A stretch of 64,000 bases of DNA from Ferrimicrobium sp. (lineage in GTDB: Bacteria > Actinomycetota > Acidimicrobiia > Acidimicrobiales > Acidimicrobiaceae): positions 124,001 through 188,000 of the forward strand of contig NZ_DAHXOI010000005.1 in the NCBI RefSeq assembly GCF_027364955.1, in the 5' to 3' direction. Each line of letters begins with the position of its first letter. Position 1 is the first letter of the stretch. The notes under the pieces were generated by a model. That model did no database searches. It saw only the letters and a program-made list of their open reading frames with translations, and was not told the DNA's origin. The position numbers and the translations under genes were made by a program. Shown piece after piece: positions 1 through 64,000 of this stretch.

Positions 1-753
1 ACCGAGATCACCTCTCGCCACCATGACCGCGTCGGCAACATCGATAATCTCACCGATATGTCCCAGGGCATCACGACGTTCGATCTTGGCGACCAGTCGC
101 GGCGTGTTTTGGGTCGTGGCGTGAGATCGGATAAATTCACGAGCTAGAGTCAGATCTTGGGGTCCCCCCACAAATGATAACGCAAGGAAGTCGATATCAT
201 GCTCGAGGAGAAAACTGGCATCGGCAAAGTCCTTGTCAGTCATCGCAGGGATTGAGAGATGCGAGTCGGGCAGGTTTACGCCTTTGCGCATCGCGAGTGA
301 ACCACCCTGGGTCACGAGTACCGAGACTCCTTCGTCGGAGATACCCTCGATGACACCACGAACTGCCCCGTCGGCAAAGGCGATGCTTTCGCCCACCGCA
401 ACCTCACCCAACACGCCAAGCGACGTGATGGTAAGTTTCTGGGGAACCTCCTCGGGGTCACTCTCCGAGAGGATAAATTGATCTCCAGGCTTGACGAGAT
501 GGAGACGCGCTGGCAACCCAGTAATCCGTAACTTCGGTCCACAGAGGTCACCGAGAATCCCGATGATCTGGCCAGTTCGTTTGGCCGCCTCTCGGACGTT
601 CTCGATGGTCATGGTGTGCTCGGCGTAGGTTCCATGGGACATGTTGACGCGAGCCACATTCATCCCGGCTTCCACAAGTGCTACAAGGCTCTCAACTTCT
701 TGAGAGGCGGGTCCAATACTGCAGACGATCTTCGTTCGCCGAGGTGCGTTCAT
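1..753 (-). CDS. pyk: Pyruvate kinase, 5' part (gene runs off the window start)
   Basis: Pyruvate kinase transfers phosphate from phosphoenolpyruvate to ADP, the last step of glycolysis. Reading the minus strand from ATG at 753 gives MNAPRRTKIVCSIGPAS, the family's typical N-terminus, then NMSHGTYAEH, the B-domain, VAKIERRDALG and VMVARGDLG, the metal and substrate loop. About 250 of the usual 470 or so residues lie in the window; the C-terminal part is beyond base 1. GGAG lies 7 nt before the ATG. The position after SFV, often arginine, is glycine here (SFVGGPQDL). Identity is secure from motif order. Confidence 0.93.
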   Translation of the reverse strand, partial: MNAPRRTKIVCSIGPASQEVESLVALVEAGMNVARVNMSHGTYAEHTMTIENVREAAKRTGQIIGILGDLCGPKLRITGLPARLHLVKPGDQFILSESDPEEVPQKLTITSLGVLGEVAVGESIAFADGAVRGVIEGISDEGVSVLVTQGGSLAMRKGVNLPDSHLSIPAMTDKDFADASFLLEHDIDFLALSFVGGPQDLTLAREFIRSHATTQNTPRLVAKIERRDALGHIGEIIDVADAVMVARGDLG

Positions 754-899
754 CAAGGCTCCAGTCACATTTGCCTATCACCCTACTTCGCCTCTGGACA
801 GAACGCGATGAGACGAGCACGCAATTCCGTGAATGACCTCAATAACCGGCCGCTGACACGAGAGCTGGCGAGTCATGGCGCCAGAGGAACGCTCCTCGG

Positions 900-1427
900 T
901 TACGGGACCTCGTCGTCTTGGACCTGACTCTTGAGTGAACGAGCAAGCCGTAACAAAAATCCACGAATACTCGAGTCGGCGAGTCGATGAAAGACCGCTT
1001 GATCCATAAGCTGGCCAGGTCTCCCGAGTGGCGCACGATAGGTGCCCTCGAGCCAGAGCTGACTCATCTCGGCCTCCATGCGTGAAATCCCTAGTGTACC
1101 CTCGAAAGTCGGAAGCAGGCGCGATCCCGAAACGGGCGCCCACGTGATGGGAAATATTACGCTGTCTCTCGAACGTGACGGTGCAGCAAGGGTCACCACC
1201 ACGGAGGCACCAAAAATCCTCGCAGCTCGCAACCCCATGCGGGCCTGCACAGGACTCTGACTGAGGCGTGTTCCCGTGATCAGCTCTCCGAGCCAGCTGC
1301 TGGGGTGCTGGGTCAGCTGCAGCGCTGCCATCTCCCAATTCATATCGAGGTCAACAAAATCTCGGACAAAACGGACCGGAGACTCGTCACCACTAAACGC
1401 AGCGTCGCGATCTGCATACTCAACCAT
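900..1427 (-). CDS. SRPBCC-like polyketide cyclase/lipid-binding family protein, hypothetical
   Basis: This 175-residue protein has no signal peptide or membrane segment. The alternating pattern of strands, an LEGTYRAPLG-type strand and a long C-terminal helix (residues about 130-170, HRLADSSIRGFLLRLARSL) resembles actinobacterial START/SRPBCC proteins, which bind hydrophobic ligands in a helix-grip fold. No catalytic motif is visible, so no substrate is proposed. ATG at 1427 follows AAGG with 6-nt spacing. It lies in the same direction as pyruvate kinase, about 150 bp upstream of it, so co-transcription is possible but not shown. The fold assignment is from pattern memory only. Confidence 0.6.
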   Translation of the reverse strand: MVEYADRDAAFSGDESPVRFVRDFVDLDMNWEMAALQLTQHPSSWLGELITGTRLSQSPVQARMGLRAARIFGASVVVTLAAPSRSRDSVIFPITWAPVSGSRLLPTFEGTLGISRMEAEMSQLWLEGTYRAPLGRPGQLMDQAVFHRLADSSIRGFLLRLARSLKSQVQDDEVP

Positions 1428-1509
1428 CGTGGACCTTCATCTTGTCCTTTATCGTAGGGAGAACCACGGTTAAAGACCAACACCTACACGCAGGTGTGAC
1501 TTAAGTCCC

Positions 1510-2418
1510 TTAGGTAGAGGACTCTTGGGGTAATGTCGCCCCGCCTGGCGGGGTGATGGAGACGAGAATCATGGCCACTACGACGATCATACCACCGATC
1601 CAGACGGTCAAACCCTCCTGTTGGTGGAGCGCGATGAGGGCAACGAGGGCAGCGAAAACTGGTTCAAGGGAGTAGATCACCGATAGCTCAATCGAATTGA
1701 GCCAGCGCAAGGACCAGGTTTGGGCCATGAACCCGAGGGCTGAGGCGCCAACACCGTTGATAGCGACGGTTACCCAAGCCTCCTGGGACGCATGCAGTGG
1801 AAACAACCCCCCTCCTCCAGGTGCCATCGCCACCAAGGCTGCCAAGGCGGTGACGGCTAGCATCTGAAAAAGGGTGAAGCGGATGACAGCCACTGTGGTA
1901 ATACGGTAGTATTCGACAGCGACCAGCTGGAGGGCGAAGAAGAGCGCGCAGGCCAGTACAAGGGCGATACCAAGCAAGCCCTCGTGCCCTTGGGGCCTTG
2001 CGAGTAGGTAGAGGCCAGCAGCCGCGATCAGGGTTGCACCAAGCTGACGACGGGTAAGACCCCGATGTAACACCCACAGGATCAGGGGTACGAGCACAAC
2101 CGAGAGGCCAGTCAAAAAGCCCGCTAACGATGCTGAAAGAAAGCGCTGCCCCTCCGTCTGTGTGAGGTAGCCGCCAAACAGCAGAGACCCGGTGAGTAGC
2201 CCGCCAAGGAGTTCGGCACGGTGCACGTCGTGCCAAAACGACCGACGGAGGCCAAAGCCCAACAGAAGGAAGAGAGAGGCTACCAAAAAACGGAGGAACG
2301 TCAGCGTCGGAGCCGCCATCGAATGGAGCGCGACTTGGTTGAGCGAGAAGGTCACGCCCCACAGAGCGGTGACCGATACGAGGCCGAGGCGAGCTCGTCG
2401 GTGACGAGAATCGATCAT
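1510..2418 (-). CDS. EamA/DMT-superfamily transporter
   Basis: A 302-residue integral membrane protein with about ten hydrophobic helices, arranged as two EamA repeats of five helices. The family hallmarks LWGVTFSLNQVAL and TFLRFLVASL are near the N-terminus, and a second repeat starts near residue 150. Members export metabolites or amino acids; the substrate cannot be read from sequence. It is divergent from the PsiE-like gene with only 44 bp between start codons, so both promoters must overlap there. Complete length, no disruption. Confidence 0.88.
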   Translation of the reverse strand: MIDSRHRRARLGLVSVTALWGVTFSLNQVALHSMAAPTLTFLRFLVASLFLLLGFGLRRSFWHDVHRAELLGGLLTGSLLFGGYLTQTEGQRFLSASLAGFLTGLSVVLVPLILWVLHRGLTRRQLGATLIAAAGLYLLARPQGHEGLLGIALVLACALFFALQLVAVEYYRITTVAVIRFTLFQMLAVTALAALVAMAPGGGGLFPLHASQEAWVTVAINGVGASALGFMAQTWSLRWLNSIELSVIYSLEPVFAALVALIALHQQEGLTVWIGGMIVVVAMILVSITPPGGATLPQESST

Positions 2419-2462
2419 CGCCGACCTAAGATCGCCAGTGGAGCAGATATGCTACCCTGCAC

Positions 2463-2957
2463 ATGAGTAACTCCCCCCTCAAATCATCGAAGCTGGCGAA
2501 CTATATCTCAGGAACCGAGACGGTATTTTATCTCATCGTAGCGTTGTTCTTGGCCCTCATGGCCGCAGCTGTCCTCTACCAAGCGGCCCATAGCTTCATT
2601 GACATCAATCTCGACGCCGATGTCACACGCTCTCTCGTTGCCACGCTCAATGAGATCCTGTTTGTCATCATCCTGCTAGAGCTCATGAGTACCGTCTATA
2701 ACCACCTCAAACACGGCGGCTTTCAGCTCCGACCCTTCCTCATCATCGGAATCGTCTCCTCGGTACGACGCATTCTGGTGCTCGGCGCCGAACTCTCGAC
2801 GATTAATCATGCGTTAAATGCACCAGAGTTTCACTCGGCCGTCACCGAGCTTCTCGTCGAGACACTCGTCGTGCTGGCACTCACGGTGGCCCTCTACCTT
2901 CATGCGCTGACCAAGCGCAAGCAGAAAGCTTCTACAGAGGCCGCTGATCCTCGGTGA
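2463..2957 (+). CDS. PsiE-family (phosphate-starvation-inducible-like) membrane protein
   Basis: A 164-residue protein with four predicted membrane helices. The signature stretch ETVFYLIVALFLALMAA, a second helix around LNEILFVIILLELMSTVY and the polar loop FLIIGIVSSVRRILV match the PsiE family, whose role is poorly known beyond phosphate starvation in E. coli. No Shine-Dalgarno precedes the ATG. A TATGCT box at 2448-2453 lies 9 nt upstream, so the transcript is probably almost leaderless. Its 3' end overlaps gcvPB convergently by 26 bp. Confidence 0.78.
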   Translation: MSNSPLKSSKLANYISGTETVFYLIVALFLALMAAAVLYQAAHSFIDINLDADVTRSLVATLNEILFVIILLELMSTVYNHLKHGGFQLRPFLIIGIVSSVRRILVLGAELSTINHALNAPEFHSAVTELLVETLVVLALTVALYLHALTKRKQKASTEAADPR

Positions 2958-4449
2958 GGATTGGCTTTCTCGCTGCAAGCGCCTCATCGAGGCGGCGAAC
3001 CGGGGTATTGCGCGGCATCGCGAGGATGGCTTCTGCGTCCTTATAGGCGGTCGCGACGATCTCCTCCAACGCCAACGCCAACGCCTCAAGCGTCTGCGGG
3101 GACTCGGTCTCGGTTGGCTCGATCATCAGTGCTTCATGCACCACAAGGGGGAAATACACGGTTGGCGAATGGAAGCCACTGTCGAGAAGTGCCTTCGCAA
3201 CATCAAGGGCGCGTACACCCGTCTTTGTCTTGAGGGCCTCTGCTGACACGACGAACTCATGCATGCAGGGTTGCTCGTAGGCAACTGCAAAAGAATCGGC
3301 TATCCGAGCACGCAGCCAGTTCGCGTTTAGAACTGCCAACTCTGACATGGTCCGCATGCCATCACTTCCAAGGTACTTCATGAAGGCCAGAGCACGCGCA
3401 AGCACCACCGCGTTACCGTAGAAGGCATGCACCCGTCCAATCGAGCGCTCCGGGGTCACCCACGAGTAGGAGGAGCCACCATCGAGCGAGCGCGGGAGCG
3501 GACCAGGGAGAAATCCCGCAAGATGCTCGACAACGGCGACCGGTCCAGCTCCTGGGCCCCCACCCCCGTGGGGTGTCGCAAAGGTTTTGTGGAGATTGGA
3601 GTGCACGATGTCAAACCCCATATCACCTGGACGTGCGACTCCAACAATCGCATTCAAGTTCGCTCCGTCGTAGTAGGCAAGGCCATCCACCGCATGTATC
3701 ACCGCGAGTATCTCGCGGATCTCCTCCTCAAAGAGACCGAGGGTATTGGGATTCGTGAGCATGATACCGGCGGTATCAGCGTCGACTAGATCGCGCAGCT
3801 TCGCCAAGTCCACGAGTCCATTGGCGCCACTTGGTACGGTGACGGCTTCAAATCCGGCCAGCGATACCGAGGCAGGATTAGTTCCGTGTGCGGAGTCCGG
3901 AATAACTACCTTGCGCGGTGAGCGACCACGTGACGCGTGGTACGCACGCATGATCAACAGTCCCGTCAGCTCACCGCTCGCCCCCGCCGGCGGTTGCAGC
4001 GTTGCTTGAGCCATGCCGGTAATTTCACACACATAGCGTTCGAGCTCATGAAAGAGTCGAAGCCAACCCTGAATGGCCTCTGGTGGTGTGGCGGGGTGGA
4101 CGTTGGCAAGTCCGTCGATGCCAGCTACCTGATCTGCAAACTTTGGGTTGTACTTCATCGTGCACGAGCCCAGAGGATACGCGCCAAGGTCGACTGAGTA
4201 GTTTCTGCTTGCGAGACGTGTGTAGTGAGCGACGAGGTCTCGCTCAGACACCTCCGGCAACTCGACAGGCTCATCGCGAATCCATGCCACTATCGGGGCA
4301 AGATCCATCGCCGGGACCCCAGTGTCACGGAGGGAGAAGGCTCGGCGTGTCGGGACCGAAAGTTCAAAGATTGTCGGCTCCTCAGCGTCACCAACGAGTG
4401 GCGCTGAACGAGCCCGTCCACCTGGGGCACTGGTCGAAGCGAATCTCAT
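2932..4449 (-). CDS. gcvPB: Glycine dehydrogenase (decarboxylating) subunit 2, P-protein beta chain
   Basis: This is the PLP-binding half of the split P-protein of the glycine cleavage system. It decarboxylates glycine and passes aminomethyl to the lipoyl arm of GcvH. The PLP lysine is in SNLHKTFATPHGGGGPG, and GSCTMKYNPK and DSAHGTNPAS are canonical. At 505 residues it is full length. The start overlaps the gcvPA stop as ATGA (4 bp), implying translational coupling. Distal gene of the order hypothetical-gcvT-gcvPA-gcvPB. Confidence 0.96.
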   Translation of the reverse strand: MRFASTSAPGGRARSAPLVGDAEEPTIFELSVPTRRAFSLRDTGVPAMDLAPIVAWIRDEPVELPEVSERDLVAHYTRLASRNYSVDLGAYPLGSCTMKYNPKFADQVAGIDGLANVHPATPPEAIQGWLRLFHELERYVCEITGMAQATLQPPAGASGELTGLLIMRAYHASRGRSPRKVVIPDSAHGTNPASVSLAGFEAVTVPSGANGLVDLAKLRDLVDADTAGIMLTNPNTLGLFEEEIREILAVIHAVDGLAYYDGANLNAIVGVARPGDMGFDIVHSNLHKTFATPHGGGGPGAGPVAVVEHLAGFLPGPLPRSLDGGSSYSWVTPERSIGRVHAFYGNAVVLARALAFMKYLGSDGMRTMSELAVLNANWLRARIADSFAVAYEQPCMHEFVVSAEALKTKTGVRALDVAKALLDSGFHSPTVYFPLVVHEALMIEPTETESPQTLEALALALEEIVATAYKDAEAILAMPRNTPVRRLDEALAARKPILTEDQRPL

Positions 4450-5801
4450 CGCAGCTCCTTCGCAATCGTATCAACAAAACTATCGATCTCTACCCGTCGA
4501 CGTGCCTCAGTGACGGCGATGACCAGTCGATCATCAAAGCCTGGAGGGATAACCCCGGCGAGAAAACCATGGGTAAGCAGTCGATGCGCCAGCTCGCTAG
4601 CACTGATCGGTGTGCGCACCGTGAACTCACGAAAAAAATGCGTGGTGCTCGGTGCCAGACCGATCTCGTTGAGCCGCTCCGCAAGGTAGTGGGCGCCATC
4701 GTAGTTCCGGCGAGCGAGTATTCCAAACCCTTGTTTGCCGAGCCAAGCCATGTGGATAGCTGCTTGGATAGCCATGAGTGTTTGATTGGTACAGACATTC
4801 GATGTCGCCTTCTCACGGCGAATATCCTGCTCACGGGTGCGAAGTGTCGTCACAAATGCCCGTCGTCCCTCCGTATCGAGAGTCTCGCCAACAAGCCGCC
4901 CTGGCATCAATCGGACATATTCGCTCCTTGCGGCGAAGAGTCCTAGATACGGACCACCAAAGGACAGCGGTATGCCAAGCGGTTGCCCCTCCCCCACCAC
5001 GATATCCGCGCCAAACTCCCCAGGAGACCGAAGGAGTCCGAGCGCAATGGGGTCAGCAACCACGATCAGCAGTGCCCCGTGTCGATCCGCTAATGCCCGC
5101 GCAGCCTTTAGGTCTTCGATGGCACCGAAGTAGTTTGGGTAGCCAACGATCACCGCTCCAGCCTTGGTGTCATCTGTTCCATCGTCTGTGAACGGAAATG
5201 ATGTGGCGTCACCGGCGCCGAGTTCAATCGTCTCGAACGATAGACGGGTACCGGCACCAAAGGTAGCGAGCGCCTCGCGATAGGCGGGGTTCACGCCAGC
5301 GGAGACAAGGATGTGTCGCTCCTTGGTGAAGCCGACTGCCATATTCACCGCTTCAACCAGACTGGCTGCCCCGTCATAGAGGGATGCATTGGCAATCGGA
5401 AGACCAAAAAGACGCGCAATGATCGTCTGAAATTCAAAAAGAGCCTGGAGAACACCCTGAGCCACCTCAGGCTGATACGGAGTGTAGGCGGTGACAAAGG
5501 CAGATTGGGTGCCGAGGTGGCGTGCAGCGGCGGAGAGGTCATGGTCGTAGGCTCCGCCTCCCGCAAAGCTGACCAGGGCAGTGCGCACGGCAGCGTTCTG
5601 GGCACCATACTGGACGAATTGTTCGAGGACTTCGATCTCCGACTGATCCTTGGCAACTGCAAGGGGCTCGGTCCGCAACAGTGCGGCAGGTATCGAGGAG
5701 TAGAGTTCTTGGAGCGAACTCATCCCCAGATCCGCCAACATCTGTTGGATCTCTTCATCGGTGTGCGGCGCGAAAGATGGCAACCGATCCTCCTTCTCCA
5801 T
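4446..5801 (-). CDS. gcvPA: Glycine dehydrogenase subunit 1, P-protein alpha chain
   Basis: The alpha chain pairs with GcvPB to form the split P-protein. Family patterns such as PHTDEEIQQML, SFAGGGAYDH, QPEVAQGVLQALFEFQ and TSNVCTNQTL are present, and 451 residues is normal. The coordinates give the longest frame, from the ATG at 5801 inside the first 12-bp repeat, but that ATG has no Shine-Dalgarno. A perfect AAGGAGGA lies downstream at 5788-5795, and TTG at 5783 follows AGGAGG by 5 nt. Starting there gives a 445-residue protein beginning M-PSFAPHT, which fits homologues better. I favour the TTG. The repeat array then lies in the leader between gcvT and gcvPA. Confidence 0.95.
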   Translation of the reverse strand: MEKEDRLPSFAPHTDEEIQQMLADLGMSSLQELYSSIPAALLRTEPLAVAKDQSEIEVLEQFVQYGAQNAAVRTALVSFAGGGAYDHDLSAAARHLGTQSAFVTAYTPYQPEVAQGVLQALFEFQTIIARLFGLPIANASLYDGAASLVEAVNMAVGFTKERHILVSAGVNPAYREALATFGAGTRLSFETIELGAGDATSFPFTDDGTDDTKAGAVIVGYPNYFGAIEDLKAARALADRHGALLIVVADPIALGLLRSPGEFGADIVVGEGQPLGIPLSFGGPYLGLFAARSEYVRLMPGRLVGETLDTEGRRAFVTTLRTREQDIRREKATSNVCTNQTLMAIQAAIHMAWLGKQGFGILARRNYDGAHYLAERLNEIGLAPSTTHFFREFTVRTPISASELAHRLLTHGFLAGVIPPGFDDRLVIAVTEARRRVEIDSFVDTIAKELR

Positions 5802-5858
5802 TCAATCAGTCATTCAATCAGTCATTCAATCAGTCATTCAATCAGTCATTCAATCAGT
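5799..5858 (-). repeat. Five perfect 12-bp tandem repeats in the gcvT-gcvPA spacer
   Basis: The plus-strand unit CATTCAATCAGT is repeated five times without a mismatch. On the coding (minus) strand it reads ACTGATTGAATG. Every unit carries an ATG, and TGA appears in all three frames, so each copy is a minimal M-T-D-stop frame followed immediately by the next ATG (TGAATG). There is no Shine-Dalgarno inside a unit. The copy nearest gcvPA supplies the upstream ATG of that gene. Confidence 0.97.
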
Positions 5859-5935
5859 ATGGCCTATAGGACGCTGACAACCGGTGACCCACAACGCCGC
5901 TATCCACTCTAGTGCGCCCGTTTGAATGCTGCTTG

Positions 5936-6979
5936 CTACCGAGGGAGGTCAACGAAGGGGTAGGTGCATCGCTGGAGCGCAATAGTGGAGGTACCACGCC
6001 GCAGGTGCAGCGCGTCTGGGGCATCAGCGTCGAGAAAAGCCAGTCCGATGCCTTCCTTGAGCAGCGGCGAGAATCCACCACTCGAGACCCAGCCGACCTC
6101 GACATCGCCGGCATAGACACGCTCCCCGGTGCGCAACGGAGCCCGCGAACCCGAACGCAATCCAGCCAGAAGGGGGGAGACCCCTCGACGTCGCTGTTCG
6201 AGCAACGCTCCTTTGCCAGGGAACTCACCTTTCTCAAACTTTACCACCCAATCGAGCCGCGCATTCAAGGGGGTGAGACCATTGCCGAGCTCGTGACCAT
6301 GGAGTGGTAGCCCTGCTTCAAGTCGAAGGGTATCGCGTGACCCAAGCCCACACGGGCGGACACCCGCCTCGACGAGTGCGAGGAAACACTCCTCGGCAAC
6401 GGCGTTGGGGAGCGATAGCTCTACCCCATCGCCTCCTGTATACCCCGTTCCCGCAATAAGAACCGAAGCACCACGGTAGGTCCCAGCGATGATATGGTTC
6501 TTAGCCGGTAGCTCTTCGATGGCTAGTACACCGCGGACATACCCGCGCGCCAAAGGTCCTTGGACGGCGAGAATCGTCCGGTCGCGGGTGATGTCCTCGC
6601 CGCCGATACTGGCTAGCACATTCGCCGTATTGGCCGCATTAGGCATCACCTGAAAGCGATCATCATCGAGCCACCAGACGATAATGTCATCCAGGACGGA
6701 GCCATCGTCATCGAGCAGATGGGTGTATTGTGCACGGCCAGGCCCTATCCGACTGAGATCATTGGTAAGCGCGGCTTGAAGGCGCCCGAAGGCGTCAGCA
6801 CCAACGACCTCGACGGTGCCAAGATGGCTGACATCAAAGACCCCAGCGTCCTCGCGCACCGCGAGGTGTTCCGCCAATGTACCCCCGGGATAGGCTAACG
6901 GCATTTCGTAGCCACTAAATTGCGTCATTTTTGCACCAAGCCCAAGGTGGGTGGCGTGGAGAGCAGTGGTCTTCGTCAC
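5936..6979 (-). CDS. gcvT: Aminomethyltransferase, T-protein of glycine cleavage
   Basis: T-protein releases ammonia from the aminomethyl-lipoyl GcvH and transfers the methylene to tetrahydrofolate. The N-terminal MTQFSGYEMPLAYP and FDVSHLGTVEVVG, the central GYTGGDGVELSLP, and GLGSRDTLRLEAGLPLHGHE are classic. 347 residues, full length. The start used is GTG at 6979, 29 bp after the stop of the upstream hypothetical gene; only weak GAGA-type pairing precedes it. The gene ends 134 bp before gcvPA, and that spacer holds the 12-bp repeats. Confidence 0.95.
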   Translation of the reverse strand: MTKTTALHATHLGLGAKMTQFSGYEMPLAYPGGTLAEHLAVREDAGVFDVSHLGTVEVVGADAFGRLQAALTNDLSRIGPGRAQYTHLLDDDGSVLDDIIVWWLDDDRFQVMPNAANTANVLASIGGEDITRDRTILAVQGPLARGYVRGVLAIEELPAKNHIIAGTYRGASVLIAGTGYTGGDGVELSLPNAVAEECFLALVEAGVRPCGLGSRDTLRLEAGLPLHGHELGNGLTPLNARLDWVVKFEKGEFPGKGALLEQRRRGVSPLLAGLRSGSRAPLRTGERVYAGDVEVGWVSSGGFSPLLKEGIGLAFLDADAPDALHLRRGTSTIALQRCTYPFVDLPR

Positions 6980-7008
6980 TTCTCACATGCTAACCGTCAG
7001 ACCCGCCA

Positions 7009-7446
7009 TCACCCCACATTCTTCTTTGGCACCATCGAGAGTTCAACTGCCTCGGTGGTGTAGGAGCGAGACAAGCGGAGTCGGTTGCCCAGGTGATCGA
7101 GTTCAACGCGAATGCAGGCCTGCTGCGTGCACCAGTTCTCCAGTCGCTCAAAGACCCCAGCGTCCGAGCCAAACGCGACAAAGGTGCCTTGTGCCCTAGC
7201 TACGTCCTGAGCGGCATGCAGGTACGGTTGGTACCCGATGAGGACTGATTCCTCCGCGCGCATCACGTTAGTGATGAGCACCTCGGGCTCATAGGCCATC
7301 GTCTGTGAGAGATGATTGGCGTTAAACTCAGCCGCACGCCTTGCCCGAATCGAATTCATAAATCGAGTGTGTCGCCGCCAACCAACTAGGAACGCCACGA
7401 TTCCCATCAAAACGATGGTCGATGGGAAGACGACGAGTGAAAGCAT
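7009..7446 (-). CDS. Hypothetical membrane-anchored protein leading the gcv operon
   Basis: About 145 residues: one N-terminal membrane helix (LSLVVFPSTIVLMGIVAFLVGW), a basic stretch RRHTRFMNSIRARR, then a soluble alpha/beta domain with a single cysteine. I do not recognise the family. ATG at 7446 follows AGGGA by 4 nt and is preferred over the GTG at 7461, which sits directly behind GGAGGT. A TACAAT box at 7468-7473 is well placed. The 29-bp gap to gcvT suggests co-transcription, so a role linked to glycine cleavage or its membrane location is possible but unproven. Confidence 0.7.
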   Translation of the reverse strand: MLSLVVFPSTIVLMGIVAFLVGWRRHTRFMNSIRARRAAEFNANHLSQTMAYEPEVLITNVMRAEESVLIGYQPYLHAAQDVARAQGTFVAFGSDAGVFERLENWCTQQACIRVELDHLGNRLRLSRSYTTEAVELSMVPKKNVG

Positions 7447-7467
7447 GGATCCCTGTGGCACACCTCC

Positions 7468-7473
7468 ATTGTA
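7468..7473 (-). promoter_or_regulatory. Candidate -10 box of the gcv operon
   Basis: TACAAT on the minus strand, about 21 nt before the ATG at 7446. It is a perfect actinobacterial TANNNT match; no clear -35 is seen 16-18 nt upstream. It is the only good box in the 90-bp divergent gap with pgsA that reads towards gcvT. Confidence 0.45.
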
Positions 7474-7523
7474 CTGTAGGCTGTTTGGCTAAACGGAGAA
7501 TTCCCACAATCGACGGCGCGCTC

Positions 7524-7529
7524 TATGCT
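7524..7529 (+). promoter_or_regulatory. Candidate leaderless -10 box of pgsA
   Basis: TATGCT lies 7 nt before GTG at 7537, with TTCCCA 17 nt upstream as a possible -35. The box contains the alternative ATG at 7525, which argues against that ATG as the start if the promoter is real. Confidence 0.4.
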
Positions 7530-7536
7530 GAGAGCC

Positions 7537-8115
7537 GTGAACAAGCATCGGCTATTGGCCATCATACGCACGGCGATCCCTTCGCTCATCACGGCAATTC
7601 GCGTACTCCTCCTGCTTCCCGTGTGGATTCTGCTCTCACATGGGCGACACGACATCGCCGCCGCAATCCTGCTAGCGGTGATGGGCATCACCGACTTTCT
7701 CGATGGCTACGTCGCGCGTCGCACTGGCGCGGTGACAACCTTTGGCAAGATATTTGATCCACTTTCGGACCGCGTCGTCCTCATCGTGGTGGCCATCGCT
7801 GCGCTCTTAGATCACCTCGTTCCGACCTGGCTTCTCGTCATCGTGCTTCTACGGGAGATACTTGTTGGGATCACCGTCCTTGCTGACCTGCTCATCCACC
7901 GTCATCGCAACGACGTGGTCTGGATCGGCAAGGCGGGCACCTTTGGCTTGCTGCTAGGATTTCCTTTGGTAGTTCTTGGTGACGGCCTGCACCAGCCGAT
8001 CGTGAAGGAGACAGCGGTCGCCCTCATGACCTTGGCAGTGGTGCTGCTCTACGTCGCACTGGTGTTCTACGCCCTAAACTTTGCGAGAACAGCTCATCCG
8101 GAGGAACTGCCCTAG
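7537..8115 (+). CDS. pgsA: CDP-diacylglycerol-glycerol-3-phosphate 3-phosphatidyltransferase
   Basis: This membrane enzyme makes phosphatidylglycerophosphate from CDP-diacylglycerol. The CDP-alcohol phosphotransferase signature DG-x2-AR-x8-G-x3-D-x3-D is complete: DGYVARRTGAVTTFGKIFD then PLSD, around residues 55-75. Four to five further membrane helices follow. About 192 residues is normal. GTG at 7537 is chosen because it fits a leaderless promoter; ATG at 7525 would add four residues. A related phosphatidylinositol phosphate synthase cannot be excluded by motif alone, but length and the N-terminal PSLITAIRVLLLLP favour PgsA. Confidence 0.85.
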   Translation: MNKHRLLAIIRTAIPSLITAIRVLLLLPVWILLSHGRHDIAAAILLAVMGITDFLDGYVARRTGAVTTFGKIFDPLSDRVVLIVVAIAALLDHLVPTWLLVIVLLREILVGITVLADLLIHRHRNDVVWIGKAGTFGLLLGFPLVVLGDGLHQPIVKETAVALMTLAVVLLYVALVFYALNFARTAHPEELP

Positions 8116-8154
8116 CACGACCGCACAGGATCGTCGGTCACATAGGAGGTTTGC

Positions 8155-10671
8155 ATGCAGGCAGTCATTATCGCGGGAGGAGAAGGAACCCGACTACGGC
8201 CGCTCACGAGCACGACACCAAAGCCGATGTTGCCAATCGCCAACAAACCAATGATCGGGCATGTCGTGGAGCTACTGGCGGCGCATGGCATTACCGATAT
8301 TATTGTGACGGTCGCGTATCTTGGTAACGCCATCCGTAACTACCTTGGTGATGGCGCTGAATTCGGTGTATCGGTGCGCTACCTACAAGAGGAGACACCC
8401 CTTGGTACCGCAGGCGCGGTAGCCCACGCGAGGCATCTTGTGCGTGGCACTTTTCTCGTCCTCAGCGGGGATGTTCTCACCGATATCAATCTGAGCGAGG
8501 CAATCGCGTTTCACCAACACCGCAACGCCAAAGCCACCATGGTGCTCACCTCTGTCGACGCACCAACCGAGTTTGGTATCGTGGCGACCGATACCACCGG
8601 AAAAGTCGAACAACTGATTGAAAAGCCGACCTGGGGTGAGGTCTTCACCGATACGGTCAACACCGGTATCTATGTGCTAGAGCCCGAGGTTTTAGACACG
8701 ATCCCAACAGATCGACCCGTTGACTTTTCGAGCGAGGTCTTCCCTGGCCTCCTCGCTGACGGTGAGGCTCTCTACGGCTACATCTCCGAGGGGTATTGGG
8801 CCGACGTTGGCACCTTCGGAGGGTTTTTCCAGACGGGACGCGACGTCCTCGACGGTCGTAGCCAGACACACCTGGAGGGTTTTAGCTTTCAAGGCGGCGT
8901 CATGATAGGCAAGGATTGCGAAGTGCATCCGACTGCCAAGATCGAAGGACCCGCACTGATCGGCAACTACGTCTATCTCGGGCCTGGCGTTGAGGTTCGT
9001 CCCTACACGATCCTCGGGGACAATGCGCGCGTTGAGACGGGCTCGGTGCTCTCTGGAAGTGTGGTTTTTGACCATGTCTTTGTCGGCGAGGCATCCCGTA
9101 TCCGGGCCGCCATCCTCGGTCGAGGCGCGGAGATCCGTTCCCGTTCCGTCGTCAACGATGGGGTCATCATCGCCGATGGGGTCTACGTCGGCCGCGAGGC
9201 CGTGTTAGCCCCCGACATCAAGATCTACCCGGCCAAGAAGATTGAACCGCTCTCTACCGTCACCAACTCGATCGTTTGGGAAGCGGGTTCACCCCGTACG
9301 GTCTTTGGTCCACTAGGCATCGCTGGCCTGGCCAACATCGATATTACCCCAGAGCTCGCATGCCGTATCGCAATGGCCTATGGTTCCATGTTGCCCTTGC
9401 ACTCCGTCGTGATGGCCGCGCGAGATACCTCGCGATCCGCCCGCGCGATCAAACGCGCCATGATGGTCGGATTCAACTCGGTAGGGATGGATGTCGAGGA
9501 CTTAGAGGTCTCGACGCTCCCGGTTCTCCGGCACCTGGTTGCTCGCTCTGACAGCCGAGCCGGCGTGCGTGTCGCCCTCGACCCCCAGGACCCGCAGGCG
9601 ATCCTCATCCATCTGGTCAATGAAGTTGGGTGTGACCTTCCTTCGGGTGATCGCCGCAAGATCGAGCGCGCGCTGGAGCGGGAGGACTTCCGACGCGTCT
9701 CAGGTTCAGAGGTCGGCGACCTGCGTGCCTACCCACGCTCCTTTGAGAGCTGGAAGGCTGAACTCAACGCGCAGCTCCCCATGACGCGCATCCGTAAGCT
9801 CGGCGCGAAAGTCGTGATCGATTTCTCCTTTGGGAGCGGCAATCTGTCGCTTCCTCAGGTGCTCAGTTCACTGGGCATGGATGTCCTCGCCGTCAACTCC
9901 TATCCATCGACGATCCGGTCGATCACCCATGATGCCCACGCCCAACTCCAGTCTCTCGCCCGCCTTGTCGTTGCATCCTCGGCACAATTGGGCCTCTTGG
10001 TCGATGCTGGGGCAGAGCGTATCACCGTTATCGATGACGAAGGGGTGACGCTCAGCGATGCTGAACTCGCGGCACTCTTGACCAAACTGGTCATCCAAAG
10101 CGATGGAATCCAAGAGGTGGTGGCGCCCGTCAACATGCCAAGCACGCTGGAGAAGTTGGCCAACGATGCAGATATCACCTTTACCTGGGCCGGACTGGAC
10201 CTAAACGATATTAGTCGTCGTGTGCGTGCCAGCGGAGTCCCGGCACTCGGCGTGGGCGGGCAAGGACTTTTCCTGTTCTCCAATCTCACCTCTGTTCCTG
10301 ATGCTGCCGTGAGCCTCGCCTATTTGCTCTCTGGGCTCGAGCACGTCCGCCAGCCGCTGTCGAGGTTGCGCAGGGGCATCCGGGTGCCAAAGGTCCACGT
10401 GGATGAGATTTCAGTGAGCTATGCGCAGATGGGCTATACCATGCGGGAGTTACGAACGCGGGCTGAGTCTGACTCCAACGAACAACTGATCGTTATTGAC
10501 GGCATCCGCGTCGGTGACGGTGATCGGTTTTGGCTCATCGCGCCAGACCAACAGGAGCCTCTCTTGAAGGTTTGGGTCTCTGACGACGATGAGGCTGCGG
10601 CGAATGCCACGATCGCCCAGCTTCATGAACAGGTACGCACCATCCGTGATAATGCTCCGCACCTGTCATAG
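8155..10671 (+). CDS. Sugar-1-phosphate nucleotidyltransferase fused to a degenerate phosphomannomutase domain
   Basis: 838 residues in three parts. Residues 1-230 form a nucleotidyltransferase with GGEGTRLRPLTSTTPKPML, expected to make GDP-mannose or another NDP-sugar. Residues about 250-370 are left-handed beta-helix hexapeptide repeats. Residues about 390-800 follow the phosphomannomutase fold, but the phosphoserine loop TASHNP is replaced by VALDPQDP and the metal loop DxDxDR by DAGAER, so mutase activity is unlikely. AGGAGG with 5-nt spacing precedes the ATG. Similar pseudo-mutase fusions occur in other actinobacteria (family knowledge). Exact nucleotide and sugar are unknown. Confidence 0.85.
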   Translation: MQAVIIAGGEGTRLRPLTSTTPKPMLPIANKPMIGHVVELLAAHGITDIIVTVAYLGNAIRNYLGDGAEFGVSVRYLQEETPLGTAGAVAHARHLVRGTFLVLSGDVLTDINLSEAIAFHQHRNAKATMVLTSVDAPTEFGIVATDTTGKVEQLIEKPTWGEVFTDTVNTGIYVLEPEVLDTIPTDRPVDFSSEVFPGLLADGEALYGYISEGYWADVGTFGGFFQTGRDVLDGRSQTHLEGFSFQGGVMIGKDCEVHPTAKIEGPALIGNYVYLGPGVEVRPYTILGDNARVETGSVLSGSVVFDHVFVGEASRIRAAILGRGAEIRSRSVVNDGVIIADGVYVGREAVLAPDIKIYPAKKIEPLSTVTNSIVWEAGSPRTVFGPLGIAGLANIDITPELACRIAMAYGSMLPLHSVVMAARDTSRSARAIKRAMMVGFNSVGMDVEDLEVSTLPVLRHLVARSDSRAGVRVALDPQDPQAILIHLVNEVGCDLPSGDRRKIERALEREDFRRVSGSEVGDLRAYPRSFESWKAELNAQLPMTRIRKLGAKVVIDFSFGSGNLSLPQVLSSLGMDVLAVNSYPSTIRSITHDAHAQLQSLARLVVASSAQLGLLVDAGAERITVIDDEGVTLSDAELAALLTKLVIQSDGIQEVVAPVNMPSTLEKLANDADITFTWAGLDLNDISRRVRASGVPALGVGGQGLFLFSNLTSVPDAAVSLAYLLSGLEHVRQPLSRLRRGIRVPKVHVDEISVSYAQMGYTMRELRTRAESDSNEQLIVIDGIRVGDGDRFWLIAPDQQEPLLKVWVSDDDEAAANATIAQLHEQVRTIRDNAPHLS

Positions 10672-10680
10672 TTCACATCC

Positions 10681-10698
10681 TGCCCCTCCTTGGGGGCA
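10681..10698 (+). terminator. Hairpin after the nucleotidyltransferase gene
   Basis: TGCCCC pairs perfectly with GGGGCA around a six-base loop, nine bases after the stop codon. A run of seven or more T follows only about 22 nt later, so this is at best an atypical terminator. Confidence 0.35.
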
Positions 10699-10773
10699 CT
10701 CGATGATGATGATTCTCAGTTTTTTTCGCTGCGAGTCAGCACCGACGCCGATTACCCGTTAGCCTTGGCAACT

Positions 10774-11154
10774 ATGAACTTTCCAGAACATCTTCAATAC
10801 ACCGCCGAGCACGAGTGGGTCCTGAGTGATGGCGATACCGCAACGATGGGGATCACCGACTACGCCCAGGATGCCCTCGGTGATGTCGTCTTTGTTGGAC
10901 TCCCAGAACTTGGGAGATCCGTCGCCGTCGGCGACTCGATCGCTGAAGTCGAGTCAACAAAATCCGTCTCCGATATCTTTGCTCCAGTCGCAGGTGTCAT
11001 CGCCGAGGTGAACGGAGAGCTCAACACCCGCCCCGAGCTCCTTAACAGCGATCCCTATGGAGAGGGTTGGATCTGCCGGATCACCGTCGCCGTCGACACA
11101 ACCGAACAGCTGCTCGATCTCGAGGCCTACCGCAAACTACTCCACAGCGAGTAG
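10774..11154 (+). CDS. gcvH: Glycine cleavage system H protein
   Basis: GcvH carries the lipoyl arm between P-, T- and L-proteins. The lipoylation lysine lies in VESTKSVSDIF, and TAEHEWV and GEGWICRI are conserved. The start is ATG at 10774, giving MNFPEHLQYTAEHEW and 126 residues, rather than an upstream frame with an unconserved acidic leader. There is no Shine-Dalgarno; TAGCCT at 10760-10765 ends 8 nt before the ATG, suggesting a leaderless mRNA. It is unlinked from gcvT-gcvPA-gcvPB and heads gcvH-garA-ftsR, the order known from mycobacteria. Confidence 0.95.
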   Translation: MNFPEHLQYTAEHEWVLSDGDTATMGITDYAQDALGDVVFVGLPELGRSVAVGDSIAEVESTKSVSDIFAPVAGVIAEVNGELNTRPELLNSDPYGEGWICRITVAVDTTEQLLDLEAYRKLLHSE

Positions 11155-11157
11155 AAC

Positions 11158-11637
11158 ATGTCTACCTGTCCGCAGTGCCTAGAAGTGAATCCACCATCAG
11201 CACATTTTTGTGCTGCCTGCGGTGCGCGGTTACTGGAGCGTCCCGAGGAGACCACTGGGTCACTCGACGTCATCGATCCATCCCTGCTTGTTCACGAGGA
11301 GGGGACCGAAAGCATGGAGCCCGCCCCCGCGGGCGGCTACGGATATCTGATGATCCAGATTGGACAGGAGGCAGGTTCATGGTTTCAGTTGGATCGCAAG
11401 ATCATGAGTATCGGCCGACATCCTGATAGTGATATCTTCTTAAACGATGTGACCGTCTCCCGACGCCATGCGGAGGTGGAACTGCGTGACGAGGGATACT
11501 ACATCAAAGATGCTGGTTCGCTCAACGGGACCTATGTGGACCGGGAGCGGGTGGAGGAGGAGAAATTGTGCCCGGGCAACGAGATACAGATCGGCAAGTT
11601 CCGCCTGTTATTCCTGCAGCAGGGTCAGGGAAGCTGA
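11158..11637 (+). CDS. garA: FHA-domain regulator, GarA/OdhI type with zinc ribbon
   Basis: GarA/OdhI proteins inhibit 2-oxoglutarate dehydrogenase and tune glutamate metabolism when not phosphorylated. Residues 4-21 form a zinc ribbon (CPQC and CAAC). Residues 31-36 (PEETTG) carry the ETT motif phosphorylated by PknB/PknG in mycobacterial GarA. Residues about 75-150 are an FHA domain with SIGRHPDSDI, SRRHAEVEL and SLNGTYV. 159 residues. It starts three bases after gcvH stops. The zinc ribbon at the N-terminus differs from mycobacterial GarA. Targets are inferred from the family. Confidence 0.85.
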   Translation: MSTCPQCLEVNPPSAHFCAACGARLLERPEETTGSLDVIDPSLLVHEEGTESMEPAPAGGYGYLMIQIGQEAGSWFQLDRKIMSIGRHPDSDIFLNDVTVSRRHAEVELRDEGYYIKDAGSLNGTYVDRERVEEEKLCPGNEIQIGKFRLLFLQQGQGS

Positions 11638-12392
11638 CAACGCCGCGCTGGGAGGTTTTGCGAGGGGAATCAGCAAAAGAGTTTTCCATCAAAGAGGTGC
11701 TCACGCTCCTCCAACAAGAGTTCCCCGAGGTAACGATCTCCAAGATTCGTTTTCTCGAGAGCCAAGGGTTGATCGCACCCGAGCGTAATGCCGCTGGGTA
11801 CCGAAAGTTCTATCAGCCAGATATTGAACGACTCTGCGAGGTCCTACGGCTCCAAAAATCGACCTACATGCCACTTCGCAAGATCAAGGAACATCTCGAC
11901 GCGGACACGCGTGTCGACCTGTTCTCCCAGGCGACCGAAGAGCCATCGACCCCAGAGGCCACTAACAGCAGCGATGCTCCGCTCTCCGCTAGCCGACCAG
12001 AGTTGTTTCCCATCGATGAACTCGCCCGCCTGACCGGAGCTCCCGCAACTGCCATCGATGAGATGATTCGAAACGGGCTCATCGCTGGTGTTACCGTCGC
12101 TGGGCAGCGTCATTTCGCTCCTATCGAGATTGAGATCGCCCGTACCATTCACTCCTTCGCGAAGTTTGGACTTGAGCCGCGACACTTGCGGCACTACCGC
12201 ACCTCTACCGATCGCGAGGTGGGGCTCATCGAACAGCTCCTCATGCCGCTCGTTCGTCAGCGGAGCCCAGAGGGTCGACGGCGAGCCGGCGAGGAGCTAG
12301 AGGAGCTTGTTGAACTCAGCTCGAGTCTACGTGGCCTGCTGCTCGAGAATGCGCTGGTCAGCCTCAAAAGGTTGACGGATCAATCGTCATGA
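11568..12392 (+). CDS. ftsR: MerR-family regulator, FtsR type
   Basis: Homologue of actinobacterial FtsR (Rv1828-like), a MerR-type DNA-binding regulator tied to cell division. The helix-turn-helix is at residues about 40-80 (VTISKIRFLESQGLI, GYRKFYQPDIERL). A second winged-helix-like part with ELARLTGAP is near residue 150. GTG at 11568 has a strong AGGAGG 7 nt upstream but lies 70 bp inside garA; TTG at 11658 would start nearer the conserved domain but has only a too-close GGGAGG. The first 35 residues are unconserved-looking, so the start is uncertain. Confidence 0.87.
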   Translation: MPGQRDTDRQVPPVIPAAGSGKLTTPRWEVLRGESAKEFSIKEVLTLLQQEFPEVTISKIRFLESQGLIAPERNAAGYRKFYQPDIERLCEVLRLQKSTYMPLRKIKEHLDADTRVDLFSQATEEPSTPEATNSSDAPLSASRPELFPIDELARLTGAPATAIDEMIRNGLIAGVTVAGQRHFAPIEIEIARTIHSFAKFGLEPRHLRHYRTSTDREVGLIEQLLMPLVRQRSPEGRRRAGEELEELVELSSSLRGLLLENALVSLKRLTDQSS

Positions 12393-12574
12393 GTCGTGCC
12401 GTCATCATAGAGTTCATCCTCATCGCGGAGTGGTCGGCGAAAGAGCGCGAAGCCAAAGACAATCATGAAGAAAATACCCCCAATAGTTGCCGCCACGCCG
12501 AGCGACGTGGATACGAAGTAGGCGCCGACGATGCAAACAATGAGCACACCAACGACGATGAGCGCCACCTTCAC
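12380..12574 (-). CDS. Small two-helix membrane protein, hypothetical
   Basis: 64 residues: two hydrophobic helices (VALIVVGVLIVCIVGAYFV and TIGGIFFMIVFGFALF) and an acidic tail DEDELYDDGTTHDD. GTG start at 12574 with AGGAGG 9 nt upstream, which supports translation. The 3' end overlaps ftsR by 13 bp convergently. No family recognised. Confidence 0.6.
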   Translation of the reverse strand: MKVALIVVGVLIVCIVGAYFVSTSLGVAATIGGIFFMIVFGFALFRRPLRDEDELYDDGTTHDD

Positions 12575-12727
12575 TGGATACGACCTCCTCGTTTTTCTTC
12601 TGTAGCGTAATCAAATCAGCGACAAGGAGAAGTGAATCCTTCGATTTGCAATCGTGGCAAGTCGCCACTATGCGGACCAATGTACGCCCCTATCGCAGCG
12701 TGGCGACGTACCGGGGCAACGGGTTCG

Positions 12728-13234
12728 CTACTCGGAAAAATCCTCCGGCCGTATCGACTTGAGGAAGTCACGAAACTCGCCGACGATCTCCTCCTGTACA
12801 ACTTCAGGTCCGGAGTCGGCTTGCTGGGTATCATCAAAAACCGTCCCCTCCGAGTTCATCACCGCATCATCAACATAGATCGCAGCCCCACTACGTATCG
12901 CGAGCGCCACCGAATCTGAGGGACGAGCACTCACACGGTGTTCGATGCCGCTTGCAATGAGCGTGATCTCGGCGTAGTAGGTCCCGTTGCGAACCTCGGT
13001 GACCACAACCTGGGAGATTCTGGCATCGAGCACGTCGAGAAAGGTGCACGCGAGATCATGAGTCAAGGGACGGGGAGGGTCAACATTGGCGATGGCGAGA
13101 TCTATCGCATTTGCCTCAGGGACACCAATGAAGATTGGTACGACACGGTACGGGGCAGTCAGTTCTTGCAACAGCAGCACCGGCGAGTTCGAGCGAAGAT
13201 CCACCTTGACACCTGCAACCTCGACCTCTACCAT
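12728..13234 (-). CDS. Bifunctional nuclease family protein (DUF151), copy 1
   Basis: DUF151 proteins are small nucleases; the mycobacterial homologue Rv1829 sits beside ftsR just as here. Conserved stretches are VEVEVAGVKVDL, PIFIGVPEANAID, RPLTHDLACTFLDVL and SARPSDSVALAIRSGA. 168 residues from ATG at 13234; the upstream ATG would add an unconserved leader. TAGAAT at 13242-13247 lies 7 nt before this ATG and no Shine-Dalgarno is present, so a leaderless mRNA is likely. A second DUF151 gene lies at 57.4 kb. Confidence 0.88.
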   Translation of the reverse strand: MVEVEVAGVKVDLRSNSPVLLLQELTAPYRVVPIFIGVPEANAIDLAIANVDPPRPLTHDLACTFLDVLDARISQVVVTEVRNGTYYAEITLIASGIEHRVSARPSDSVALAIRSGAAIYVDDAVMNSEGTVFDDTQQADSGPEVVQEEIVGEFRDFLKSIRPEDFSE

Positions 13235-13241
13235 GTTGGCT

Positions 13242-13247
13242 ATTCTA
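13242..13247 (-). promoter_or_regulatory. Leaderless -10 box of the first DUF151 gene
   Basis: TAGAAT on the minus strand, separated by exactly 7 nt from the ATG at 13234. Transcription would start at or next to the A of the start codon. Confidence 0.5.
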
Positions 13248-13378
13248 GTCGTGAGCGCCATCATGCCGTGGTTCCTCGCCCTGGCATGTCGGCGGTTTGT
13301 AGGTCAACTCCAAGTATCTGCTCCAGGGTTTTTGGCCACGACTGCGTCCTATCCACCCGCGTACCCGGTCGCTGGTGC

Positions 13379-14131
13379 CTAGCCAAGACGGTTGAGCGAC
13401 GAGAGCCCAACGGCTGAGGCAAGCGACTGTAGGTGAGTGGTGATCCACGAGAAATCATTCAGCGCCATAACGACGCCAAAAACCAAAAGCACGACAGCGG
13501 AGCCAATCGTGAGAATGCGAGTGTGTTGTTTGAGAAACTTGAGCGCCCCGACAGCCCGGGAGAAGACAAGCCCAGTCACTAGAAACGGAACCGCCAAGCC
13601 CGCCGAGTACGCGAGCAGCAAGATAGCACCCTTGACCAGCAGTGCTTGGGTAGCAGCGATCGCTAAGACTGAGCCAAGGATGGGGCCAATGCAGGGTGTC
13701 CATCCAAAGGCAAACGCCATTCCTGCCACCGGTGCAGCGAACTTGCCGTAGCGCTGCAACGAGGGATGAAAACGGCGCTCCATGGCGAGTTGCGGGGCCG
13801 ACAGAAACTGGGTTACTAACAAGAAGAGCGCCATCACGATGAGGACAACCCCGCCGATGCGTTCGATGGCGACATGATCGCGAGCGAGTTGCTGACCAAG
13901 CGCCGATGCGGTGAGTCCAAGGGCGGTGAAGACGACCGTGAAGCCAGCCGCGAACAAGAGCGTCGATGTTGTCACCTTACGAAGCTGTAGAACACTGCCT
14001 GAGGCGATCTCTTGTGCATCGAGCCCCGACACCACCGACAGATAGGCGGGGACAAGAGGTAGTACGCATGGCGACAGAAACGAGATCACTCCCCCACCGA
14101 AGGCGATCACGTAGCTCCCATCAACTCCCAC
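13379..14131 (-). CDS. ccdA: Cytochrome c biogenesis protein CcdA
   Basis: CcdA moves electrons from cytosolic thioredoxin across the membrane to reduce apocytochrome c and envelope disulfides. Six to seven membrane helices are visible. The two redox cysteines lie in FLSPCVLPLVPAYL near the N-terminus and FGWTPCIGPILGS near residue 128. About 250 residues is normal. GTG at 14131 is preferred because TATACT ends 6 nt upstream; a GTG two codons earlier abuts that box. Divergent from ctaG, so this locus serves respiratory cytochromes. Confidence 0.92.
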   Translation of the reverse strand: MGVDGSYVIAFGGGVISFLSPCVLPLVPAYLSVVSGLDAQEIASGSVLQLRKVTTSTLLFAAGFTVVFTALGLTASALGQQLARDHVAIERIGGVVLIVMALFLLVTQFLSAPQLAMERRFHPSLQRYGKFAAPVAGMAFAFGWTPCIGPILGSVLAIAATQALLVKGAILLLAYSAGLAVPFLVTGLVFSRAVGALKFLKQHTRILTIGSAVVLLVFGVVMALNDFSWITTHLQSLASAVGLSSLNRLG

Positions 14132-14137
14132 AGCCAC

Positions 14138-14143
14138 AGTATA
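14138..14143 (-). promoter_or_regulatory. Leaderless -10 box of ccdA
   Basis: TATACT on the minus strand, 6 nt before GTG at 14131, with no Shine-Dalgarno. Confidence 0.45.
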
Positions 14144-14310
14144 GGGGAAAGGGCATACCCACTAGGAATCTTACAGCGGACCTCTCTCTCAGGTCACCAA
14201 CGGATGGGGCACCATTGCGCCGTCACTTCCGATCGCTACCATGGCGATTTGGGAAGCATCGTGTTGGAGTACGAGGGGTCAATGCTCTAACATAAGAGTG
14301 AGGAGGTGTG

Positions 14311-15381
14311 GTGGATACTTTTCACTATCTGGGGTTGTTGACCGCGTGGTCGCTTAGCCCGTTCTCGATCGCCGTGTTATTTTTCCTCATTGCGATCACG
14401 TCGTGGTATCTCGACAGCGTCATCAAAGTGCGGGCGAAGGGTCGAAAGTGGTCGAATGCTCGCGTGGGAGCCTTTGTCGGCGGCGCATTTGCCATCGAGT
14501 ACGCCCTTGGTGGACCGGTTTCGGTATACGTGATGCATTATTTCACTGCCCACATTGCCCAGCACCTTCTCTTGATGATCGTGGCACCGGGCCTGCTCTC
14601 ACTTGCCGCTCCCGTCACGTTGGCACTGCAGACCTCAAAGAAGCATACCCGCCGACTCATCGACGGGTTCCTGCACTCGCGCTTCCTCCAGTTCCTCACC
14701 TTTCCCCTCGTGGTTTTTGTCCTGTATTACGGGGTCATGTGGTGGTTCTTCACCTCTACCGCCGTCGGCTTCGCAATGGCTCACATGTGGCTAATGGACA
14801 TCTTGAACATCATGTTTTTTGCCGGTGGAGTCCTTTTCTGGTGGCCAATCATCGGCAAGGACACCATTTTGCACTGGCGCCTTGGCTTTGGGGGGAGAAT
14901 CTTCTCGCTTGCGATTGGGATACCATTTGAGACGTTTCTTGGTATCACCATCAGTTCGAACAAGGTCTCCCTTGCTCCGACGATCTACTCCCTCGGCGAC
15001 TGGCACGCCGGAGGGCAGGTTCTCTGGGGGGCTGGTGAAGCCATGACCACGATAGGTCTCGCGATCGTGATCGGAAGCTGGATCGCCTCCGAGGATCGCG
15101 CACACCGACGGATGGATGCGAGCACCGATGCGTTCCCTCTGTCGACACGGGGCGAAGGCATGCCCAAGGAGTACTACTGGGCACAACAGACCCTTTCGCG
15201 TACACCGGTCGATTCCCCCATGCATCAAGAGGCGCTGACGGTCCTCAAACAGATTGAACGTGAACAACTCAAGCAACGACAGAAAACCATAGCTCCCCCA
15301 GACCAGGACGTATCCCTAGAAAACGCCCGAGGCACGCAGGCGAACCAGGCAATCGCGCCAACCAGTAGCTCCTTGGACTGA
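14311..15381 (+). CDS. ctaG: Cytochrome c oxidase assembly factor, CtaG (caa3) type
   Basis: Membrane protein of the caa3_CtaG family that helps insert copper into the terminal oxidase. About seven helices. Conserved features include LLTAWSLSPFSIA, the histidine cluster MHYFTAHIAQHLLLMIVAP, MAHMWLMDI and FFAGGVLFWWPIIG. The C-terminal 90 residues form a charged cytoplasmic tail. AGGAGG precedes GTG at 14311 by 4 nt; the GTG one codon upstream is too close to it. 356 residues. Fits an aerobic, possibly iron-oxidising, lifestyle. Confidence 0.88.
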   Translation: MDTFHYLGLLTAWSLSPFSIAVLFFLIAITSWYLDSVIKVRAKGRKWSNARVGAFVGGAFAIEYALGGPVSVYVMHYFTAHIAQHLLLMIVAPGLLSLAAPVTLALQTSKKHTRRLIDGFLHSRFLQFLTFPLVVFVLYYGVMWWFFTSTAVGFAMAHMWLMDILNIMFFAGGVLFWWPIIGKDTILHWRLGFGGRIFSLAIGIPFETFLGITISSNKVSLAPTIYSLGDWHAGGQVLWGAGEAMTTIGLAIVIGSWIASEDRAHRRMDASTDAFPLSTRGEGMPKEYYWAQQTLSRTPVDSPMHQEALTVLKQIEREQLKQRQKTIAPPDQDVSLENARGTQANQAIAPTSSSLD

Positions 15382-15446
15382 GCACAAACGCCTCGTTGAT
15401 CGATGCCGTCAGGTGGCCAAGCCACTCTTTCATGATGACGTGTTCG

Positions 15447-16382
15447 CTATAACGTGGCCCGAGGGTGATACGTTTGGTAAACCTTGGTGAGATGGGCAAC
15501 GGAGACTTTGGTATAGATCTCTGTCGTCGCGACAGAGGCGTGCCCCAGGAGCTCCTGCACCACGCGTAGATCAGCACCAGCCTCGACGAGGTGCGTCGCA
15601 CACGAATGCCGTAGGGTGTGTGGCGAGAACTTGTGGTCGAGGCCTACCGCTTGGGCACGTTGCTTAAGTGCGAACCAGGCGCCTTGGCGAGTGAGGCGAG
15701 CCCCGTGACGATTCACAAACACCGCTGCTTGGTCGCGATGAGACCCGAGAAGTTGGCTTCGATATCGCTCGAGATAGCGAGTGAGCTGGCTCGCGGCAAT
15801 CGGTGGTATTGGGACCAGCCTCTCCTTGGCGCCCTTTCCAGAGACAGTGAGCCAAAAGGAATCCTCTCGCAGGTCCTCAACATTGAGTCCGATCAGTTCC
15901 GAGATGCGCATCCCAGAGGCGTACAACACCTCGAGCATGGCCCGATCCCTTGATCCAAGCGCGTCCTCAATCGCGACGCTCTCGAGTAGCATCTCGGTCT
16001 CAGCAATCGAGAGCGCCTTTGGCAGCGACGGTATGGTGTTGTGCAGGCGAATACCCTCCGTTGGATCCCGAGTGAGGTACTCAGAGGTGATCAGATAGCT
16101 ATAGAGCCCTCGAATAGCCGAAGCAGCCCTCGCGGCGCTGCGAGCGGATGTCGCCTGTTGATAGGCAGCGAGAAAATCGTCAACATCTCGTTGAGTCGCG
16201 TCCAGCAACGATGTATTGGTCGCAGCGAGATGACGGAGCAACCGCACCAGATCAGCGCGATACGCCACCACCGTGAGTTCACTGCGTTCCCCCATGACGG
16301 CGAGAAACACCAAAAACTCATCGACAAGCGGAGCACTTGGTAGCTCAGCGAAAGCGTCCACGAACCCCAGGCGAGTCAGCAT
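15447..16382 (-). CDS. xerD: Tyrosine recombinase, XerC/XerD type
   Basis: Site-specific recombinase resolving chromosome dimers at dif with FtsK. The N-terminal SAM-like domain spans residues about 10-100, the catalytic domain 110-300. The catalytic set is complete: Arg in ASGMRISELIGL, Lys in SGKGAKERLVP, HTLRHS, LGHASV and the nucleophile Tyr in TEIYTKV. ATG at 16382 gives 311 residues, the usual size, overlapping the NUDIX gene by 38 bp; a GTG at 16361 is an alternative. Position after pyrG-NUDIX is typical of actinobacterial XerD. No second Xer gene lies in the window. Confidence 0.9.
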   Translation of the reverse strand: MLTRLGFVDAFAELPSAPLVDEFLVFLAVMGERSELTVVAYRADLVRLLRHLAATNTSLLDATQRDVDDFLAAYQQATSARSAARAASAIRGLYSYLITSEYLTRDPTEGIRLHNTIPSLPKALSIAETEMLLESVAIEDALGSRDRAMLEVLYASGMRISELIGLNVEDLREDSFWLTVSGKGAKERLVPIPPIAASQLTRYLERYRSQLLGSHRDQAAVFVNRHGARLTRQGAWFALKQRAQAVGLDHKFSPHTLRHSCATHLVEAGADLRVVQELLGHASVATTEIYTKVSVAHLTKVYQTYHPRATL

Positions 16383-16938
16383 ACGCCGACAGTTCCTCTT
16401 GGTGCGACATGAGGTAGAGCTTGGCCAAGGCAATGCCGATGATCGATTTGCCGTCAGTAAACCCAAGAAGGGCTGAGAAGTCACCAGCGGGGCCGATAGG
16501 AACTGCGCGCACCTCCATGTCTTCCTCTTCAACCGATTGCGGTGCCTGTGGCGCCTCCGAGAGTCCTACGGCCAACACCACGTGGGTCATCTCATCCGTG
16601 AATCCGGGAGAGTTGAGAAAGGAACCAATCGTAGACAGGTGCTGGGCCTGCAGTCCACACTCTTCCTGGAGTTCTCGCTCGGCCGTGACCAGAATACCCT
16701 CATCAGGAACGTCACGCTTGCCAGCAGGCAACTCGATAAGATACTCCTCGACAGATGGCCGAAACTGGCGAACCACCACGACGCGCGTGCCATCGACGAT
16801 CGGGACGATGACGACCGCTCCTGGATGCGCAATAATCGTGCGCCGATACTGCGCACCACCACTGAGAAATGCCTTTTCCACCATGGTGAGAAAACCATTG
16901 GTCGCTACGATCTGCTCACCAGTCTTGGCAAACGCCAT
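16345..16938 (-). CDS. NUDIX hydrolase, ADP-ribose pyrophosphatase type
   Basis: Predicted to cleave ADP-ribose or related nucleotide sugars. The Nudix box is AGKRDVPDEG followed by AERELQEECGL, near residues 80-105, with one extra residue between G and E as I recall for mycobacterial homologues. The preceding VVVVRQFRPSVEEYLIELP is typical of ADPRases. ATG at 16938 lies one base after the pyrG stop, so it is tightly coupled. 197 residues. Confidence 0.88.
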   Translation of the reverse strand: MAFAKTGEQIVATNGFLTMVEKAFLSGGAQYRRTIIAHPGAVVIVPIVDGTRVVVVRQFRPSVEEYLIELPAGKRDVPDEGILVTAERELQEECGLQAQHLSTIGSFLNSPGFTDEMTHVVLAVGLSEAPQAPQSVEEEDMEVRAVPIGPAGDFSALLGFTDGKSIIGIALAKLYLMSHQEELSAYADSPGVRGRFR

Positions 16939-16939
16939 C

Positions 16940-18547
16940 TCAATGATCCTTGGCGAACTCGAGTGCAGCACCGATCAGGCCGACGAAGAGTGGGTGCGGA
17001 CGGTTCGGTCGTGATTGGAATTCCGGATGCGCCTGGGTCCCAACCCAAAATGGATGACCCGGCATTTCGATAAATTCGACCAGGCGTCCATCCGGAGAAA
17101 AGCCGGAGAGATTGATACCCGCACTCAATAGTCGACCATGGAAGCGCTGATTCACCTCGAAGCGGTGTCGGTGCCGCTCGTAGACCACCTCAGAGTTGTA
17201 CAGTTCATGCACTAACGTACCAGGCTCTAGGCGAGCTGGATACGTACCCAATCGCATGGTACCACCCAGATCAGTGAGATCTCGTTGGTCGTCCATGAGA
17301 TCGATCACCGGATAGGTGGTGCCACTATCGAACTCGGTCGAGTGAGCGTCGGGCATTGCACCAAGATGTCGCGCCACCTCCACCACCATCACCTGGAGTC
17401 CAAGGCAGATCCCGAGACACGGGATACCTCGCTCTCTCGTGACCATGGCAGCGGTGATTTTTCCTTCAATTCCACGTGGTCCAAAGCCACCAGGGATCAC
17501 CACACCATCCACTCCGTCAAAGAACGAATCCGCCATCATTGGAGTCACCTCTTCTGCCGAGATCCACTCCACAAGTACCTTGGCATCATGACGAAGACCG
17601 CCGTGTCGAAGCGCCTCAACGACAGAGAGGTACGCATCTGCATGGTCGACATACTTCCCAATAATGCCGATCCGCACATCTCGAAGCGGAGCAGATGACC
17701 GGCAAGCAAGATCTGACCACTCCCCAAGCTCTGGTTCGGCTACTCCATCAAGATGGAGCAGCTCTACGATATAGTCATCAAGCTGCTGGTCATGGAGGAC
17801 CAGTGGAACCGCCAGCAGGTTATCGGTATCGATCGCCGTGACGACCCCCCGCACTGGCACATCGCAGAACATCGAAATTTTCTGCCGTACGCCTGCCGAC
17901 ATCGGACGGTCTGATCGACACACGATGATATCTGGTTGAATTCCTCGGGATCGGAGCTCCGCCACCGAGTGTTGCGTCGGCTTCGTCTTCTCCTCCTGGG
18001 ATGGACCGATGTGTGGAACCAGGGTGAGATGCACAAAGCACGCATGATCGCGCCCAATCTCGTTGCGTAGCTGACGGATCGCCTCGAGAAAGGGAAGAAT
18101 CTCGATATCCCCAACGGTGCCGCCGATCTCGGTAATCACGACATCGATATCGTCGGTAGCAAGGGCTTGGATCCGCGTCTTGATCTCATCAGTGATGTGG
18201 GGAATCACTTGGACGGTCTTGCCTAAATAATCGCCATGGCGTTCTCGTTCGATGACTGTCTTGTAGATCGCTCCCGTCGTCACCGACGATCCTCGACGGA
18301 GTTGAATATCTACAAAACGTTCATAGTGTCCGAGATCTAAGTCTGTCTCTGCACCATCAGCGGTCACAAAAACCTCACCGTGTTCGAAGGGGTTCATGGT
18401 GCCGGGATCAACGTTGATGTAGGGATCGAGTTTTTGCATCGTGACACGAAGGCCGCGTGCCTTGAGTAGACGACCGATCGACGATGCCGTAATGCCCTTA
18501 CCCAGCGAACTCGCGACACCGCCAGTGACAAAAATATGCTTAGTCAA
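16940..18547 (-). CDS. pyrG: CTP synthase
   Basis: Makes CTP from UTP, ATP and glutamine. The synthetase domain (residues 1-265) begins with IFVTGGVASSLGKG and has KLDPYINVDPGTMNPF. The glutaminase domain (about 290-530) has the nucleophile Cys in GICLGLQ and HPEFQSRP near the end. 535 residues, full length. TTG start at 18547 with AAGGGAG 5 nt upstream. Part of the minus-strand run tlyA-nadK-recN-pyrG-NUDIX-xerD. Confidence 0.97.
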   Translation of the reverse strand: MTKHIFVTGGVASSLGKGITASSIGRLLKARGLRVTMQKLDPYINVDPGTMNPFEHGEVFVTADGAETDLDLGHYERFVDIQLRRGSSVTTGAIYKTVIERERHGDYLGKTVQVIPHITDEIKTRIQALATDDIDVVITEIGGTVGDIEILPFLEAIRQLRNEIGRDHACFVHLTLVPHIGPSQEEKTKPTQHSVAELRSRGIQPDIIVCRSDRPMSAGVRQKISMFCDVPVRGVVTAIDTDNLLAVPLVLHDQQLDDYIVELLHLDGVAEPELGEWSDLACRSSAPLRDVRIGIIGKYVDHADAYLSVVEALRHGGLRHDAKVLVEWISAEEVTPMMADSFFDGVDGVVIPGGFGPRGIEGKITAAMVTRERGIPCLGICLGLQVMVVEVARHLGAMPDAHSTEFDSGTTYPVIDLMDDQRDLTDLGGTMRLGTYPARLEPGTLVHELYNSEVVYERHRHRFEVNQRFHGRLLSAGINLSGFSPDGRLVEFIEMPGHPFWVGTQAHPEFQSRPNRPHPLFVGLIGAALEFAKDH

Positions 18548-18564
18548 CCCCGCTCCCTTCCGGT

Positions 18565-20148
18565 TCAGTATACGTGCGATTCGCCCGAAAAGCGTGCGAT
18601 CAAGTCGCTTGCGTGGTCGAGTGCCTGCGGAGAGCTGGCATGACCAGAGAGCATGCGGGCGATCTCCTCTACCCGTTGCGGGCCACGTACAACGTGGAGT
18701 GAGGTCATCACTCGATCGGCGGTGGTCGACTTTGTGACCACGATATGTTGGTTCGCCGCTGCCGCGATCTGGGCAAGATGGGTCACCACCAACACCTGGT
18801 GATCCTCGGCCATCGATCGCAGTACCTGGGCGATGCGTAGACCGGTCGCACCACCGATGCCAGCGTCAATCTCATCAAAGACAAGCGTCGGCGTTGATGC
18901 TCCCGCAATCTGCGCGATAGCAAGCATCAGACGCGAGAGTTCTCCACCCGAGGCAACTTTGCCAAGTGGCATCAGGGGAATGCCAGGGTTAGCGGTGAAC
19001 AGAAAGGTCGGAAGAATCTCATCGGGATCGTCAAAGCTGATCGCAAATTGCGCACTCCCAAGCGCGACCTCAGCAAGCAGATCCTTGACCTGGTGCACTA
19101 ACTCACTTGCAGCCTGTTGACGTAGGATCCGTAGCTGCGTAAGCGCCTCATCGATCTGTGGTGCGAGCGCTGCCAGCTCAGCAACGATTGCCGTCTCAGA
19201 CTGCGTGGCATCTTCGAGGTGCGCATACTCCACCGCGAGCTCCGATTCGACTCGAAGGACCTCTGCCAACGTGGAACCAAAGCGGCGTTTCATAGCTACG
19301 AGGACGCCAAGACGTTCCTCAAGCTCCGCAAGCGCGATCGGATCCTCGAACTCTCCTTCTAGGGCGTTGCGACTTTCGTGAGCAAGGTCATCGATCTCAT
19401 CCAAGAACGCATCAAGGCGGTTGCCGATCGTTGGCATCAACTCCTTGGCCTGACCATGCAAAGCAGCAAGCTGGTCACTCAAACCCCCATCCCCAACGAG
19501 GAGATCATGCAGGGCCGAGAGCAGCTGCTGTCGGTCGCGCGTTGAGGCAAGCCGGGCAATCTCCGCCTCGACTTTGGTGTCCTCCTCGGGATCCTCAAGC
19601 TTGGCATCGCGAAGGAGAGCCAGTTCAAACGCGAGAAATTCGAGGCGGCGTAGACGCTCACCGCCACGTTCCCGGATCTCCGAGAGCTCGGCCTGGAGTC
19701 TGGATGAGCGAGCTCGAAGCTCCCGTAGCTCCGTGTCGTCGATGGCACCAAAACGATCAAGGATGCGAAGTTGGGCCAACGGTTGGGTTAAAGTCGCGGC
19801 GAGATGTTGTCCGAAGATCTCGACTTCGTGCGCTATGCGCTCGCCCAATTCGCCCAGCGTCACCGCCTCGCGATCGATACGGACTCGATTTCTCCCCGCC
19901 ATTGTCAGCTCACGCCGCAACAGCACCTGTCCCTCACGCTCGGTCAGCTGAGCAGCGATGCGCGCGCTTTCTCCGTAGGGGCCAATCAGCTCGGGAGAGC
20001 CACGCGCCCCCAACAAGAGACCAAGTGCAGTCGTGAGCAAGGTTTTGCCCGCTCCTGTCTCGCCAGTAATGACGACGAGTCCCGCTTCGAACTCAAGTTC
20101 CGCGTACTCAATCACCCCAAGATTCTCGACTACCAGGGAATCAAGCAT
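18565..20148 (-). CDS. recN: DNA repair protein RecN
   Basis: SMC-like ATPase acting in double-strand break repair. Walker A is GETGAGKT near residue 30, a long coiled coil spans about 150-350, the ABC signature is VASGGELSRLMLAI and Walker B is LVFDEIDAGIGG. 527 residues, slightly short of the usual 550-590. The start overlaps the end of nadK by 8 bp, so coupled translation is likely. Synteny with nadK and tlyA is widely conserved in Gram-positive bacteria. Confidence 0.95.
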   Translation of the reverse strand: MLDSLVVENLGVIEYAELEFEAGLVVITGETGAGKTLLTTALGLLLGARGSPELIGPYGESARIAAQLTEREGQVLLRRELTMAGRNRVRIDREAVTLGELGERIAHEVEIFGQHLAATLTQPLAQLRILDRFGAIDDTELRELRARSSRLQAELSEIRERGGERLRRLEFLAFELALLRDAKLEDPEEDTKVEAEIARLASTRDRQQLLSALHDLLVGDGGLSDQLAALHGQAKELMPTIGNRLDAFLDEIDDLAHESRNALEGEFEDPIALAELEERLGVLVAMKRRFGSTLAEVLRVESELAVEYAHLEDATQSETAIVAELAALAPQIDEALTQLRILRQQAASELVHQVKDLLAEVALGSAQFAISFDDPDEILPTFLFTANPGIPLMPLGKVASGGELSRLMLAIAQIAGASTPTLVFDEIDAGIGGATGLRIAQVLRSMAEDHQVLVVTHLAQIAAAANQHIVVTKSTTADRVMTSLHVVRGPQRVEEIARMLSGHASSPQALDHASDLIARFSGESHVY

Positions 20149-21022
20149 CGGGGATACTTTCGGAGTGATTGAGTCGAAACTTCCGCTTCACAATATCGTA
20201 GAAGGGTACATCGACGACACGAATGAGTTGTACCGGCGCAGGATGGGCATAGATAGAAACGGCATCAAGCGGCGCAAGTGAGTGAACGACCTGCCCATCG
20301 ACCATCACCGATGCATTGGGTCCTCGAGCGAGATGGAAATCAATACGCTGATCGCTATCGAGTACGAGTGAACGATCGAAGAGCATGTGGGGCGAGAGCG
20401 GTGTGAGAATGATGGCGCGCAGACTCGGTGCGATGATGGGTCCACGGGCGGATAAGTTATAAGCGGTCGAACCAGTGGGCGTCGCAATGATGAGGCCATC
20501 CGCTTCGTAGCGCAAGAACGTTTTACCGCCAAGGAGGACATCGCCGCGGATGACGTGACCGGAGACCTCCCGCTCAACGACCACCTCATTAAAGGAGATG
20601 ATCTGACGAACCTGCTCATCAACTTGAAATTCGGCACAGAGGGCAAGGCGTTCCTCGACCGTGAACTCTCCCGAGATGATCGAGGCCAACGCGTCAATCA
20701 TCTCGCTCGGCTCAACCTCAGTAAGGTAGCCAAGCTGGCCGAGATTGATTCCGAGCGCGGGCACACCTTGGCGATGAGCACAGGCCATCGCACGCAACAT
20801 GGTGCCATCCCCACCGATGCTGACCACCGCATCGACGCTCGGTTCGGGTCTTGTCCACGGCTCTGACTCCGTTCGGCCAAGCTCGGGTTGTGCAGTTTCG
20901 GCCGCCAAGAGTTGTGTGCTCTCACAACCATGGGTCGCGAGATAGCTCTTGGCCTCAAGAAAGAGGCTGCTACTTTGAGCATGGGCGGGGTGTAGCACAA
21001 ATCCCAAGGTCTTCATCTCCAA
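20141..21022 (-). CDS. nadK: NAD kinase
   Basis: Phosphorylates NAD to NADP. GGDGT is in VSIGGDGTMLRAM, with LGINLGQLGYLTE and the second-domain motif GSTAYNLSARGPI. 293 residues. TTG at 21022 and ATG two codons later are both possible; GGAG directly abuts the ATG, which favours the TTG. Only 6 bp separate it from tlyA. With the nadABC cluster at 54-57 kb, much of the route from aspartate to NADP is encoded in this window; nadD and nadE are not. Confidence 0.95.
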   Translation of the reverse strand: MEMKTLGFVLHPAHAQSSSLFLEAKSYLATHGCESTQLLAAETAQPELGRTESEPWTRPEPSVDAVVSIGGDGTMLRAMACAHRQGVPALGINLGQLGYLTEVEPSEMIDALASIISGEFTVEERLALCAEFQVDEQVRQIISFNEVVVEREVSGHVIRGDVLLGGKTFLRYEADGLIIATPTGSTAYNLSARGPIIAPSLRAIILTPLSPHMLFDRSLVLDSDQRIDFHLARGPNASVMVDGQVVHSLAPLDAVSIYAHPAPVQLIRVVDVPFYDIVKRKFRLNHSESIPDA

Positions 21023-21028
21023 GAGAGC

Positions 21029-21826
21029 CTAGTTCCTTACCAGTGCATCAGCGATAAGGTCTTCGACCGCTGGCATCGACGGCGGGGTGGGGGTCGCTAC
21101 GTACGCGAAGTACTCCTGGTTGCCCTTCGACCCCTTTCTCCTGGACCGTACCAACTGGGTAACGACCAAGCCGTGCTCGCCAAGGTCCACCAGCATCGCC
21201 CGCAATACCTCAGCATGGATCGTGAGGTCAGTGACCACACCCTTAGCTTTGGCGGCGATCCGTCGGTCTACCTCAAACTGTGGTTTGATCAGGATGAGCA
21301 GCTCGGTACCGGGGCTCGACAGGGAGCAAAGCGCGTCGATGATGTGACGAATGGATATGAAGGACACATCGACCGTGATGAGCTCGGGAGCGGTCGCCAA
21401 CGGCCAAGCAAAGGTACGTATATCCGTTTGTTCATAGCTGGTAACCCTCGCATCATGCTGCAGTTGTGCATCGAGTTGTGCAGTACCCACATCGACCGCC
21501 ACCACCGACGCCGCGCCGGTGTCGAGTAGTGCCTTCACAAAACCCCCAGTCGATGAGCCCACATCAAGACACACCTTGTTGGTCGTGACTACCCTACAAT
21601 CCTCCAAGGCTCCAGCGAGCTTGTCATACCCACGAGGATGCCAGTCGGCCGAACCAAGGACCTCAATGGCGTCGGAGGTGGCTACAAGCCGTGAAGCCTT
21701 GGTCGCCAGGGAGCCATTCACGAGGATCTGCCCATCACCGATTAGAAGGTCGGCCTGTGCGCGCGAACGCACTAAGCCCCGACGCTGCAAGACGACATCA
21801 AGACGTTGTCGGATTACCAATAGCAT
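21029..21826 (-). CDS. tlyA: TlyA-family rRNA 2'-O-methyltransferase
   Basis: S4 RNA-binding domain at residues about 5-60 (RLDVVLQRRGLVRSRAQADLL), then a FtsJ-like SAM methyltransferase with DVGSSTGGFVKALLDTGA. Mycobacterial TlyA methylates 16S and 23S rRNA ribose and affects capreomycin response. 265 residues. ATG at 21826 sits directly behind GGGAG; TTG two codons later has better spacing and may be the true start. First gene of the six-gene minus-strand block. Confidence 0.9.
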   Translation of the reverse strand: MLLVIRQRLDVVLQRRGLVRSRAQADLLIGDGQILVNGSLATKASRLVATSDAIEVLGSADWHPRGYDKLAGALEDCRVVTTNKVCLDVGSSTGGFVKALLDTGAASVVAVDVGTAQLDAQLQHDARVTSYEQTDIRTFAWPLATAPELITVDVSFISIRHIIDALCSLSSPGTELLILIKPQFEVDRRIAAKAKGVVTDLTIHAEVLRAMLVDLGEHGLVVTQLVRSRRKGSKGNQEYFAYVATPTPPSMPAVEDLIADALVRN

Positions 21827-21908
21827 CTCCCATCACGCATTCGAACCCGTTGCTCCCTGTCGTCACTATTCACCTGGAGTGTATCGGACCGCACCATGGT
21901 CGCAATCC

Positions 21909-21937
21909 TTGCCCCGCACGAATCGATCGTGTAGAAT
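21909..21937 (+). promoter_or_regulatory. Sigma-70-type promoter of the enoyl-CoA hydratase gene
   Basis: TTGCCC, a 17-bp spacer and TAGAAT. The predicted transcript starts near 21944 and includes GGGGG just before the ATG at 21957. One of the clearest two-box promoters in the window. Confidence 0.6.
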
Positions 21938-21956
21938 GCGTCCCAAAGGGGGTCCG

Positions 21957-22739
21957 ATGACAAACAAGCCACGCCAACATGTTACCGTCCAGGCTGAGGG
22001 TGATTTTCTGGTTATCACGATGAATCGACCATCAAAGCGCAATGCTCTCTCGCTTGCGCACATGGAGGAGCTCACGGAGGCCTTTGAGGAGGCACGAGCC
22101 TCCGACGCTCGCGGTGTGGTGTTGGCGGGGAATGGACCAGTCTTCTCTGCCGGTCATGACTTCTCTGAGATGGCGGGTCAAGATTATGCCTACATGCACC
22201 GGTTGTTAGAGGCCTGTACTCGGTTGATGCTCACCATTATCGGCACGCCGCAGCCGGTGGTGGCCCGCGTCCACGGACTTGCCACGGCGGCGGGAGCGCA
22301 GCTGGTGGCTACCTGTGATCTTGCAATCGCATCGTCGAATGCAGGCTTTGCTGCACCTGGCGGCAAGGGCGGCTGGTTCTGTCACACCCCGATGGTAGCA
22401 ATCGGTCACACCATCGGCCGTAAACGGGCGGCTGAGATGGCCTTAACCGGCGACACAATCGATGCCCCAACTGCTCTTTCGTGGGGTTTGATCAACCGTG
22501 TGGTGGAACCCGATGAGCTAGACCGGGCCACCTTTGACCTGCTCGATCGTGCGAGCAGAGGCTCTCGGTACTCGAAGGCTCTTGGGAAAAGTACCCTCTA
22601 TCGACAGCTCGACCTTCCTGTCGTCGATGCCTACTCCGTCGCTATCGCCGCGATGGCAGGTGCGTCCCAGACGCACGATGCGCAGGAGGGTATGGCGGCT
22701 TTTCTTGAAAAGCGTCCTCCAAAATGGACCGATTCTTAG
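21957..22739 (+). CDS. Enoyl-CoA hydratase/isomerase family protein
   Basis: Crotonase-fold enzyme acting on acyl-CoA, probably 2-enoyl-CoA hydration in beta-oxidation. The oxyanion-hole segments are FSAGHDFSEMAG and HGLATAAGAQLVATCDLAIAS, followed by FAAPGGKGGWFCHTP. Of the two usual acidic residues, one region reads ATAAGAQL, in which glutamate is absent, so isomerase or other crotonase activity is possible. 260 residues from ATG at 21957 with GGGGG about 4 nt upstream. Monocistronic by context. Confidence 0.85.
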   Translation: MTNKPRQHVTVQAEGDFLVITMNRPSKRNALSLAHMEELTEAFEEARASDARGVVLAGNGPVFSAGHDFSEMAGQDYAYMHRLLEACTRLMLTIIGTPQPVVARVHGLATAAGAQLVATCDLAIASSNAGFAAPGGKGGWFCHTPMVAIGHTIGRKRAAEMALTGDTIDAPTALSWGLINRVVEPDELDRATFDLLDRASRGSRYSKALGKSTLYRQLDLPVVDAYSVAIAAMAGASQTHDAQEGMAAFLEKRPPKWTDS

Positions 22740-23127
22740 CTCCACCGGCGAAAGACCCACGTTGGCTGCACCATCGCATGGCCGATGCACGCCTGTCTAT
22801 CGATGCTGCAGGGCAGGCGGAACCACACAGGATAGTGAAGCGCTGACCCATACCACATCGCTGACGAGAGCTCGCAAATGACAACTGGCGGGCCAGGGCG
22901 CTGCGGTATCAATGACGGGTTTCACCTGCGCAGACCGCCGGGTGCCAAGCGCTCTGGATCTCACCATCACCGAAATCCGTAGCTGGGTACGAGCCATTTT
23001 TGGGTCATCAAACGGGTTCAATATGGCCGGTCATGGGTTCGTGGGCGTCAGTCATTCCCAACTCCTGACTTGGTGCAATCGGACGCGGCAAGCGACACCG
23101 AGGTCCCATGCTGATTATCGTGTTAGC
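22740..23127 (+). other. 388-bp stretch without a convincing gene
   Basis: Between the enoyl-CoA hydratase and the chosen PAP2 start. The PAP2 frame stays open upstream to 22912, but its translation looks nothing like the family. I see no RNA gene, repeat or terminator. The last 30 bp hold the PAP2 promoter candidate (GCGACA, 18 bp, TATCGT). Confidence 0.5.
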
Positions 23128-23745
23128 GTGATCGCATCCACTCCCAACTCGCACGACCCCTATCGGTTCTTCACCAACACCGATCAACATGTTATCGATG
23201 CGTTTGCGCAGCTCCATGGCAGGTGGCCACGTCTCGATCGAATGGCGACGTATTTAGCAGCAAATGCTCCCGAGATCTACGCCCTTGGCTTCATCGCTGC
23301 CTGGTATGGGCTCAAACCTACGAATTTAGAGACGCGGACGGCGATCATCCGCTCGGTCCTCACCGGTGCCGCGAGCGTCATGGGTGCGCGCCTCATCGCA
23401 CAACTAGCCCCTAGAACGCGTCCCTTTGCATCGCCCAACCCGGCAATCTCGAGCCTGGTCGACCATCGTCCCTCTCAGTCGTTCCCCTCTACACACTCAG
23501 CAGGATCGGTAGGTTTTGTTGCGGGGCTTGGAGCTCATCCAACTGCGTTAGCATGCCTGTTTCGCCCACTCACGCTTGGTGTGCTTGGCTCACGAATCTA
23601 CTCCGGCCTCCACTGGCCGAGCGATGTCGCCGCTGGTGCACTTGTAGGCGCTGGTTGCGCAGCGGCGCTGCGGGCCCCGACCCATCGGCGTTGGCAGCGG
23701 TGGCTGACCCAAGAGATCGCCGATCTCACGCCATGGCTCGGCTGA
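23128..23745 (+). CDS. PAP2-family phosphatase (membrane lipid phosphatase)
   Basis: PAP2 enzymes remove phosphate from lipid phosphates such as undecaprenyl pyrophosphate. Motif 2 is QSFPSTHSAG and motif 3 SRIYSGLHWPSDVAAG, both complete. Motif 1 keeps RP (PRTRPF), but the usual lysine seven residues before it is missing. Four to five helices. GTG at 23128 gives about 205 residues and follows TATCGT by 6 nt without a Shine-Dalgarno, so a leaderless mRNA is likely. The stop codon lies inside the first copy of a 19-bp tandem duplication. Confidence 0.78.
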   Translation: MIASTPNSHDPYRFFTNTDQHVIDAFAQLHGRWPRLDRMATYLAANAPEIYALGFIAAWYGLKPTNLETRTAIIRSVLTGAASVMGARLIAQLAPRTRPFASPNPAISSLVDHRPSQSFPSTHSAGSVGFVAGLGAHPTALACLFRPLTLGVLGSRIYSGLHWPSDVAAGALVGAGCAAALRAPTHRRWQRWLTQEIADLTPWLG

Positions 23746-23769
23746 CTGGCCATGGCTCGGCTGACTGGC
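23732..23769 (+). repeat. 19-bp perfect tandem duplication at the PAP2 stop codon
   Basis: Two exact copies of CATGGCTCGGCTGACTGGC, followed by CATG of a third. The first copy contains the codons PWLG's end and the TGA stop. Confidence 0.95.
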
Positions 23770-23793
23770 CATGAGCGACGTGATCGGCTACCA

Positions 23794-24972
23794 TCACTCG
23801 TCGCGGGTCGCAATCTCTTGGATGAGTAGAGAGCGCCCTACCATGACGGCCACCGCCGCAACGATCACCATGGCCGCAGCGAATCGCCAAGCAACTGCAT
23901 AACCGAAGTGGTCAACGATAATGCCAAAGACCAGCGGGCCAAAGACTGAACCCGCGAAGGCACCAGCTTGCGTGATACCGGTCGCATGGCCGGTCGCATT
24001 CGGGTGTGTACGTGCGACGGCGTAATTGAAGACCCCGTTCCAGCCCCATCCAGCAGCGTAGGCCAGGACGGCAGCAGCGACCACCAATGGCCGCAATCCA
24101 AAGGAGAGGAGCAGGTAACCGAGTGCACCAAGTGAGAGCATGGCTGCCACGACCACAAAATGATTACCACTACGACGATCCGCTAGGTAGCCGGAAACGA
24201 TTCGGGTGAGCAGTGACGCCAGACTACCAAGAGAGGCGAGATAGCCCGCGGTACCCACCGCCCCACCGATTCGGGCTGATGAGCTGATAAAGAAGGCACC
24301 GAGTCCATTCGCCGCGCCCGCGCCAAGTCCGATACCGATGGCCAAGAAGATCAACGGCTTGAGCACCACCGTCGTCTTCGCGGTCCCCCCACGAACGCCG
24401 GTGCGCATCCCTTGCGATTTCGGGAGTAACACGGTCACCGTCAAGGCGACAATCGCGGCCCCAAGGTAGGCGTACCTCCAACCAAAGGTGAGGGCAACAA
24501 GGGGCACCGAGATGCCAGCGAGCAGCGTGGAGACAGGGATCGCCGCCTGCTTGACCCCGAAAGCGAAGCCTTGTCTCGCAAGGTGCACGCGACTGGTGAG
24601 ATAGAGGTTGACCGCCGGCTGCATCGCTCCGTTGGCGATACCAGCCAGGACGAGAGCGCCGAGGATCACGACGAAGGAATCCCCCACGCCGGCGATCACC
24701 GCCAACGCAGTCGTTGCGGCGAACCCCGTCACCCGCATGATACGCTCGGCCCCGATCGCTGCGACTCGAGGGGCTATGAGCAGTGAACTCGGAACAGCCG
24801 CCGCAAAGAAACCTGCGACCAGCAACCCTAGGTCGGTCGAGCTCAACCCCAGATGCTGTCGGATCACCACCGCCAGCGCTCCAGTTAAGAAGACAGGCAG
24901 TGTGGTGATGGTGGTCGCAGCGATGCAGAGGACCAGTATGAGCGCACTCGAACGCTCCTCATCGGTACCCAA
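23794..24972 (-). CDS. Major facilitator superfamily transporter
   Basis: 392 residues with twelve predicted helices. The MFS loop 2-3 motif appears as LLVAGFFAAAVPSSLLIAPRVAAIGAERIMR, and the second half has GYLADRRSGNH. It resembles CynX/NimT-like anion or drug transporters, but substrate is unknown. The frame starts at TTG 24972 with no good Shine-Dalgarno. Upstream DNA holds a perfect palindrome (24993-25004) that could be an operator. Confidence 0.85.
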   Translation of the reverse strand: MGTDEERSSALILVLCIAATTITTLPVFLTGALAVVIRQHLGLSSTDLGLLVAGFFAAAVPSSLLIAPRVAAIGAERIMRVTGFAATTALAVIAGVGDSFVVILGALVLAGIANGAMQPAVNLYLTSRVHLARQGFAFGVKQAAIPVSTLLAGISVPLVALTFGWRYAYLGAAIVALTVTVLLPKSQGMRTGVRGGTAKTTVVLKPLIFLAIGIGLGAGAANGLGAFFISSSARIGGAVGTAGYLASLGSLASLLTRIVSGYLADRRSGNHFVVVAAMLSLGALGYLLLSFGLRPLVVAAAVLAYAAGWGWNGVFNYAVARTHPNATGHATGITQAGAFAGSVFGPLVFGIIVDHFGYAVAWRFAAAMVIVAAVAVMVGRSLLIQEIATRDE

Positions 24973-24992
24973 ACTTCATCCAATCTGATAAT

Positions 24993-25004
24993 AACCTTAA
25001 GGTT
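24993..25004. promoter_or_regulatory. 12-bp perfect palindrome between the MFS gene and the peptide transporter
   Basis: AACCTTAAGGTT, overlapped on the right by GGTTT-CCTT-AAACC. Position just upstream of the MFS start suggests a repressor site, but no regulator gene is adjacent. Confidence 0.35.
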
Positions 25005-25227
25005 TCCTTAAACCTATGTTCTTCTAAACTATACAGCGTGACGCAAAGTCCCTGAACCCCTGCATATTCAGCGATCAACTACCTTCGAACTCGAAAAGTT
25101 TTGTGTGAAATCTCAAAGAACTCCCCGAGGGGGTGGCGCATTCCATGCAGAAATAGCGTAACATAGCTTCGACCCCTGCGCGTAGGAGTGCACGGGAACG
25201 AGATACATGGGAGGAATTGGGGAACCA

Positions 25228-27084
25228 ATGAAGAAAACGTCAAGGCGGAAGACCGCCGCAATTATCGGAACCACCGCTGCGGCTGCAATGCTGCTCGCGG
25301 CTTGTGGTTCGAGTTCAACGAGTACGAAGTCCACTTCGAGTAGCTCACCCTCGACAACAAAAGTCAAGGGTGGAGTTGCCTACTTCGCAGAGGCTTCAGG
25401 GGCGAATCCGAACTATATTTTCCCGCTGACCCCGAGCACCGACTTCTCTATCGATAACCTTGCGCAGTTCCAGACGCTCATGTACCGCCCGTTGTACTAC
25501 TTTGGAGTTGGAAACAAGGCCGAGCTCAACACCAGCCTGTCGTTGGCCAACACGCCGGTCTATTCGAACAACGACAAGACGGTCACCATCACCCTGAAAA
25601 AGTACAAGTGGTCTGACGGTGAGTCGGTCACCTCGCGCGATGTAATCTTCTGGATGAACCTCCTGAAGGCGAACAAGACCGATTGGGCGGCCTACGTACC
25701 CGGCGACTTCCCCGATAACGTCGTATCCTACTCAGCCCCGAACGCCTCGACCGTGGTGTTTCAGCTGAGCAAGTCCTACAGCCCAACGTGGTTCACCTAC
25801 AACGAGCTCTCACAGATCACTCCGTTGCCAATGGCATGGGATCGTACCTCGCTCACACAACCGGCGCCGAGCCCGACGGCGGCCAACTTGCCCGATACCA
25901 CCACGAGTGGCGCACAGGCAGTCTATAAGTTCCTGAACGGCCAAGCCGGCGACCTCTCCACGTATGCCACCAGCCCCATCTGGTCCGTCGTTGACGGCCC
26001 ATGGAAGCTGCAGAGCTTCACCACCGCTGGCAAGGCGGTCTTTGTGCCAAACACCGACTACTCGGGTCCGGTCAAGCCAAGCCTGTCAGAGTTCGTTGAA
26101 CTGCCATTCATCTCCAATTCGTCTGAGTTCAACGTCCTTCGCGCCGGCAACAACGCCATCACCTATGGTTATTTGCCGGTTACTGACCTCTCGCAGAAGC
26201 CCTACGTCGAGTCCCTCGGCTACAAGGTGGAGCCTTGGATCGATCTCGGCTTTGACTACTGGGTAGAGAACTACAACAACCCGACCTATGGACCGCTCTT
26301 CAAGCAGCTCTACTTCCGCCAGGCACTCCAACACTTGGTTGATCAGCCTGCGTGGATTTCGACCTTCTTGAAGGGGTATGCGGTTCCGAGCTACTCACCA
26401 GTACCGCTCGCACCTGCGAACCCCTTCGCAGATGCGAACTCCAAGTCGAACCCGTATCCCTACTCCGTCTCCGCCGCCAAGAACCTCTTGACCTCCCATG
26501 GTTTTAAGATGGTCAATGGCGTGATGACCTGTGAGAGTCCTGGGTCTGCGGCTACCGAGTGTGGTGCTGGTGTCTCGAAGGGCCTGGCTCTCAACCTCAA
26601 CCTGCAGTACGCTTCTGGCAACAGCTCGGTGACCCAGGAGATGGCTGCGTACGCGTCTGCCGCAAAGCAGGCGGGGATCACCATCAACCTGACGTCGGCA
26701 ACGTTCGATACGGTGATCACAAACGCCGCTCCCTGTACTCCATCACAAGCTTCATGTAAGTGGGAGATGGAGAACTGGGCCGGTGGCTGGGAGTACAGCC
26801 CGGATAACTACCCATCCGGTGGCGAACTCTTCGGCAGTGGATCTGGCTCGAACTTTGGAAGTTATTCCAGCAATACCGCGAACACGTTGATTGCTGCTAC
26901 CCACACGTCGTCTGATCCACAGGCCGCCCTTGACGCATACCAAAACTACATGGTCAAGCAGCTTCCTGTGATCTACCAGCCATCGCCCGACTACGCCATC
27001 TCATTGGTATCGAGCAAGCTCGGTGGCGTGACCCAGAACCCGTACCTGGACCTCACACCTGAGAACTGGTACTTCACTAAATAA
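25228..27084 (+). CDS. Peptide ABC transporter substrate-binding lipoprotein (SBP family 5)
   Basis: Binds oligopeptides or similar solutes outside the membrane. A twin-basic start MKKTSRRK is followed by a hydrophobic stretch and the lipobox MLLAACGSS, with the acylated Cys at residue 26. A Ser/Thr linker (residues 27-48) precedes the SBP-5 fold: YKWSDGESVTSRDVIFWMNL and PLFKQLYFRQALQHLVD. 618 residues from ATG at 25228, with GGGGA 5 nt upstream. First gene of the transporter; a strong stem-loop separates it from the permease. Confidence 0.92.
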   Translation: MKKTSRRKTAAIIGTTAAAAMLLAACGSSSTSTKSTSSSSPSTTKVKGGVAYFAEASGANPNYIFPLTPSTDFSIDNLAQFQTLMYRPLYYFGVGNKAELNTSLSLANTPVYSNNDKTVTITLKKYKWSDGESVTSRDVIFWMNLLKANKTDWAAYVPGDFPDNVVSYSAPNASTVVFQLSKSYSPTWFTYNELSQITPLPMAWDRTSLTQPAPSPTAANLPDTTTSGAQAVYKFLNGQAGDLSTYATSPIWSVVDGPWKLQSFTTAGKAVFVPNTDYSGPVKPSLSEFVELPFISNSSEFNVLRAGNNAITYGYLPVTDLSQKPYVESLGYKVEPWIDLGFDYWVENYNNPTYGPLFKQLYFRQALQHLVDQPAWISTFLKGYAVPSYSPVPLAPANPFADANSKSNPYPYSVSAAKNLLTSHGFKMVNGVMTCESPGSAATECGAGVSKGLALNLNLQYASGNSSVTQEMAAYASAAKQAGITINLTSATFDTVITNAAPCTPSQASCKWEMENWAGGWEYSPDNYPSGGELFGSGSGSNFGSYSSNTANTLIAATHTSSDPQAALDAYQNYMVKQLPVIYQPSPDYAISLVSSKLGGVTQNPYLDLTPENWYFTK

Positions 27085-27098
27085 TAATCGTGCCATGC

Positions 27099-27150
27099 CA
27101 ATGACGGCCCTGTCCAATAGCTGCTACGCTGCAGGTCAGGGTCGTCATTG
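27099..27150 (+). promoter_or_regulatory. Intercistronic stem-loop between binding protein and permease
   Basis: CAATGACGGCCCTG (27099-27112) pairs with CAGGGTCGTCATTG (27137-27150) over 14 bp with a single G-U pair and a 24-nt loop. No T tract follows. It probably protects the upstream mRNA or reduces read-through, so that binding protein is made in excess over the permeases. Confidence 0.65.
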
Positions 27151-27188
27151 TGCTGGCGACATCTACTACTGCTGCTAGAGGGGAAGCC

Positions 27189-28133
27189 ATGGTTGGTTAC
27201 ACCATTCGCCGAATTATTCAGTCGCTCATTGTAGTGCTCGGCGTATTAGTTATTATGTTCATCCTGCAGACGTTGCTTCCAGACCCTGCACGCGCGATCG
27301 TCGGCTTCCATGCGTCGCAAGCCCAGGTTCATGCCTTCATCATTCAGAACTACCTGAACAAACCCTTCTATTTTCAACTCTGGCACTACCTTTATCAAGT
27401 GGTGTGGCAACACACCTTAGGTCAGTCCTATAAACTCAACGAATCTGTCGGCTCGATCCTCAAGCGTGATGCACCAAAGTCCCTCCTCCTGGTTGGCGTC
27501 GCACTACTGATCTCGATCGTGATCGCGGTACCGATTGGCATCTTTCAGGCGGTTCGCCGCAACAAGTTCGCGGACCAGGGCATCACTGGTATCTCCTTCA
27601 TCCTGTATGCCATGCCAACCTTCTTCCTTGGTGAATTACTCATCTTCGGCTTCTCCGAGTACCTGCACCTCCTCCCCGCCGAGGCGCCGCAGGGATCGAC
27701 AGTTGGGCAGATCTTAAGTCAACCGATGGCCCTGATCCTTCCGATAGCCACCTTGGCACTGGTCAACTTCGCTGGCTACTCGCGTTTTATGCGCTCCTCC
27801 GCCATTGAGTCACTCGCCCAAGACTTCATCAGAACCGCAAGGGCCAAAGGTCTCTCAGAACGAGTGGTGCTCTTCAAGCACATGTTACGCAACTCACTCA
27901 TCCCCATTGTGACATTGATTGGCCTAACACTCCCCGCCGTCTTAACTGCCGGCCTTGTGACCGAGATCACCTTCAACTATCCGGGGATCGGCTCTGATTA
28001 CATCAACGCGCTCACCAGTCAGGACTACCCCACTGCCCTCGGCATCACACTGGTGGTGGCGATCGCTACCGTAGTTGGAAACCTACTCGCCGACATCGCC
28101 TACGCGGCGCTCGATCCCCGCGTACGCTACTAG
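27189..28133 (+). CDS. Peptide ABC transporter permease, DppB type
   Basis: First membrane subunit of the peptide importer. Six helices; the N-terminus YTIRRIIQSLIVVLGVLVI and the EAA loop RTARAKGLSERVVLFKHMLR that docks on the ATPase are typical. 314 residues from ATG at 27189. A frame opening 39 bp upstream is less likely because family members begin near MVGYTIRR. Seventeen bases before dppC. Confidence 0.93.
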   Translation: MVGYTIRRIIQSLIVVLGVLVIMFILQTLLPDPARAIVGFHASQAQVHAFIIQNYLNKPFYFQLWHYLYQVVWQHTLGQSYKLNESVGSILKRDAPKSLLLVGVALLISIVIAVPIGIFQAVRRNKFADQGITGISFILYAMPTFFLGELLIFGFSEYLHLLPAEAPQGSTVGQILSQPMALILPIATLALVNFAGYSRFMRSSAIESLAQDFIRTARAKGLSERVVLFKHMLRNSLIPIVTLIGLTLPAVLTAGLVTEITFNYPGIGSDYINALTSQDYPTALGITLVVAIATVVGNLLADIAYAALDPRVRY

Positions 28134-28150
28134 GAAGGAAGCTTCGCATC

Positions 28151-29101
28151 ATGTCGATCACCGAAGATCTCAATCCCGAAGTTGAGCGTGAGTTTGCCGC
28201 TCCCTTCGCTGGCACCAATCTCCCCTCGACACCCGATGGCGGAGAAGTCTCGGGCTCGGGCTCAGCCTGGCGTCTCCTGCTACGATCATTTTTCGATAAT
28301 AAACTCGGTATCCTAGGAGTGACACTACTTGTTCTTCTCATCCTCTTTAGTTTCGCGGGGCCTATCTTCTACCACTCCGACACGACAGTCGCGACCTACA
28401 ATATCAACCTGCCACCGGGTGCCGGCCACCCACTTGGCACCGATCCGAGCGGACGCGACGTCCTGGGAAGGCTGATGACAGGCGGGCAAGATAGCCTGAT
28501 CATTGGCATTATCTCTGCCATCATCGCAACGGTCATCGGAACCATGTGGGGAGCCATCTCAGGGTTCCTCGGTGGCTTTGTCGACACGATCATGATGCGT
28601 ATCGTTGATGTGCTCCTCGCGGTACCGACCATCTTCATCCTCCTCTACCTCGAAACGATCTATCACCCGACGGTTTTGCTCTTGATCATCACCATCTCGA
28701 TCGTCTCGTGGCTCACGGCGGCACGGTTGGTGCGCGGTGAGACGCTCAGCCTGCGCACAAGAGAATACGTTCGTGCCGTGCGGATCATGGGTGGGGGACG
28801 CCTGCGCACAATCATGCGCCATATCATCCCTAACACCATCGGCGTGGTCGTGGTGCAGGCAACCTTCACCGTGGCGAACTCAATCCTTATCCTGGCGACC
28901 CTTGGCTTCCTTGGCTTTGGTCTCGCACCACCAGCGGCTGACTGGGGCTCGATGCTCTCTGGCGGCGTCAGTTACATCTACGATGGCTACTGGTGGCTCA
29001 TCTATCCTGCCGGCCTTCTGATCGTCCTTACCGTCCTCGCTTTCAACTTCATTGGTGACGCATTGCGCGATGCACTTGAGGTTCGCCTACAGCGCCGTTA
29101 A
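28151..29101 (+). CDS. Peptide ABC transporter permease, DppC type
   Basis: Second membrane subunit. HPLGTDPSGRDVLGRLM and the EAA loop RTREYVRAVRIMGGGRL followed by HIIPN are hallmark features. Six helices, and a 40-residue polar N-terminal tail before the first. 316 residues. Forms the transport pore with the DppB-like protein; the matching ATPase is the fused gene on the opposite strand at 31.6-33.6 kb. Confidence 0.93.
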   Translation: MSITEDLNPEVEREFAAPFAGTNLPSTPDGGEVSGSGSAWRLLLRSFFDNKLGILGVTLLVLLILFSFAGPIFYHSDTTVATYNINLPPGAGHPLGTDPSGRDVLGRLMTGGQDSLIIGIISAIIATVIGTMWGAISGFLGGFVDTIMMRIVDVLLAVPTIFILLYLETIYHPTVLLLIITISIVSWLTAARLVRGETLSLRTREYVRAVRIMGGGRLRTIMRHIIPNTIGVVVVQATFTVANSILILATLGFLGFGLAPPAADWGSMLSGGVSYIYDGYWWLIYPAGLLIVLTVLAFNFIGDALRDALEVRLQRR

Positions 29102-29159
29102 GGGGAGCTGAGATTCCGACTGCGCCGATGGCAATGACGCCTACTAACCTATTCGAATC

Positions 29160-30755
29160 GTGACTCATCAACACCAAAAAAAGATCGTCAAGTCCTCCAA
29201 ACTGCGCCGTAGGCGTCGCTTGGTCACCGCACTAGTCGGTTTTCTCGTACTGATCCTGATCCTAGGGGTCAGCGGCTATGTCTATGTCCACTACCGCTAC
29301 GACCAGATAGGTCGCGTCCACGTTGATGGGCTCACCACGCAAGCCACGGGTGGAAAGCCCGAGAATATTCTTCTCGTCGGTGACAATAGCCGCTGCACCT
29401 TGAAGAAGTACTCGAGTTTCTATCAAAAACAGAACAACCACTTCGGCACGTGTTCCGAAGTCGGAGGTGGACGCAGCGACGTCACCATGGTACTGCACCT
29501 TAACCCAGCGACGCATTCAGCCTATCTACTCTCCATACCGCGAGATCTTTGGATGCCCATGCCCGGTGGAACTGGGTTACAGCTGCGGGTCGATGATTCG
29601 CTGAACTCCGCCGAGGACACCTACCTCAATCGCAAGTTTGGCCCAACGATGCTCGTCAAAGCGATCCAACAAGACCTTGGCATTCCCATCAGTCACTACG
29701 TGGAACTCAACTTTTACACCTTTGAAAAAGTGGTAAATACCCTCGGCGGCATCACTATTGACTTCCCGACCAAGTTGAAGGACTACTATTCGGGACTCAA
29801 TATCACGCAACCCGGATGTCAGCATCTCAACGGTACCCAGGCGTTAGCGCTCGTTCGCGCGAGGCATCTGTACTACTATGACCCAACGACGGGAACATGG
29901 AAGTACGATGGGACCGGTGATCTTGGTCGCATTCAACGAACGCACATCTTCTTAAGAGTTCTCGCCTCCCAAATCAAGACATCGGCGTTATCCAATCCCT
30001 TGAACGCTAACGCGTTGTTGGGCTCTATTCTCCCCGCACTGAAGCTCGACCAAGGCTTCAGCCTCAGTGATCTCGTGTCACTGGCCTTGACGTATTCGCA
30101 CGTAAGTCCTGGCTCCATTCCTACGACCACCTTGCCGGTGATCATTCCCAATGGTACCTTTCATGATCTTGCCAACCCCAGTAACTATCAGGCTCCTGGA
30201 TCGATCGTCCTTCCCTATCAGCCCAATGATCTTACGCAAATATCTAAGTTCCTAGGGTCGAGTGCGGTGGACTACCAGGCAGTATCACCGGGGTCCGTTA
30301 CGGTTTCAGTCCTGAACGGATCTGGTATTACGAACGAGGCCGCACAAACGGCCTCGGGCTTACGAACTCTTGGTTACAAGATCGACTCGATCGGTAACGC
30401 CACCTACGCCGGAACCGACTCTGAAGCAGTCGTGCGGTATCGACCTGGCGACTTGGCAATGGGGGAAAAGGTGCTCTCTTCATTGACCGGACAAGCGATT
30501 ATGGCCGAAGGCTCCAGTTCGCAGTCAGCGGATGTCGTCCTTACCACAGGATCGACCGTCGCCGTCGACCCGCCACCCAGTGCAGCAAGTTCTTCCTCAA
30601 GCACCGGCAGCAGCACATCATCGTCTAACTCGAGTGCAACCAGCAGCGGCTCCTCCAGCAATCTTCAGAGCGTGACCCAGCTCGCTAACACCAACCTTTG
30701 GAGCGCCTCTGAGCCGATCAGCTGGTGGGATCCAAAGGCGTGCCCCACCAAGTAA
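29160..30755 (+). CDS. LytR-CpsA-Psr (LCP) family cell-wall ligase with LytR_C domain
   Basis: LCP enzymes attach polymers such as teichoic acids or arabinogalactan to peptidoglycan. One N-terminal helix (residues 22-45) follows a basic cytoplasmic tail. The LCP domain (60-290) shows DVTMVLHL, SIPRDLWM, ALALVRARHLYYYD and GDLGRIQRT. A LytR_C domain begins near residue 380 (VTVSVLNGSGITNEAA). A serine-rich region (470-505) precedes a short tail. GTG start at 29160; TAACCT lies 9 nt upstream. It follows the peptide permeases in the same direction but is functionally distinct. Confidence 0.9.
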   Translation: MTHQHQKKIVKSSKLRRRRRLVTALVGFLVLILILGVSGYVYVHYRYDQIGRVHVDGLTTQATGGKPENILLVGDNSRCTLKKYSSFYQKQNNHFGTCSEVGGGRSDVTMVLHLNPATHSAYLLSIPRDLWMPMPGGTGLQLRVDDSLNSAEDTYLNRKFGPTMLVKAIQQDLGIPISHYVELNFYTFEKVVNTLGGITIDFPTKLKDYYSGLNITQPGCQHLNGTQALALVRARHLYYYDPTTGTWKYDGTGDLGRIQRTHIFLRVLASQIKTSALSNPLNANALLGSILPALKLDQGFSLSDLVSLALTYSHVSPGSIPTTTLPVIIPNGTFHDLANPSNYQAPGSIVLPYQPNDLTQISKFLGSSAVDYQAVSPGSVTVSVLNGSGITNEAAQTASGLRTLGYKIDSIGNATYAGTDSEAVVRYRPGDLAMGEKVLSSLTGQAIMAEGSSSQSADVVLTTGSTVAVDPPPSAASSSSSTGSSTSSSNSSATSSGSSSNLQSVTQLANTNLWSASEPISWWDPKACPTK

Positions 30756-31594
30756 CGGGTTTGACTTGCTACTGATGGCTAAGCATGCTTCTTAGCACGC
30801 TTGGTTGAAGGAGCGGCGTGTTACCGCCTTCCGTAGGAGATTTCGAACCTGCCACCACAGCCAAGGGTGACAGGCGATGAAGGTAACAACCAGCTATTCG
30901 GACCCATCCTCGTCGTCTCTATGGGAACAGCTACTTACCATCACAACGCGGCCCACGCAATACAAGAGAACGACGCCGTTGACCAACCAATGCAATCCGC
31001 TGCATTAGGACTCCAACAGATGGTTCCACCATGCAGCACCGAAGGCGGGCGCTAAAAGCTGGTTCTACCCCGCCCTCTCCACTCACACAACGACCATGAT
31101 CGTTACCCACATCACAACGAGAAGCTATGCCTGGCCTGCAACCATTTGCCACCGTCGGAGGACTCTCGCCAATATTGCCACTGAACAGTAACGTCAATGA
31201 GCGGGTTCCCCGGAGGTGCAGAAACTCGATCGCTCGCAACATCGCCGGTAGTGCGTAGTAGGCTACTCCCCCACAACCATCAGGCCACCGTCAGTACCTC
31301 GAGGCGCGGCTATAGCGACGAGGGCCTTGCCCACCTTGGGTGTCAATGCGCCCAAAGAGGGTCAATCACAGGCGGCGGCGAGCCAACGACCATCCTTAGC
31401 CGATAGAGCCAGCCAGATACCCTACCAGAACGAGTCATTACCCTCTGCGGCTCACCCATCAATGGCGGGCAAAACATCACAGCCTTCCATCACCGTGTGA
31501 TCTACCCACTTCGGTGGCGCCATCTCCGTCAGCATCTGCGAATGTGTTCACCAACAGACGCGGAGGTTAGCCTCATAGCGATCACGACCAGTGC
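30756..31594. other. 839-bp gene-free stretch between LCP gene and ABC ATPase
   Basis: The longest non-coding interval in the window, between convergent genes. Short frames on both strands have no recognisable domain, no good ribosome-binding site and odd composition (many Thr, His, Pro and Cys from CA-rich DNA). A GCTAAG/CTTAGC hairpin sits at 30778-30796, but no T tract follows. I could not match it to tmRNA, RNase P RNA, SRP RNA or a tRNA. It may be a decayed gene or an unknown RNA. Confidence 0.55.
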
Positions 31595-33634
31595 TTAGCC
31601 AGCAGCCTCAACTTCGGCAAATCGCGGTGGACGCGCCATCGGAAAGAAGCAGGCTGCATAGTGCTCCTGCCCATATTGGGTGTAATCCGGCTGCTCCTCT
31701 GAACATCGATCCTGGGCAAAGGCACAACGCGTACGGAAACGACACCCGGAGGGTGGGGTAATGGCGGAGGGGATCTCGCCACGGACGGTGCCATGCTCCT
31801 TAGCTAGTTCCACCTCCGGGTTCGCCTCTGGGACGGCATCGAGGAGCATATGAGTATAGGGATGCTTAGCCCGCTGAAAGATATCTGCCTCTGTTCCAAG
31901 CTCTACAAGCTTGCCAAGGTACATCACGGCGATTCGGTCGGCCATGAATCGAACAACGGAGAGATCGTGTGAGATAATGATGTAGGTGAGATCGTGCTCT
32001 GCCTGGAGATCCTTCATGAGGTTTAGCACCTGCGAGCGAATGGAGACGTCCAGTGCCGACACTGGCTCATCAGCGACGATGACCTCCGGCTGTAGCGCCA
32101 AGGCCCGAGCAAGCCCAATACGTTGTCGCTGACCACCGGAGAACTCATGCGGATATCGGTCAGCGGCCGACGGCGAGAGTCCGACCTCGCGGAGCAACCG
32201 CGCAACCGTCGCATCACGCTCACGTTGGCTGCCAAGATGGTGGATGGTCAGCGGCTCAGAGAGGATATCCTTAACCCGCATTCGTGGGTCGAGCGAGGCG
32301 TAAGGATCTTGGAACATGAGCTGAAGATCCCGACGCACCGACTTCAAGTACCGACCCTTGTCCTTGATGATCGAGCGACCTTTGAAGCGAATATCTCCAG
32401 CAGTGACATCCTCTAGGCCGACGATCATCGAACCCGTCGTCGTCTTGCCGCAACCGGACTCACCGACGATTCCAAACGTCTCGCCACGATAGACCGAGAA
32501 CGTCACGTCAGTCACCGCCTTGACGGTACCAATATGGCGCTGGACAAGGGCACCCTTTGTCACAGGATACTCCTTCACCACGTGATCGAGTTCGATAATC
32601 GCCTCACGATCCGTCTTCGAGCTCGCCTGATCTCTCTTGATCACATTCACCGGGACGCGATCCGGTGCAGAGACCGGGTAAAAGCAGCTGAACGGGTGTG
32701 AGTAACCATCAGGCGTCTCGAATGGTGGCTCCTCGATTCGGCATCGATCCTGGACATAACGACAGCGTGGGGCGAACCGGCAACCAACTAAATCAGTGCT
32801 AAGATCTGGCGGCAACCCAGGGATCGAGTAGAGACGCTCAGGGATCGAACCCTCTAAGGGTGGAATTGATGCCAAAAGGGCTTCAGTATAGGGGTGATAA
32901 GGGTTCTGAAACAGATCCTTGGAGGAAGCGAACTCGGCGACCTCGCCCGCATACATCACCACCACATCATCAGCACGTCCAGCGATCACACCCATATCGT
33001 GGGTGACGAGTATCATCGCCATCGAAAGACGTTCCTTCAGATCCTCAAGGAGCTCAAGGATCTGTGCTTGAATGGTGACATCGAGTGCCGTCGTTGGTTC
33101 ATCAAGGATAAGCAACTTTGGATCACAGGTGAGTGCCATCGCGATCATCACACGCTGGCGCAGTCCTCCCGAGAGTTGGTGGGGAAAGTAGGTGAGCCGC
33201 TCCTTTGGGTTTGGCATGCCAACCATGTTGAGCACCTCAATCGCCCTCGCCTCAGCATCGGTCTTGTTCATGCCGAGATGCAGGCGCGCCGTCTCGGCGA
33301 TCTGGTCGCCTATCGTCAACACCGGATTTAAGGACGTCATTGGATCCTGGAAGACCATCGCGATGTCATTACCACGATATTTACGCATCTCGCTTTGTGA
33401 GAGTTTCGTAAGATCAACGCCATCGAAGAGAATCTCACCATGGGGAATGTAACCGCCAGTTGGCAGCAGTCCAAGGATGGACATGCCGGTCATTGTTTTA
33501 CCTGAGCCAGACTCCCCAACCAATCCGACGGTCTCGCCAACGTTGACATCGAAGCTTACGCCATCGACTGCCCGGACTTCACCGTTACGCAACCGAATAT
33601 GCGTATGTAGATCTTTGATTTCCAAGAGTGGCAC
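31595..33634 (-). CDS. Fused double-ATPase of the peptide ABC transporter (DppD-DppF)
   Basis: 679 residues with two complete ABC cassettes. The first (1-335) has [36 protein letters not shown] and the oligopeptide C-terminal cysteine stretch [10 protein letters not shown]. The second (345-670) has [38 protein letters not shown] and [10 protein letters not shown]. The two cysteine-containing tails suggest an Fe-S or zinc site typical of Dpp/Opp ATPases. It powers the DppB/DppC permeases encoded on the other strand 2.5 kb away. Confidence 0.94.
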
Positions 33635-33769
33635 GTGCGTTCCCCTTACCTCGGTGGCCTTCTAGTATGTTATCCGGTCTCCGCATACTAAGGCGCTACC
33701 TACTCATACAGAAAACTTCAGCGATGCGTAGGTCCCCAGGCCTGTTGGTTGGTAGTATGAATCTCTCAC

Positions 33770-33857
33770 GTCGGAGTGGCGGAATAGGTAGACGCGCTAG
33801 GTTGAGGGCCTAGTGACCGATAAGGTCGTGCGGGTTCAAGTCCCGCCTCCGACACCA
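33770..33857 (+). tRNA. tRNA-Leu (anticodon GAG)
   Basis: 88 nt with the CCA end encoded. Acceptor arms GTCGGAG and CTCCGAC pair perfectly, the anticodon stem CTAGG/CCTAG encloses TTGAGGG (anticodon GAG), a long variable arm is present as in class II tRNAs, and the T arm has GGGTTCAAGTCCC. A TAGTAT box lies at about 33752. Confidence 0.96.
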
Positions 33858-34143
33858 GCATTTGTCGTTGGTCATTGCTCGCGAGCGGGCGCTCTTCGCA
33901 ATGAAGTAGTACCGTCGGAGCACCGATATGGCTGGACTGCCGAAATAGCTAGATTGCGCTTCTCGTTCCACGAACGTGCACAAGTCGGCAGCGTCCTTGG
34001 AACCCTTGTTGATGTACCCAGCATCAATATGCTTGTCCCATTCGTCGAAACACGTGGGCGCACAAGGGCCAAGTCTGTGAACCCCTGGGTCAAGTTCCAA
34101 GGACCAGGACCGTTGCCCCAGCGTGAGCGAGCGCCAAGACCGG

Positions 34144-35073
34144 CTACAACTTGTGCAAGTACTTCTTCATGACGCTGCGAAGCCGAGCCATCACATCCAT
34201 AAGCTGGATTTGGATCTCATCCCAATCGCTCTCAGGGGCATCGTAACCTCCCGCAATCATCGAGGCGATCCGATAGTGTCCTGAACCGAGCGACTCCCAT
34301 ACAAGCACATCAGGATGAAGGGCGGCCTCGATCGCGTCACGCTGCTTGAAGAGAACCTGATAGATCACGAGCGCCTCCCGTTGCCGCTCCCCTACCCCCG
34401 CAATTCGTACCTCCGCACCGCATTCGGCCGCATCGGCCACAAAATTGTAGGTCACCCCGGCAAGCCTGGTCAGCCGATGCGTCACCGAGGTCATACCCCT
34501 CCTCGGGGACACCATCACTGGAGCATTCGCTTGTGAACACAAACGGTCAAAGAACGCTAATCGCAAGTCACTACGCTCCACCATACGTCGCCGTTCCGAC
34601 TCCGCTGAACGCACCAACGGTGACGGCCCAAGTACACGGGTGATGAGATGGGTAATCGTTCCCTCGGGTCCCTTAAAACACTGCAGCTGCAAAAGATAGA
34701 ACCTTGCAATACCGCTGCGGTTTAACCAATTCATGGCAGCCACATGTTCAGCTGCGATCTCTTCGACGATCCATACGGCCATCTCGGCCTGCAGGGCACT
34801 GACGTAGGTGACCAATCGTCCAAGTCCTGTGTTGCCAGCACGGCCGAGTGCTACCTCAAGAACGCAAAGACCTCCACCTGGATCCTCTGCAAGCAAGTCA
34901 GGGGCAATGGCCGCGCCCCTGCGACCTCGAGTAACCGTAGATAACTCCAAATCGAGCGCATCATTAATCGCGCTAGGGTGTTCGAGTAACCAAGTGACCA
35001 GCTCCTGGGAGCCGCCAGTCCAGACCTCACGCGTGGGTACTCGTACTGGTCTTCCTATGACCTGTTGCGCCAT
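34144..35073 (-). CDS. PD-(D/E)XK nuclease-like protein with DUF4268-like C-terminus
   Basis: 309 residues. Residues 50-125 follow the pattern of RecB-like nuclease cores: PDLLAED, then VLEVALGRAG and GRLVTYVSAL. Asp59 and Glu73 fit the active site, but the expected Lys or Gln two residues after Glu73 is Ala75, so nuclease activity may be lost. The C-terminal 130 residues resemble DUF4268 (FDRLCSQAN, REALVIYQVLFKQRDAIEAAL). ATG at 35073 has a perfect AAGGAGG 6 nt upstream. It is a lone gene beside tRNA-Leu with no methylase or partner. Family call is from pattern memory. Confidence 0.65.
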   Translation of the reverse strand: MAQQVIGRPVRVPTREVWTGGSQELVTWLLEHPSAINDALDLELSTVTRGRRGAAIAPDLLAEDPGGGLCVLEVALGRAGNTGLGRLVTYVSALQAEMAVWIVEEIAAEHVAAMNWLNRSGIARFYLLQLQCFKGPEGTITHLITRVLGPSPLVRSAESERRRMVERSDLRLAFFDRLCSQANAPVMVSPRRGMTSVTHRLTRLAGVTYNFVADAAECGAEVRIAGVGERQREALVIYQVLFKQRDAIEAALHPDVLVWESLGSGHYRIASMIAGGYDAPESDWDEIQIQLMDVMARLRSVMKKYLHKL

Positions 35074-35431
35074 TGCCACCCTCCTTGGTAAGGTTGCCCC
35101 AGTTCCGTACTGGCACCCCAAATAACTCACTTATTCTATCGGGTCCAACAGTCACGAACGAGTTTTCTTACATCTTTCCACTGGGTTTAGTTATTCTTCC
35201 AACAGTAGCCACGTCCACGCTATCAACAGAGCATCCCCCACCATTTTCTACGCGGCGTTACCACCACATGTAGTGCTTCTACTACTACTTATTGCGCTAT
35301 TTCCAGCAGTTCGACTGCGCATAATGGCAGCAAGCACCTCTATTGACTCCCGCACGGAATCGTCCGAGCAAGGTCGCGCATCAACGAAACTGATGCGGCC
35401 ATACGCCGTGTACGGCATGATCGTCTAGGGT
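35074..35431. other. 358-bp intergenic stretch between two minus-strand genes
   Basis: It is more A+T-rich than its surroundings. The part near 35133-35138 carries the promoter of the nuclease-like gene. An imperfect inverted repeat GCCGT-GT-ACGGC lies near 35405-35418 just after hutH, without a T tract. No gene seen. Confidence 0.5.
35133..35138 (-). promoter_or_regulatory. Candidate -10 box of the nuclease-like gene
   Basis: TAGAAT on the minus strand, about 60 nt before the ATG at 35073. The leader would include the strong AAGGAGG, which supports 35073 as the start and rules out the longer frame from 35130. No convincing -35. Confidence 0.4.
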
Positions 35432-36949
35432 TTACAGATTCAGCAAGGCAACAGGGCAGAATGTACCAATCTCCCCACTCTCAACGAGTTCGAGCGCCGC
35501 CTGGATGTCGGGTGCCATGAAATGATCAACATCGTAGTGCGGCACGACTTGGCGTAGGCAGTCCATGACGTTGCGAAGCGTGGGGCTGGTCGTCACCGGT
35601 GCCCGCAGTTCGATACCCTGGACAGCCGCCAACAGTTCAATCCCAATAATGGTGGCTACATTATGCGCCAATGGCGTCAACCGACGCGCTGCGAAGGTCG
35701 CCATGGAGACGTGATCCTCTTGGTTCGCAGAGGTAGGTAGTGAGTCTACCGATGCTGGATGGGCGAGGCTTTTGTTCTCAGAAGCCAGTGAAGCCGCCGT
35801 CACATGGGCAATCATGAAGCCAGAGTTGACTCCACCGTTACGGACAAGGAACGGTGGCAAGCCACTCAAGGTTGCATCAATCAAAAGGGCGATTCTCCGT
35901 TCAGCGAGACCCCCAACTTCGCTCGCCGCGATAGCCAAAAAGTCGCAGGCCATCGCTACTGGTTCGGCATGGAAGTTTCCCCCCGAGAGCACCTCACCCG
36001 TCTCAGTGAAGACGAGAGGGTTGTCTGAGACCCCATTTGCCTCGACCATGAGTCGTTCGCCTGTCCACTGCAAGACGTCAAAGACGCTTCCCATCACCTG
36101 GGGCTGGCATCGAAGGCTATAGGGATCCTGGACCTTTTCACAGTCCTGATGCCACTGCGTGATTCCCGAACCCGCCAGCAGCCTACGATAGGCCCCAGCC
36201 GCTATCTTCTGTCCCCTATGACCACGGACCTCCTGGATCCTCGGATCAAACGGCACGACCGAACCCGCGGCGGCATCAACGCTGAGCGCGCCAGTCACCA
36301 CGGCCGCCTTCGTTACTCGGTCGATAGCAAAAAGCCCTTCAAGTGCCAAGGCGGTGGATACCTGGGTGCCGTTGAGTAGGGCAAGACCTTCTTTCGGTCG
36401 GAGCACAATTGGATCCCGGCCAAGCGTTGCTAATCCCTCCAGAGCTGACATCGTCTGGCCGTGACAACGCACCTCACCAACCCCGATGAGAGCAGTAGCG
36501 AGATGTGCCAACGGAGCCAGATCGCCCGATGCGCCTACCGATCCCTGCGATGGAATCACCGGGAGGATGTCGTTGACCAGAAAATCAATCAGCATCTCCA
36601 TGAGCTCACGAGAGACGCCCGAGTACCCCTGTGCGAGGCTTGCGATCTTGAGCAGGAGGACCATGCGAACGACCGTGGCGGGGAGAGGATCTCCGACGCC
36701 AACCGCATGTGAGAGAACCAGATTGCGTTGCAACAGTTCGAGCTCAGCAGGAGGGATCTGTGTGTTTGCCAAACGTCCAAAGCCCGTATTGATACCGTAG
36801 GCCGGGGCACTCGCCGCGGCGATCTCCGTGACCGTAGCGGCTCCAGCACCAATACGCTCCCAGGATTGCACCGGTAGCTCAAGGCTGTCAACACCCTCCC
36901 GAACAGCTTGCAACTGCGCAAATGTCAGTGCTCCAGGCTCGATTCTCAT
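35432..36949 (-). CDS. hutH: Histidine ammonia-lyase
   Basis: Converts histidine to urocanate and ammonia using an MIO cofactor made from the Ala-Ser-Gly in SVGASGDLAPLAHLA near residue 145. NLVLSHAVGVGD holds the Ser-His pair typical of histidine rather than tyrosine or phenylalanine lyases. 505 residues, full length. No hutU, hutI or hutG lies nearby, so in this window urocanate has no visible fate. Single gene, minus strand. Confidence 0.92.
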   Translation of the reverse strand: MRIEPGALTFAQLQAVREGVDSLELPVQSWERIGAGAATVTEIAAASAPAYGINTGFGRLANTQIPPAELELLQRNLVLSHAVGVGDPLPATVVRMVLLLKIASLAQGYSGVSRELMEMLIDFLVNDILPVIPSQGSVGASGDLAPLAHLATALIGVGEVRCHGQTMSALEGLATLGRDPIVLRPKEGLALLNGTQVSTALALEGLFAIDRVTKAAVVTGALSVDAAAGSVVPFDPRIQEVRGHRGQKIAAGAYRRLLAGSGITQWHQDCEKVQDPYSLRCQPQVMGSVFDVLQWTGERLMVEANGVSDNPLVFTETGEVLSGGNFHAEPVAMACDFLAIAASEVGGLAERRIALLIDATLSGLPPFLVRNGGVNSGFMIAHVTAASLASENKSLAHPASVDSLPTSANQEDHVSMATFAARRLTPLAHNVATIIGIELLAAVQGIELRAPVTTSPTLRNVMDCLRQVVPHYDVDHFMAPDIQAALELVESGEIGTFCPVALLNL

Positions 36950-37118
36950 GGTACTCCTTCACAGTAAGTGGACCTCGTGGATGACGATCGCCACCCTTCC
37001 AAACTATCCCAGGCCGATCAGACCACGCCACTCGTGGTGCCAATGATGGCTGCACCACCCATGGTGGCTTCCTCTGTCTGAGAGGGGTAGGTGTCGCCGA
37101 CCACACCAAGGGCCGCTC

Positions 37119-37649
37119 TCATGTCGGCCAACTAGGCAACCCGGACACGGCATCGAGCAATTCTCGACGGTAACAGATCAGCTCGACCCCGGGAAAGCTC
37201 ATGTCACGCTCTGGTAGGCGACGAAACCCCTGGCGCTCATAAAGGAGTTGTGCGGCGTCCATGCGCGTATCCGTATGAAGTATGACTGCAACCTTACGTA
37301 CAGCTCGCGCACGCCTGAGACACTCCTCGACCAGGGCTTGACCAACGCCCTGCCGGTGCACTTCCGGAGTCACTCCAAGCATGCGAATGCCCGCTTCACC
37401 AGCGCGCAATCCTTCAGCCAACGGTGAGGTCTCATCGAGCACCAGTGAGACACAACCCACCACCTCCCCATCCATGAGAGCGACGAGAACCGTTGCATGG
37501 CCGATGCGTTGCTTGACTTGGGCCACCTCATCGATGTACCCACCCTCAATACCGGGAGGATAGATTTGGTGATACGCGTTGCGCAACACGAGACCCGCTC
37601 GATCAGTCTCCGCTTCCCCAATTGGCCGAACCTCGAGTAACTGTGCCAT
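37119..37649 (-). CDS. GNAT-family N-acetyltransferase
   Basis: 176 residues with the GNAT acetyl-CoA motif IRMLGVTPEVHRQGVGQALVEECL (pyrophosphate loop RQGVGQA) near residue 100 and the C-terminal LLYERQGFRRLP. Substrate unknown; it could acetylate an amino group on a small molecule or protein. Its start is 100 bp from the S51 peptidase start on the other strand, across a repeat-rich divergent promoter region. Confidence 0.85.
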   Translation of the reverse strand: MAQLLEVRPIGEAETDRAGLVLRNAYHQIYPPGIEGGYIDEVAQVKQRIGHATVLVALMDGEVVGCVSLVLDETSPLAEGLRAGEAGIRMLGVTPEVHRQGVGQALVEECLRRARAVRKVAVILHTDTRMDAAQLLYERQGFRRLPERDMSFPGVELICYRRELLDAVSGLPSWPT

Positions 37650-37687
37650 GCCAACATCTTAGGGCCTTCGAGCAGCCAAGGCACTAT

Positions 37688-37742
37688 TTGCCATAGTGCC
37701 CACACTTGCCATAGTGCCCGCACTTGCCATAGTGCCTACAAT
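37688..37742 (+). promoter_or_regulatory. Triple 18-bp repeat with -10 box before the S51 peptidase
   Basis: Three near-identical units TTGCCATAGTGCCCACAC start at 37688, 37706 and 37724. The last runs into TACAAT at 37737-37742, which ends 6 nt before the ATG at 37749, implying a leaderless mRNA. Just left, GGCACTAT forms an inverted repeat with ATAGTGCC of the first unit. The layout looks like an operator array. Confidence 0.6.
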
Positions 37743-37748
37743 GGACCC

Positions 37749-38480
37749 ATGACACAAGAGCGCACGCCCACGATACTCGCGACCTCAGGCGGATTGATCC
37801 GCGGACAACGCACTGAGGTAGCCTTTGGACCCCTTCTCCATCATGCAATCGAATTGAGCGGTGCCACCAGACCAAGCCTTGTCTATATCGGCACTGCCAT
37901 GGGAGACGGGAGTGCGCAAGGACTCCGCATGATCGAGGCAGGACAGGCGGCTGGGATTCCGGTTCGTCTGCTCAAACTCTTCCCGATGCCCAATGTCGAT
38001 GATTTTGACGACTACCTTCTCAGTCACGATGTCGTCTGGGTCGGCGGTGGGAGTGTCGCGAATCTCCTGGCCCTCTGGCGTCTCCACGGGCTCGATACCG
38101 CCCTCATGCGGGCTTGGCAGGCTGGTGTCGTGCTTGGCGGGGTCTCCGCCGGCTCCCTCTGCTGGCACCAGGGAGGAACGACCGACTCCTTCTCCCCAGA
38201 GCTCACCCCGGTGACCAATGGGTTAGCGCTCCTCCCGTACTCGAACGGCGTTCACTACGACTCCGAACCGCGACGGCGGCCACTCTTTCAACAGCTGATT
38301 GCAGCCGGAACCCTCGCTGACGGCTACGCGACCGAGGACGGTACTGGCCTTGTCTTCAAGGGTACGACATTGGTCGAAGCGGTGACCGAAATCAAGGACA
38401 AGAGAGCCTACTCCGTCCGACGTAGCGGCGAGGGATTCGAGGAGGAATCACTACCAACCCGTCTGCTCTCGAACGGGTGA
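37749..38480 (+). CDS. Peptidase S51 family protein (dipeptidase E/cyanophycinase-like)
   Basis: Serine peptidase of the PepE family, which cleaves aspartyl dipeptides, or related enzymes. The nucleophile Ser is in GGVSAGSLCWH near residue 138, preceded by VVWVGGGSVANLLALW. 243 residues. A true cyanophycinase would be longer, so a PepE-like role is preferred. No Shine-Dalgarno; the promoter box TACAAT is 6 nt upstream. Monocistronic, closed by a hairpin shared with the convergent tal gene. Confidence 0.85.
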   Translation: MTQERTPTILATSGGLIRGQRTEVAFGPLLHHAIELSGATRPSLVYIGTAMGDGSAQGLRMIEAGQAAGIPVRLLKLFPMPNVDDFDDYLLSHDVVWVGGGSVANLLALWRLHGLDTALMRAWQAGVVLGGVSAGSLCWHQGGTTDSFSPELTPVTNGLALLPYSNGVHYDSEPRRRPLFQQLIAAGTLADGYATEDGTGLVFKGTTLVEAVTEIKDKRAYSVRRSGEGFEEESLPTRLLSNG

Positions 38481-38485
38481 AAAGA

Positions 38486-38514
38486 AGGCAGAACGCGCTT
38501 TCAGCGCAGCCTTG
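38486..38514 (-). terminator. Hairpin terminator of the pgi-tkt-tal operon
   Basis: AAGGC and GCGCT (plus strand) pair with AGCGC and GCCTT around TTC, giving a two-part stem interrupted by AGAAC on one side. Read on the minus strand, the hairpin lies 35 bp after the tal stop and is followed by CTTTTC. It may also act for the S51 peptidase gene, whose stop is 6 bp away. Confidence 0.5.
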
Positions 38515-38548
38515 AGGGAACGATGACTACCGAACCCACAAACGCACA

Positions 38549-39625
38549 CTAGTGTTTGAGCTTGCGCCCGACGGAGTCCAACAGTGCATTCCAGTCATCG
38601 GTAAAGCTCTTAGCCCCCTGGACCTGCAGCTCATTCGCCAACTCCTCTAAATCCAACCCCGCACTCGTCAGACGGCCAAACAACTCCTGTGATTGTTCCA
38701 GGGCGTTGTCTCCTAGGACCGAGGCAACTTGGCCATGATCGTCAAATGCAAGCAACGTCGTCTCTGGGATGGTGTTGACCGTTCCCGGAGCCGCAAGTGC
38801 CGAGACATAGAAGGTATCAGGATACGCTGGGTCCTTCGTCGAGGTTGAAGCCCAGAGTACCCTTTGCATGCGATCCGCGCCATTGCAAAGCTTTTGGCAA
38901 CGCTCTGTCGCTAGTATCTGGAGATGAGCCGCCCAAATACCCTGCATCACTGCTAGCCCTGTTTGCTGGACAAGCTCGGGTGGCAGCTTCGGATTGGCAG
39001 CCGAGTCCCACCGAGAGACAAAGACTGACGCGACCGAGGGCACATCAAGGCTCAGGCCCGCTCGTTGGCGCAGCTCAAGACCATCGAGAAAGGCGGTCGC
39101 GGCTGCAACATAGTGCTCTACCCCAAAGAGGAGGGTAACGTTCACGCCGATACCATCGGCGATCAGATCACGTATGGCCTGCGCGCCCGCCTCCGTTCCT
39201 GGAACCTTGATCAAGACGTTCTCAGTAGCAAAACGACTCCGGAGGCGCCGTGCCCACGAGATCGTCTCTGGCATTGAGTTGGCATACTCAGGGGGGACCT
39301 CGATCGATACGAAACCATCCCGACCGCCACTGCGCTCCCAGACCCCATGGAGAAGTTTTGCAGCATCGGTGAGGTCGACGATAGCAAGCTCGTAGACCAT
39401 CTCTTCTGCATCGAGTACACCCTCTGACTCAAAGTGGTGGAGCGCCTGGTCGTAGTCGTCAGAGTGACCGATAGCATGGGCAAGAATCGATGGGTTTGAA
39501 GTGAGGCCCGTCACCCCGACATCAGTGATGTAATGGGCCAAGGTCCCAGAATCAAGCAACTTCCTCGAGATCGAGTCGAGCCAGACGCTCTGGCCCAGAG
39601 CCGCTAGTGAACGTACACCTTGCAT
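38549..39625 (-). CDS. tal: Transaldolase
   Basis: Transfers dihydroxyacetone units between sugar phosphates in the non-oxidative pentose phosphate pathway. GVTGLTSNPSILAHAI is the N-terminal signature and the Schiff-base Lys is in NVLIKVPGTEAG. 358 residues, the actinobacterial long form. Its ATG overlaps the tkt stop (TAATG), so translation is coupled. Not fused to glucose-6-phosphate isomerase, unlike some relatives. Confidence 0.95.
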   Translation of the reverse strand: MQGVRSLAALGQSVWLDSISRKLLDSGTLAHYITDVGVTGLTSNPSILAHAIGHSDDYDQALHHFESEGVLDAEEMVYELAIVDLTDAAKLLHGVWERSGGRDGFVSIEVPPEYANSMPETISWARRLRSRFATENVLIKVPGTEAGAQAIRDLIADGIGVNVTLLFGVEHYVAAATAFLDGLELRQRAGLSLDVPSVASVFVSRWDSAANPKLPPELVQQTGLAVMQGIWAAHLQILATERCQKLCNGADRMQRVLWASTSTKDPAYPDTFYVSALAAPGTVNTIPETTLLAFDDHGQVASVLGDNALEQSQELFGRLTSAGLDLEELANELQVQGAKSFTDDWNALLDSVGRKLKH

Positions 39626-41610
39626 TATTTACCTCCAAGTATTTCCTGGACCGCAACGGACACCTGAGCCGGGGTGAAGCCAAAGGCCTCCAAAACCTCA
39701 TCTTTGGGCCCAGAGCCTCCGAAACGATTCATACCAATGACAGCGTCAACAAATTCGTACCAACCAAATGGCGATGCCGCCTCAATGGCGATCCGTGGAA
39801 CAGCACCGAGCAGTGCGTCACGATCCGCGACCGTACGCCCTCGCAAAAGTTCAAGAGAGGGAACCGATACGACCCCTGCATCAACACCGCTCTCATGGAG
39901 TACTTCGGCCGCGCTCAGTGCAAGACTCACCTCTGATCCGGTGGCCACCAACGTCACGTCCGCACCCGCTCGTAAACGATGGCCCGCCAAGGATGTCATG
40001 TCAATCGTCTTGGTTCCAGACAGCACTGGCAGTCCCTGACGGGAGAGGACGAGGGCAGTAGGACCGTCATCTCTACCAAGCGCAAACGCGACACTCGCCG
40101 CCGTCTCCCGAGCATCGGCGGGCCGCAGTACCACAATTCCGGGCATGGCACGAAGCCCTGCCAACTGTTCGACCGGTTGATGCGTTGTCCCATCCTCACC
40201 AAGGGCGATGGAGTCATGGGTAAAGATGAAGAGGGTGTGGAGCTCCATGATCGAGGAGAGCCGTAGGGCCGGCTTGAGGTAGTCGGAGAAGACAAAGAAG
40301 GTACTCGCGAAGGGAAGAAATCCACCATGGGCACCAATCCCATTGGTGATAGCAGCCATCGCATGTTCGCGAACACCGAAATAGATATCCCTCCCCGCAT
40401 AGGTCGGCCAAGTGACTTGGGTATCGAGTCGAGTCTCGGTGGAACTCTCGACGTCCGCTGCCCCTCCGACAATCTCAGGAGTCACCAAAGCTGCGGCACG
40501 TAGCGCCTGCCCAAGCGCAACACGAGTAGAGATGGAGGCTCCATCATCAAAGGAGGGCCACTCGAATGGAACTTTGCCTAACTCGCCGTCGAGTACGCGA
40601 CGCTTGAACTCTGACCAACGAAGCGGATCAACCACGGCGGCCTCTTCACACGCCCGCGTCCAAGCACGATACCCAGAGTCTCGATCCGGACGCCACTTGG
40701 CATAGGCCTCATCAGGCACCACAAAGGGTGGATGCACCCATTGCAGCTGTTCGCGGGTCGACAACAACGCTTCGGCACCGAGGGCAGCACCATGAGAGCG
40801 ATGATCATCATGGAACGGACTCCCTATGCCGATATGGGAGTTCATGATCACCAAGGTGGGCTGACCACGAGTTTGCATCGCCATCTGCAGCGTCGCATCC
40901 ACTTGCGCAAAATTATCGACATCAGTGATACGCAGGATGCGGAATCCGTAGGCCAAATACCGCGCGGCGACCTCCTCGTTGAAGGAGAGCTCACTCGGCC
41001 CATCGAGTGTGACGGCGTTGGAATCATAGAGGATCGTCAACTTCTCAAGGCGTAGATGCCCGGCGAGTGATGCGGCCTCCGATGCGATGCCCTCCATCAT
41101 ATCGCCATCGCCGCAGAGCACCCAGGTCCGATGATTCACAACCGGTGCTTGCGCCACATTGAACTGCTCGGCAGCCATGCGCTCGGCCAGGGCCAGCCCA
41201 ACCGCGTTAGCAACACCTTGGCCAAGTGGACCGGTGGTAACCTCCACGCCTGGGGTCATCCCTCGTTCGGGATGGCCTGGGCAACGCGAAGGGTAACGGC
41301 GAAACTGCTGTAGGTCCTCCAGCGTAAGATCGTAACCATTGAGATGCAACGCGCCATAGAGCAGCATCGACGCGTGTCCACCGGACAGGACAAACCGATC
41401 CCGATCCGCCCAATCCGGCTGTGCTGGATCGTGACGGAGAAACTGCGTAAAGAGTCGATAGATAACGGGTGCCATTGCGAGTGGGGTTCCTGGGTGACCG
41501 GAGTTCGCACGCTCAACGGCATCAACGGCTAAGAAGCGCAGAGCGTTCGATGCGACGTCGAAGATGTCCGGCGAACGCAACCCTCCAAAATCCTGCTTGT
41601 GATCGGTCAT
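39625..41610 (-). CDS. tkt: Transketolase
   Basis: Thiamine-diphosphate enzyme moving two-carbon units between sugar phosphates. The ThDP motif is CGDGDMMEGIASEAASLAGH and LILYDSN-type DSNAVTLDG; the N-terminal RANSGHPGTPLAMAP and the pyrimidine domain GVREHAMAAITNGIGAHGG are canonical. 661 residues, full length. Overlaps pgi by 4 bp (ATGA) and tal by one base. Confidence 0.97.
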   Translation of the reverse strand: MTDHKQDFGGLRSPDIFDVASNALRFLAVDAVERANSGHPGTPLAMAPVIYRLFTQFLRHDPAQPDWADRDRFVLSGGHASMLLYGALHLNGYDLTLEDLQQFRRYPSRCPGHPERGMTPGVEVTTGPLGQGVANAVGLALAERMAAEQFNVAQAPVVNHRTWVLCGDGDMMEGIASEAASLAGHLRLEKLTILYDSNAVTLDGPSELSFNEEVAARYLAYGFRILRITDVDNFAQVDATLQMAMQTRGQPTLVIMNSHIGIGSPFHDDHRSHGAALGAEALLSTREQLQWVHPPFVVPDEAYAKWRPDRDSGYRAWTRACEEAAVVDPLRWSEFKRRVLDGELGKVPFEWPSFDDGASISTRVALGQALRAAALVTPEIVGGAADVESSTETRLDTQVTWPTYAGRDIYFGVREHAMAAITNGIGAHGGFLPFASTFFVFSDYLKPALRLSSIMELHTLFIFTHDSIALGEDGTTHQPVEQLAGLRAMPGIVVLRPADARETAASVAFALGRDDGPTALVLSRQGLPVLSGTKTIDMTSLAGHRLRAGADVTLVATGSEVSLALSAAEVLHESGVDAGVVSVPSLELLRGRTVADRDALLGAVPRIAIEAASPFGWYEFVDAVIGMNRFGGSGPKDEVLEAFGFTPAQVSVAVQEILGGK

Positions 41611-43262
41611 GTAGGTCGTCCTCTCATATGTCGGTAGCGTGCAATTAAATCGGCCGTCGACGCGTCCAAGGCGTCAAGCGCTGGAGCGGTAGCGGAGGTA
41701 AGGATCGGAGCGAGCTCCGAGGCGAGCTCCTTGCCGAGTTCGACACCCCACTGGTCGAAGGAGTCGATGCCCCAGATCACTCCCTGAGTAAACACACTGT
41801 GTTCGTAGAGCGCGATCAGCGCACCGAGAACTTCTGGTGTCAAACGCTGCGCGAAGATCGTAGTAGTCGGGCGATTGCCAGGCATGCGCCTCGGGGGACG
41901 TAGTTGCGCGGGTACTCCTAGCTTCTCCAGCTCCGCATCGTCGCGCCCGAAAGCGAGCGCCCTCGTCTGCGCAATGCCATTTGCAAAGAGCAGATCCTGT
42001 TGCGCGTTAGGACCGCCAAGGGGTTCTGCAAAGAGAATGAAATCTGCGGGAATCAGCACCGTTCCCTGGTGGAGAAGCTGATAAAAGGCATGTTGCCCGT
42101 CAGTACCTGGTTCACCCCAATACACCGCGCCCGTGTCATAGTCAACCGTTGCCCCGTCGATGCGAACCGACTTGCCATTGGACTCCATCGTGAGCTGCTG
42201 AAGATAGGCGGGGAACCTCGACAATCGTTGGCTATACGGGAGGATGGCCTGCGATTGTGCGCCCAGGAAGTTGCGGTACCAGACCGCTAACAACCCAAGT
42301 AATACTGGACCGTTCTCTGACAACGGAGTCTCTCTCAGATGCAGATCGATACTCGCAAACCCACGCAGAAACGATCGAAAACGTTCTGGACCAATCGCGA
42401 GCATGATAGTCAAACCAACCGCCGAATCGACAGAGTAGCGCCCACCGATAAAGTCCCAGAATCCGAACATATTATCGGTGTCGATACCAAACTCGGCGAC
42501 GAGCTCTCCATTCGTGGACACCGCTACAAAGTGCTTGGCGACCGCATCTTCATGCTCACCCAACGCTTGCAGGATCCATTGGCGTGCAGCCTTTGCATTC
42601 GTCAGCGTCTCAAGAGTTCCAAAGGTCTTCGAAACGACGACAAACAAGGTGGTCGCGGGGTCGCAACGCTGGAAGACCTCTTCGATAGCGATGGGATCGA
42701 TGTTGGAGACGAAATACATGTCGCGGCTTTTATCGCTGAAGTCATAGAGCGCCTTCGTGACCATCGCAGGACCTAAATCCGAGCCACCGATGCCAATATT
42801 GACGATAGCCGAGAACGGTTTTCCCGTACAACCCACCCGTTGGTTGTTCCGCACGGTGCGCGCAAACTGCTCCATCCGCGCGAGTACCTTCTCAACCGCA
42901 ACCGCTACCTCGATACCGTCGATGGGGCCCGACAACGTCGCCCCGTTACGCAAGGCAGTGTGGAGCACAGCACGATCCTCGGAGACATTGATACGCTCAC
43001 CAGTCAGCATGGCGGTGATCGCCTCTGGCAGGCACCTCGCCCTTGCCAGGTTCTCAAGGAGGGAAAGCGTCTCTTGTTGAATCAGGTTCTTCGACAGGTC
43101 GATGTGCAACGGTCCCACCTCGAAGGTGCTCCACCCGAGGCGGTCGGAATCCTCGGCGAAGAGGCGACCGAGATTGGTCTGTTGCAGCTGTTTGGCATGC
43201 GCTGCCAGGGCTTTCCACTCAGGAAGTTGATTAGGCGAAACTCCTACCACCGGATACGGCAC
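41607..43262 (-). CDS. pgi: Glucose-6-phosphate isomerase
   Basis: Interconverts glucose-6-phosphate and fructose-6-phosphate. Signatures: NIGIGGSDLGPAMV, VVSKTFGTLETLTNAK, FIGGRYSVDSAVGL and GVELGKELA near the end. 551 residues. Starts 30 bp after the ppx/gppA stop, then overlaps tkt, so one transcript may link polyphosphate and sugar-phosphate enzymes. Confidence 0.96.
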   Translation of the reverse strand: MPYPVVGVSPNQLPEWKALAAHAKQLQQTNLGRLFAEDSDRLGWSTFEVGPLHIDLSKNLIQQETLSLLENLARARCLPEAITAMLTGERINVSEDRAVLHTALRNGATLSGPIDGIEVAVAVEKVLARMEQFARTVRNNQRVGCTGKPFSAIVNIGIGGSDLGPAMVTKALYDFSDKSRDMYFVSNIDPIAIEEVFQRCDPATTLFVVVSKTFGTLETLTNAKAARQWILQALGEHEDAVAKHFVAVSTNGELVAEFGIDTDNMFGFWDFIGGRYSVDSAVGLTIMLAIGPERFRSFLRGFASIDLHLRETPLSENGPVLLGLLAVWYRNFLGAQSQAILPYSQRLSRFPAYLQQLTMESNGKSVRIDGATVDYDTGAVYWGEPGTDGQHAFYQLLHQGTVLIPADFILFAEPLGGPNAQQDLLFANGIAQTRALAFGRDDAELEKLGVPAQLRPPRRMPGNRPTTTIFAQRLTPEVLGALIALYEHSVFTQGVIWGIDSFDQWGVELGKELASELAPILTSATAPALDALDASTADLIARYRHMRGRPT

Positions 43263-43292
43263 AGTCTCCTCCGATCCATTCTCTCTACCATC

Positions 43293-44834
43293 CTAACCAT
43301 GATGCGTTGATCCGCCGACCTCAGAGATGGTCACGAGAAGCCGACGTGCAAACTTACCTTCAAAGAGTCGACACTTGCGGCGTAGTGCATACCGCTCCGC
43401 ACTGAGATCACTATTGGCTTGTAGATCGAGCTCGACGGCGGCCGCACTGATACTGCACTGGAGATCTGTGACCAGCTGCTGATGTGATCGGTCGAGCGCA
43501 TCGGCGAGGCGAAGGAGTGCAGCACTGAATTGGATCTCGTCCAAGTCAGAAGGATCAAGATCCGAAGGTGCCTCCACCTCTCCTTTGGTATGCGAACCGA
43601 TAATAGCTCCAATTACCGCGATCTCACGTCGGCTAAATCCTCTGGGAGGTGACGCCATGATGAGATATTGCCCATGTCGATCGTGTTGATCACGGTTGAT
43701 AAAGGCACCAATGTCGTGGAGTTGAGCGGCGACCCCAAGACGCTCGCGCGCCTCAGGCGCGAGGCCATGCAGTGGCGAAAGTTCATCGAATAAGCGAAGT
43801 GCAAACCTTGCCACGAAGGCGGCGTGACGACCATCCACACGATAGCGCAGCATGAGCTCTCGTACCGAATCAGCCCTGAGCTCTGCGGAGTTGATGGCGA
43901 AGGCAAAGTGCTCTTGGCTCTGCGCCTCGTGCAATACGATACCCTCTCGTAGCGCCCAGGAACACAGCCATACTTCATCGAGCGCCGTGACACGGAGCAC
44001 CTGTCCGAGAATGATCGCGCCATAGCCCACCGTCGCTGCTCGACGCTCATCCACTCCCTTTAGCGTCGATCGTTCACTCTCAGGCGTGGACAAAATCAAC
44101 TCCACTGCCTGTTCAAGGGCCGATCGCCCAACAGCCCTGGCCAACAGTCCATCGTCGCGGTCGTCGTGCTCGCTATCGAGTGCTAGTGCGAGTCGCCCGA
44201 TGGCGTTCATCGTCCCACTGGTCAGGACTAAACGGGTGGGAAGGTAACCGGTCATGGTCGCGAGCGGCTCCCCAAGCTCCCGTGCTACATAGTCCCTGAT
44301 CGCAGCTTGGTGCTCATCGTGAAACTTTGCTCGAAGACGACCAACACCAAGCCGCAGACTCCTCGCAGCGATTAACTGCCGTTGATCCCCGAGCATAAGC
44401 TCGAGACTGCCTCCCCCAAGATCCGCGCCAAGAACCGGTCGTGAACCGAGATGACACGCAGCACGAATCGCATCAAAGATCAGCGTCGCCTCTTCGTGTC
44501 CGCTGATGACCTGCACCTTGACTCGGGTGCGTGCCCAGATCGCATCGATCAGCTCCTGGGCATTTTCGGCATCCCGGAAGGATGCTGTTGCCTTTGCGAC
44601 GATGACTTGGGCACCAAAGCTCTCACTAATAGCGTGGAACTGGGCCACGGTCCGAACTGCCGCGCTGATCGCTTCATCACTGAAGCTACCGTCACGATAG
44701 ACATGCTCACCTAGTCGAAGCATCTCCTTTTCCTTGGCAACCGGCTCGAGGGTCAGATCTGGCCGTACCCGGAAAACGGCCAGATGAAAGGAGTTCGACC
44801 CCAGATCCATGGCAGCGACGACAACCCCATTCAT
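43293..44834 (-). CDS. ppx: Ppx/GppA exopolyphosphatase family protein
   Basis: Removes terminal phosphate from polyphosphate or converts pppGpp to ppGpp. The actin-like ATPase motifs are MDLGSNSFHLAVFRV and LGADLGGGSLELMLG. The C-terminal half (from residue about 310) is an HD-like domain with AQLHDIGAFINRDQHDRHG, found in longer members. 513 residues from ATG at 44834, where AAGGAG stands 4 nt upstream; a frame from 44900 would overlap the CYTH gene. Operon partner of ppk1 and CYTH. Confidence 0.9.
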   Translation of the reverse strand: MNGVVVAAMDLGSNSFHLAVFRVRPDLTLEPVAKEKEMLRLGEHVYRDGSFSDEAISAAVRTVAQFHAISESFGAQVIVAKATASFRDAENAQELIDAIWARTRVKVQVISGHEEATLIFDAIRAACHLGSRPVLGADLGGGSLELMLGDQRQLIAARSLRLGVGRLRAKFHDEHQAAIRDYVARELGEPLATMTGYLPTRLVLTSGTMNAIGRLALALDSEHDDRDDGLLARAVGRSALEQAVELILSTPESERSTLKGVDERRAATVGYGAIILGQVLRVTALDEVWLCSWALREGIVLHEAQSQEHFAFAINSAELRADSVRELMLRYRVDGRHAAFVARFALRLFDELSPLHGLAPEARERLGVAAQLHDIGAFINRDQHDRHGQYLIMASPPRGFSRREIAVIGAIIGSHTKGEVEAPSDLDPSDLDEIQFSAALLRLADALDRSHQQLVTDLQCSISAAAVELDLQANSDLSAERYALRRKCRLFEGKFARRLLVTISEVGGSTHHG

Positions 44835-44848
44835 CTCCTTGGTGGGGC

Positions 44849-45580
44849 TCAGCATCCCTCGTGCGCCGTTCTGCGTGCCGCCCATGGTGGTAACTGGCAA
44901 TCGACTCCATCAAGCAACTGCACCAATCGACGCCCGAGCTCGGGCCTCGATTGGCTGGGGGATGCAAGGCCCAGAGTGTATTGGGTCTCACCCATGAGTG
45001 CAGTGGCGAGCTTTGATTGGGAACTCGGAGGTACCGTCGGGAATAGATGTGCAAACTCGTCGCCCAGCCAGTCGAGGACACTTCGCTCGTGCGCCTCTAC
45101 CTCGAGTTCGAGAAATGCATACGGTTGTGGAGCCTCGACCGTCACTGCATCAAGGCAGACCTCGAGCTCAACCCCCGACAGGTCGATGACCCAGCGTTCA
45201 CGGAGTGTCTTGAACCGAGCGATCTCAACCAGCTGGTCAGCAACCCCAACACCACGGAGTGCCACCACCAATACCGGCGGCATCACATCCCAGGACCCAT
45301 CTATCTCAAACTCCGCTGCCTCGCTAACGCCACGTTGATCGGGCAACGCCCCAACTTTGATAGTCCACCGTGCGGGAGTTTGCCCCTGACGACCACGAGC
45401 ACGGAGCCCCACCTGGCCGAGTGCCAACGCATGGTCGCGGCTATCGAGATACCGTGACGTTAGCTGCTCGGGGTCGCTGTGGGAGAGTTGTTGACCCCCC
45501 AGGGCAATAATCGCCCTCACCATCTCCAAACCCACCTCGTGGTCTTGCGGGCGGCGCTTGAGTTCGCGTTCACGAGCCAT
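44849..45580 (-). CDS. CYTH-domain triphosphatase
   Basis: CYTH proteins hydrolyse triphosphate groups in a beta-tunnel. The diagnostic ExExK is ERELK at residues 4-8 of MARERELKRRPQ, and the core strands RYLDSRDHALA, GLRARGRQ and TIKVG follow. About 243 residues; no CHAD domain is attached. ATG at 45580 overlaps ppk1 by 11 bp. Placement between polyphosphate kinase and exopolyphosphatase suggests that it hydrolyses tripolyphosphate or short polyphosphate chains. This role is inferred from context. Confidence 0.82.
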   Translation of the reverse strand: MARERELKRRPQDHEVGLEMVRAIIALGGQQLSHSDPEQLTSRYLDSRDHALALGQVGLRARGRQGQTPARWTIKVGALPDQRGVSEAAEFEIDGSWDVMPPVLVVALRGVGVADQLVEIARFKTLRERWVIDLSGVELEVCLDAVTVEAPQPYAFLELEVEAHERSVLDWLGDEFAHLFPTVPPSSQSKLATALMGETQYTLGLASPSQSRPELGRRLVQLLDGVDCQLPPWAARRTAHEGC

Positions 45581-47669
45581 GAACCACCGCCTCCTCTGGG
45601 CGAGTACCATTGAGGATCAACTGGGAGGAGATTCCACGAATGGGGGGTAATCGCTGCCAACCTCCTTGAGCATCGAGGGTCCAGGCATTGGTGTCATCCT
45701 GCCACTCAAGGGCGAGCATCGATATGACGCGCCGACGGAGTGCGGAGTCCTCCAAAGGAAACAGGACTTCGACACGTCGATCGAGGTTGCGCTGCATGAG
45801 ATCGCTGGAACCCACCAGCACCTCTGAACGCACATCCTCGGGGTCTCCAAAGACAAACACTCGCGAATGTTCCAAGAACTCGCCCACGATAGAGCGGATA
45901 ACGATGTTCTCGGATAAGCCCGGCTCCCCAGGTTTGAGAGCGCAGATACCTCGCACGAGCCCCCGGACCTCCACGCCAGCCTGCGACGCTCGGTAGAGGG
46001 CCTCGATCACACCCGGATCGACGAGTCCATTCACTTTGAAAGTGACAAACCCCTCATCTCCTCGGGCCGTCTCTCGCTCGATCAATTCAGTGATACGCGC
46101 CCGTAGCGCCATCGGCGCTAGAACCAGCTTCTCAAGATGTGACGGTCGCGAGAACCCAGTGAGATAGTTGAACACCTCCCCGAGGTCGTGCCCTATCTCC
46201 TCATCGACGGTAAAGAGCCCGAGATCCTCATAACTTCTCGCCGTTTTGGCGTTGTAGTTGCCGGTGCCAAGATGGCAATAGCGCATCAAGGTACCATTCT
46301 CCCGTCGAATGACCATGATCGCCTTACAATGCGTCTTCAGGCCGACGACCCCATAGACGACGTGAACACCAGCATCCTCGAGCTTGCGTGCCCAGCCGAT
46401 ATTGGCTAATTCGTCGAAGCGTGCCTTGACCTCCACAATCACGACGACCTGTTTGCCACTCTCGGCCGCATCGATCAACGATCCCACAATCGCGGAATCT
46501 CCGGAGGTTCGGTATAAGGTCTGCTTGATCGCCAAGACATCTGGATCCGTGGCGGCGGCAGACACGAAGGCTTCGACGGTAGACGAGAAACTGTCGTAGG
46601 GGTGATGGACGAGCACGTCATTACTCTTGAGCGCCGCAAAAAGGTCCGTCGGTTCCCCGTCGAGATGGGAGAAGGGTGGCGGCGTACGACCCGCTGCCCT
46701 TGGCCCGCGCTCTCCTTCGAGGCCAAGGTCGTAGATCTCAAACAGACAACGCATGTCAAGCGGCATTCTGGTGGAGTAGACATCGTCGCGGTGTAACTCC
46801 AATTCGTCGATCAAAAGGGACTGAATGGCCGGCGATGCATCGGCTGCCACCTCAAGACGGACGGCGCGTCCAAAGCGTCGACGGCGTAACTCGGTCTCGA
46901 CAAGGGCCAGCAGATCATCAGCTTCGCCCTCCTCAAGGACGAGGTCTGTGTTTCGAGTCACGCGAAACAGCGCACTCTCACCTATCTCCATCCCCGGAAA
47001 CAACAGCCCAGCAAAGGTCTGGATCAGGTCTTCGATGAGGACAAAGGAGCCACTGCCGATCGGATAGAGTCGTGGAAAGTTCGTCGGCACTTTGATCCGT
47101 GCAAACCTCTCCTCATGATCTGCGGAGTCGCGCACCGCAACCGCCAAGTTGAGCGAGAGATTCGAGATGTAGGGGAAGGGGTGGGAGGGGTCAACCGAGA
47201 GAGGGGTCAGCACTGGGTACAGCTCCGCCTCAAAATTACGGCGAAGGCGCTCTTTGGTTGATCCAGGGAGCGACCGCACCCGCTCGATCTGCACCCCTAG
47301 CTCAGCCAAGCGAGGCACGAGCTGGTTCTCATAGCTCTCTTCGGCACCCTCAAGGATGGGAATGAGCCGTGTCCGTATGGCACGCAACTGCTCACGGGCC
47401 GTTAAACCATCGGTCGAGCGGATCGTAAAAGGGGAGACGAGTTGATCCTTCAGCCCAGCCACACGAACCTGGAAAAACTCGTCAAGACCGGATCCAAAGA
47501 TAGCGAAAAACTTCGCCCTTGCCAAGGCACCAAGATGCTCGTCCGCCGCGAGCTCGAGCACCCTTGCGCCAAACTCGAGCCAGGAGAGTTCGCGATTGAA
47601 GTACCGTGATGATGCCTGAGAAGTACGACGTGACTCAGGTTCATAGGGAACCTCAAAGGATTGGGACAT
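45570..47669 (-). CDS. ppk1: Polyphosphate kinase 1
   Basis: Polymerises ATP gamma-phosphate into polyphosphate. Features: N-domain SWLEFGARVLELA, middle domain, and the C-terminal phospholipase D-like domains with the phosphorylated His in MRYCHLGTGNYN, the HHPYDSF motif, and IKQTLYRTSGDS. About 699 residues. ATG at 47669 with GAGGAG 4 nt upstream is better than GTG at 47681. First gene of ppk1-CYTH-ppx. Polyphosphate is known to help acidophiles with metals and phosphate, a fitting but inferred role. Confidence 0.96.
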   Translation of the reverse strand: MSQSFEVPYEPESRRTSQASSRYFNRELSWLEFGARVLELAADEHLGALARAKFFAIFGSGLDEFFQVRVAGLKDQLVSPFTIRSTDGLTAREQLRAIRTRLIPILEGAEESYENQLVPRLAELGVQIERVRSLPGSTKERLRRNFEAELYPVLTPLSVDPSHPFPYISNLSLNLAVAVRDSADHEERFARIKVPTNFPRLYPIGSGSFVLIEDLIQTFAGLLFPGMEIGESALFRVTRNTDLVLEEGEADDLLALVETELRRRRFGRAVRLEVAADASPAIQSLLIDELELHRDDVYSTRMPLDMRCLFEIYDLGLEGERGPRAAGRTPPPFSHLDGEPTDLFAALKSNDVLVHHPYDSFSSTVEAFVSAAATDPDVLAIKQTLYRTSGDSAIVGSLIDAAESGKQVVVIVEVKARFDELANIGWARKLEDAGVHVVYGVVGLKTHCKAIMVIRRENGTLMRYCHLGTGNYNAKTARSYEDLGLFTVDEEIGHDLGEVFNYLTGFSRPSHLEKLVLAPMALRARITELIERETARGDEGFVTFKVNGLVDPGVIEALYRASQAGVEVRGLVRGICALKPGEPGLSENIVIRSIVGEFLEHSRVFVFGDPEDVRSEVLVGSSDLMQRNLDRRVEVLFPLEDSALRRRVISMLALEWQDDTNAWTLDAQGGWQRLPPIRGISSQLILNGTRPEEAVVHGS

Positions 47670-47700
47670 CTCACTCCTCACGTTCGCGCAGCCGCCAGGC

Positions 47701-47706
47701 TATAGT
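47701..47706 (+). promoter_or_regulatory. Leaderless -10 box of the SEDS gene
   Basis: TATAGT, exactly 7 nt before GTG at 47714, with no Shine-Dalgarno. Among the cleanest examples in the window. Confidence 0.55.
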
Positions 47707-47713
47707 CTAAAGC

Positions 47714-49030
47714 GTGAAAACAAATGAGCAGGTGGGGATCCGCACACGCGGTTATGAACGGCGTCGGCGTGAGCTCGAACTCGTCATCGTCGCTGACCTG
47801 ATCACCATCTTTGCATGGGTGCTGGGCTACTTCGGGCTCCACCCCAATGGGCATATCACCCTCGCCCAGCCCTGGCTCGCGATCGTCGTCTTGGCGCCCC
47901 TTGGTGCCCACGTCACCAATCGTTACTTCGCCTCCAACGCCGATACCATCCTTTTGCCCATCGCAGCGCTCCTTAACGGTCTTGGCTTTGTGATGATCGG
48001 GGTGCTCGATACCCAGGAGGCCCACCTGCAGGCTATCTGGACCTTGGTGTCCGTATTGGCCTATGTGGGTACCATCGTGTTGGTGCGCAACCCTGATTCG
48101 CTCGACCGCTACCGCTATCTACTCGCTATCGCGGGTATCGGCCTTCTGTTCAGCCCCCTTATTCCCGGGATTGGTGAAGACATCGGCGGAGAACGGCTTT
48201 GGGTTCACTTTGGTAGCCTCAGTTTCCAACCTGTCGAGATCGGCAAGCTCCTCCTGGCCATCTTCCTCTCTTCACTCATCGTTGAAAAGAAGGATCTCCT
48301 TGCTCGGCTTCGCGGGGGTGGTCTCCGACGTTTTGGCCCCATTGCACTCACCTTCGGCATTGCACTCGCGATCATGGCAGCGGAAAAAGATGTCGGCTTT
48401 GCGCTGCTCATTTTCGTCACCTTCGTACTGGTCATGTGGATCGGCACGGGCAACCGTACCTACCTCTTTTTTGGAGCCATCACCTTCGTTTTTGGACTCA
48501 TCGTGGGCGGTGCGCTCTTGCCGCAGGTGCACCAGCGGATCACGGTTTGGCTCGATCCCTGGAAATACGCCGCAACGACTGGTTATCAGCTGATTCAGGC
48601 TCAATACGCCTTCGGGATCGGCGGACTCAGCGGTACTGGTCTCGGGCTAAGCCACCCGACCGTACCAGTAGCCACCTCGGACTTCATTTTTGCCGCCTTT
48701 GGCCAGGAGCTCGGCCTTCTTGGCACCAGCGCGATCATCATCTCGTTCCTCCTTCTCACCGGTGCTGGAATCCGGATAGCGCTACGAGCAAACGGTGAGT
48801 TCAGCTCCCTGCTCGCCATGACCTTGACGGTGATTCTCGCCCTGCAGACCTTCTTCATCCTGGCTGGTGTCATTCGCGTACTACCGCTCACCGGTATGAC
48901 CCTTCCCTTCCTGGCCTATGGAGGATCATCGCTCTTGGCCAATTATGTCCTTCTTGGTGTGCTGATGCGGGTATCCCATCGCTCCAACCAACACGCCGAT
49001 CCACGAGAGGCGCAGCCGAACCACCCATGA
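47714..49030 (+). CDS. SEDS-family peptidoglycan polymerase (FtsW/RodA-like)
   Basis: 438 residues with about twelve helices. The family region GGERLWVHFGSLSFQPVEIGKLLL, the Asp in WLDPWKY and the C-terminal GMTLPFLAYGGSSLLANY are typical. The N-terminus is extended by two extra helices, as in the actinobacterial FtsW/RodA paralogue next to pknB. No penicillin-binding protein or kinase lies nearby here. A second SEDS gene, rodA, is at 58-59 kb. GTG start, leaderless by promoter position. Confidence 0.88.
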   Translation: MKTNEQVGIRTRGYERRRRELELVIVADLITIFAWVLGYFGLHPNGHITLAQPWLAIVVLAPLGAHVTNRYFASNADTILLPIAALLNGLGFVMIGVLDTQEAHLQAIWTLVSVLAYVGTIVLVRNPDSLDRYRYLLAIAGIGLLFSPLIPGIGEDIGGERLWVHFGSLSFQPVEIGKLLLAIFLSSLIVEKKDLLARLRGGGLRRFGPIALTFGIALAIMAAEKDVGFALLIFVTFVLVMWIGTGNRTYLFFGAITFVFGLIVGGALLPQVHQRITVWLDPWKYAATTGYQLIQAQYAFGIGGLSGTGLGLSHPTVPVATSDFIFAAFGQELGLLGTSAIIISFLLLTGAGIRIALRANGEFSSLLAMTLTVILALQTFFILAGVIRVLPLTGMTLPFLAYGGSSLLANYVLLGVLMRVSHRSNQHADPREAQPNHP

Positions 49031-49251
49031 ACTACGACCGTAGATCCAACTGCGACCATCGGTTCTCGTCACCTACTGGGGGGCCCAGCAACCGATCCTG
49101 ACTTGCGCGCACGATGAAACCGAATATTACCCCACGCCTCGATCAAGTATCTCGATGGTAGTACGATAATAAGACATGCGAACCTGCCGACAAGGTGACG
49201 GGTGGAACTTGTCGCTCTACGAAACCCACCCCGATAGGCTCCTCTAACCCG

Positions 49252-52200
49252 ATGGGTACCGAACTTGTGATCATTATTGTGTTGGCGGTCGTGCTCGTCG
49301 CGGGCGTTGGCTATGGTCTGCAACGTAGCGCTAATGGGCGCCATCTCCAACGCAACAACCAACTCCAACAGCTCCTCGCACAGGCGAGCCAGCTGATCCA
49401 TGATAGCCCTGACGAGGCCCAGTTTCTCCAAAAGGTTTGTGGGCTCATCTGCCAAATGCCTCCCGTACGTCTCGCCTGGATCGGGCGTCCAGACGGTAAC
49501 GGGACGGTTCGTCCGATCGCCAGCTGTGGAGATGTCTCCTATCTGAGTAAGGTTCAGGTCTCAATCCGTGGGGATTCCCCAGCAGGCCAAGGACCAGTCG
49601 GCCACGCGTGGCGAAGTGGCACTGCCCTCTATGACGACCATGCATTGCGCAATCCAGACTACGAACCATGGCGGAGCGCTGCAAAGGCGCACCAGCTCGT
49701 TGGTGTCCACGCACTCCCTATCCGCTGTCAAGGTGAGCTTGACGCTATCCTGGTCGTCTACTTTGGACGCAAACCCATCCTCGACTACGACGAGCGACTG
49801 CTCCTCGAGCGCCTGGCCAACGACCTCGCCACCGGCATCACCAAGATTCGTGAGCACCAACATAACCATCGATTGGCAGCGGCACTCGCACAGATCTCGG
49901 AAGCCGTCTTCATTGTCGACCTGGACGGTCGCATCACGTGGTTTAACGACGGACTGGTGGATTTATTCGCCATGAACCGCGAGGAGATCCACGGCTCACA
50001 TCCCACGATACTTCTTGGAGATCCACACTTTGATCAACTGCTTGAGCAATCCAAGCATCTCGCGGAGGATGAGGAGCTGCCGGACTGGGAGATTCTCCAA
50101 CAGACTGCTGTTGGTGTCACGCGTTGGGTGCACGTCTCAGCAACACCCCTGGTCGACGATCTGCACACGATCTCTGGAGTTGTGGTAGTCGAGATTGACC
50201 TCACCGATGAGCGAGCAGCGGTCGACGCAGAACGTCGTCTGCTCGCTATCCTCGATGATACCTCCGATGGCGTCGGCATCACCGATCGCAACGGAAGAAT
50301 CATCTATCTCAACAACGGCGGTCGACAGCTGGTCGGACTGGACGTTGACACGCCAGCTGAGGGTCGGCATTTCTTCGAACTGATCGGTGACACCGTCGGG
50401 CAGGAACACTTTAGCATCGCCGTGCAACGGGCCGCAGAACTCGGGCGATGGGAGGGAGAACTCAGCATCAAAAGACCTGATGGGGTGCAAGTCCCCCTCT
50501 CGATGGTGCTGATGGTCCATCGAAACACGGCGGGTCACGTTCAGTACATCTCCGCCATCGCCAGGAATATGGTTGACCAGAAGTTGCGTGAGAGTGAGTT
50601 GAGCTATCTCGCCGATCATGATGCCCTCACCGGCCTCCCCAATCGCCGCGTACTCAACGCAAGCCTTGATGCCGCTATTGTACTGGCGCGACAGACGGGG
50701 CACCATTTCGCGGTTGGCGTGATCGACCTCGACGACTTCAAGCCAGTCAACGATCGCCTCGGACACCATGCCGGCGATGAACTGCTTGTCGGACTCGCAA
50801 AACGTCTCCGACACCTCATCCGTGAAGGCGACACCATCATCCGGTTGGGTGGGGACGAGTTTCTCGTGATTCTGAACGCGCTCGACCCCTCCCAGGGCGG
50901 GAACGATCTCGAAATCGTCCTAGAACGCATGCACGAAGCCGTCGTCACTCCCTTTGTGCTCGGCCAAGACCATCAAGTAACAGTGGACATGAGCATTGGT
51001 ATCGCCACATTTCCCGACACCTCAACCGAACCTGATGCGCTGATGCGTGAAGCCGATGCCGCACTGTACATCGCCAAGCAACGCAAACGCCATCGCAGCC
51101 GCTGGTGGAGGCTCGCATCCGATCCAGAGATCGAAGCCGAAGAGCTCCAACCAGTAGCGTTGACCTCCTCTGCCTATGGAGTTGAGGCAGGAATGATGCT
51201 CGCAGCACTCGTCTCCGAGACCCCAGAGCTGGTGACCAATGCCGTGACGGCTTTCTATGGAGCGGTGGAGGCATCCCCCCTCGGCGCAAGCATTCTCGCT
51301 CACTTGAGCGAGAGCGAGTACCGTGTACTCAAGCATCACCAGGCCGCTCATCTCGAATCGCTGCTCGACGGCAACCTCGAGAAACGCGCTCTTGAGCATC
51401 AAGCGGAACAGGTTGGCACCGCCCACGCCCTCGCCGGATTACTCGCTGCGGACCTAGTCGACTCCGTCAACAGCTATCGAAGTGCGCTCACCGAACAGAT
51501 CAACCGTTTGCCCATCAATCCTCGTGTAATCAAGGACATCGTTGGAATCATCAATCGCAGAGTCGACGACGATATTGCTGCGCAGTTACGGGCGTTGTCC
51601 GCCACGACCGATACCTACTTTAATATTTTTGCTCAGCCACTCCCTGGGGTCGACGGACTATGGATCGACAGCATCCAGGCGGAACTCGACATGGTCGGAC
51701 AGCTACCTGGGATCGCCGCCATCGGTCTCGCCCGCCAGGGCGGTGGCGATAGCCTCCTGATCGAAGCATACGCAGGCCGAGGAGGACAACGACTCGCCGA
51801 GCAGATGAACAGCCCCGGTGCACAGGTCGCCATCGACCCTCACCACCGTAATGGTCAGATGCTGTGTTCACGGGCCTGGCGTGACGCGCGCATCTTGGTA
51901 ACCGATCGTATCGCCGACGACACTATCTACGGCTCGTGGCCTTCGAACGAGGGCGTAGCACTCCGTTCCGCAGTAGCTATCCCCATCCAGAATGTCGAAG
52001 GTCGACCCGTCGCTCTCCTGCTGTTGACCGGTAACTATCCAGGACAGTTTTCATCGGCGTGGATGGATCGCTTTAACAGGAATCTCAAGCAGCGCTGGGA
52101 GAACCTGTTGTATCGAATCGCAACCCCGGACAATGTGCTGGCAAGACAGCAGGCTATCGGCTATCGAGGCTTGTTGTTGTCTGGCGGTTTGCGGATGTTC

Positions 52201-53226
52201 GTTCAGCCCATTGTTGATCTCAATACAGGCCAGCCTGTCAAGGTCGAAGGACTCGCTCGGCTGGTAGAACCCGATGGCAACATCATAGCGCCCGACAGAT
52301 TTCTCAGTATTCTTGGTGCGGGTGAACGCTATCATCTGTTCCGGATGGGCCTCGAGCTCCTCTTTGCGGCTGAACGACAGTGGCGCGCGTCTGGATTACT
52401 GATCGATCTCACGATTAATGTGGATGCAGCCACATTGAACTACCCTGAGCTCCCTTCTTGGCTCGCCACGACGCTCATGAAGTGGGATTTTCCTCCTCAT
52501 CGACTCGTGCTTGAACTCCTCGAAACCGACCGCCAGCACCTGATGCCTGACTCCAAGCGCCTTGGAGAGCTGCTGAACCTTGGGGTCCAACTGGCGATCG
52601 ACGACATGGGATCAGGTTACTCCAACTGGTTACGGCTCGTAGAGATTCCGGCCACCCTCATCAAAATCGACCATCATTTCACGGCACGGCTGGAGACACA
52701 CCCCACACGGGTGCTCAACCTCCTTGGAACCCTCATCCTCACTGCCACCGACGCTGGCCAAAAGGTCGTCGTTGAGGGCATCGAAGACCCGGTCCTTGCT
52801 GAGGTTGCGGCCCGCCTTGGAGCTGACTTTGGCCAGGGATATGGTATCGCCAAACCGATGCCCACCGACCAGCTCATCCACTGGTCACGCTCCTACCACC
52901 ACGAACATTCCAGCCACGAACTGCGCTCCCTCCTCGGAGCCATGGCCTACCACTGGGCATTTGTGCACAGTCCAATGCATTACAACAGAGGACCGCTGGC
53001 AAACTGCCTACTCACTGGTTACTTTGTAGCTCACGATCTCGATACCAGCGAAGGTGCTGATCTGCACCGGGCACTGCATGCTCATGCGACGCCGCCGGCC
53101 GACCTCGTCAATGCCTTGACCCGATGGTTTGAACGGGAATGCAGCCCGAACGGTAGCAGCCGCAACGTTCTAGCCAAGCCGACACCATCGCCATCACCAG
53201 GCGATGACTGGGCTTGGATGATCTAG
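49252..53226 (+). CDS. Multi-sensor GGDEF-EAL protein (GAF, PAS, globin-like, GAF, zinc-like)
   Basis: About 1324 residues. Order: N-terminal helix (5-25), GAF (35-190), two PAS domains (about 205-445), GGDEF (450-615), a globin-sensor-like helical region (625-770), a second GAF (800-950), EAL (970-1205) and a C-terminal His/Cys module (1215-1300). RLGGDEFLVI is intact, with inhibitory-site REGD five residues before it. The EAL site keeps EGLAR, the Asn of INVDAA, DDMGSGYS, LIKIDHH, VVEGIED and GQGYGIAKP. Both c-di-GMP synthesis and breakdown are plausible. The globin call rests on QAEQVGTAHALAGLL. ATG at 49252 lacks a Shine-Dalgarno. Confidence 0.87.
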   Translation: MGTELVIIIVLAVVLVAGVGYGLQRSANGRHLQRNNQLQQLLAQASQLIHDSPDEAQFLQKVCGLICQMPPVRLAWIGRPDGNGTVRPIASCGDVSYLSKVQVSIRGDSPAGQGPVGHAWRSGTALYDDHALRNPDYEPWRSAAKAHQLVGVHALPIRCQGELDAILVVYFGRKPILDYDERLLLERLANDLATGITKIREHQHNHRLAAALAQISEAVFIVDLDGRITWFNDGLVDLFAMNREEIHGSHPTILLGDPHFDQLLEQSKHLAEDEELPDWEILQQTAVGVTRWVHVSATPLVDDLHTISGVVVVEIDLTDERAAVDAERRLLAILDDTSDGVGITDRNGRIIYLNNGGRQLVGLDVDTPAEGRHFFELIGDTVGQEHFSIAVQRAAELGRWEGELSIKRPDGVQVPLSMVLMVHRNTAGHVQYISAIARNMVDQKLRESELSYLADHDALTGLPNRRVLNASLDAAIVLARQTGHHFAVGVIDLDDFKPVNDRLGHHAGDELLVGLAKRLRHLIREGDTIIRLGGDEFLVILNALDPSQGGNDLEIVLERMHEAVVTPFVLGQDHQVTVDMSIGIATFPDTSTEPDALMREADAALYIAKQRKRHRSRWWRLASDPEIEAEELQPVALTSSAYGVEAGMMLAALVSETPELVTNAVTAFYGAVEASPLGASILAHLSESEYRVLKHHQAAHLESLLDGNLEKRALEHQAEQVGTAHALAGLLAADLVDSVNSYRSALTEQINRLPINPRVIKDIVGIINRRVDDDIAAQLRALSATTDTYFNIFAQPLPGVDGLWIDSIQAELDMVGQLPGIAAIGLARQGGGDSLLIEAYAGRGGQRLAEQMNSPGAQVAIDPHHRNGQMLCSRAWRDARILVTDRIADDTIYGSWPSNEGVALRSAVAIPIQNVEGRPVALLLLTGNYPGQFSSAWMDRFNRNLKQRWENLLYRIATPDNVLARQQAIGYRGLLLSGGLRMFVQPIVDLNTGQPVKVEGLARLVEPDGNIIAPDRFLSILGAGERYHLFRMGLELLFAAERQWRASGLLIDLTINVDAATLNYPELPSWLATTLMKWDFPPHRLVLELLETDRQHLMPDSKRLGELLNLGVQLAIDDMGSGYSNWLRLVEIPATLIKIDHHFTARLETHPTRVLNLLGTLILTATDAGQKVVVEGIEDPVLAEVAARLGADFGQGYGIAKPMPTDQLIHWSRSYHHEHSSHELRSLLGAMAYHWAFVHSPMHYNRGPLANCLLTGYFVAHDLDTSEGADLHRALHAHATPPADLVNALTRWFERECSPNGSSRNVLAKPTPSPSPGDDWAWMI

Positions 53227-53232
53227 CGTCAC

Positions 53233-53261
53233 CTGGCACAGACAGCTAAAGCGAGTAACGT
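53233..53261 (+). promoter_or_regulatory. Promoter of nrtR with possible autoregulatory inverted repeat
   Basis: CTGGCA, 17-bp spacer, TAACGT, then 7 nt to ATG 53269: a leaderless layout. GGCACAGAC (53235-53243) and GTTTGTGTC (53260-53268) are inverted at 7 of 9 positions and flank the spacer. Confidence 0.45.
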
Positions 53262-53268
53262 TTGTGTC

Positions 53269-53964
53269 ATGAACCCGTGTCATGTTCATCCGTCGATCTC
53301 GATCGCAGTGGTACCCTTTTTGCTCTCCCGCCAACAACCTCACGTACTGCTCAGCCGATCCTCCACAAGCCTCTCGCTGCTACGCATTGGTGTTGGGGAG
53401 CTCGATGTCACGCTCACGCACTACGCCGACCGCTTCCTAGGGCGCACGCTAGGCCTGACCATCTCGCCCCTCACCCAGTGTGGTGCGGACCAAGATCTCA
53501 GCCAACACCCACCAGCGATCGACATCTGCTATTACGGCTTCACCACCAGTCAATTCATCAACGGTGACGACCTGGTTTGGACGCCCCTCTATCATCTCCT
53601 CCCCGAGGAGGACCATCGTCACGCCGAGACCAGACTGGACGAAGCCTCCGACAGGATCAACCAGGGTGGCGGAGTCGCCAGCAGCGAGGTCTCCCGATAC
53701 GATCTCGGCCTCATCGCCACGGCCCTGGCGGCGATTCGCCACTCCCTGGATCGGCGACCCGTGATCGAGGAGATCGAACCGGAAGCCTTCACACTCTCCT
53801 ACCTGCAGCATCGCACCGAGATGCTGCTCGGAGTACGCCTTCATACCCAGAATTTTCGCCGCAAATTACTCGACTCCGGCTACCTCGAACCGATCGACAT
53901 CGCCGTCAATCAGACGCTTGGAAGACCGGCTCTTCTCTATCGCGTTCGTAAGCACCAGGGGTAG
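53269..53964 (+). CDS. nrtR: NrtR-family NAD biosynthesis regulator with degenerate Nudix domain
   Basis: NrtR proteins repress NAD genes and sense ADP-ribose with a Nudix-fold domain. The C-terminal winged helix is clear: FTLSYLQHRTEMLLG, then NFRRKLLDSGYLEP and GRPALLYRV. The N-terminal 140 residues keep the fold pattern (IAVVPFLL, WTPLYHLLP) but have no recognisable Nudix box, so hydrolysis is unlikely. 231 residues. It sits 27 bp before nadA in the same direction, pointing to control of nadABC and itself. Confidence 0.87.
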   Translation: MNPCHVHPSISIAVVPFLLSRQQPHVLLSRSSTSLSLLRIGVGELDVTLTHYADRFLGRTLGLTISPLTQCGADQDLSQHPPAIDICYYGFTTSQFINGDDLVWTPLYHLLPEEDHRHAETRLDEASDRINQGGGVASSEVSRYDLGLIATALAAIRHSLDRRPVIEEIEPEAFTLSYLQHRTEMLLGVRLHTQNFRRKLLDSGYLEPIDIAVNQTLGRPALLYRVRKHQG

Positions 53965-53990
53965 CTACCCGCGCGACGGTCGTTAGACTA

Positions 53991-54010
53991 ATGCTCATCA
54001 TGAGTATAAT
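53991..54010 (+). promoter_or_regulatory. Palindromic operator overlapping the nadA promoter
   Basis: ATGCTCATCATGAGTAT (53991-54007) is a palindrome with 8-bp arms, one mismatched pair and a central C. It overlaps a perfect TATAAT at 54005-54010. A repressor bound here would block nadABC. The adjacent nrtR makes NrtR the likely binder. It differs from the NrtR sites I know from other phyla. Confidence 0.55.
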
Positions 54011-54989
54011 TGCACCACCGGAGGATATGACGGCGTATCGGGAGCAACTTTCCGAGCTGCTTGAAGAGCAAAATGCCATCATTCTCGCCCACAACTATCA
54101 ACCAACTTGGATCAAGGAGCTCGCGGACTTCACTGGCGACTCCCTCTACCTTTCACAGAGAGCGCGTGATACTGATGCCACCACCATCATCTTCGCTGGG
54201 GTGCGCTTCATGGCGGAGACCGCCAAAATCCTCTCACCCGACAAGGGTGTCTTCTTGCCGGCCGAGGATGCCGAATGTTCCCTTGCTGACTCCATCACCT
54301 CCGCAGAACTGATCGAGTGGAAGCGTCGCTACCCAGGGGCCATCGTCGTGGCCTACGTCAATACTTCGGCTGCCGTCAAGGCCCTTGCCGACGTCTGCTG
54401 CACCTCCGCTAACGCCGTTGAGATTGTTGGCTCAATTCCTCCGGATCGCGAGGTACTCTTCTTACCGGATCAGTTTCTCGGCGCCTACGTACAACGGGTG
54501 ACTGGCCACCCGGGAATGCATATCTGGATGGGAGAATGCCATGTCCACGCAGACATCACCCCCCAACATTTGGCCGACAAGATGGCGCAGAATCCTCTCG
54601 CCACCCTGATGATCCATCCAGAGTGTGGCTGTACCACTCCCGCACTCTATCAACTCGCCGACGCCAGCGGCGGGCCCACCTCCCAGCGGGTACGCATCCT
54701 CTCCACCAACCAGATGATCGAGGAGGCCAAACGCTCCACGGCCACCCATGTCCTCGTCGCTACGGAGATCGGCATCATGTCCGACCTCATCAATGCCAAC
54801 CCCGCGGTGCGCTTCGAGGCGGTCAATCCTCGGGCACGTTGCCCCTACATGAACCGCGTCACCCCCGAGCGCCTGGTCGAGACGCTGCGAGATCGCATCG
54901 GCGAGGTTCACGTCGACCAAGAGATCGCGGCCCAGGCACGATTAGCTGTTGAACGGATGGTCGATCCGGGGTTACGCGCATGGGGTTAA
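53991..54989 (+). CDS. nadA: Quinolinate synthase A
   Basis: Fe-S enzyme condensing iminoaspartate with dihydroxyacetone phosphate to quinolinate. AIILAHNYQ, GVRFMAETAKIL, and the cluster cysteines in ADVCCTSAN, HPECGC and RARCPYMNR are present. 332 residues from the first ATG. If TATAAT at 54005 is the promoter, the true start must lie downstream, at ATG 54027 (GGAGG only 2 nt away), giving 320 residues; ATG 54000 is a third option. Overlaps nadB by 10 bp. Confidence 0.94.
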   Translation: MLIMSIIAPPEDMTAYREQLSELLEEQNAIILAHNYQPTWIKELADFTGDSLYLSQRARDTDATTIIFAGVRFMAETAKILSPDKGVFLPAEDAECSLADSITSAELIEWKRRYPGAIVVAYVNTSAAVKALADVCCTSANAVEIVGSIPPDREVLFLPDQFLGAYVQRVTGHPGMHIWMGECHVHADITPQHLADKMAQNPLATLMIHPECGCTTPALYQLADASGGPTSQRVRILSTNQMIEEAKRSTATHVLVATEIGIMSDLINANPAVRFEAVNPRARCPYMNRVTPERLVETLRDRIGEVHVDQEIAAQARLAVERMVDPGLRAWG

Positions 54990-56509
54990 TGATGCAGATG
55001 ACGCCGAGTCACGACCTCTCCTTCGATGCGGTCGTGGTCGGTGCCGGTATCGCTGGCCTCACCGTTGCGCTATCGTTACCATCGACATTGAGCATCGCCA
55101 TCGTCAGCCGAAGCTTTACCATGACCTCCAGCCACTGGGCGAAAGGGGGCATGGCTGCAGCTCGAGGCGCCGATGACGACCCCGCCGAACATCTTTACGA
55201 TACCATCGCGGCGGGAGGTGCATTAAATGACCCCGAGCGCGTCGCCCTTCTCGTTAACGAGGCACCAAACGCCATCGAGTTTCTTCAGCATCAAGGTGTC
55301 GCCTTTGAGACGCAGCCTGAGCGCGAAGCTGGGCACGGACGACCGAGAATCTGGCACGCCGATGGTGATGCAACCGGTGCCGCCATCATGAGCGCCCTCG
55401 GGACACGCCTACGGGCCACTCGCAACGTGACGCTGATCGATGGCACGATGGTCGAACTCATCAATGACGATAACGGCGTGATTGGCATCATGATCGGCCA
55501 CCAGAACGCCTTGACGCTCCTGCGTTCACCTCGCATCGTGTTAGCCTCTGGCGGCGCTACCGGACTTTGGGGTGATCACACCTCTCCCAACGCCAACCTT
55601 GGCATCGGAATTGTGAGTGCTTATCGAGTGGGGGCGATCGCCACAGATCTCGAATTCACGCAGTTCCATCCGACCGCCATCGCGTTGTCGGAATCTCCAC
55701 TTTCGCTAGCGACAGAGGCGCTCCGCGGAGCAGGAGCCTGGATTGTCGATGAGGAGGGCAAGCGCTTTCTCTTTGCGAGCGATCCCGCCGGAGAGCTCGC
55801 CACCAGAGACAAAGTGGCTCGTGCCATGTATCGCCATGGCGGTCAGGCCTACCTGGATGCTCGGCCAATCGGAAGGGAAGCACTAGAGAAGCGCTTCCCA
55901 ACTTTTGTGCGTGAGGCTCGACAACAGGGCCACGATCCGATGGCCGCAGGCCCAGTACCGATACGGCCAGCAGCACACTACACCATTGGTGGGGTGGTGA
56001 CTGACTCATGGGGTGAGTCCAATATTCCTGGGTTATACGCGATCGGCGAATGCGCTAGTAGTGGGGTCCATGGCGCAAATCGCCTCGCATCGAACTCCCT
56101 ACTCGAGGGAGTGGTCTTTGGTCGACGCGCGGCTCGCCACCTTGTCGATACTCCGAACCCAGTATCTCCAACCCACTTCCCACGCTCCACCAACCTACCA
56201 ACCACGGCGCCATCACGCATTACTCTCGCTCGTATCGTCGACGACGCTCTCGGCATCGAACGCAACGCGGTGGCGATCGAACGTGCCCTCGAAGCGCTCA
56301 CCGACGTGACCACCTGTGAGATGGATCCCTTCAGTGCCCATGAACTCATTCAGGCATCGCAGCTTGTCTCGATGATGCTCATCGCCGCCAGAGAGCGCCA
56401 CGGCACCATCGGTGCACACACACGTGCCGATGAACAGGTCGAGGATCCCCATTATCGCCTCACCTTCGCCATGGGGTCCGCTCCTCGTCGAGAGGCTCGG
56501 GTATGGTGA
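54980..56509 (+). CDS. nadB: L-aspartate oxidase
   Basis: FAD enzyme oxidising aspartate to iminoaspartate for NadA. The dinucleotide fold AVVVGAGIAGLTVAL, SHWAKGGMAAA, LEFTQFHPTAI, HYTIGGVVTDSWG and GANRLASNSLLEGVVFG are diagnostic. 509 residues. It starts within the end of nadA and ends 7 bp inside nadC. Several ATGs cluster at the N-terminus; the first gives the listed start, and the fourth codon onwards is equally possible. Confidence 0.95.
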   Translation: MGLMMQMTPSHDLSFDAVVVGAGIAGLTVALSLPSTLSIAIVSRSFTMTSSHWAKGGMAAARGADDDPAEHLYDTIAAGGALNDPERVALLVNEAPNAIEFLQHQGVAFETQPEREAGHGRPRIWHADGDATGAAIMSALGTRLRATRNVTLIDGTMVELINDDNGVIGIMIGHQNALTLLRSPRIVLASGGATGLWGDHTSPNANLGIGIVSAYRVGAIATDLEFTQFHPTAIALSESPLSLATEALRGAGAWIVDEEGKRFLFASDPAGELATRDKVARAMYRHGGQAYLDARPIGREALEKRFPTFVREARQQGHDPMAAGPVPIRPAAHYTIGGVVTDSWGESNIPGLYAIGECASSGVHGANRLASNSLLEGVVFGRRAARHLVDTPNPVSPTHFPRSTNLPTTAPSRITLARIVDDALGIERNAVAIERALEALTDVTTCEMDPFSAHELIQASQLVSMMLIAARERHGTIGAHTRADEQVEDPHYRLTFAMGSAPRREARVW

Positions 56510-57453
56510 AGCCCTCTCCCATCATCGACCCCCCCATCATCGATCTGGCCATCATCGACCTGGCCCTGGATGAGGATCTCGTTGCACCGGTCACCGCCAC
56601 CGAGGGGATCCACCCTCTCCGTGGGGCCGATGGTGTCGCACCGACATGGCAACCACTCCCGCATGCAACCGCAGGAGATCTCACCGGCTCACTCGTAGCG
56701 CACCAGGTAGTAGCTCTGGCTCTACGCGCCCGCGCTCATGGTGTTTTCGTCGGACAAACGGTGGCCTCGGTGGTACTAGGCCGGGTGGCAGAACGCCTGG
56801 GTACCCCAGCCCCGACCTACGATGCCGTCGTTGCTGATGGGACGATGGTGGAACCCGGTGCGACACTCGCCTGGCTACGTGGTGATCTGCAGACGGTCTT
56901 GGCAGCAGAACGGACGATGCTGAATCTACTCTGCCATCTTTCGGGCGTAGCGACCACCACGCGGAGCTACGTCGACACCATCGCAGGGACGAAGGCGGTG
57001 ATACGTGATACCCGCAAAACGACCCCGGGATTACGTAGTCTGGAGAAGTATGCGGTTCGTTGCGGGGGTGGCAGCAACCATCGCCTCGGCCTCTGGGACG
57101 CCATTCTTATCAAAGATAACCATCTCGCCTTCGCGCCCATGGAGGAGCTCGTGACCCGCGCCCGGCTATCTCATCCGAATCGACCACTCGAAGTCGAGGT
57201 CGATAACCTCACGCAACTACACCAGGCCCTCGATCTTGGGGTCGATCTGATTCTTCTCGACAACATGGAACTTGGAATGATCGCTGAGGCGGTACAGATC
57301 AGTCGAGGTCGTTGTCGACTCGAGGTCTCCGGCGGCGTGGGGATCGATCGCCTACGAGCGATCGCCGAAACCGGGGTGGATTATATTGCGGTCGGAGCGC
57401 TCACCCACTCCACACCTATTCTTGATCTTGGTCTGGATTATCTGGATGCGTAG
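56503..57453 (+). CDS. nadC: Nicotinate-nucleotide pyrophosphorylase (carboxylating)
   Basis: Converts quinolinate and PRPP to nicotinate mononucleotide. RDTRKTTPGLRSLEKYAV, GGGSNHRLGLWDAILIKDNHL and LEVEVDNL are canonical, and SGGVGIDRLRAIAETGVDYIAVG closes the barrel. 316 residues, longer than the usual 280-290. The excess is an N-terminal run of three five-residue repeats (PIIDP, PIIDL, AIIDL) and an insertion of about 30 residues between LDED and GDLT. The start overlaps the nadB stop by 7 bp. Confidence 0.95.
   Translation: MVKPSPIIDPPIIDLAIIDLALDEDLVAPVTATEGIHPLRGADGVAPTWQPLPHATAGDLTGSLVAHQVVALALRARAHGVFVGQTVASVVLGRVAERLGTPAPTYDAVVADGTMVEPGATLAWLRGDLQTVLAAERTMLNLLCHLSGVATTTRSYVDTIAGTKAVIRDTRKTTPGLRSLEKYAVRCGGGSNHRLGLWDAILIKDNHLAFAPMEELVTRARLSHPNRPLEVEVDNLTQLHQALDLGVDLILLDNMELGMIAEAVQISRGRCRLEVSGGVGIDRLRAIAETGVDYIAVGALTHSTPILDLGLDYLDA
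56518..56562 (+). repeat. Three 15-bp tandem repeats at the 5' end of nadC
   Basis: Units of five codons, each with ATC ATC GAY at its core, in frame, encoding PIIDP, PIIDL and AIIDL. They lengthen the first helix of NadC. Confidence 0.9.
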
Positions 57454-57973
57454 GCGCAGGGGAATCAGACGACGGCGTAGGCTCTAGAGCGTTTCGCTCC
57501 TCTACCGGTGCAGCGCCGTCTGCGCCCTCTACCTCGGACCTCTCGGCAACAAGCGCGGGTGACACAAGGATGGGTGCTGGCACCGGTTGTAGGAGTGCCA
57601 ACATGATCGCATCAGATGGTCGAGCACTGAACAGGCGCGTACGCCCATCCTGGCTTGAGAGTGCCAAGATCGCATGTACATTGCCATCGATGACGGATTC
57701 AAGCGCTACGTAACTGACGCCCATCCCATATGAGGCCAGGATGTCCTGCATGAGTTCGGTCGTCATCGGTCTCGGTGCTCGTTCCTTGGCGACAATGAGG
57801 GAGAGCTGACGAGCCTGTTCGATCGAGATGGGGATCTCAAACTCCACGAGCGAGGTATCGTCCGGGAGCAGTGTGATACGCGCAAAAGGCTCCGGCAGGT
57901 CAACTCCCACCCGCACCATCCTGCAGGGCACGAAGCCGGCAAGGTTGAAGCTATCAGGATTTAGTACGGGCAC
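57416..57973 (-). CDS. Bifunctional nuclease family protein (DUF151), copy 2
   Basis: 185 residues. DUF151 pattern: LVEFEIPISIEQARQLSLIVAKE, RPMTTELMQDILASYGM and FSARPSDAIMLALLQP. It is divergent from copy 1 near 13 kb and carries an acidic, proline-rich tail of about 45 residues (from residue 140). It overlaps rodA upstream by 20 bp and nadC convergently by 38 bp. GTG start at 57973. Nuclease activity is a family property only. Confidence 0.83.
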   Translation of the reverse strand: MPVLNPDSFNLAGFVPCRMVRVGVDLPEPFARITLLPDDTSLVEFEIPISIEQARQLSLIVAKERAPRPMTTELMQDILASYGMGVSYVALESVIDGNVHAILALSSQDGRTRLFSARPSDAIMLALLQPVPAPILVSPALVAERSEVEGADGAAPVEERNALEPTPSSDSPAPTHPDNPDQDQE

Positions 57974-59099
57974 GCTGGGCCCCTACATTGAGTGCCAAAC
58001 CCACCATCGCGAGAAAGGCGAGCATCGCCGAACCGCCGTAGCTGATCAACGGCAAGGGGATGCCTGTAATGGGCATAATCCCTATGGTCATGCCCACGTT
58101 TTGGAAAACCGAATAGCCGATCCAGGCCAAGCCACCGGCCACGATCAACGTCCCCGTGATGTCCTTTGCCCAGCGCATTGCGCTCCACATTCGCCATATC
58201 AGTATCGCGTACCCTGCCAAGAGAGCGGCGCATCCAACGAAACCAAGTTGTTCTCCAATTGCGGTAAAGATAAAATCGGTCTGCTGTTCGGGCACAAAGG
58301 CCAGAGTGGTCTGTGACCCATTAAACAAGCCAACTCCAAAGATATGTCCGGAGCCAATGGCAATCTTGGATTGGGCGAGGTTATATCCGAAGGTCGATGC
58401 ATCTGCCTTCGGGTTGAGAAAGGATAACAAGCGGTGCAGCTGATAGCTCTTGAGGAAACCCACATGAAGGACTGCAACCACTCCAACGACACCCACCACC
58501 ACGAGTGCGAGCAGATAGCGTGCTGGGACACCCGCCATCACCAGCATCAGCGCCGTAATGATGCCGATGACGATCCCGGTGCCAAGATCAGGTTGCTTGA
58601 TCACCAACACCATTGGGATGCCTCCCATCAGGAGGATGGTGATCACCGCGCGGAGATCGATGGGATCATCTCGATTCGCGACGTAGGCGGCAACTCCGAA
58701 TATGACTCCGATCGGCGCGAACTCAGAGGGCTGTATCTGAATCGGACCGAGTTGGAACCATCGCTGCGATCCGAGTTGTGAGGTACCGATCGGCGATAGC
58801 ACAGCAAGCAGCCCGAGAAGGCTAGCGCCGTAGATGATGTAAGCCAGATGCGCGATCCGTTGGTAATCGACCAACGCGAGGACCACCATCACCACCGCAC
58901 CGAGGAGGAAGTAAATCGCCTGACGTTCGAAGTAGTAATGGCCCGAGATGCCCGCATGAACGAGTTGTTCCTTGGTAGCGGAGTAGATCATGATGACGCC
59001 AAAGGCTCCGATCCCTAACGCCACGATCGCCAACAACAGATCGATCCGGCTCAGTTCGCGCCAGAGACTCGTCTTGCGACGGACAGCCATCTGGGTCAT
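57954..59099 (-). CDS. rodA: Rod shape-determining protein RodA (SEDS glycosyltransferase)
   Basis: Peptidoglycan polymerase of the elongation machinery. About ten helices; GSQRWFQLGPIQIQPSEFA, VIKQPDLGTG, the long loop with FLNPKADASTFGYN and GVGLFNGSQ, EQQTDFIFTAIGEQLG, and GIPLPLISYGGSAML are RodA-specific. 381 residues. The 5' end overlaps the upstream hypothetical gene by 4 bp (ATGA). No mreBCD or pbp2 within the window. Confidence 0.93.
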   Translation of the reverse strand: MTQMAVRRKTSLWRELSRIDLLLAIVALGIGAFGVIMIYSATKEQLVHAGISGHYYFERQAIYFLLGAVVMVVLALVDYQRIAHLAYIIYGASLLGLLAVLSPIGTSQLGSQRWFQLGPIQIQPSEFAPIGVIFGVAAYVANRDDPIDLRAVITILLMGGIPMVLVIKQPDLGTGIVIGIITALMLVMAGVPARYLLALVVVGVVGVVAVLHVGFLKSYQLHRLLSFLNPKADASTFGYNLAQSKIAIGSGHIFGVGLFNGSQTTLAFVPEQQTDFIFTAIGEQLGFVGCAALLAGYAILIWRMWSAMRWAKDITGTLIVAGGLAWIGYSVFQNVGMTIGIMPITGIPLPLISYGGSAMLAFLAMVGLALNVGAQRARTKS

Positions 59100-59503
59100 G
59101 ACAGACCCAGCAGCCTTTCAAGGGCAGACCGGGCCATCACGCTCTGCCCTGCCTCAGCTTGAAACCGTACTAGCGCGGTGGCGATCCAGTCAGATAGTTT
59201 GAGTGTCTCAGTGCGGATTCGCACGCCGCCAACCACATGATCGACCCGACTCGATTGGACCTTGCCGTCCTTGTCACGTTCTATGATAAATCGTTCAGCA
59301 CCAACATCGAAGTAGTCGGTACGTTGCTTACGCTTCGTCTCAGTATGCAGCCGGTCCTTGAACAGCTCCAATACCCGCTCAAGACCCACCGTCTCTAACG
59401 CCTGTGCCTCCGCAGCCAGCTTGAACAAGTCTGAGGAATCCACCAGACCGTCAGCCGCATCGCCAAAGGCGTCACCTGATTCTTGACCATTCTCTGCTAC
59501 CAT
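59096..59503 (-). CDS. Hypothetical soluble protein coupled to rodA
   Basis: About 135 residues, rich in charged residues, without signal peptide or membrane segments. The middle part TDYFDVGAERFIIERDKDGKV looks like a beta-hairpin and the ends are helical. ATG at 59503 is chosen; the frame remains open for 12 more codons. Stop overlaps the rodA start (ATGA). I do not recognise the family. It is divergent from pspA with 59 bp between starts. Confidence 0.68.
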   Translation of the reverse strand: MVAENGQESGDAFGDAADGLVDSSDLFKLAAEAQALETVGLERVLELFKDRLHTETKRKQRTDYFDVGAERFIIERDKDGKVQSSRVDHVVGGVRIRTETLKLSDWIATALVRFQAEAGQSVMARSALERLLGLS

Positions 59504-59562
59504 GATAGGTAATAGAGTAATAGCTCTAGCCATCATCACTTTAGGGTTAAGGAGATCCTTTC

Positions 59563-60750
59563 ATGAGCATGTTCAAGCGCGTCTCTCAGGTCTTCCAACA
59601 GAAGTCAAATGCACTCCTTGACAAGGTTGAGGACCCAACGCAGGCCATCGACCTCAGCTACGAGAAGATGCAGGAGAATCTCCAGCAGGTTCGCAGGTCG
59701 ATCGCCGATGTTCTCACCTCGCAAAAACGCCTCGAGGCGCAACGAGCACAGCTGCAGGCCCAATACGACAAACTGCAGGGTCAGGCACGGCAGGCTCTTC
59801 AGCAAGGGCAGGAGGATGTCGCGAAGATGGCTCTCCAACGAGCCACCGCCATCCAGCCCCAGATCGACTCTCTCACCCCACAGATCAACCAACTCGCCCA
59901 GCAAGAGAGTGCGCTCGAGGAGACCGGTCGAACACTGAACTCCAAGATCGAGGCCTTTCGCGCGCAGCGTGACACCATGAAGGCCCAATACACCGCTGCC
60001 AAGGCATCCTCTTCGGCGCTTGAGAACCTCACCGGACTCTCAGATCAGATGACAGACGTCAACATGATGATGGATCGCGCCCAAGATAAGATCTCGCAGA
60101 TGCAGTCGCGGGCTGCAGCCGTCGGCGAGCTAGCGAACTCCGGCGTGCTCGACTCCCCGTCACTTGGCGGACATGGCGATGATATCGAAGCAGCTCTCGC
60201 TCAGAAGTCCTCTGCAAATGACGTAGATCTGCAACTTGCCGCAATGAAAGCAGAGCTCAACGGCCCAGCTCAGCCAGCGAGTCTTGGGGCACCGACGAAC
60301 ACGAGCGACACCAAGGAGCTCCATGCAGCGGACACAACTACCACCGACGCAGCAGCTAGCCCAGCACCGGTGGCCGGTGACTCCTTTGTGGTTCGGGTAC
60401 TCGGCCAGAACCGTTTCCGCATTCCGAACTCCATTCGACCAGCCCTCGATGGGCTCGACGCAGCGTTGGAGATGGCGGTTGACAAGAACGACGCTGAATC
60501 TTTTGCACAACTGGTCAAGCAGCTTGGGCTTCTCGTCTCAACCAACGGCACAGCCTTGGAGGAGACGGACACCACCAAGGCCGACATCGTCCTGCCAAGT
60601 CCAGATATGACTCTCGACGAAGCGAAGAAACTCTTCTTTGATGCACCAGCTACAATACAAGACGCAACGGCGCCAGACGCAACGGCGCCGACTACTACCG
60701 GCGCTGCCACTAATGGGGCGGGTACCACTGCCGAGGCAACGGAGAGCTGA
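59563..60750 (+). CDS. pspA: PspA/IM30 protein fused to a PspAA-like domain
   Basis: Residues 1-220 are a PspA coiled coil (FKRVSQVFQQKSNALLDKVEDP, YEKMQENLQQVRRSI), which binds stressed membranes. Residues 225-270 are an Ala/Thr-rich linker. Residues 271-360 (FVVRVLGQNRFRIP, ALDGLDAALEMAV, ADIVLPSPDMTLDEAKKLFF) match the PspAA domain, normally a separate small gene next to pspA. A low-complexity tail has a DATAP repeat. 395 residues. AAGGAG 8 nt before ATG 59563. Divergent from the rodA operon, so it likely reports envelope stress. Confidence 0.9.
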   Translation: MSMFKRVSQVFQQKSNALLDKVEDPTQAIDLSYEKMQENLQQVRRSIADVLTSQKRLEAQRAQLQAQYDKLQGQARQALQQGQEDVAKMALQRATAIQPQIDSLTPQINQLAQQESALEETGRTLNSKIEAFRAQRDTMKAQYTAAKASSSALENLTGLSDQMTDVNMMMDRAQDKISQMQSRAAAVGELANSGVLDSPSLGGHGDDIEAALAQKSSANDVDLQLAAMKAELNGPAQPASLGAPTNTSDTKELHAADTTTTDAAASPAPVAGDSFVVRVLGQNRFRIPNSIRPALDGLDAALEMAVDKNDAESFAQLVKQLGLLVSTNGTALEETDTTKADIVLPSPDMTLDEAKKLFFDAPATIQDATAPDATAPTTTGAATNGAGTTAEATES

Positions 60751-60779
60751 CCTCAGTCTTGTAGTCCGCGACTCGTCGA

Positions 60780-60800
60780 ACCGCGCCAGATTGGTGCGGT
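60780..60800. terminator. Hairpin between convergent pspA and uvrB
   Basis: ACCGCGCCA pairs with TGGTGCGGT (one G-U) around GAT. No T tract on either side; a plausible shared, weak terminator. Confidence 0.35.
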
Positions 60801-60849
60801 GATCTGCTGGTCGGGACGTACCTTAAGTGTGCACCGGCCTGTTCCGCCC

Positions 60850-60881
60850 TGTTCTCTATGAGTTCTGTTCTCTATGAGAGC
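60850..60881. repeat. 16-bp tandem duplication spanning the uvrB stop codon
   Basis: TGTTCTCTATGAGTTC and TGTTCTCTATGAGAGC, 14 of 16 identical. The second copy contains the uvrB stop (TAG on the minus strand). Confidence 0.85.
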
Positions 60882-62857
60882 AGTCGGCTGAGTTCTTTGA
60901 TGTCATCGCGCAGTTTTGCCGCCTCCTCAAAACGGAGCTCAGTGGCGCAGGCCTCCATCTCGACGCTCAACGCACTGATGACCTCCTGGAGCTGTTCAGG
61001 GGCCAGGTGAGCGTAGCGTTCGCCCACCTTTGACCGTCGCAGTTTGGGGACCCGTGAAGGGGAGTGTTCGTCACCCATAAGGTCTCCGAGGCGCGCTGTT
61101 ACTGTTGTTGGAGTAATCCCACGAATCTCGTTATAGTGCTCCTGGACTGCACGCCGTCGCGCGGTCTCGGAGATTGCATACTCCATTGATCGCGTCACCT
61201 TGTCCCCGTAGAGCAAGACGGTGCCATGACTATTACGCGCCGCACGCCCGATCGTCTGTACCAGCGAGGTCTCGGAGCGCAGAAACCCTTCCTTGTCAGC
61301 GTCGAGAATGGCCACCAGCGAGACCTCCGGGAGATCGAGACCCTCCCGCAACAGGTTGATGCCAACAAGCACATCAAACTCCCCAAGGCGAAGATCACGG
61401 ATCAGTTCAATGCGATCCAGCGTCTCAACATTCGAGTGCAGGTAACGTACGCGTACCCCAAGTCCCTCGAAATAATCCGTCAGGTCCTCGGCCATCTTCT
61501 TTGTCAGCGTCGTCACCAAGACGCGCTCGTTGACCTCAACCCTACGATGGATCTCTCTGAGGAGATCGTCAATCTGCCCTTTGGTAGGGCGCACCTCTAC
61601 AACGGGATCGAGCAGTCCTGTTGGTCGTACAATCTGCTCGACCACCGAAGACGACTGGGAGATCTCGTAAGGCGCAGGCGTCGCAGAAAGGAAGATGGCC
61701 TGGTTGATACGCTCATAGAACTCGTCAAAACGTAGTGGACGATTGTCCATCGCCGATGGTAGGCGGAAGCCGTGTTCCACAAGGGTCTCCTTGCGGGAAC
61801 GGTCACCGGCGTATTGGCCACGGAGCTGGGGCACGGTAACATGACTCTCATCGATGATAAGCAGATAGTCCTGGGGGAAATAATCTAACAGCGTGTAGGG
61901 AGGCTGCCCAGCTTTGCGACCGTCGAGATGACGAGAATAGTTCTCGATTCCCGAACAGAATCCGACCTCACCGAGCATCTCCAGATCGAACTCAGTTCGC
62001 ATCTTGAGACGCTGTGCCTCAAGGAGTTTGCCCTGGTGGTCAAAGTATCCAAGCTGGTCACGGAGTTCATCCTCAATGCCATTCATGGCGACTTTTAGGC
62101 GTTCTGGGCTCGCGAGGTAATGAGTAGCGGGAAAAATGACGAACTCGTCCAGATCTTTGACCAGTTCGCCTGTCAGAAGATCTACCTTTGAGATCCTCTC
62201 AATCTCGTCGCCAAAGAACTCGATTCTCATGGCGAACTCCTCGTACGCTGGATGAACCTCGACGGTATCCCCACGCAATCGAAACTTGCCTCGCGAAACC
62301 TCCACATCATTACGCTCATACTGCATCGCCACCAGCGATCGCGCAATCGTTTGCAGGGAGATACTCTTGCCACACTGGAGCGGAAGAATCTGGCCCTGGT
62401 ACTCCTCCGGCGACCCCAGGCCGTAGATACATGAGACCGATGCGACGACGACGACGTCCCTTCTTGTCAGCAGAGCCGACGTGGCGGCGTGGCGCAGGCG
62501 ATCGATCTCATCGTTAATCGACGAATCTTTCTCGATGTAGGTATCGGTCGTTGGGAGATACGCCTCCGGTTGGTAGTAGTCGTAGTACGAGACGAAGTAC
62601 TCCACCCGATTATGCGGGAAGAAGCCACGAAATTCGTTGGCGAGCTGTGCCGCCAGCGACTTGTTAGGCGCGATGATCAACGTTGGACGCTGTACTGCTT
62701 CAATGGTCCATGCGATGGTCGCACTCTTACCCGAACCGGTAATACCTAGGAGGGTCTGGAACCGCTCGCCACGCTTGATTCCCTTCGCAAGCTCTGCAAT
62801 AGCCTTCGGTTGATCCCCAGCCGGTTCATAGTTTGAGACCACCTGAAATTCTGGCAC
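60872..62857 (-). CDS. uvrB: Excinuclease ABC subunit B
   Basis: Damage-verifying helicase-like subunit of nucleotide excision repair. Walker A is [10 protein letters not shown], the beta-hairpin region [21 protein letters not shown] is intact, motif II is [10 protein letters not shown], motif [11 protein letters not shown], and the C-terminal UVR motif is [22 protein letters not shown]. 661 residues, normal. Single gene, minus strand. Confidence 0.97.
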
Positions 62858-63132
62858 GCACCCAGCCTAGGCGCGTCATGGCTCAAACGTTCACACAGCC
62901 ATGTGTCCGACCATCGCTACTCGATCCCTGCAGCCTCCCGACCAGGTCACCGTACGGTCCAGATACTGTTCATGACCGTCACAGCCCCTCCAAGGCCCGG
63001 TACCACTGGGGGATCCTGCGCAATCTGACGATTTGTGCACCACCAGCGGTTAAGGTGGTCGGTAGTTGCGCATCGCAACTACCGACTTACACCGCTCATC
63101 CCAATGAGCATGCGACCCGACTTGGAGGTTCC
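62858..63132. other. 275-bp divergent spacer uvrB / hydrolase
   Basis: The hydrolase frame is open back to 62833 but its translation upstream of 63133 is not family-like. GGTAGTTGCG and CGCAACTACC (63060-63079) form a perfect 10-bp inverted repeat with no spacer, a candidate operator about 55 bp before the hydrolase ATG. Confidence 0.5.
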
Positions 63133-63879
63133 ATGACAGATCATGCCGTACTTGGAGAAGAGATCGCCTTTCAGGGTGCCAATGCTGAATGGATTGAAGG
63201 ATTCTACGCTCGTCCATTAGGACGGACCGCGAGAGGTTCTGTGGTGGTCATCCACCATATGCCTGGCTACGATGAGGCGACCAAGGAGATCGCACTTCGT
63301 TTTGCCCGTCACGGTTATGGGGCACTGATGCCAAATCTCTACTTTCGCGAGGCACCGACAGCTGCGCCCGATGATGCCGCTGCCATCGCACGCGCGCAGG
63401 GTGGGGTGCCTGATGCACGTCTCCTTGGCGATGTAGGAGGTGCACGAGAGTACCTTCTCCATCAACCCGCAGCCAATGGCAAAAGTGCCGTCATCGGCTA
63501 CTGTTCCGGGGGCCGTCAAGCATTCCTGGCTGGCTGCGAACTTCCCTTCGATGCCGTGGTGGACTGTTACGGTGCGTTCGTCGTCAATCAACCTCCAAGC
63601 GAATCACCGATGAAGGTCAGTGCCGTCATCGATCGTGCAAGCAAGCTTACTGGTCCTGTGCTCGGGCTCTTTGGCAATGATGACTCCTATCCTGGCCCCG
63701 AGGAGGTCAACGCGCTAGATGCGGAGCTAACCGAGCTCAACAAGCCACATGAATTCCATCGTTACGATGGTGCAGGTCATGCGTTCTTTAACACCGCGGC
63801 ACCCTCCTACCGACCCGAGGCAGCCAAGGATGCGTGGGGGCATATCTTCCGCTTCTTCGATACCTACCTAGGGGCATGA
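63133..63879 (+). CDS. Dienelactone hydrolase family protein
   Basis: Alpha/beta hydrolase. The nucleophile is Cys in VIGYCSGGRQAFLAG, as in dienelactone hydrolases, and the late His is in YDGAGHAFFN. GSVVVIHHMPGYDEATKEIALRFARHGYGALMPNLYF is the typical N-terminal half. 248 residues from ATG at 63133 with GGAGG 4 nt upstream. Substrate unknown; no chlorocatechol genes nearby. Its stop overlaps or abuts the next gene, so they form a pair. Confidence 0.9.
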   Translation: MTDHAVLGEEIAFQGANAEWIEGFYARPLGRTARGSVVVIHHMPGYDEATKEIALRFARHGYGALMPNLYFREAPTAAPDDAAAIARAQGGVPDARLLGDVGGAREYLLHQPAANGKSAVIGYCSGGRQAFLAGCELPFDAVVDCYGAFVVNQPPSESPMKVSAVIDRASKLTGPVLGLFGNDDSYPGPEEVNALDAELTELNKPHEFHRYDGAGHAFFNTAAPSYRPEAAKDAWGHIFRFFDTYLGA

Positions 63880-63884
63880 CAGCT

Positions 63885-64000
63885 ATGTGTACCTACACCA
63901 CGGCCACGCTCGACCTCGTCGGCAACGCAAAGAGTGGCTCCGCTTGGGAACGGGTCAAGACCGTCTCGGTCTATCTCGACCACCCCGTTGCCTTCCCTGC
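63885..64000 (+). CDS. DUF6295 family protein, 5' part (runs off window end)
   Basis: The visible 38 residues, starting MCTYTTATLDLVG and reaching VYLDHPVAFP, match the start of DUF6295 proteins as I recall them (MCTY and a Y-x-DHP motif). An in-frame ATG at 63876 overlaps the hydrolase stop as ATGA and is possible. No function known. Confidence 0.68.
   Translation, partial: MCTYTTATLDLVGNAKSGSAWERVKTVSVYLDHPVAFP

Follow-up and report, generated by a model that had tools for sequence, protein, structure and literature searches.

The 64,000-nucleotide stretch of Ferrimicrobium sp. DNA considered here (below called the window) derives from a genome of 3.08 Mb and carries the de novo NAD operon nadABC, preceded by a gene for a putative transcription regulator. 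The locus raises the question of what kind of regulator this is, which DNA site it would recognize and how far its control would extend. A first-pass annotation had proposed an NrtR without a Nudix box that controls nadABC through a new palindrome. The sequence comparisons described below point instead to a compact NadQ-type protein that very probably acts as a local repressor of the adjacent operon.

The regulator gene and the operon adjoin each other, as had been stated, and the gene order on the + strand is regulator, nadA, nadB, nadC. The regulator (231 aa) is encoded at 53269−53964 and is followed on the same strand by nadA (quinolinate synthase, 54000−54989; PF02445, 344.8 bits when scanned from 54027), nadB (L-aspartate oxidase, 54980−56509) and nadC (quinolinate phosphoribosyltransferase, 56503−57453). 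The nadB product was assigned from Pfam FAD_binding_2 and from NCBIfam models, the best of which are L-aspartate oxidase models with scores under the curated cut-offs; nadC matches PF01729, PF02749 and TIGR00078 above cut-off. For comparison, the Ferrimicrobium set was defined as the seven closest genomes, i.e., that of the window and six others (G001−G006).

Directly upstream of the regulator gene in all seven Ferrimicrobium species is a gene for a GAF-PAS-GGDEF-EAL protein (1343 aa at 49195−53226 on the + strand of the window, ending 42 bp upstream of the regulator gene); such a gene was not found near the regulator gene in four more distant loci tested, and a tie between c-di-GMP and NAD control through this neighbor would be a guess. 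At 57416−59099 on the − strand, genes for a bifunctional-nuclease-domain protein and an FtsW/RodA-like protein (the latter name is our own reading) are convergent to nadC, and relatives of both also adjoin nad genes in the Ferrimicrobium, g5 and G012 loci. A search with Rfam found no RNA families within 49000−60000.

The C-terminal domain of the regulator is a winged helix of the NrtR type (PF21906, 54.5 bits, cut-off 27), and the AraR winged helix of Pfam is matched as well, more weakly. This is the sole PF21906 match in the genome; orthologues were found in all six other genomes of the genus that were searched and, when weaker relatives are included, matches were found in 12 of 60 genomes, the own genome counted. 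The N-terminal domain gave no Pfam match to NUDIX at E values up to 1. Here, the Nudix motif RELxEExG reads RFLGRTLG, and the two metal-binding Glu positions are occupied by R and T in the four species compared (4/4), which agrees with the earlier claim that the domain lacks catalytic residues. Among the 72 NrtR-type loci of the survey described below, all seven scored residues of the Nudix box are kept in 29 (our own count), and the six NrtR-type loci with a nadA match nearby keep three to five of the seven. Judged from these residues, degenerate Nudix boxes are common in the superfamily and loss of the box in the regulator is unremarkable. A structure prediction from a four-sequence alignment gave no confident fold (mean pLDDT 38.1, pTM 0.23).

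The name NrtR was not borne out. The closest solved structure is that of NadQ (7q91; 2.6e-13 in a single-sequence search), and a profile built from nine compact proteins matched 7q91 at 2.8e-24 with 89 bits, covering both domains, as compared to 49 bits for AraR (5bs6) and 41 bits for NrtR (3gz5); the N-domain stretch of the match to 7q91 is weak, with an i-E of only 0.015. The N-domain retains W...Y..LP.ED.R, a motif seen in NadQ, and the signature Y..[FLY]P.[EA][DN] is found in 26/26 canonical NadQ rows, in 2/2 g5 rows, in 0/1 g7 rows and, by strict regular expression, in five of the seven Ferrimicrobium rows, where Q replaces E in the remaining two. None of 31 NrtR rows has this signature. 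A profile of the compact N-domain gave 95.3% (score 54.3) against canonical NadQ and also 84.4% (score 38.6) against NrtR. This latter alignment, together with the Pfam name of the winged helix (NrtR_WHD), the NrtR-like length of 231 aa and an unrooted tree that is compatible with a sister relation to NrtR, would fit a true, ADP-ribose-responsive NrtR that uses a NadQ-like site independently; such an identity is nevertheless improbable, given that both NrtR controls match NUDIX above cut-off while the regulator does not, that the NadQ signature of the compact forms is missing from the NrtR rows, that the regulator reaches only 25.7 bits with the NtrR equivalog of NCBIfam, the cut-off of which is 400, and that, as seen below, the DNA site is not found downstream of any of the 72 NrtR-type genes surveyed.

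The DNA site points in the same direction. The putative operator, ATGCTCATCATGAGTAT (53991−54007, + strand), begins 26 bp after the end of the regulator open reading frame and agrees at every specified letter with the core (ATRCTCAnnnTGAGYAT) of the NadQ consensus, which is ttATRCTCannntGAGYATaa according to a published comparative-genomics study (PMC5343134); the palindrome is therefore not new, as had been supposed, but the published NadQ site. The exact sequence ATRCTCANNNTGAGYAT is found at the same place, between the regulator gene and nadA, in 7/7 Ferrimicrobium species. In the window, ATGCTCATCATGAGTAT is the sole match with fewer than three mismatches to the generalized pattern, and the genome search that had been suggested earlier returned one copy of the 17-mer, with no second exact copy. 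In G001 and G002, the site upstream of nadA is the only one within one mismatch. Farther out the operator decays, with one mismatch in G050 and two in G010 and G016, and in two genomes of the same family that share the regulator−nadA order (G012 and G018) no site was found within two mismatches. The expectation that relatives with the same gene order share the palindrome thus holds throughout the genus and only in part outside it.

In G301 (L067 887−924), two NadQ-like sites, one exact and one with one mismatch, are found about 20 bp apart near a NadQ-type gene and nadA, and a pair of sites is likewise present in two of the Rhizobiaceae plasmid copies, which suggests double operators in some lineages.

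In a rival reading, the palindrome would merely result from the sequence around the nadA start, i.e., from the codons for M-S-I-I and from the promoter, with the regulator acting elsewhere. The right half-site is indeed coding in 7/7 species (ATG AGY ATW), which would by itself keep it conserved (94% identity), but the left half-site, which precedes the start codon, is 98% identical among the seven species as compared to 55% in the 60 bp farther upstream. Codon constraint does not explain the site, because its non-coding half is as conserved as the coding half. Furthermore, the motif is seen again beside NadQ-type genes elsewhere, both in other classes and in the Alphaproteobacteria, and in the own genome there is no other candidate site within one mismatch outside coding sequence. 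We consider a by-product very improbable and retain the reading of the palindrome as the operator.

The promoter of nadA had been placed at TATAAT, which is present at 54005−54010 within the coding region, but across the seven species this string reads TATAAT, CATAAT, TATTAT or CATTAT, a variation that matches what the codons AGY ATW ATT allow. Conserved instead is TAGACTA (TATACTA in one species), found just upstream of the operator in all seven species; its first six bases, TAGACT at 53984−53989 on the + strand (TATACT in one species), are the probable −10 box of nadA. The operator starts one base after this box and spans the nadA start, which is most likely at 54000 (MSIIAPP), because the alternative ATG at 53991 reads ATA in one species and that at 54027 is absent at that place in three. 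In front of the regulator gene, the pattern TA[AG][CT]GT-N7-ATG is found in nine of ten loci compared, with a spacing of exactly seven in 9/9; in the window it is represented by TAACGT at 53256−53261 (+ strand), the probable −10 box of the regulator gene. TANNNT boxes at such a distance mark leaderless genes in Actinomycetota, and the regulator mRNA is therefore likely to be leaderless. A scan for consensus sigma-70 promoters found none for either nadA or the regulator gene.

Ten further sites within one mismatch were found in the own and same-genus genomes, nine coding and one intergenic. The coding ones reside in genes read by us, from their translations, as dop-like (three), nitroreductase/BluB-like (two), dnaN-like (two), phosphatase-like (one) and HIT-family-like (one); the lone intergenic site is seen only in G003, before a TetR-type gene. 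A regulon extending beyond nadABC is unsupported. There is no site within three mismatches near the regulator's own promoter, which makes self-control through this site unlikely. Regulation would most likely be local, through one operator and with nadABC as the only target.

The association of this site with NadQ-type genes extends beyond the genus. Two surveys with PF21906, one of the class and one of the phylum, with 296 genomes each and overlapping samples, gave matches in 79 and 61 genomes, respectively, and 99 loci were sorted, according to which of five reference proteins they matched best, into 27 NadQ-type and 72 NrtR-type loci. In the 400 bp that follow the regulator gene, a site with at most two mismatches was found in 20/27 NadQ-type and 0/72 NrtR-type loci; for the 400 bp that precede it, taken together with the opening 150 bases of the frame, the corresponding numbers were 0/27 and 3/72. 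The other seven NadQ-type loci, some of which are at locus ends, have no such site within 400 bp. Most NadQ-type loci adjoin nadA or nadB, and in the phylum, outside the class, NadQ-type genes were found in G419, G467 and G603. One genome of the same order (G050; L039, L040) has a NadQ-type gene before nadABC and, elsewhere, a second, NrtR-like protein without a site.

Among alphaproteobacterial plasmid records that read as NadQ, seven of eight have nadA, nadB and nadC downstream, and in six of those seven a site within two mismatches is found in the gap between the regulator gene and nadA; it is absent in Mesorhizobium. In the plasmid copy of Sinorhizobium sp. B11 (CP091033.1; L050 5744−6728), nadA is divided between two frames and lacks an annotation. 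An origin of the Ferrimicrobium locus by transfer of the entire operon from Alphaproteobacteria was also weighed, but for nadA the identities speak against it: NadA shares 53−61% identity with its counterparts in five other Acidimicrobiales loci and about 38−42% with those of the alphaproteobacterial plasmid copies (46% in one fragment). Within the class survey, too, NadA identity is only about 40% in many of the NadQ-type loci, which points to a mixed history of nadA.

In a tree of the regulators, the compact proteins (Ferrimicrobium, g5 and g7) form a clade with support 100/98, canonical NadQ from Actinomycetota and Alphaproteobacteria forms another (97/92), and NrtR a third (100/98). Because this tree is unrooted and g7_L041 is on a long branch, it does not tell which two of the three are sisters, and three separate lineages do not by themselves show that the compact form descends from NadQ and not from an ancestor shared with NrtR. 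The distance from the Y..[FLY]P.ED motif to the FTL of the winged helix is 46−58 residues in the compact and 100−176 in the canonical proteins. Before the winged helix, the 26 canonical NadQ rows conserve the segment FG..G..WD..RVLERYELLYEAGLV, a feature noted here rather than a published NadQ criterion, which is missing from the compact forms. The compact form might represent a lineage of its own, next to those of NadQ and NrtR, that retains the operator and the target of NadQ; having lost both this segment and the catalytic Nudix residues, it might sense a different ligand, e.g., quinolinate or NAD. We regard this proposal as tentative and rather unlikely. If true, it would show that effector sensing was swapped under an unchanged DNA code.

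A model for the compact NadQ-type repressor builds on the established gene order, domain architecture and identity and conservation of the operator, and on a promoter layout obtained by comparison. A dimer of the regulator would bind the 17-bp operator one base behind the −10 box of nadA, thereby covering the start codon as well as the point where transcription begins, and the bound protein would block RNA polymerase and turn nadABC off once the ligand signals sufficiency. The Nudix-like N-domain, having lost its catalytic glutamates, would serve as the ligand sensor. Operator binding, repression and dimerization are what we infer for this protein. Activators do not normally work from a site that lies over the transcription start, behind the −10 box; with the operator in just that position, an activator of nadABC is extremely improbable. 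Of the control through the palindrome that the first-pass annotation had put forward, the non-catalytic, Nudix-like regulator and the conserved site are retained, at the level of sequence, and the name NrtR is replaced.

From the above discussion, it follows that the kind of regulator, the operator site and the nadABC target are already known. What is new is the compact variant in Ferrimicrobium and near relatives. The combination of NadQ and nadABC in several Actinomycetota is apparently also new, in that no earlier account was found in the literature searched, the coverage of which is incomplete. The annotation of an actinomycetotal NAD regulator is thereby corrected, the NadQ site and the accompanying gene order, known from Proteobacteria, extend to several Actinomycetota lineages, and a naturally shortened protein becomes available with which to ask which part of NadQ senses the ligand.

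Among the known systems, AraR (5bs6) belongs to the same winged-helix superfamily and gives the weaker match, with the 49 bits mentioned above as compared to 89 for NadQ; it is an arabinose regulator with a sugar regulon (PMC4666351). NrtR (3gz5, MsNrtR) is ADP-ribose-responsive and shares the two-domain plan and a homologous winged helix with the compact form, but it lacks the NadQ signature (31/31 rows) and its NUDIX domain is recognizable by Pfam in both controls. Control of nadABC by an NrtR, which had been expected to extend the known regulon in this phylum, was already reported for MsNrtR of Mycobacterium smegmatis, where the site is GTTTTCGA-N7-TCGAAAAC (PMC6800001) and is unrelated to the Ferrimicrobium palindrome. 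NadQ (COG4111; 7q91−7q94), the nadABC regulator of Proteobacteria, has the same operator consensus and the same nadABC gene order, and shares with the compact form the LH[TK]QNFRR winged helix, the motif W...Y..[FL]P..D.R and the lack of a catalytic Nudix box. ATP is said to be the NadQ ligand, in work attributed to Minazzato et al. from 2022. The two proteins differ in that NadQ is about 290−340 aa long and has the FG..G..WD segment, whereas the compact form, at 231 aa, is without this segment and resides in a separate deep clade.

Follow-up and report, generated by a model that had tools for sequence, protein, structure and literature searches.

The window analysed here is a stretch of 64,000 nucleotides from Ferrimicrobium sp. 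It carries a gene in which the membrane-maintenance protein PspA and its partner PspAA form a single polypeptide.

59550 to 59554, forward strand: Shine-Dalgarno sequence AGGAG, 8 nt 5' of the ATG of the fusion gene and kept across the genus.
59563 to 60750, forward strand: pspA-pspAA fusion gene, a single open reading frame of 395 amino acids plus stop, with an ATG start, no interruption and a frame common to relatives.
59569 to 60255, forward strand: PspA_IM30 domain, residues 3-231, from alpha0 to alpha5, recognized by Pfam match and predicted helices.
60262 to 60381, forward strand: Ala/Thr/Pro-rich linker, residues 234-273, about 40 amino acids, predicted to be without secondary structure, fast-changing and gapped within the genus.
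60388 to 60645, forward strand: PspAA domain, residues 276-361, with the element order E-E-H-H-E-E-H, recognized by Pfam match and AlphaFold2 models.
60646 to 60747, forward strand: low-complexity C-terminal tail, residues 362-395, with pLDDT about 50; in the alignment its length varies, and it is missing from several relatives.

Both domains score over their Pfam cut-offs. PspA_IM30 (PF04012) matches residues 3-231 with 97.6 bits (E 1e-27; cut-off 33.9 bits), and PspAA (PF22743) matches residues 276-361 with 74 bits (E 1.2e-20; cut-off 27 bits). The C-terminal domain is also matched, at E 1.7e-17, by an HMM built from stand-alone PspAA proteins only. Between the domains, residues 233-274 include 10 Ala, 7 Thr and 5 Pro among 42. 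An earlier note on this DNA had described PspA and PspAA as one chain joined by an Ala/Thr-rich linker, and had proposed an HMM search for PspAA C-terminal to the linker and a search for a free pspAA gene. The description holds, and both searches agree with it.

In a genome-wide profile search of the bacterium's own genome (3.08 Mb in 84 contigs, 97.55% complete), there is exactly one PspA match and one PspAA match, both inside the fusion reading frame. At that completeness, neither a free pspAA elsewhere nor a second PspA is found. A scan of positions 59000-60900 found no promoter site and two terminator-like sites, both of which lie within the fusion gene and are at chance level.

In unfused relatives the pspA and pspAA genes overlap in different frames, and a single indel could merge them. 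A fused frame could therefore be a frameshift or assembly artefact that joined two overlapping genes, which is what the earlier note had named as fatal to its reading. However, a common frame for PspA and PspAA was verified in 28 family genomes, the bacterium's own included, and in four genomes (L089, L091, L092 and L093) that belong to two other families in the order. One of the 28 (L008/L111) is a closed single-contig chromosome of 2,158,157 bp. A linker of about 40 amino acids separates the two domains, and both domains show a coding-type pattern of substitution. The continuous frame in many independent assemblies, together with mostly synonymous changes in both domains, rules out the artefact, whose probability is close to nil.

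Among the other genomes of the family, 35 were searched and 33 of them have a PspAA match; the two without one are just 71% and 76% complete. It lies within a long open frame in all family genomes with a match except one, where it is near a contig end. By this comparison of sequences, the fusion is the normal form in the family of the window bacterium.

The pattern of substitutions can be seen by comparing the gene with that of a same-genus genome, L020. The PspA domain differs by 116 synonymous codon changes and 1 non-synonymous change, and the PspAA domain by 47 and 12, in both cases with zero gaps. The linker differs by 12 synonymous and 23 non-synonymous changes, with gaps. Third codon positions take most of the substitutions within the genus, and a near relative of the protein, also from Ferrimicrobium sp., is 88% identical. 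Since within-genus codon changes in the two domains are mostly synonymous, both are, judged from their codons, under purifying selection as coding sequence.

PspAA is present in 44 of 396 sampled genomes of the phylum and in 49 of 248 genomes of the order. Outside the fused clade, pspA and pspAA are separate adjacent genes at every examined locus that is not cut by a contig end. These unfused pairs mostly overlap by 4 bp, with the stop codon of pspA and the start codon of pspAA both inside ATGA, GTGA or TTGA. A locus labelled as a Methanothrix MAG (L072) had appeared as an archaeal fusion in a tblastn table; it was rejected, being two adjacent genes.

In a midpoint-rooted maximum-likelihood tree of 96 PspA+PspAA rows, for which the bootstrap was not fully settled, a single branch (100/100; 1 change; 100% of bootstrap trees) separates the 32 fused rows from all the others. 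The sampling of the fused clade covers one phylum, and the fusions named in Chloroflexi (PMC11237479) are outside it. The simplest history would be that a stop was lost or the frame changed at the overlapping junction, once in the lineage, and that the linker then grew.

The stem of the fused clade is long, at 1.16 changes per column. Fused PspA has a mean identity of 49% to the dyads of its order, compared with 70% for the dyads among themselves. For PspAA the corresponding values are 31% and 43%. Twelve residues of PspA are specific to the fused clade, among them A13Q and K17A, both in alpha0, the membrane helix. Because of the long branch and these clade-specific residues, K17A included, some functional change in the PspA half of the fused clade is possible. 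Viewed within the order, the PspA of the fused clade (L001-L029) is strikingly divergent from unfused PspA.

The structure of the protein was predicted with AlphaFold2 from a 111-row alignment. In the PspA half, helices are predicted at residues 3-21, 25-80, 84-156, 163-192 and 207-233. As modelled, this half follows the canonical alpha0-alpha5 plan of PspA/Vipp1, and it matches solved Vipp1/PspA chains at E 7e-22. Residues 245-268 have pLDDT <50, and the linker between PspA and PspAA is probably disordered in the model. In the full-chain model the PspAA domain has pLDDT values of 87-97 by block; its own model (mean pLDDT 82.9) has strands at 4-9 and 14-18, helices at 19-37 and 41-58, strands at 60-62 and 72-74, and a helix at 81-89. 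The predicted domain thus has three helices and four strands, matching the published definition (PMC11237479). The full-chain model has a pTM of 0.48, so it is not read as showing PspAA packed in a fixed position on PspA. Against the PDB, PspAA has no significant match by sequence, and its fold has no Foldseek match at E <= 0.001. The best VIA-align result, Z 5.2 over 48 residues, is inside the noise range that the tool warns of, so no fold relative of PspAA is asserted.

The reading that we favor, and hold to be fairly likely, is that of an ordinary PspA/IM30 protein, a bacterial ESCRT-III-like protein of membrane maintenance, in which the PspAA partner domain is permanently carried on a flexible tether. 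PspA would polymerize on the inner membrane under stress, its alpha0 inserted in the bilayer and its helical hairpins packed side by side. Insertion of alpha0 into the membrane inside PspA rods has been described (PMC12358876), and in Vipp1 alpha5 of subunit j contacts the hairpin tip of subunit j+3 (PMC8281802). Because PspAA is tethered after alpha5 in the same chain, each subunit of the polymer would bear one PspAA, hanging on its tether of about 40 residues and decorating the polymer. The PspA:PspAA ratio would be set at 1:1 by the fusion. PspAA may then serve the polymer as a docking or regulatory module that is part of the chain, whereas elsewhere it is a separate protein. Counting against an ordinary PspA are the long PspA branch, K17A in alpha0 and a genome without PspC; no match to PF04024 is found in the 97.55% complete genome.

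The earlier note had suggested that PspAA could cap the PspA polymer. Such a domain would block the addition of subunits at filament ends or restrict filament length, and a bulky C-terminal domain might in principle impede packing, although nothing in the present data speaks for a cap. However, every subunit of the genome's only PspA bears PspAA, so that blocked addition would leave no polymer at all, and the domain sits behind a flexible linker after alpha5. Capping is very unlikely, since a cap would have to bind sub-stoichiometrically and specifically at the ends, and joining PspAA to the genome's sole PspA cannot by itself bring this about. By this reasoning, a domain fixed at 1:1 should decorate the whole polymer instead.

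Alternately, the fusion could be a precursor, from which cleavage of the linker or initiation at an internal start yields free PspAA and thus two proteins in the cell. The linker is of low complexity and exposed, and in some relatives the codon where PspAA ancestrally started is still ATG. In this genus, however, TTT or TTC stands at that position, and across the clade no conserved Shine-Dalgarno sequence precedes it. An internal start was rejected for these two reasons, and the precursor explanation as a whole is quite unlikely. The tethered, uncleaved chain remains the preferred reading, and the fusion favors the idea that PspA and PspAA act together as a unit. For structural studies of PspAA, a domain for which no significant PDB match was found, it also offers a construct with the 1:1 ratio already built in.

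The fusion gene has a conserved neighbor, rodA, which is placed head-to-head with it.

57954 to 59099, reverse strand: rodA, with TIGR02210 above its cut-off, kept as the head-to-head neighbor of the fusion gene in the fused clade.
59096 to 59539, reverse strand: open reading frame of 147 amino acids between rodA and the fusion gene.
48023 to 48988, forward strand: FtsW/RodA/SpoVE-family gene, about 9 kb from rodA.

Every tested fused locus of the family with enough flank, including those of other genera and that of the closed 2,158,157-bp chromosome, has rodA head-to-head, as do two genomes of a further family. In one more family (L117), rodA lies about 3.4 kb from the fused gene. The contig ends at one fused locus (L118), which is outside this count. 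By comparison, a head-to-head rodA is found at 0 of 15 dyad loci (L121-L135), read with 8-14 kb of DNA. The intervening 147-residue frame is 86-96% identical in the genus and 43% identical in one other genus (L065), and has no match in Pfam or NCBIfam. The genome has three FtsW/RodA/SpoVE-family genes in all, and in several relatives a second gene of this family is near the same BFN-rodA-pspA block.

The rodA neighborhood points towards cell-wall elongation as a lead, not as evidence. One explanation would be that in this clade the fusion, with rodA beside it, is specialized in guarding the membrane for the synthesis of lateral cell wall. We consider this unlikely; if true, the fusion and its placement beside rodA would indicate that the role had moved from general envelope stress to cell elongation.

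PspA-PspAA fusions in Actinobacteria were published by Ravi et al. (2024, mSystems), with ACU53894.1 as an example, and those in Chloroflexi are named in the same paper (PMC11237479). Its main text does not name the rodA context of the fusion (PMC11237479). The fusion and the partnership are thus both already known, and the fusion is ordinary, because it has been in the literature since 2024 and is what the family normally carries. The ACU53894 series is presumably that of Acidimicrobium ferrooxidans, CP001631. What is added here, and the limit of the gain beyond the 2024 paper, is a single fused clade in the sampled phylum and its conserved neighbor rodA. In the earlier note PspAA was known as a separate small protein, which is true but incomplete, as the fused form had been published. 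The note had also taken the fusion as support for a physical partnership; the fusion and the conserved gene pairs do fit a working partnership, but this too was in print (PMC11237479).

Compared with PspA/Vipp1 (IM30, PF04012), the protein has the same predicted alpha0-alpha5 layout and matches solved chains significantly. It differs by its additional C-terminal PspAA and by the lack of a PspC match in its genome, and because of the latter it is classed as a PspA protein and not as part of a classical pspABC system. It shares with the fusion of Ravi et al. (PMC11237479) an N-terminal PspA followed directly by PspAA, an origin in Actinobacteria and the same predicted PspAA topology, with no differences of substance. 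The pspA-pspAA dyad of other Actinobacteria and Archaea likewise has PspA followed by PspAA, encoded by adjacent genes. The dyad, however, consists of two proteins from genes that mostly overlap by 4 bp, whereas the window encodes one chain with a long linker.
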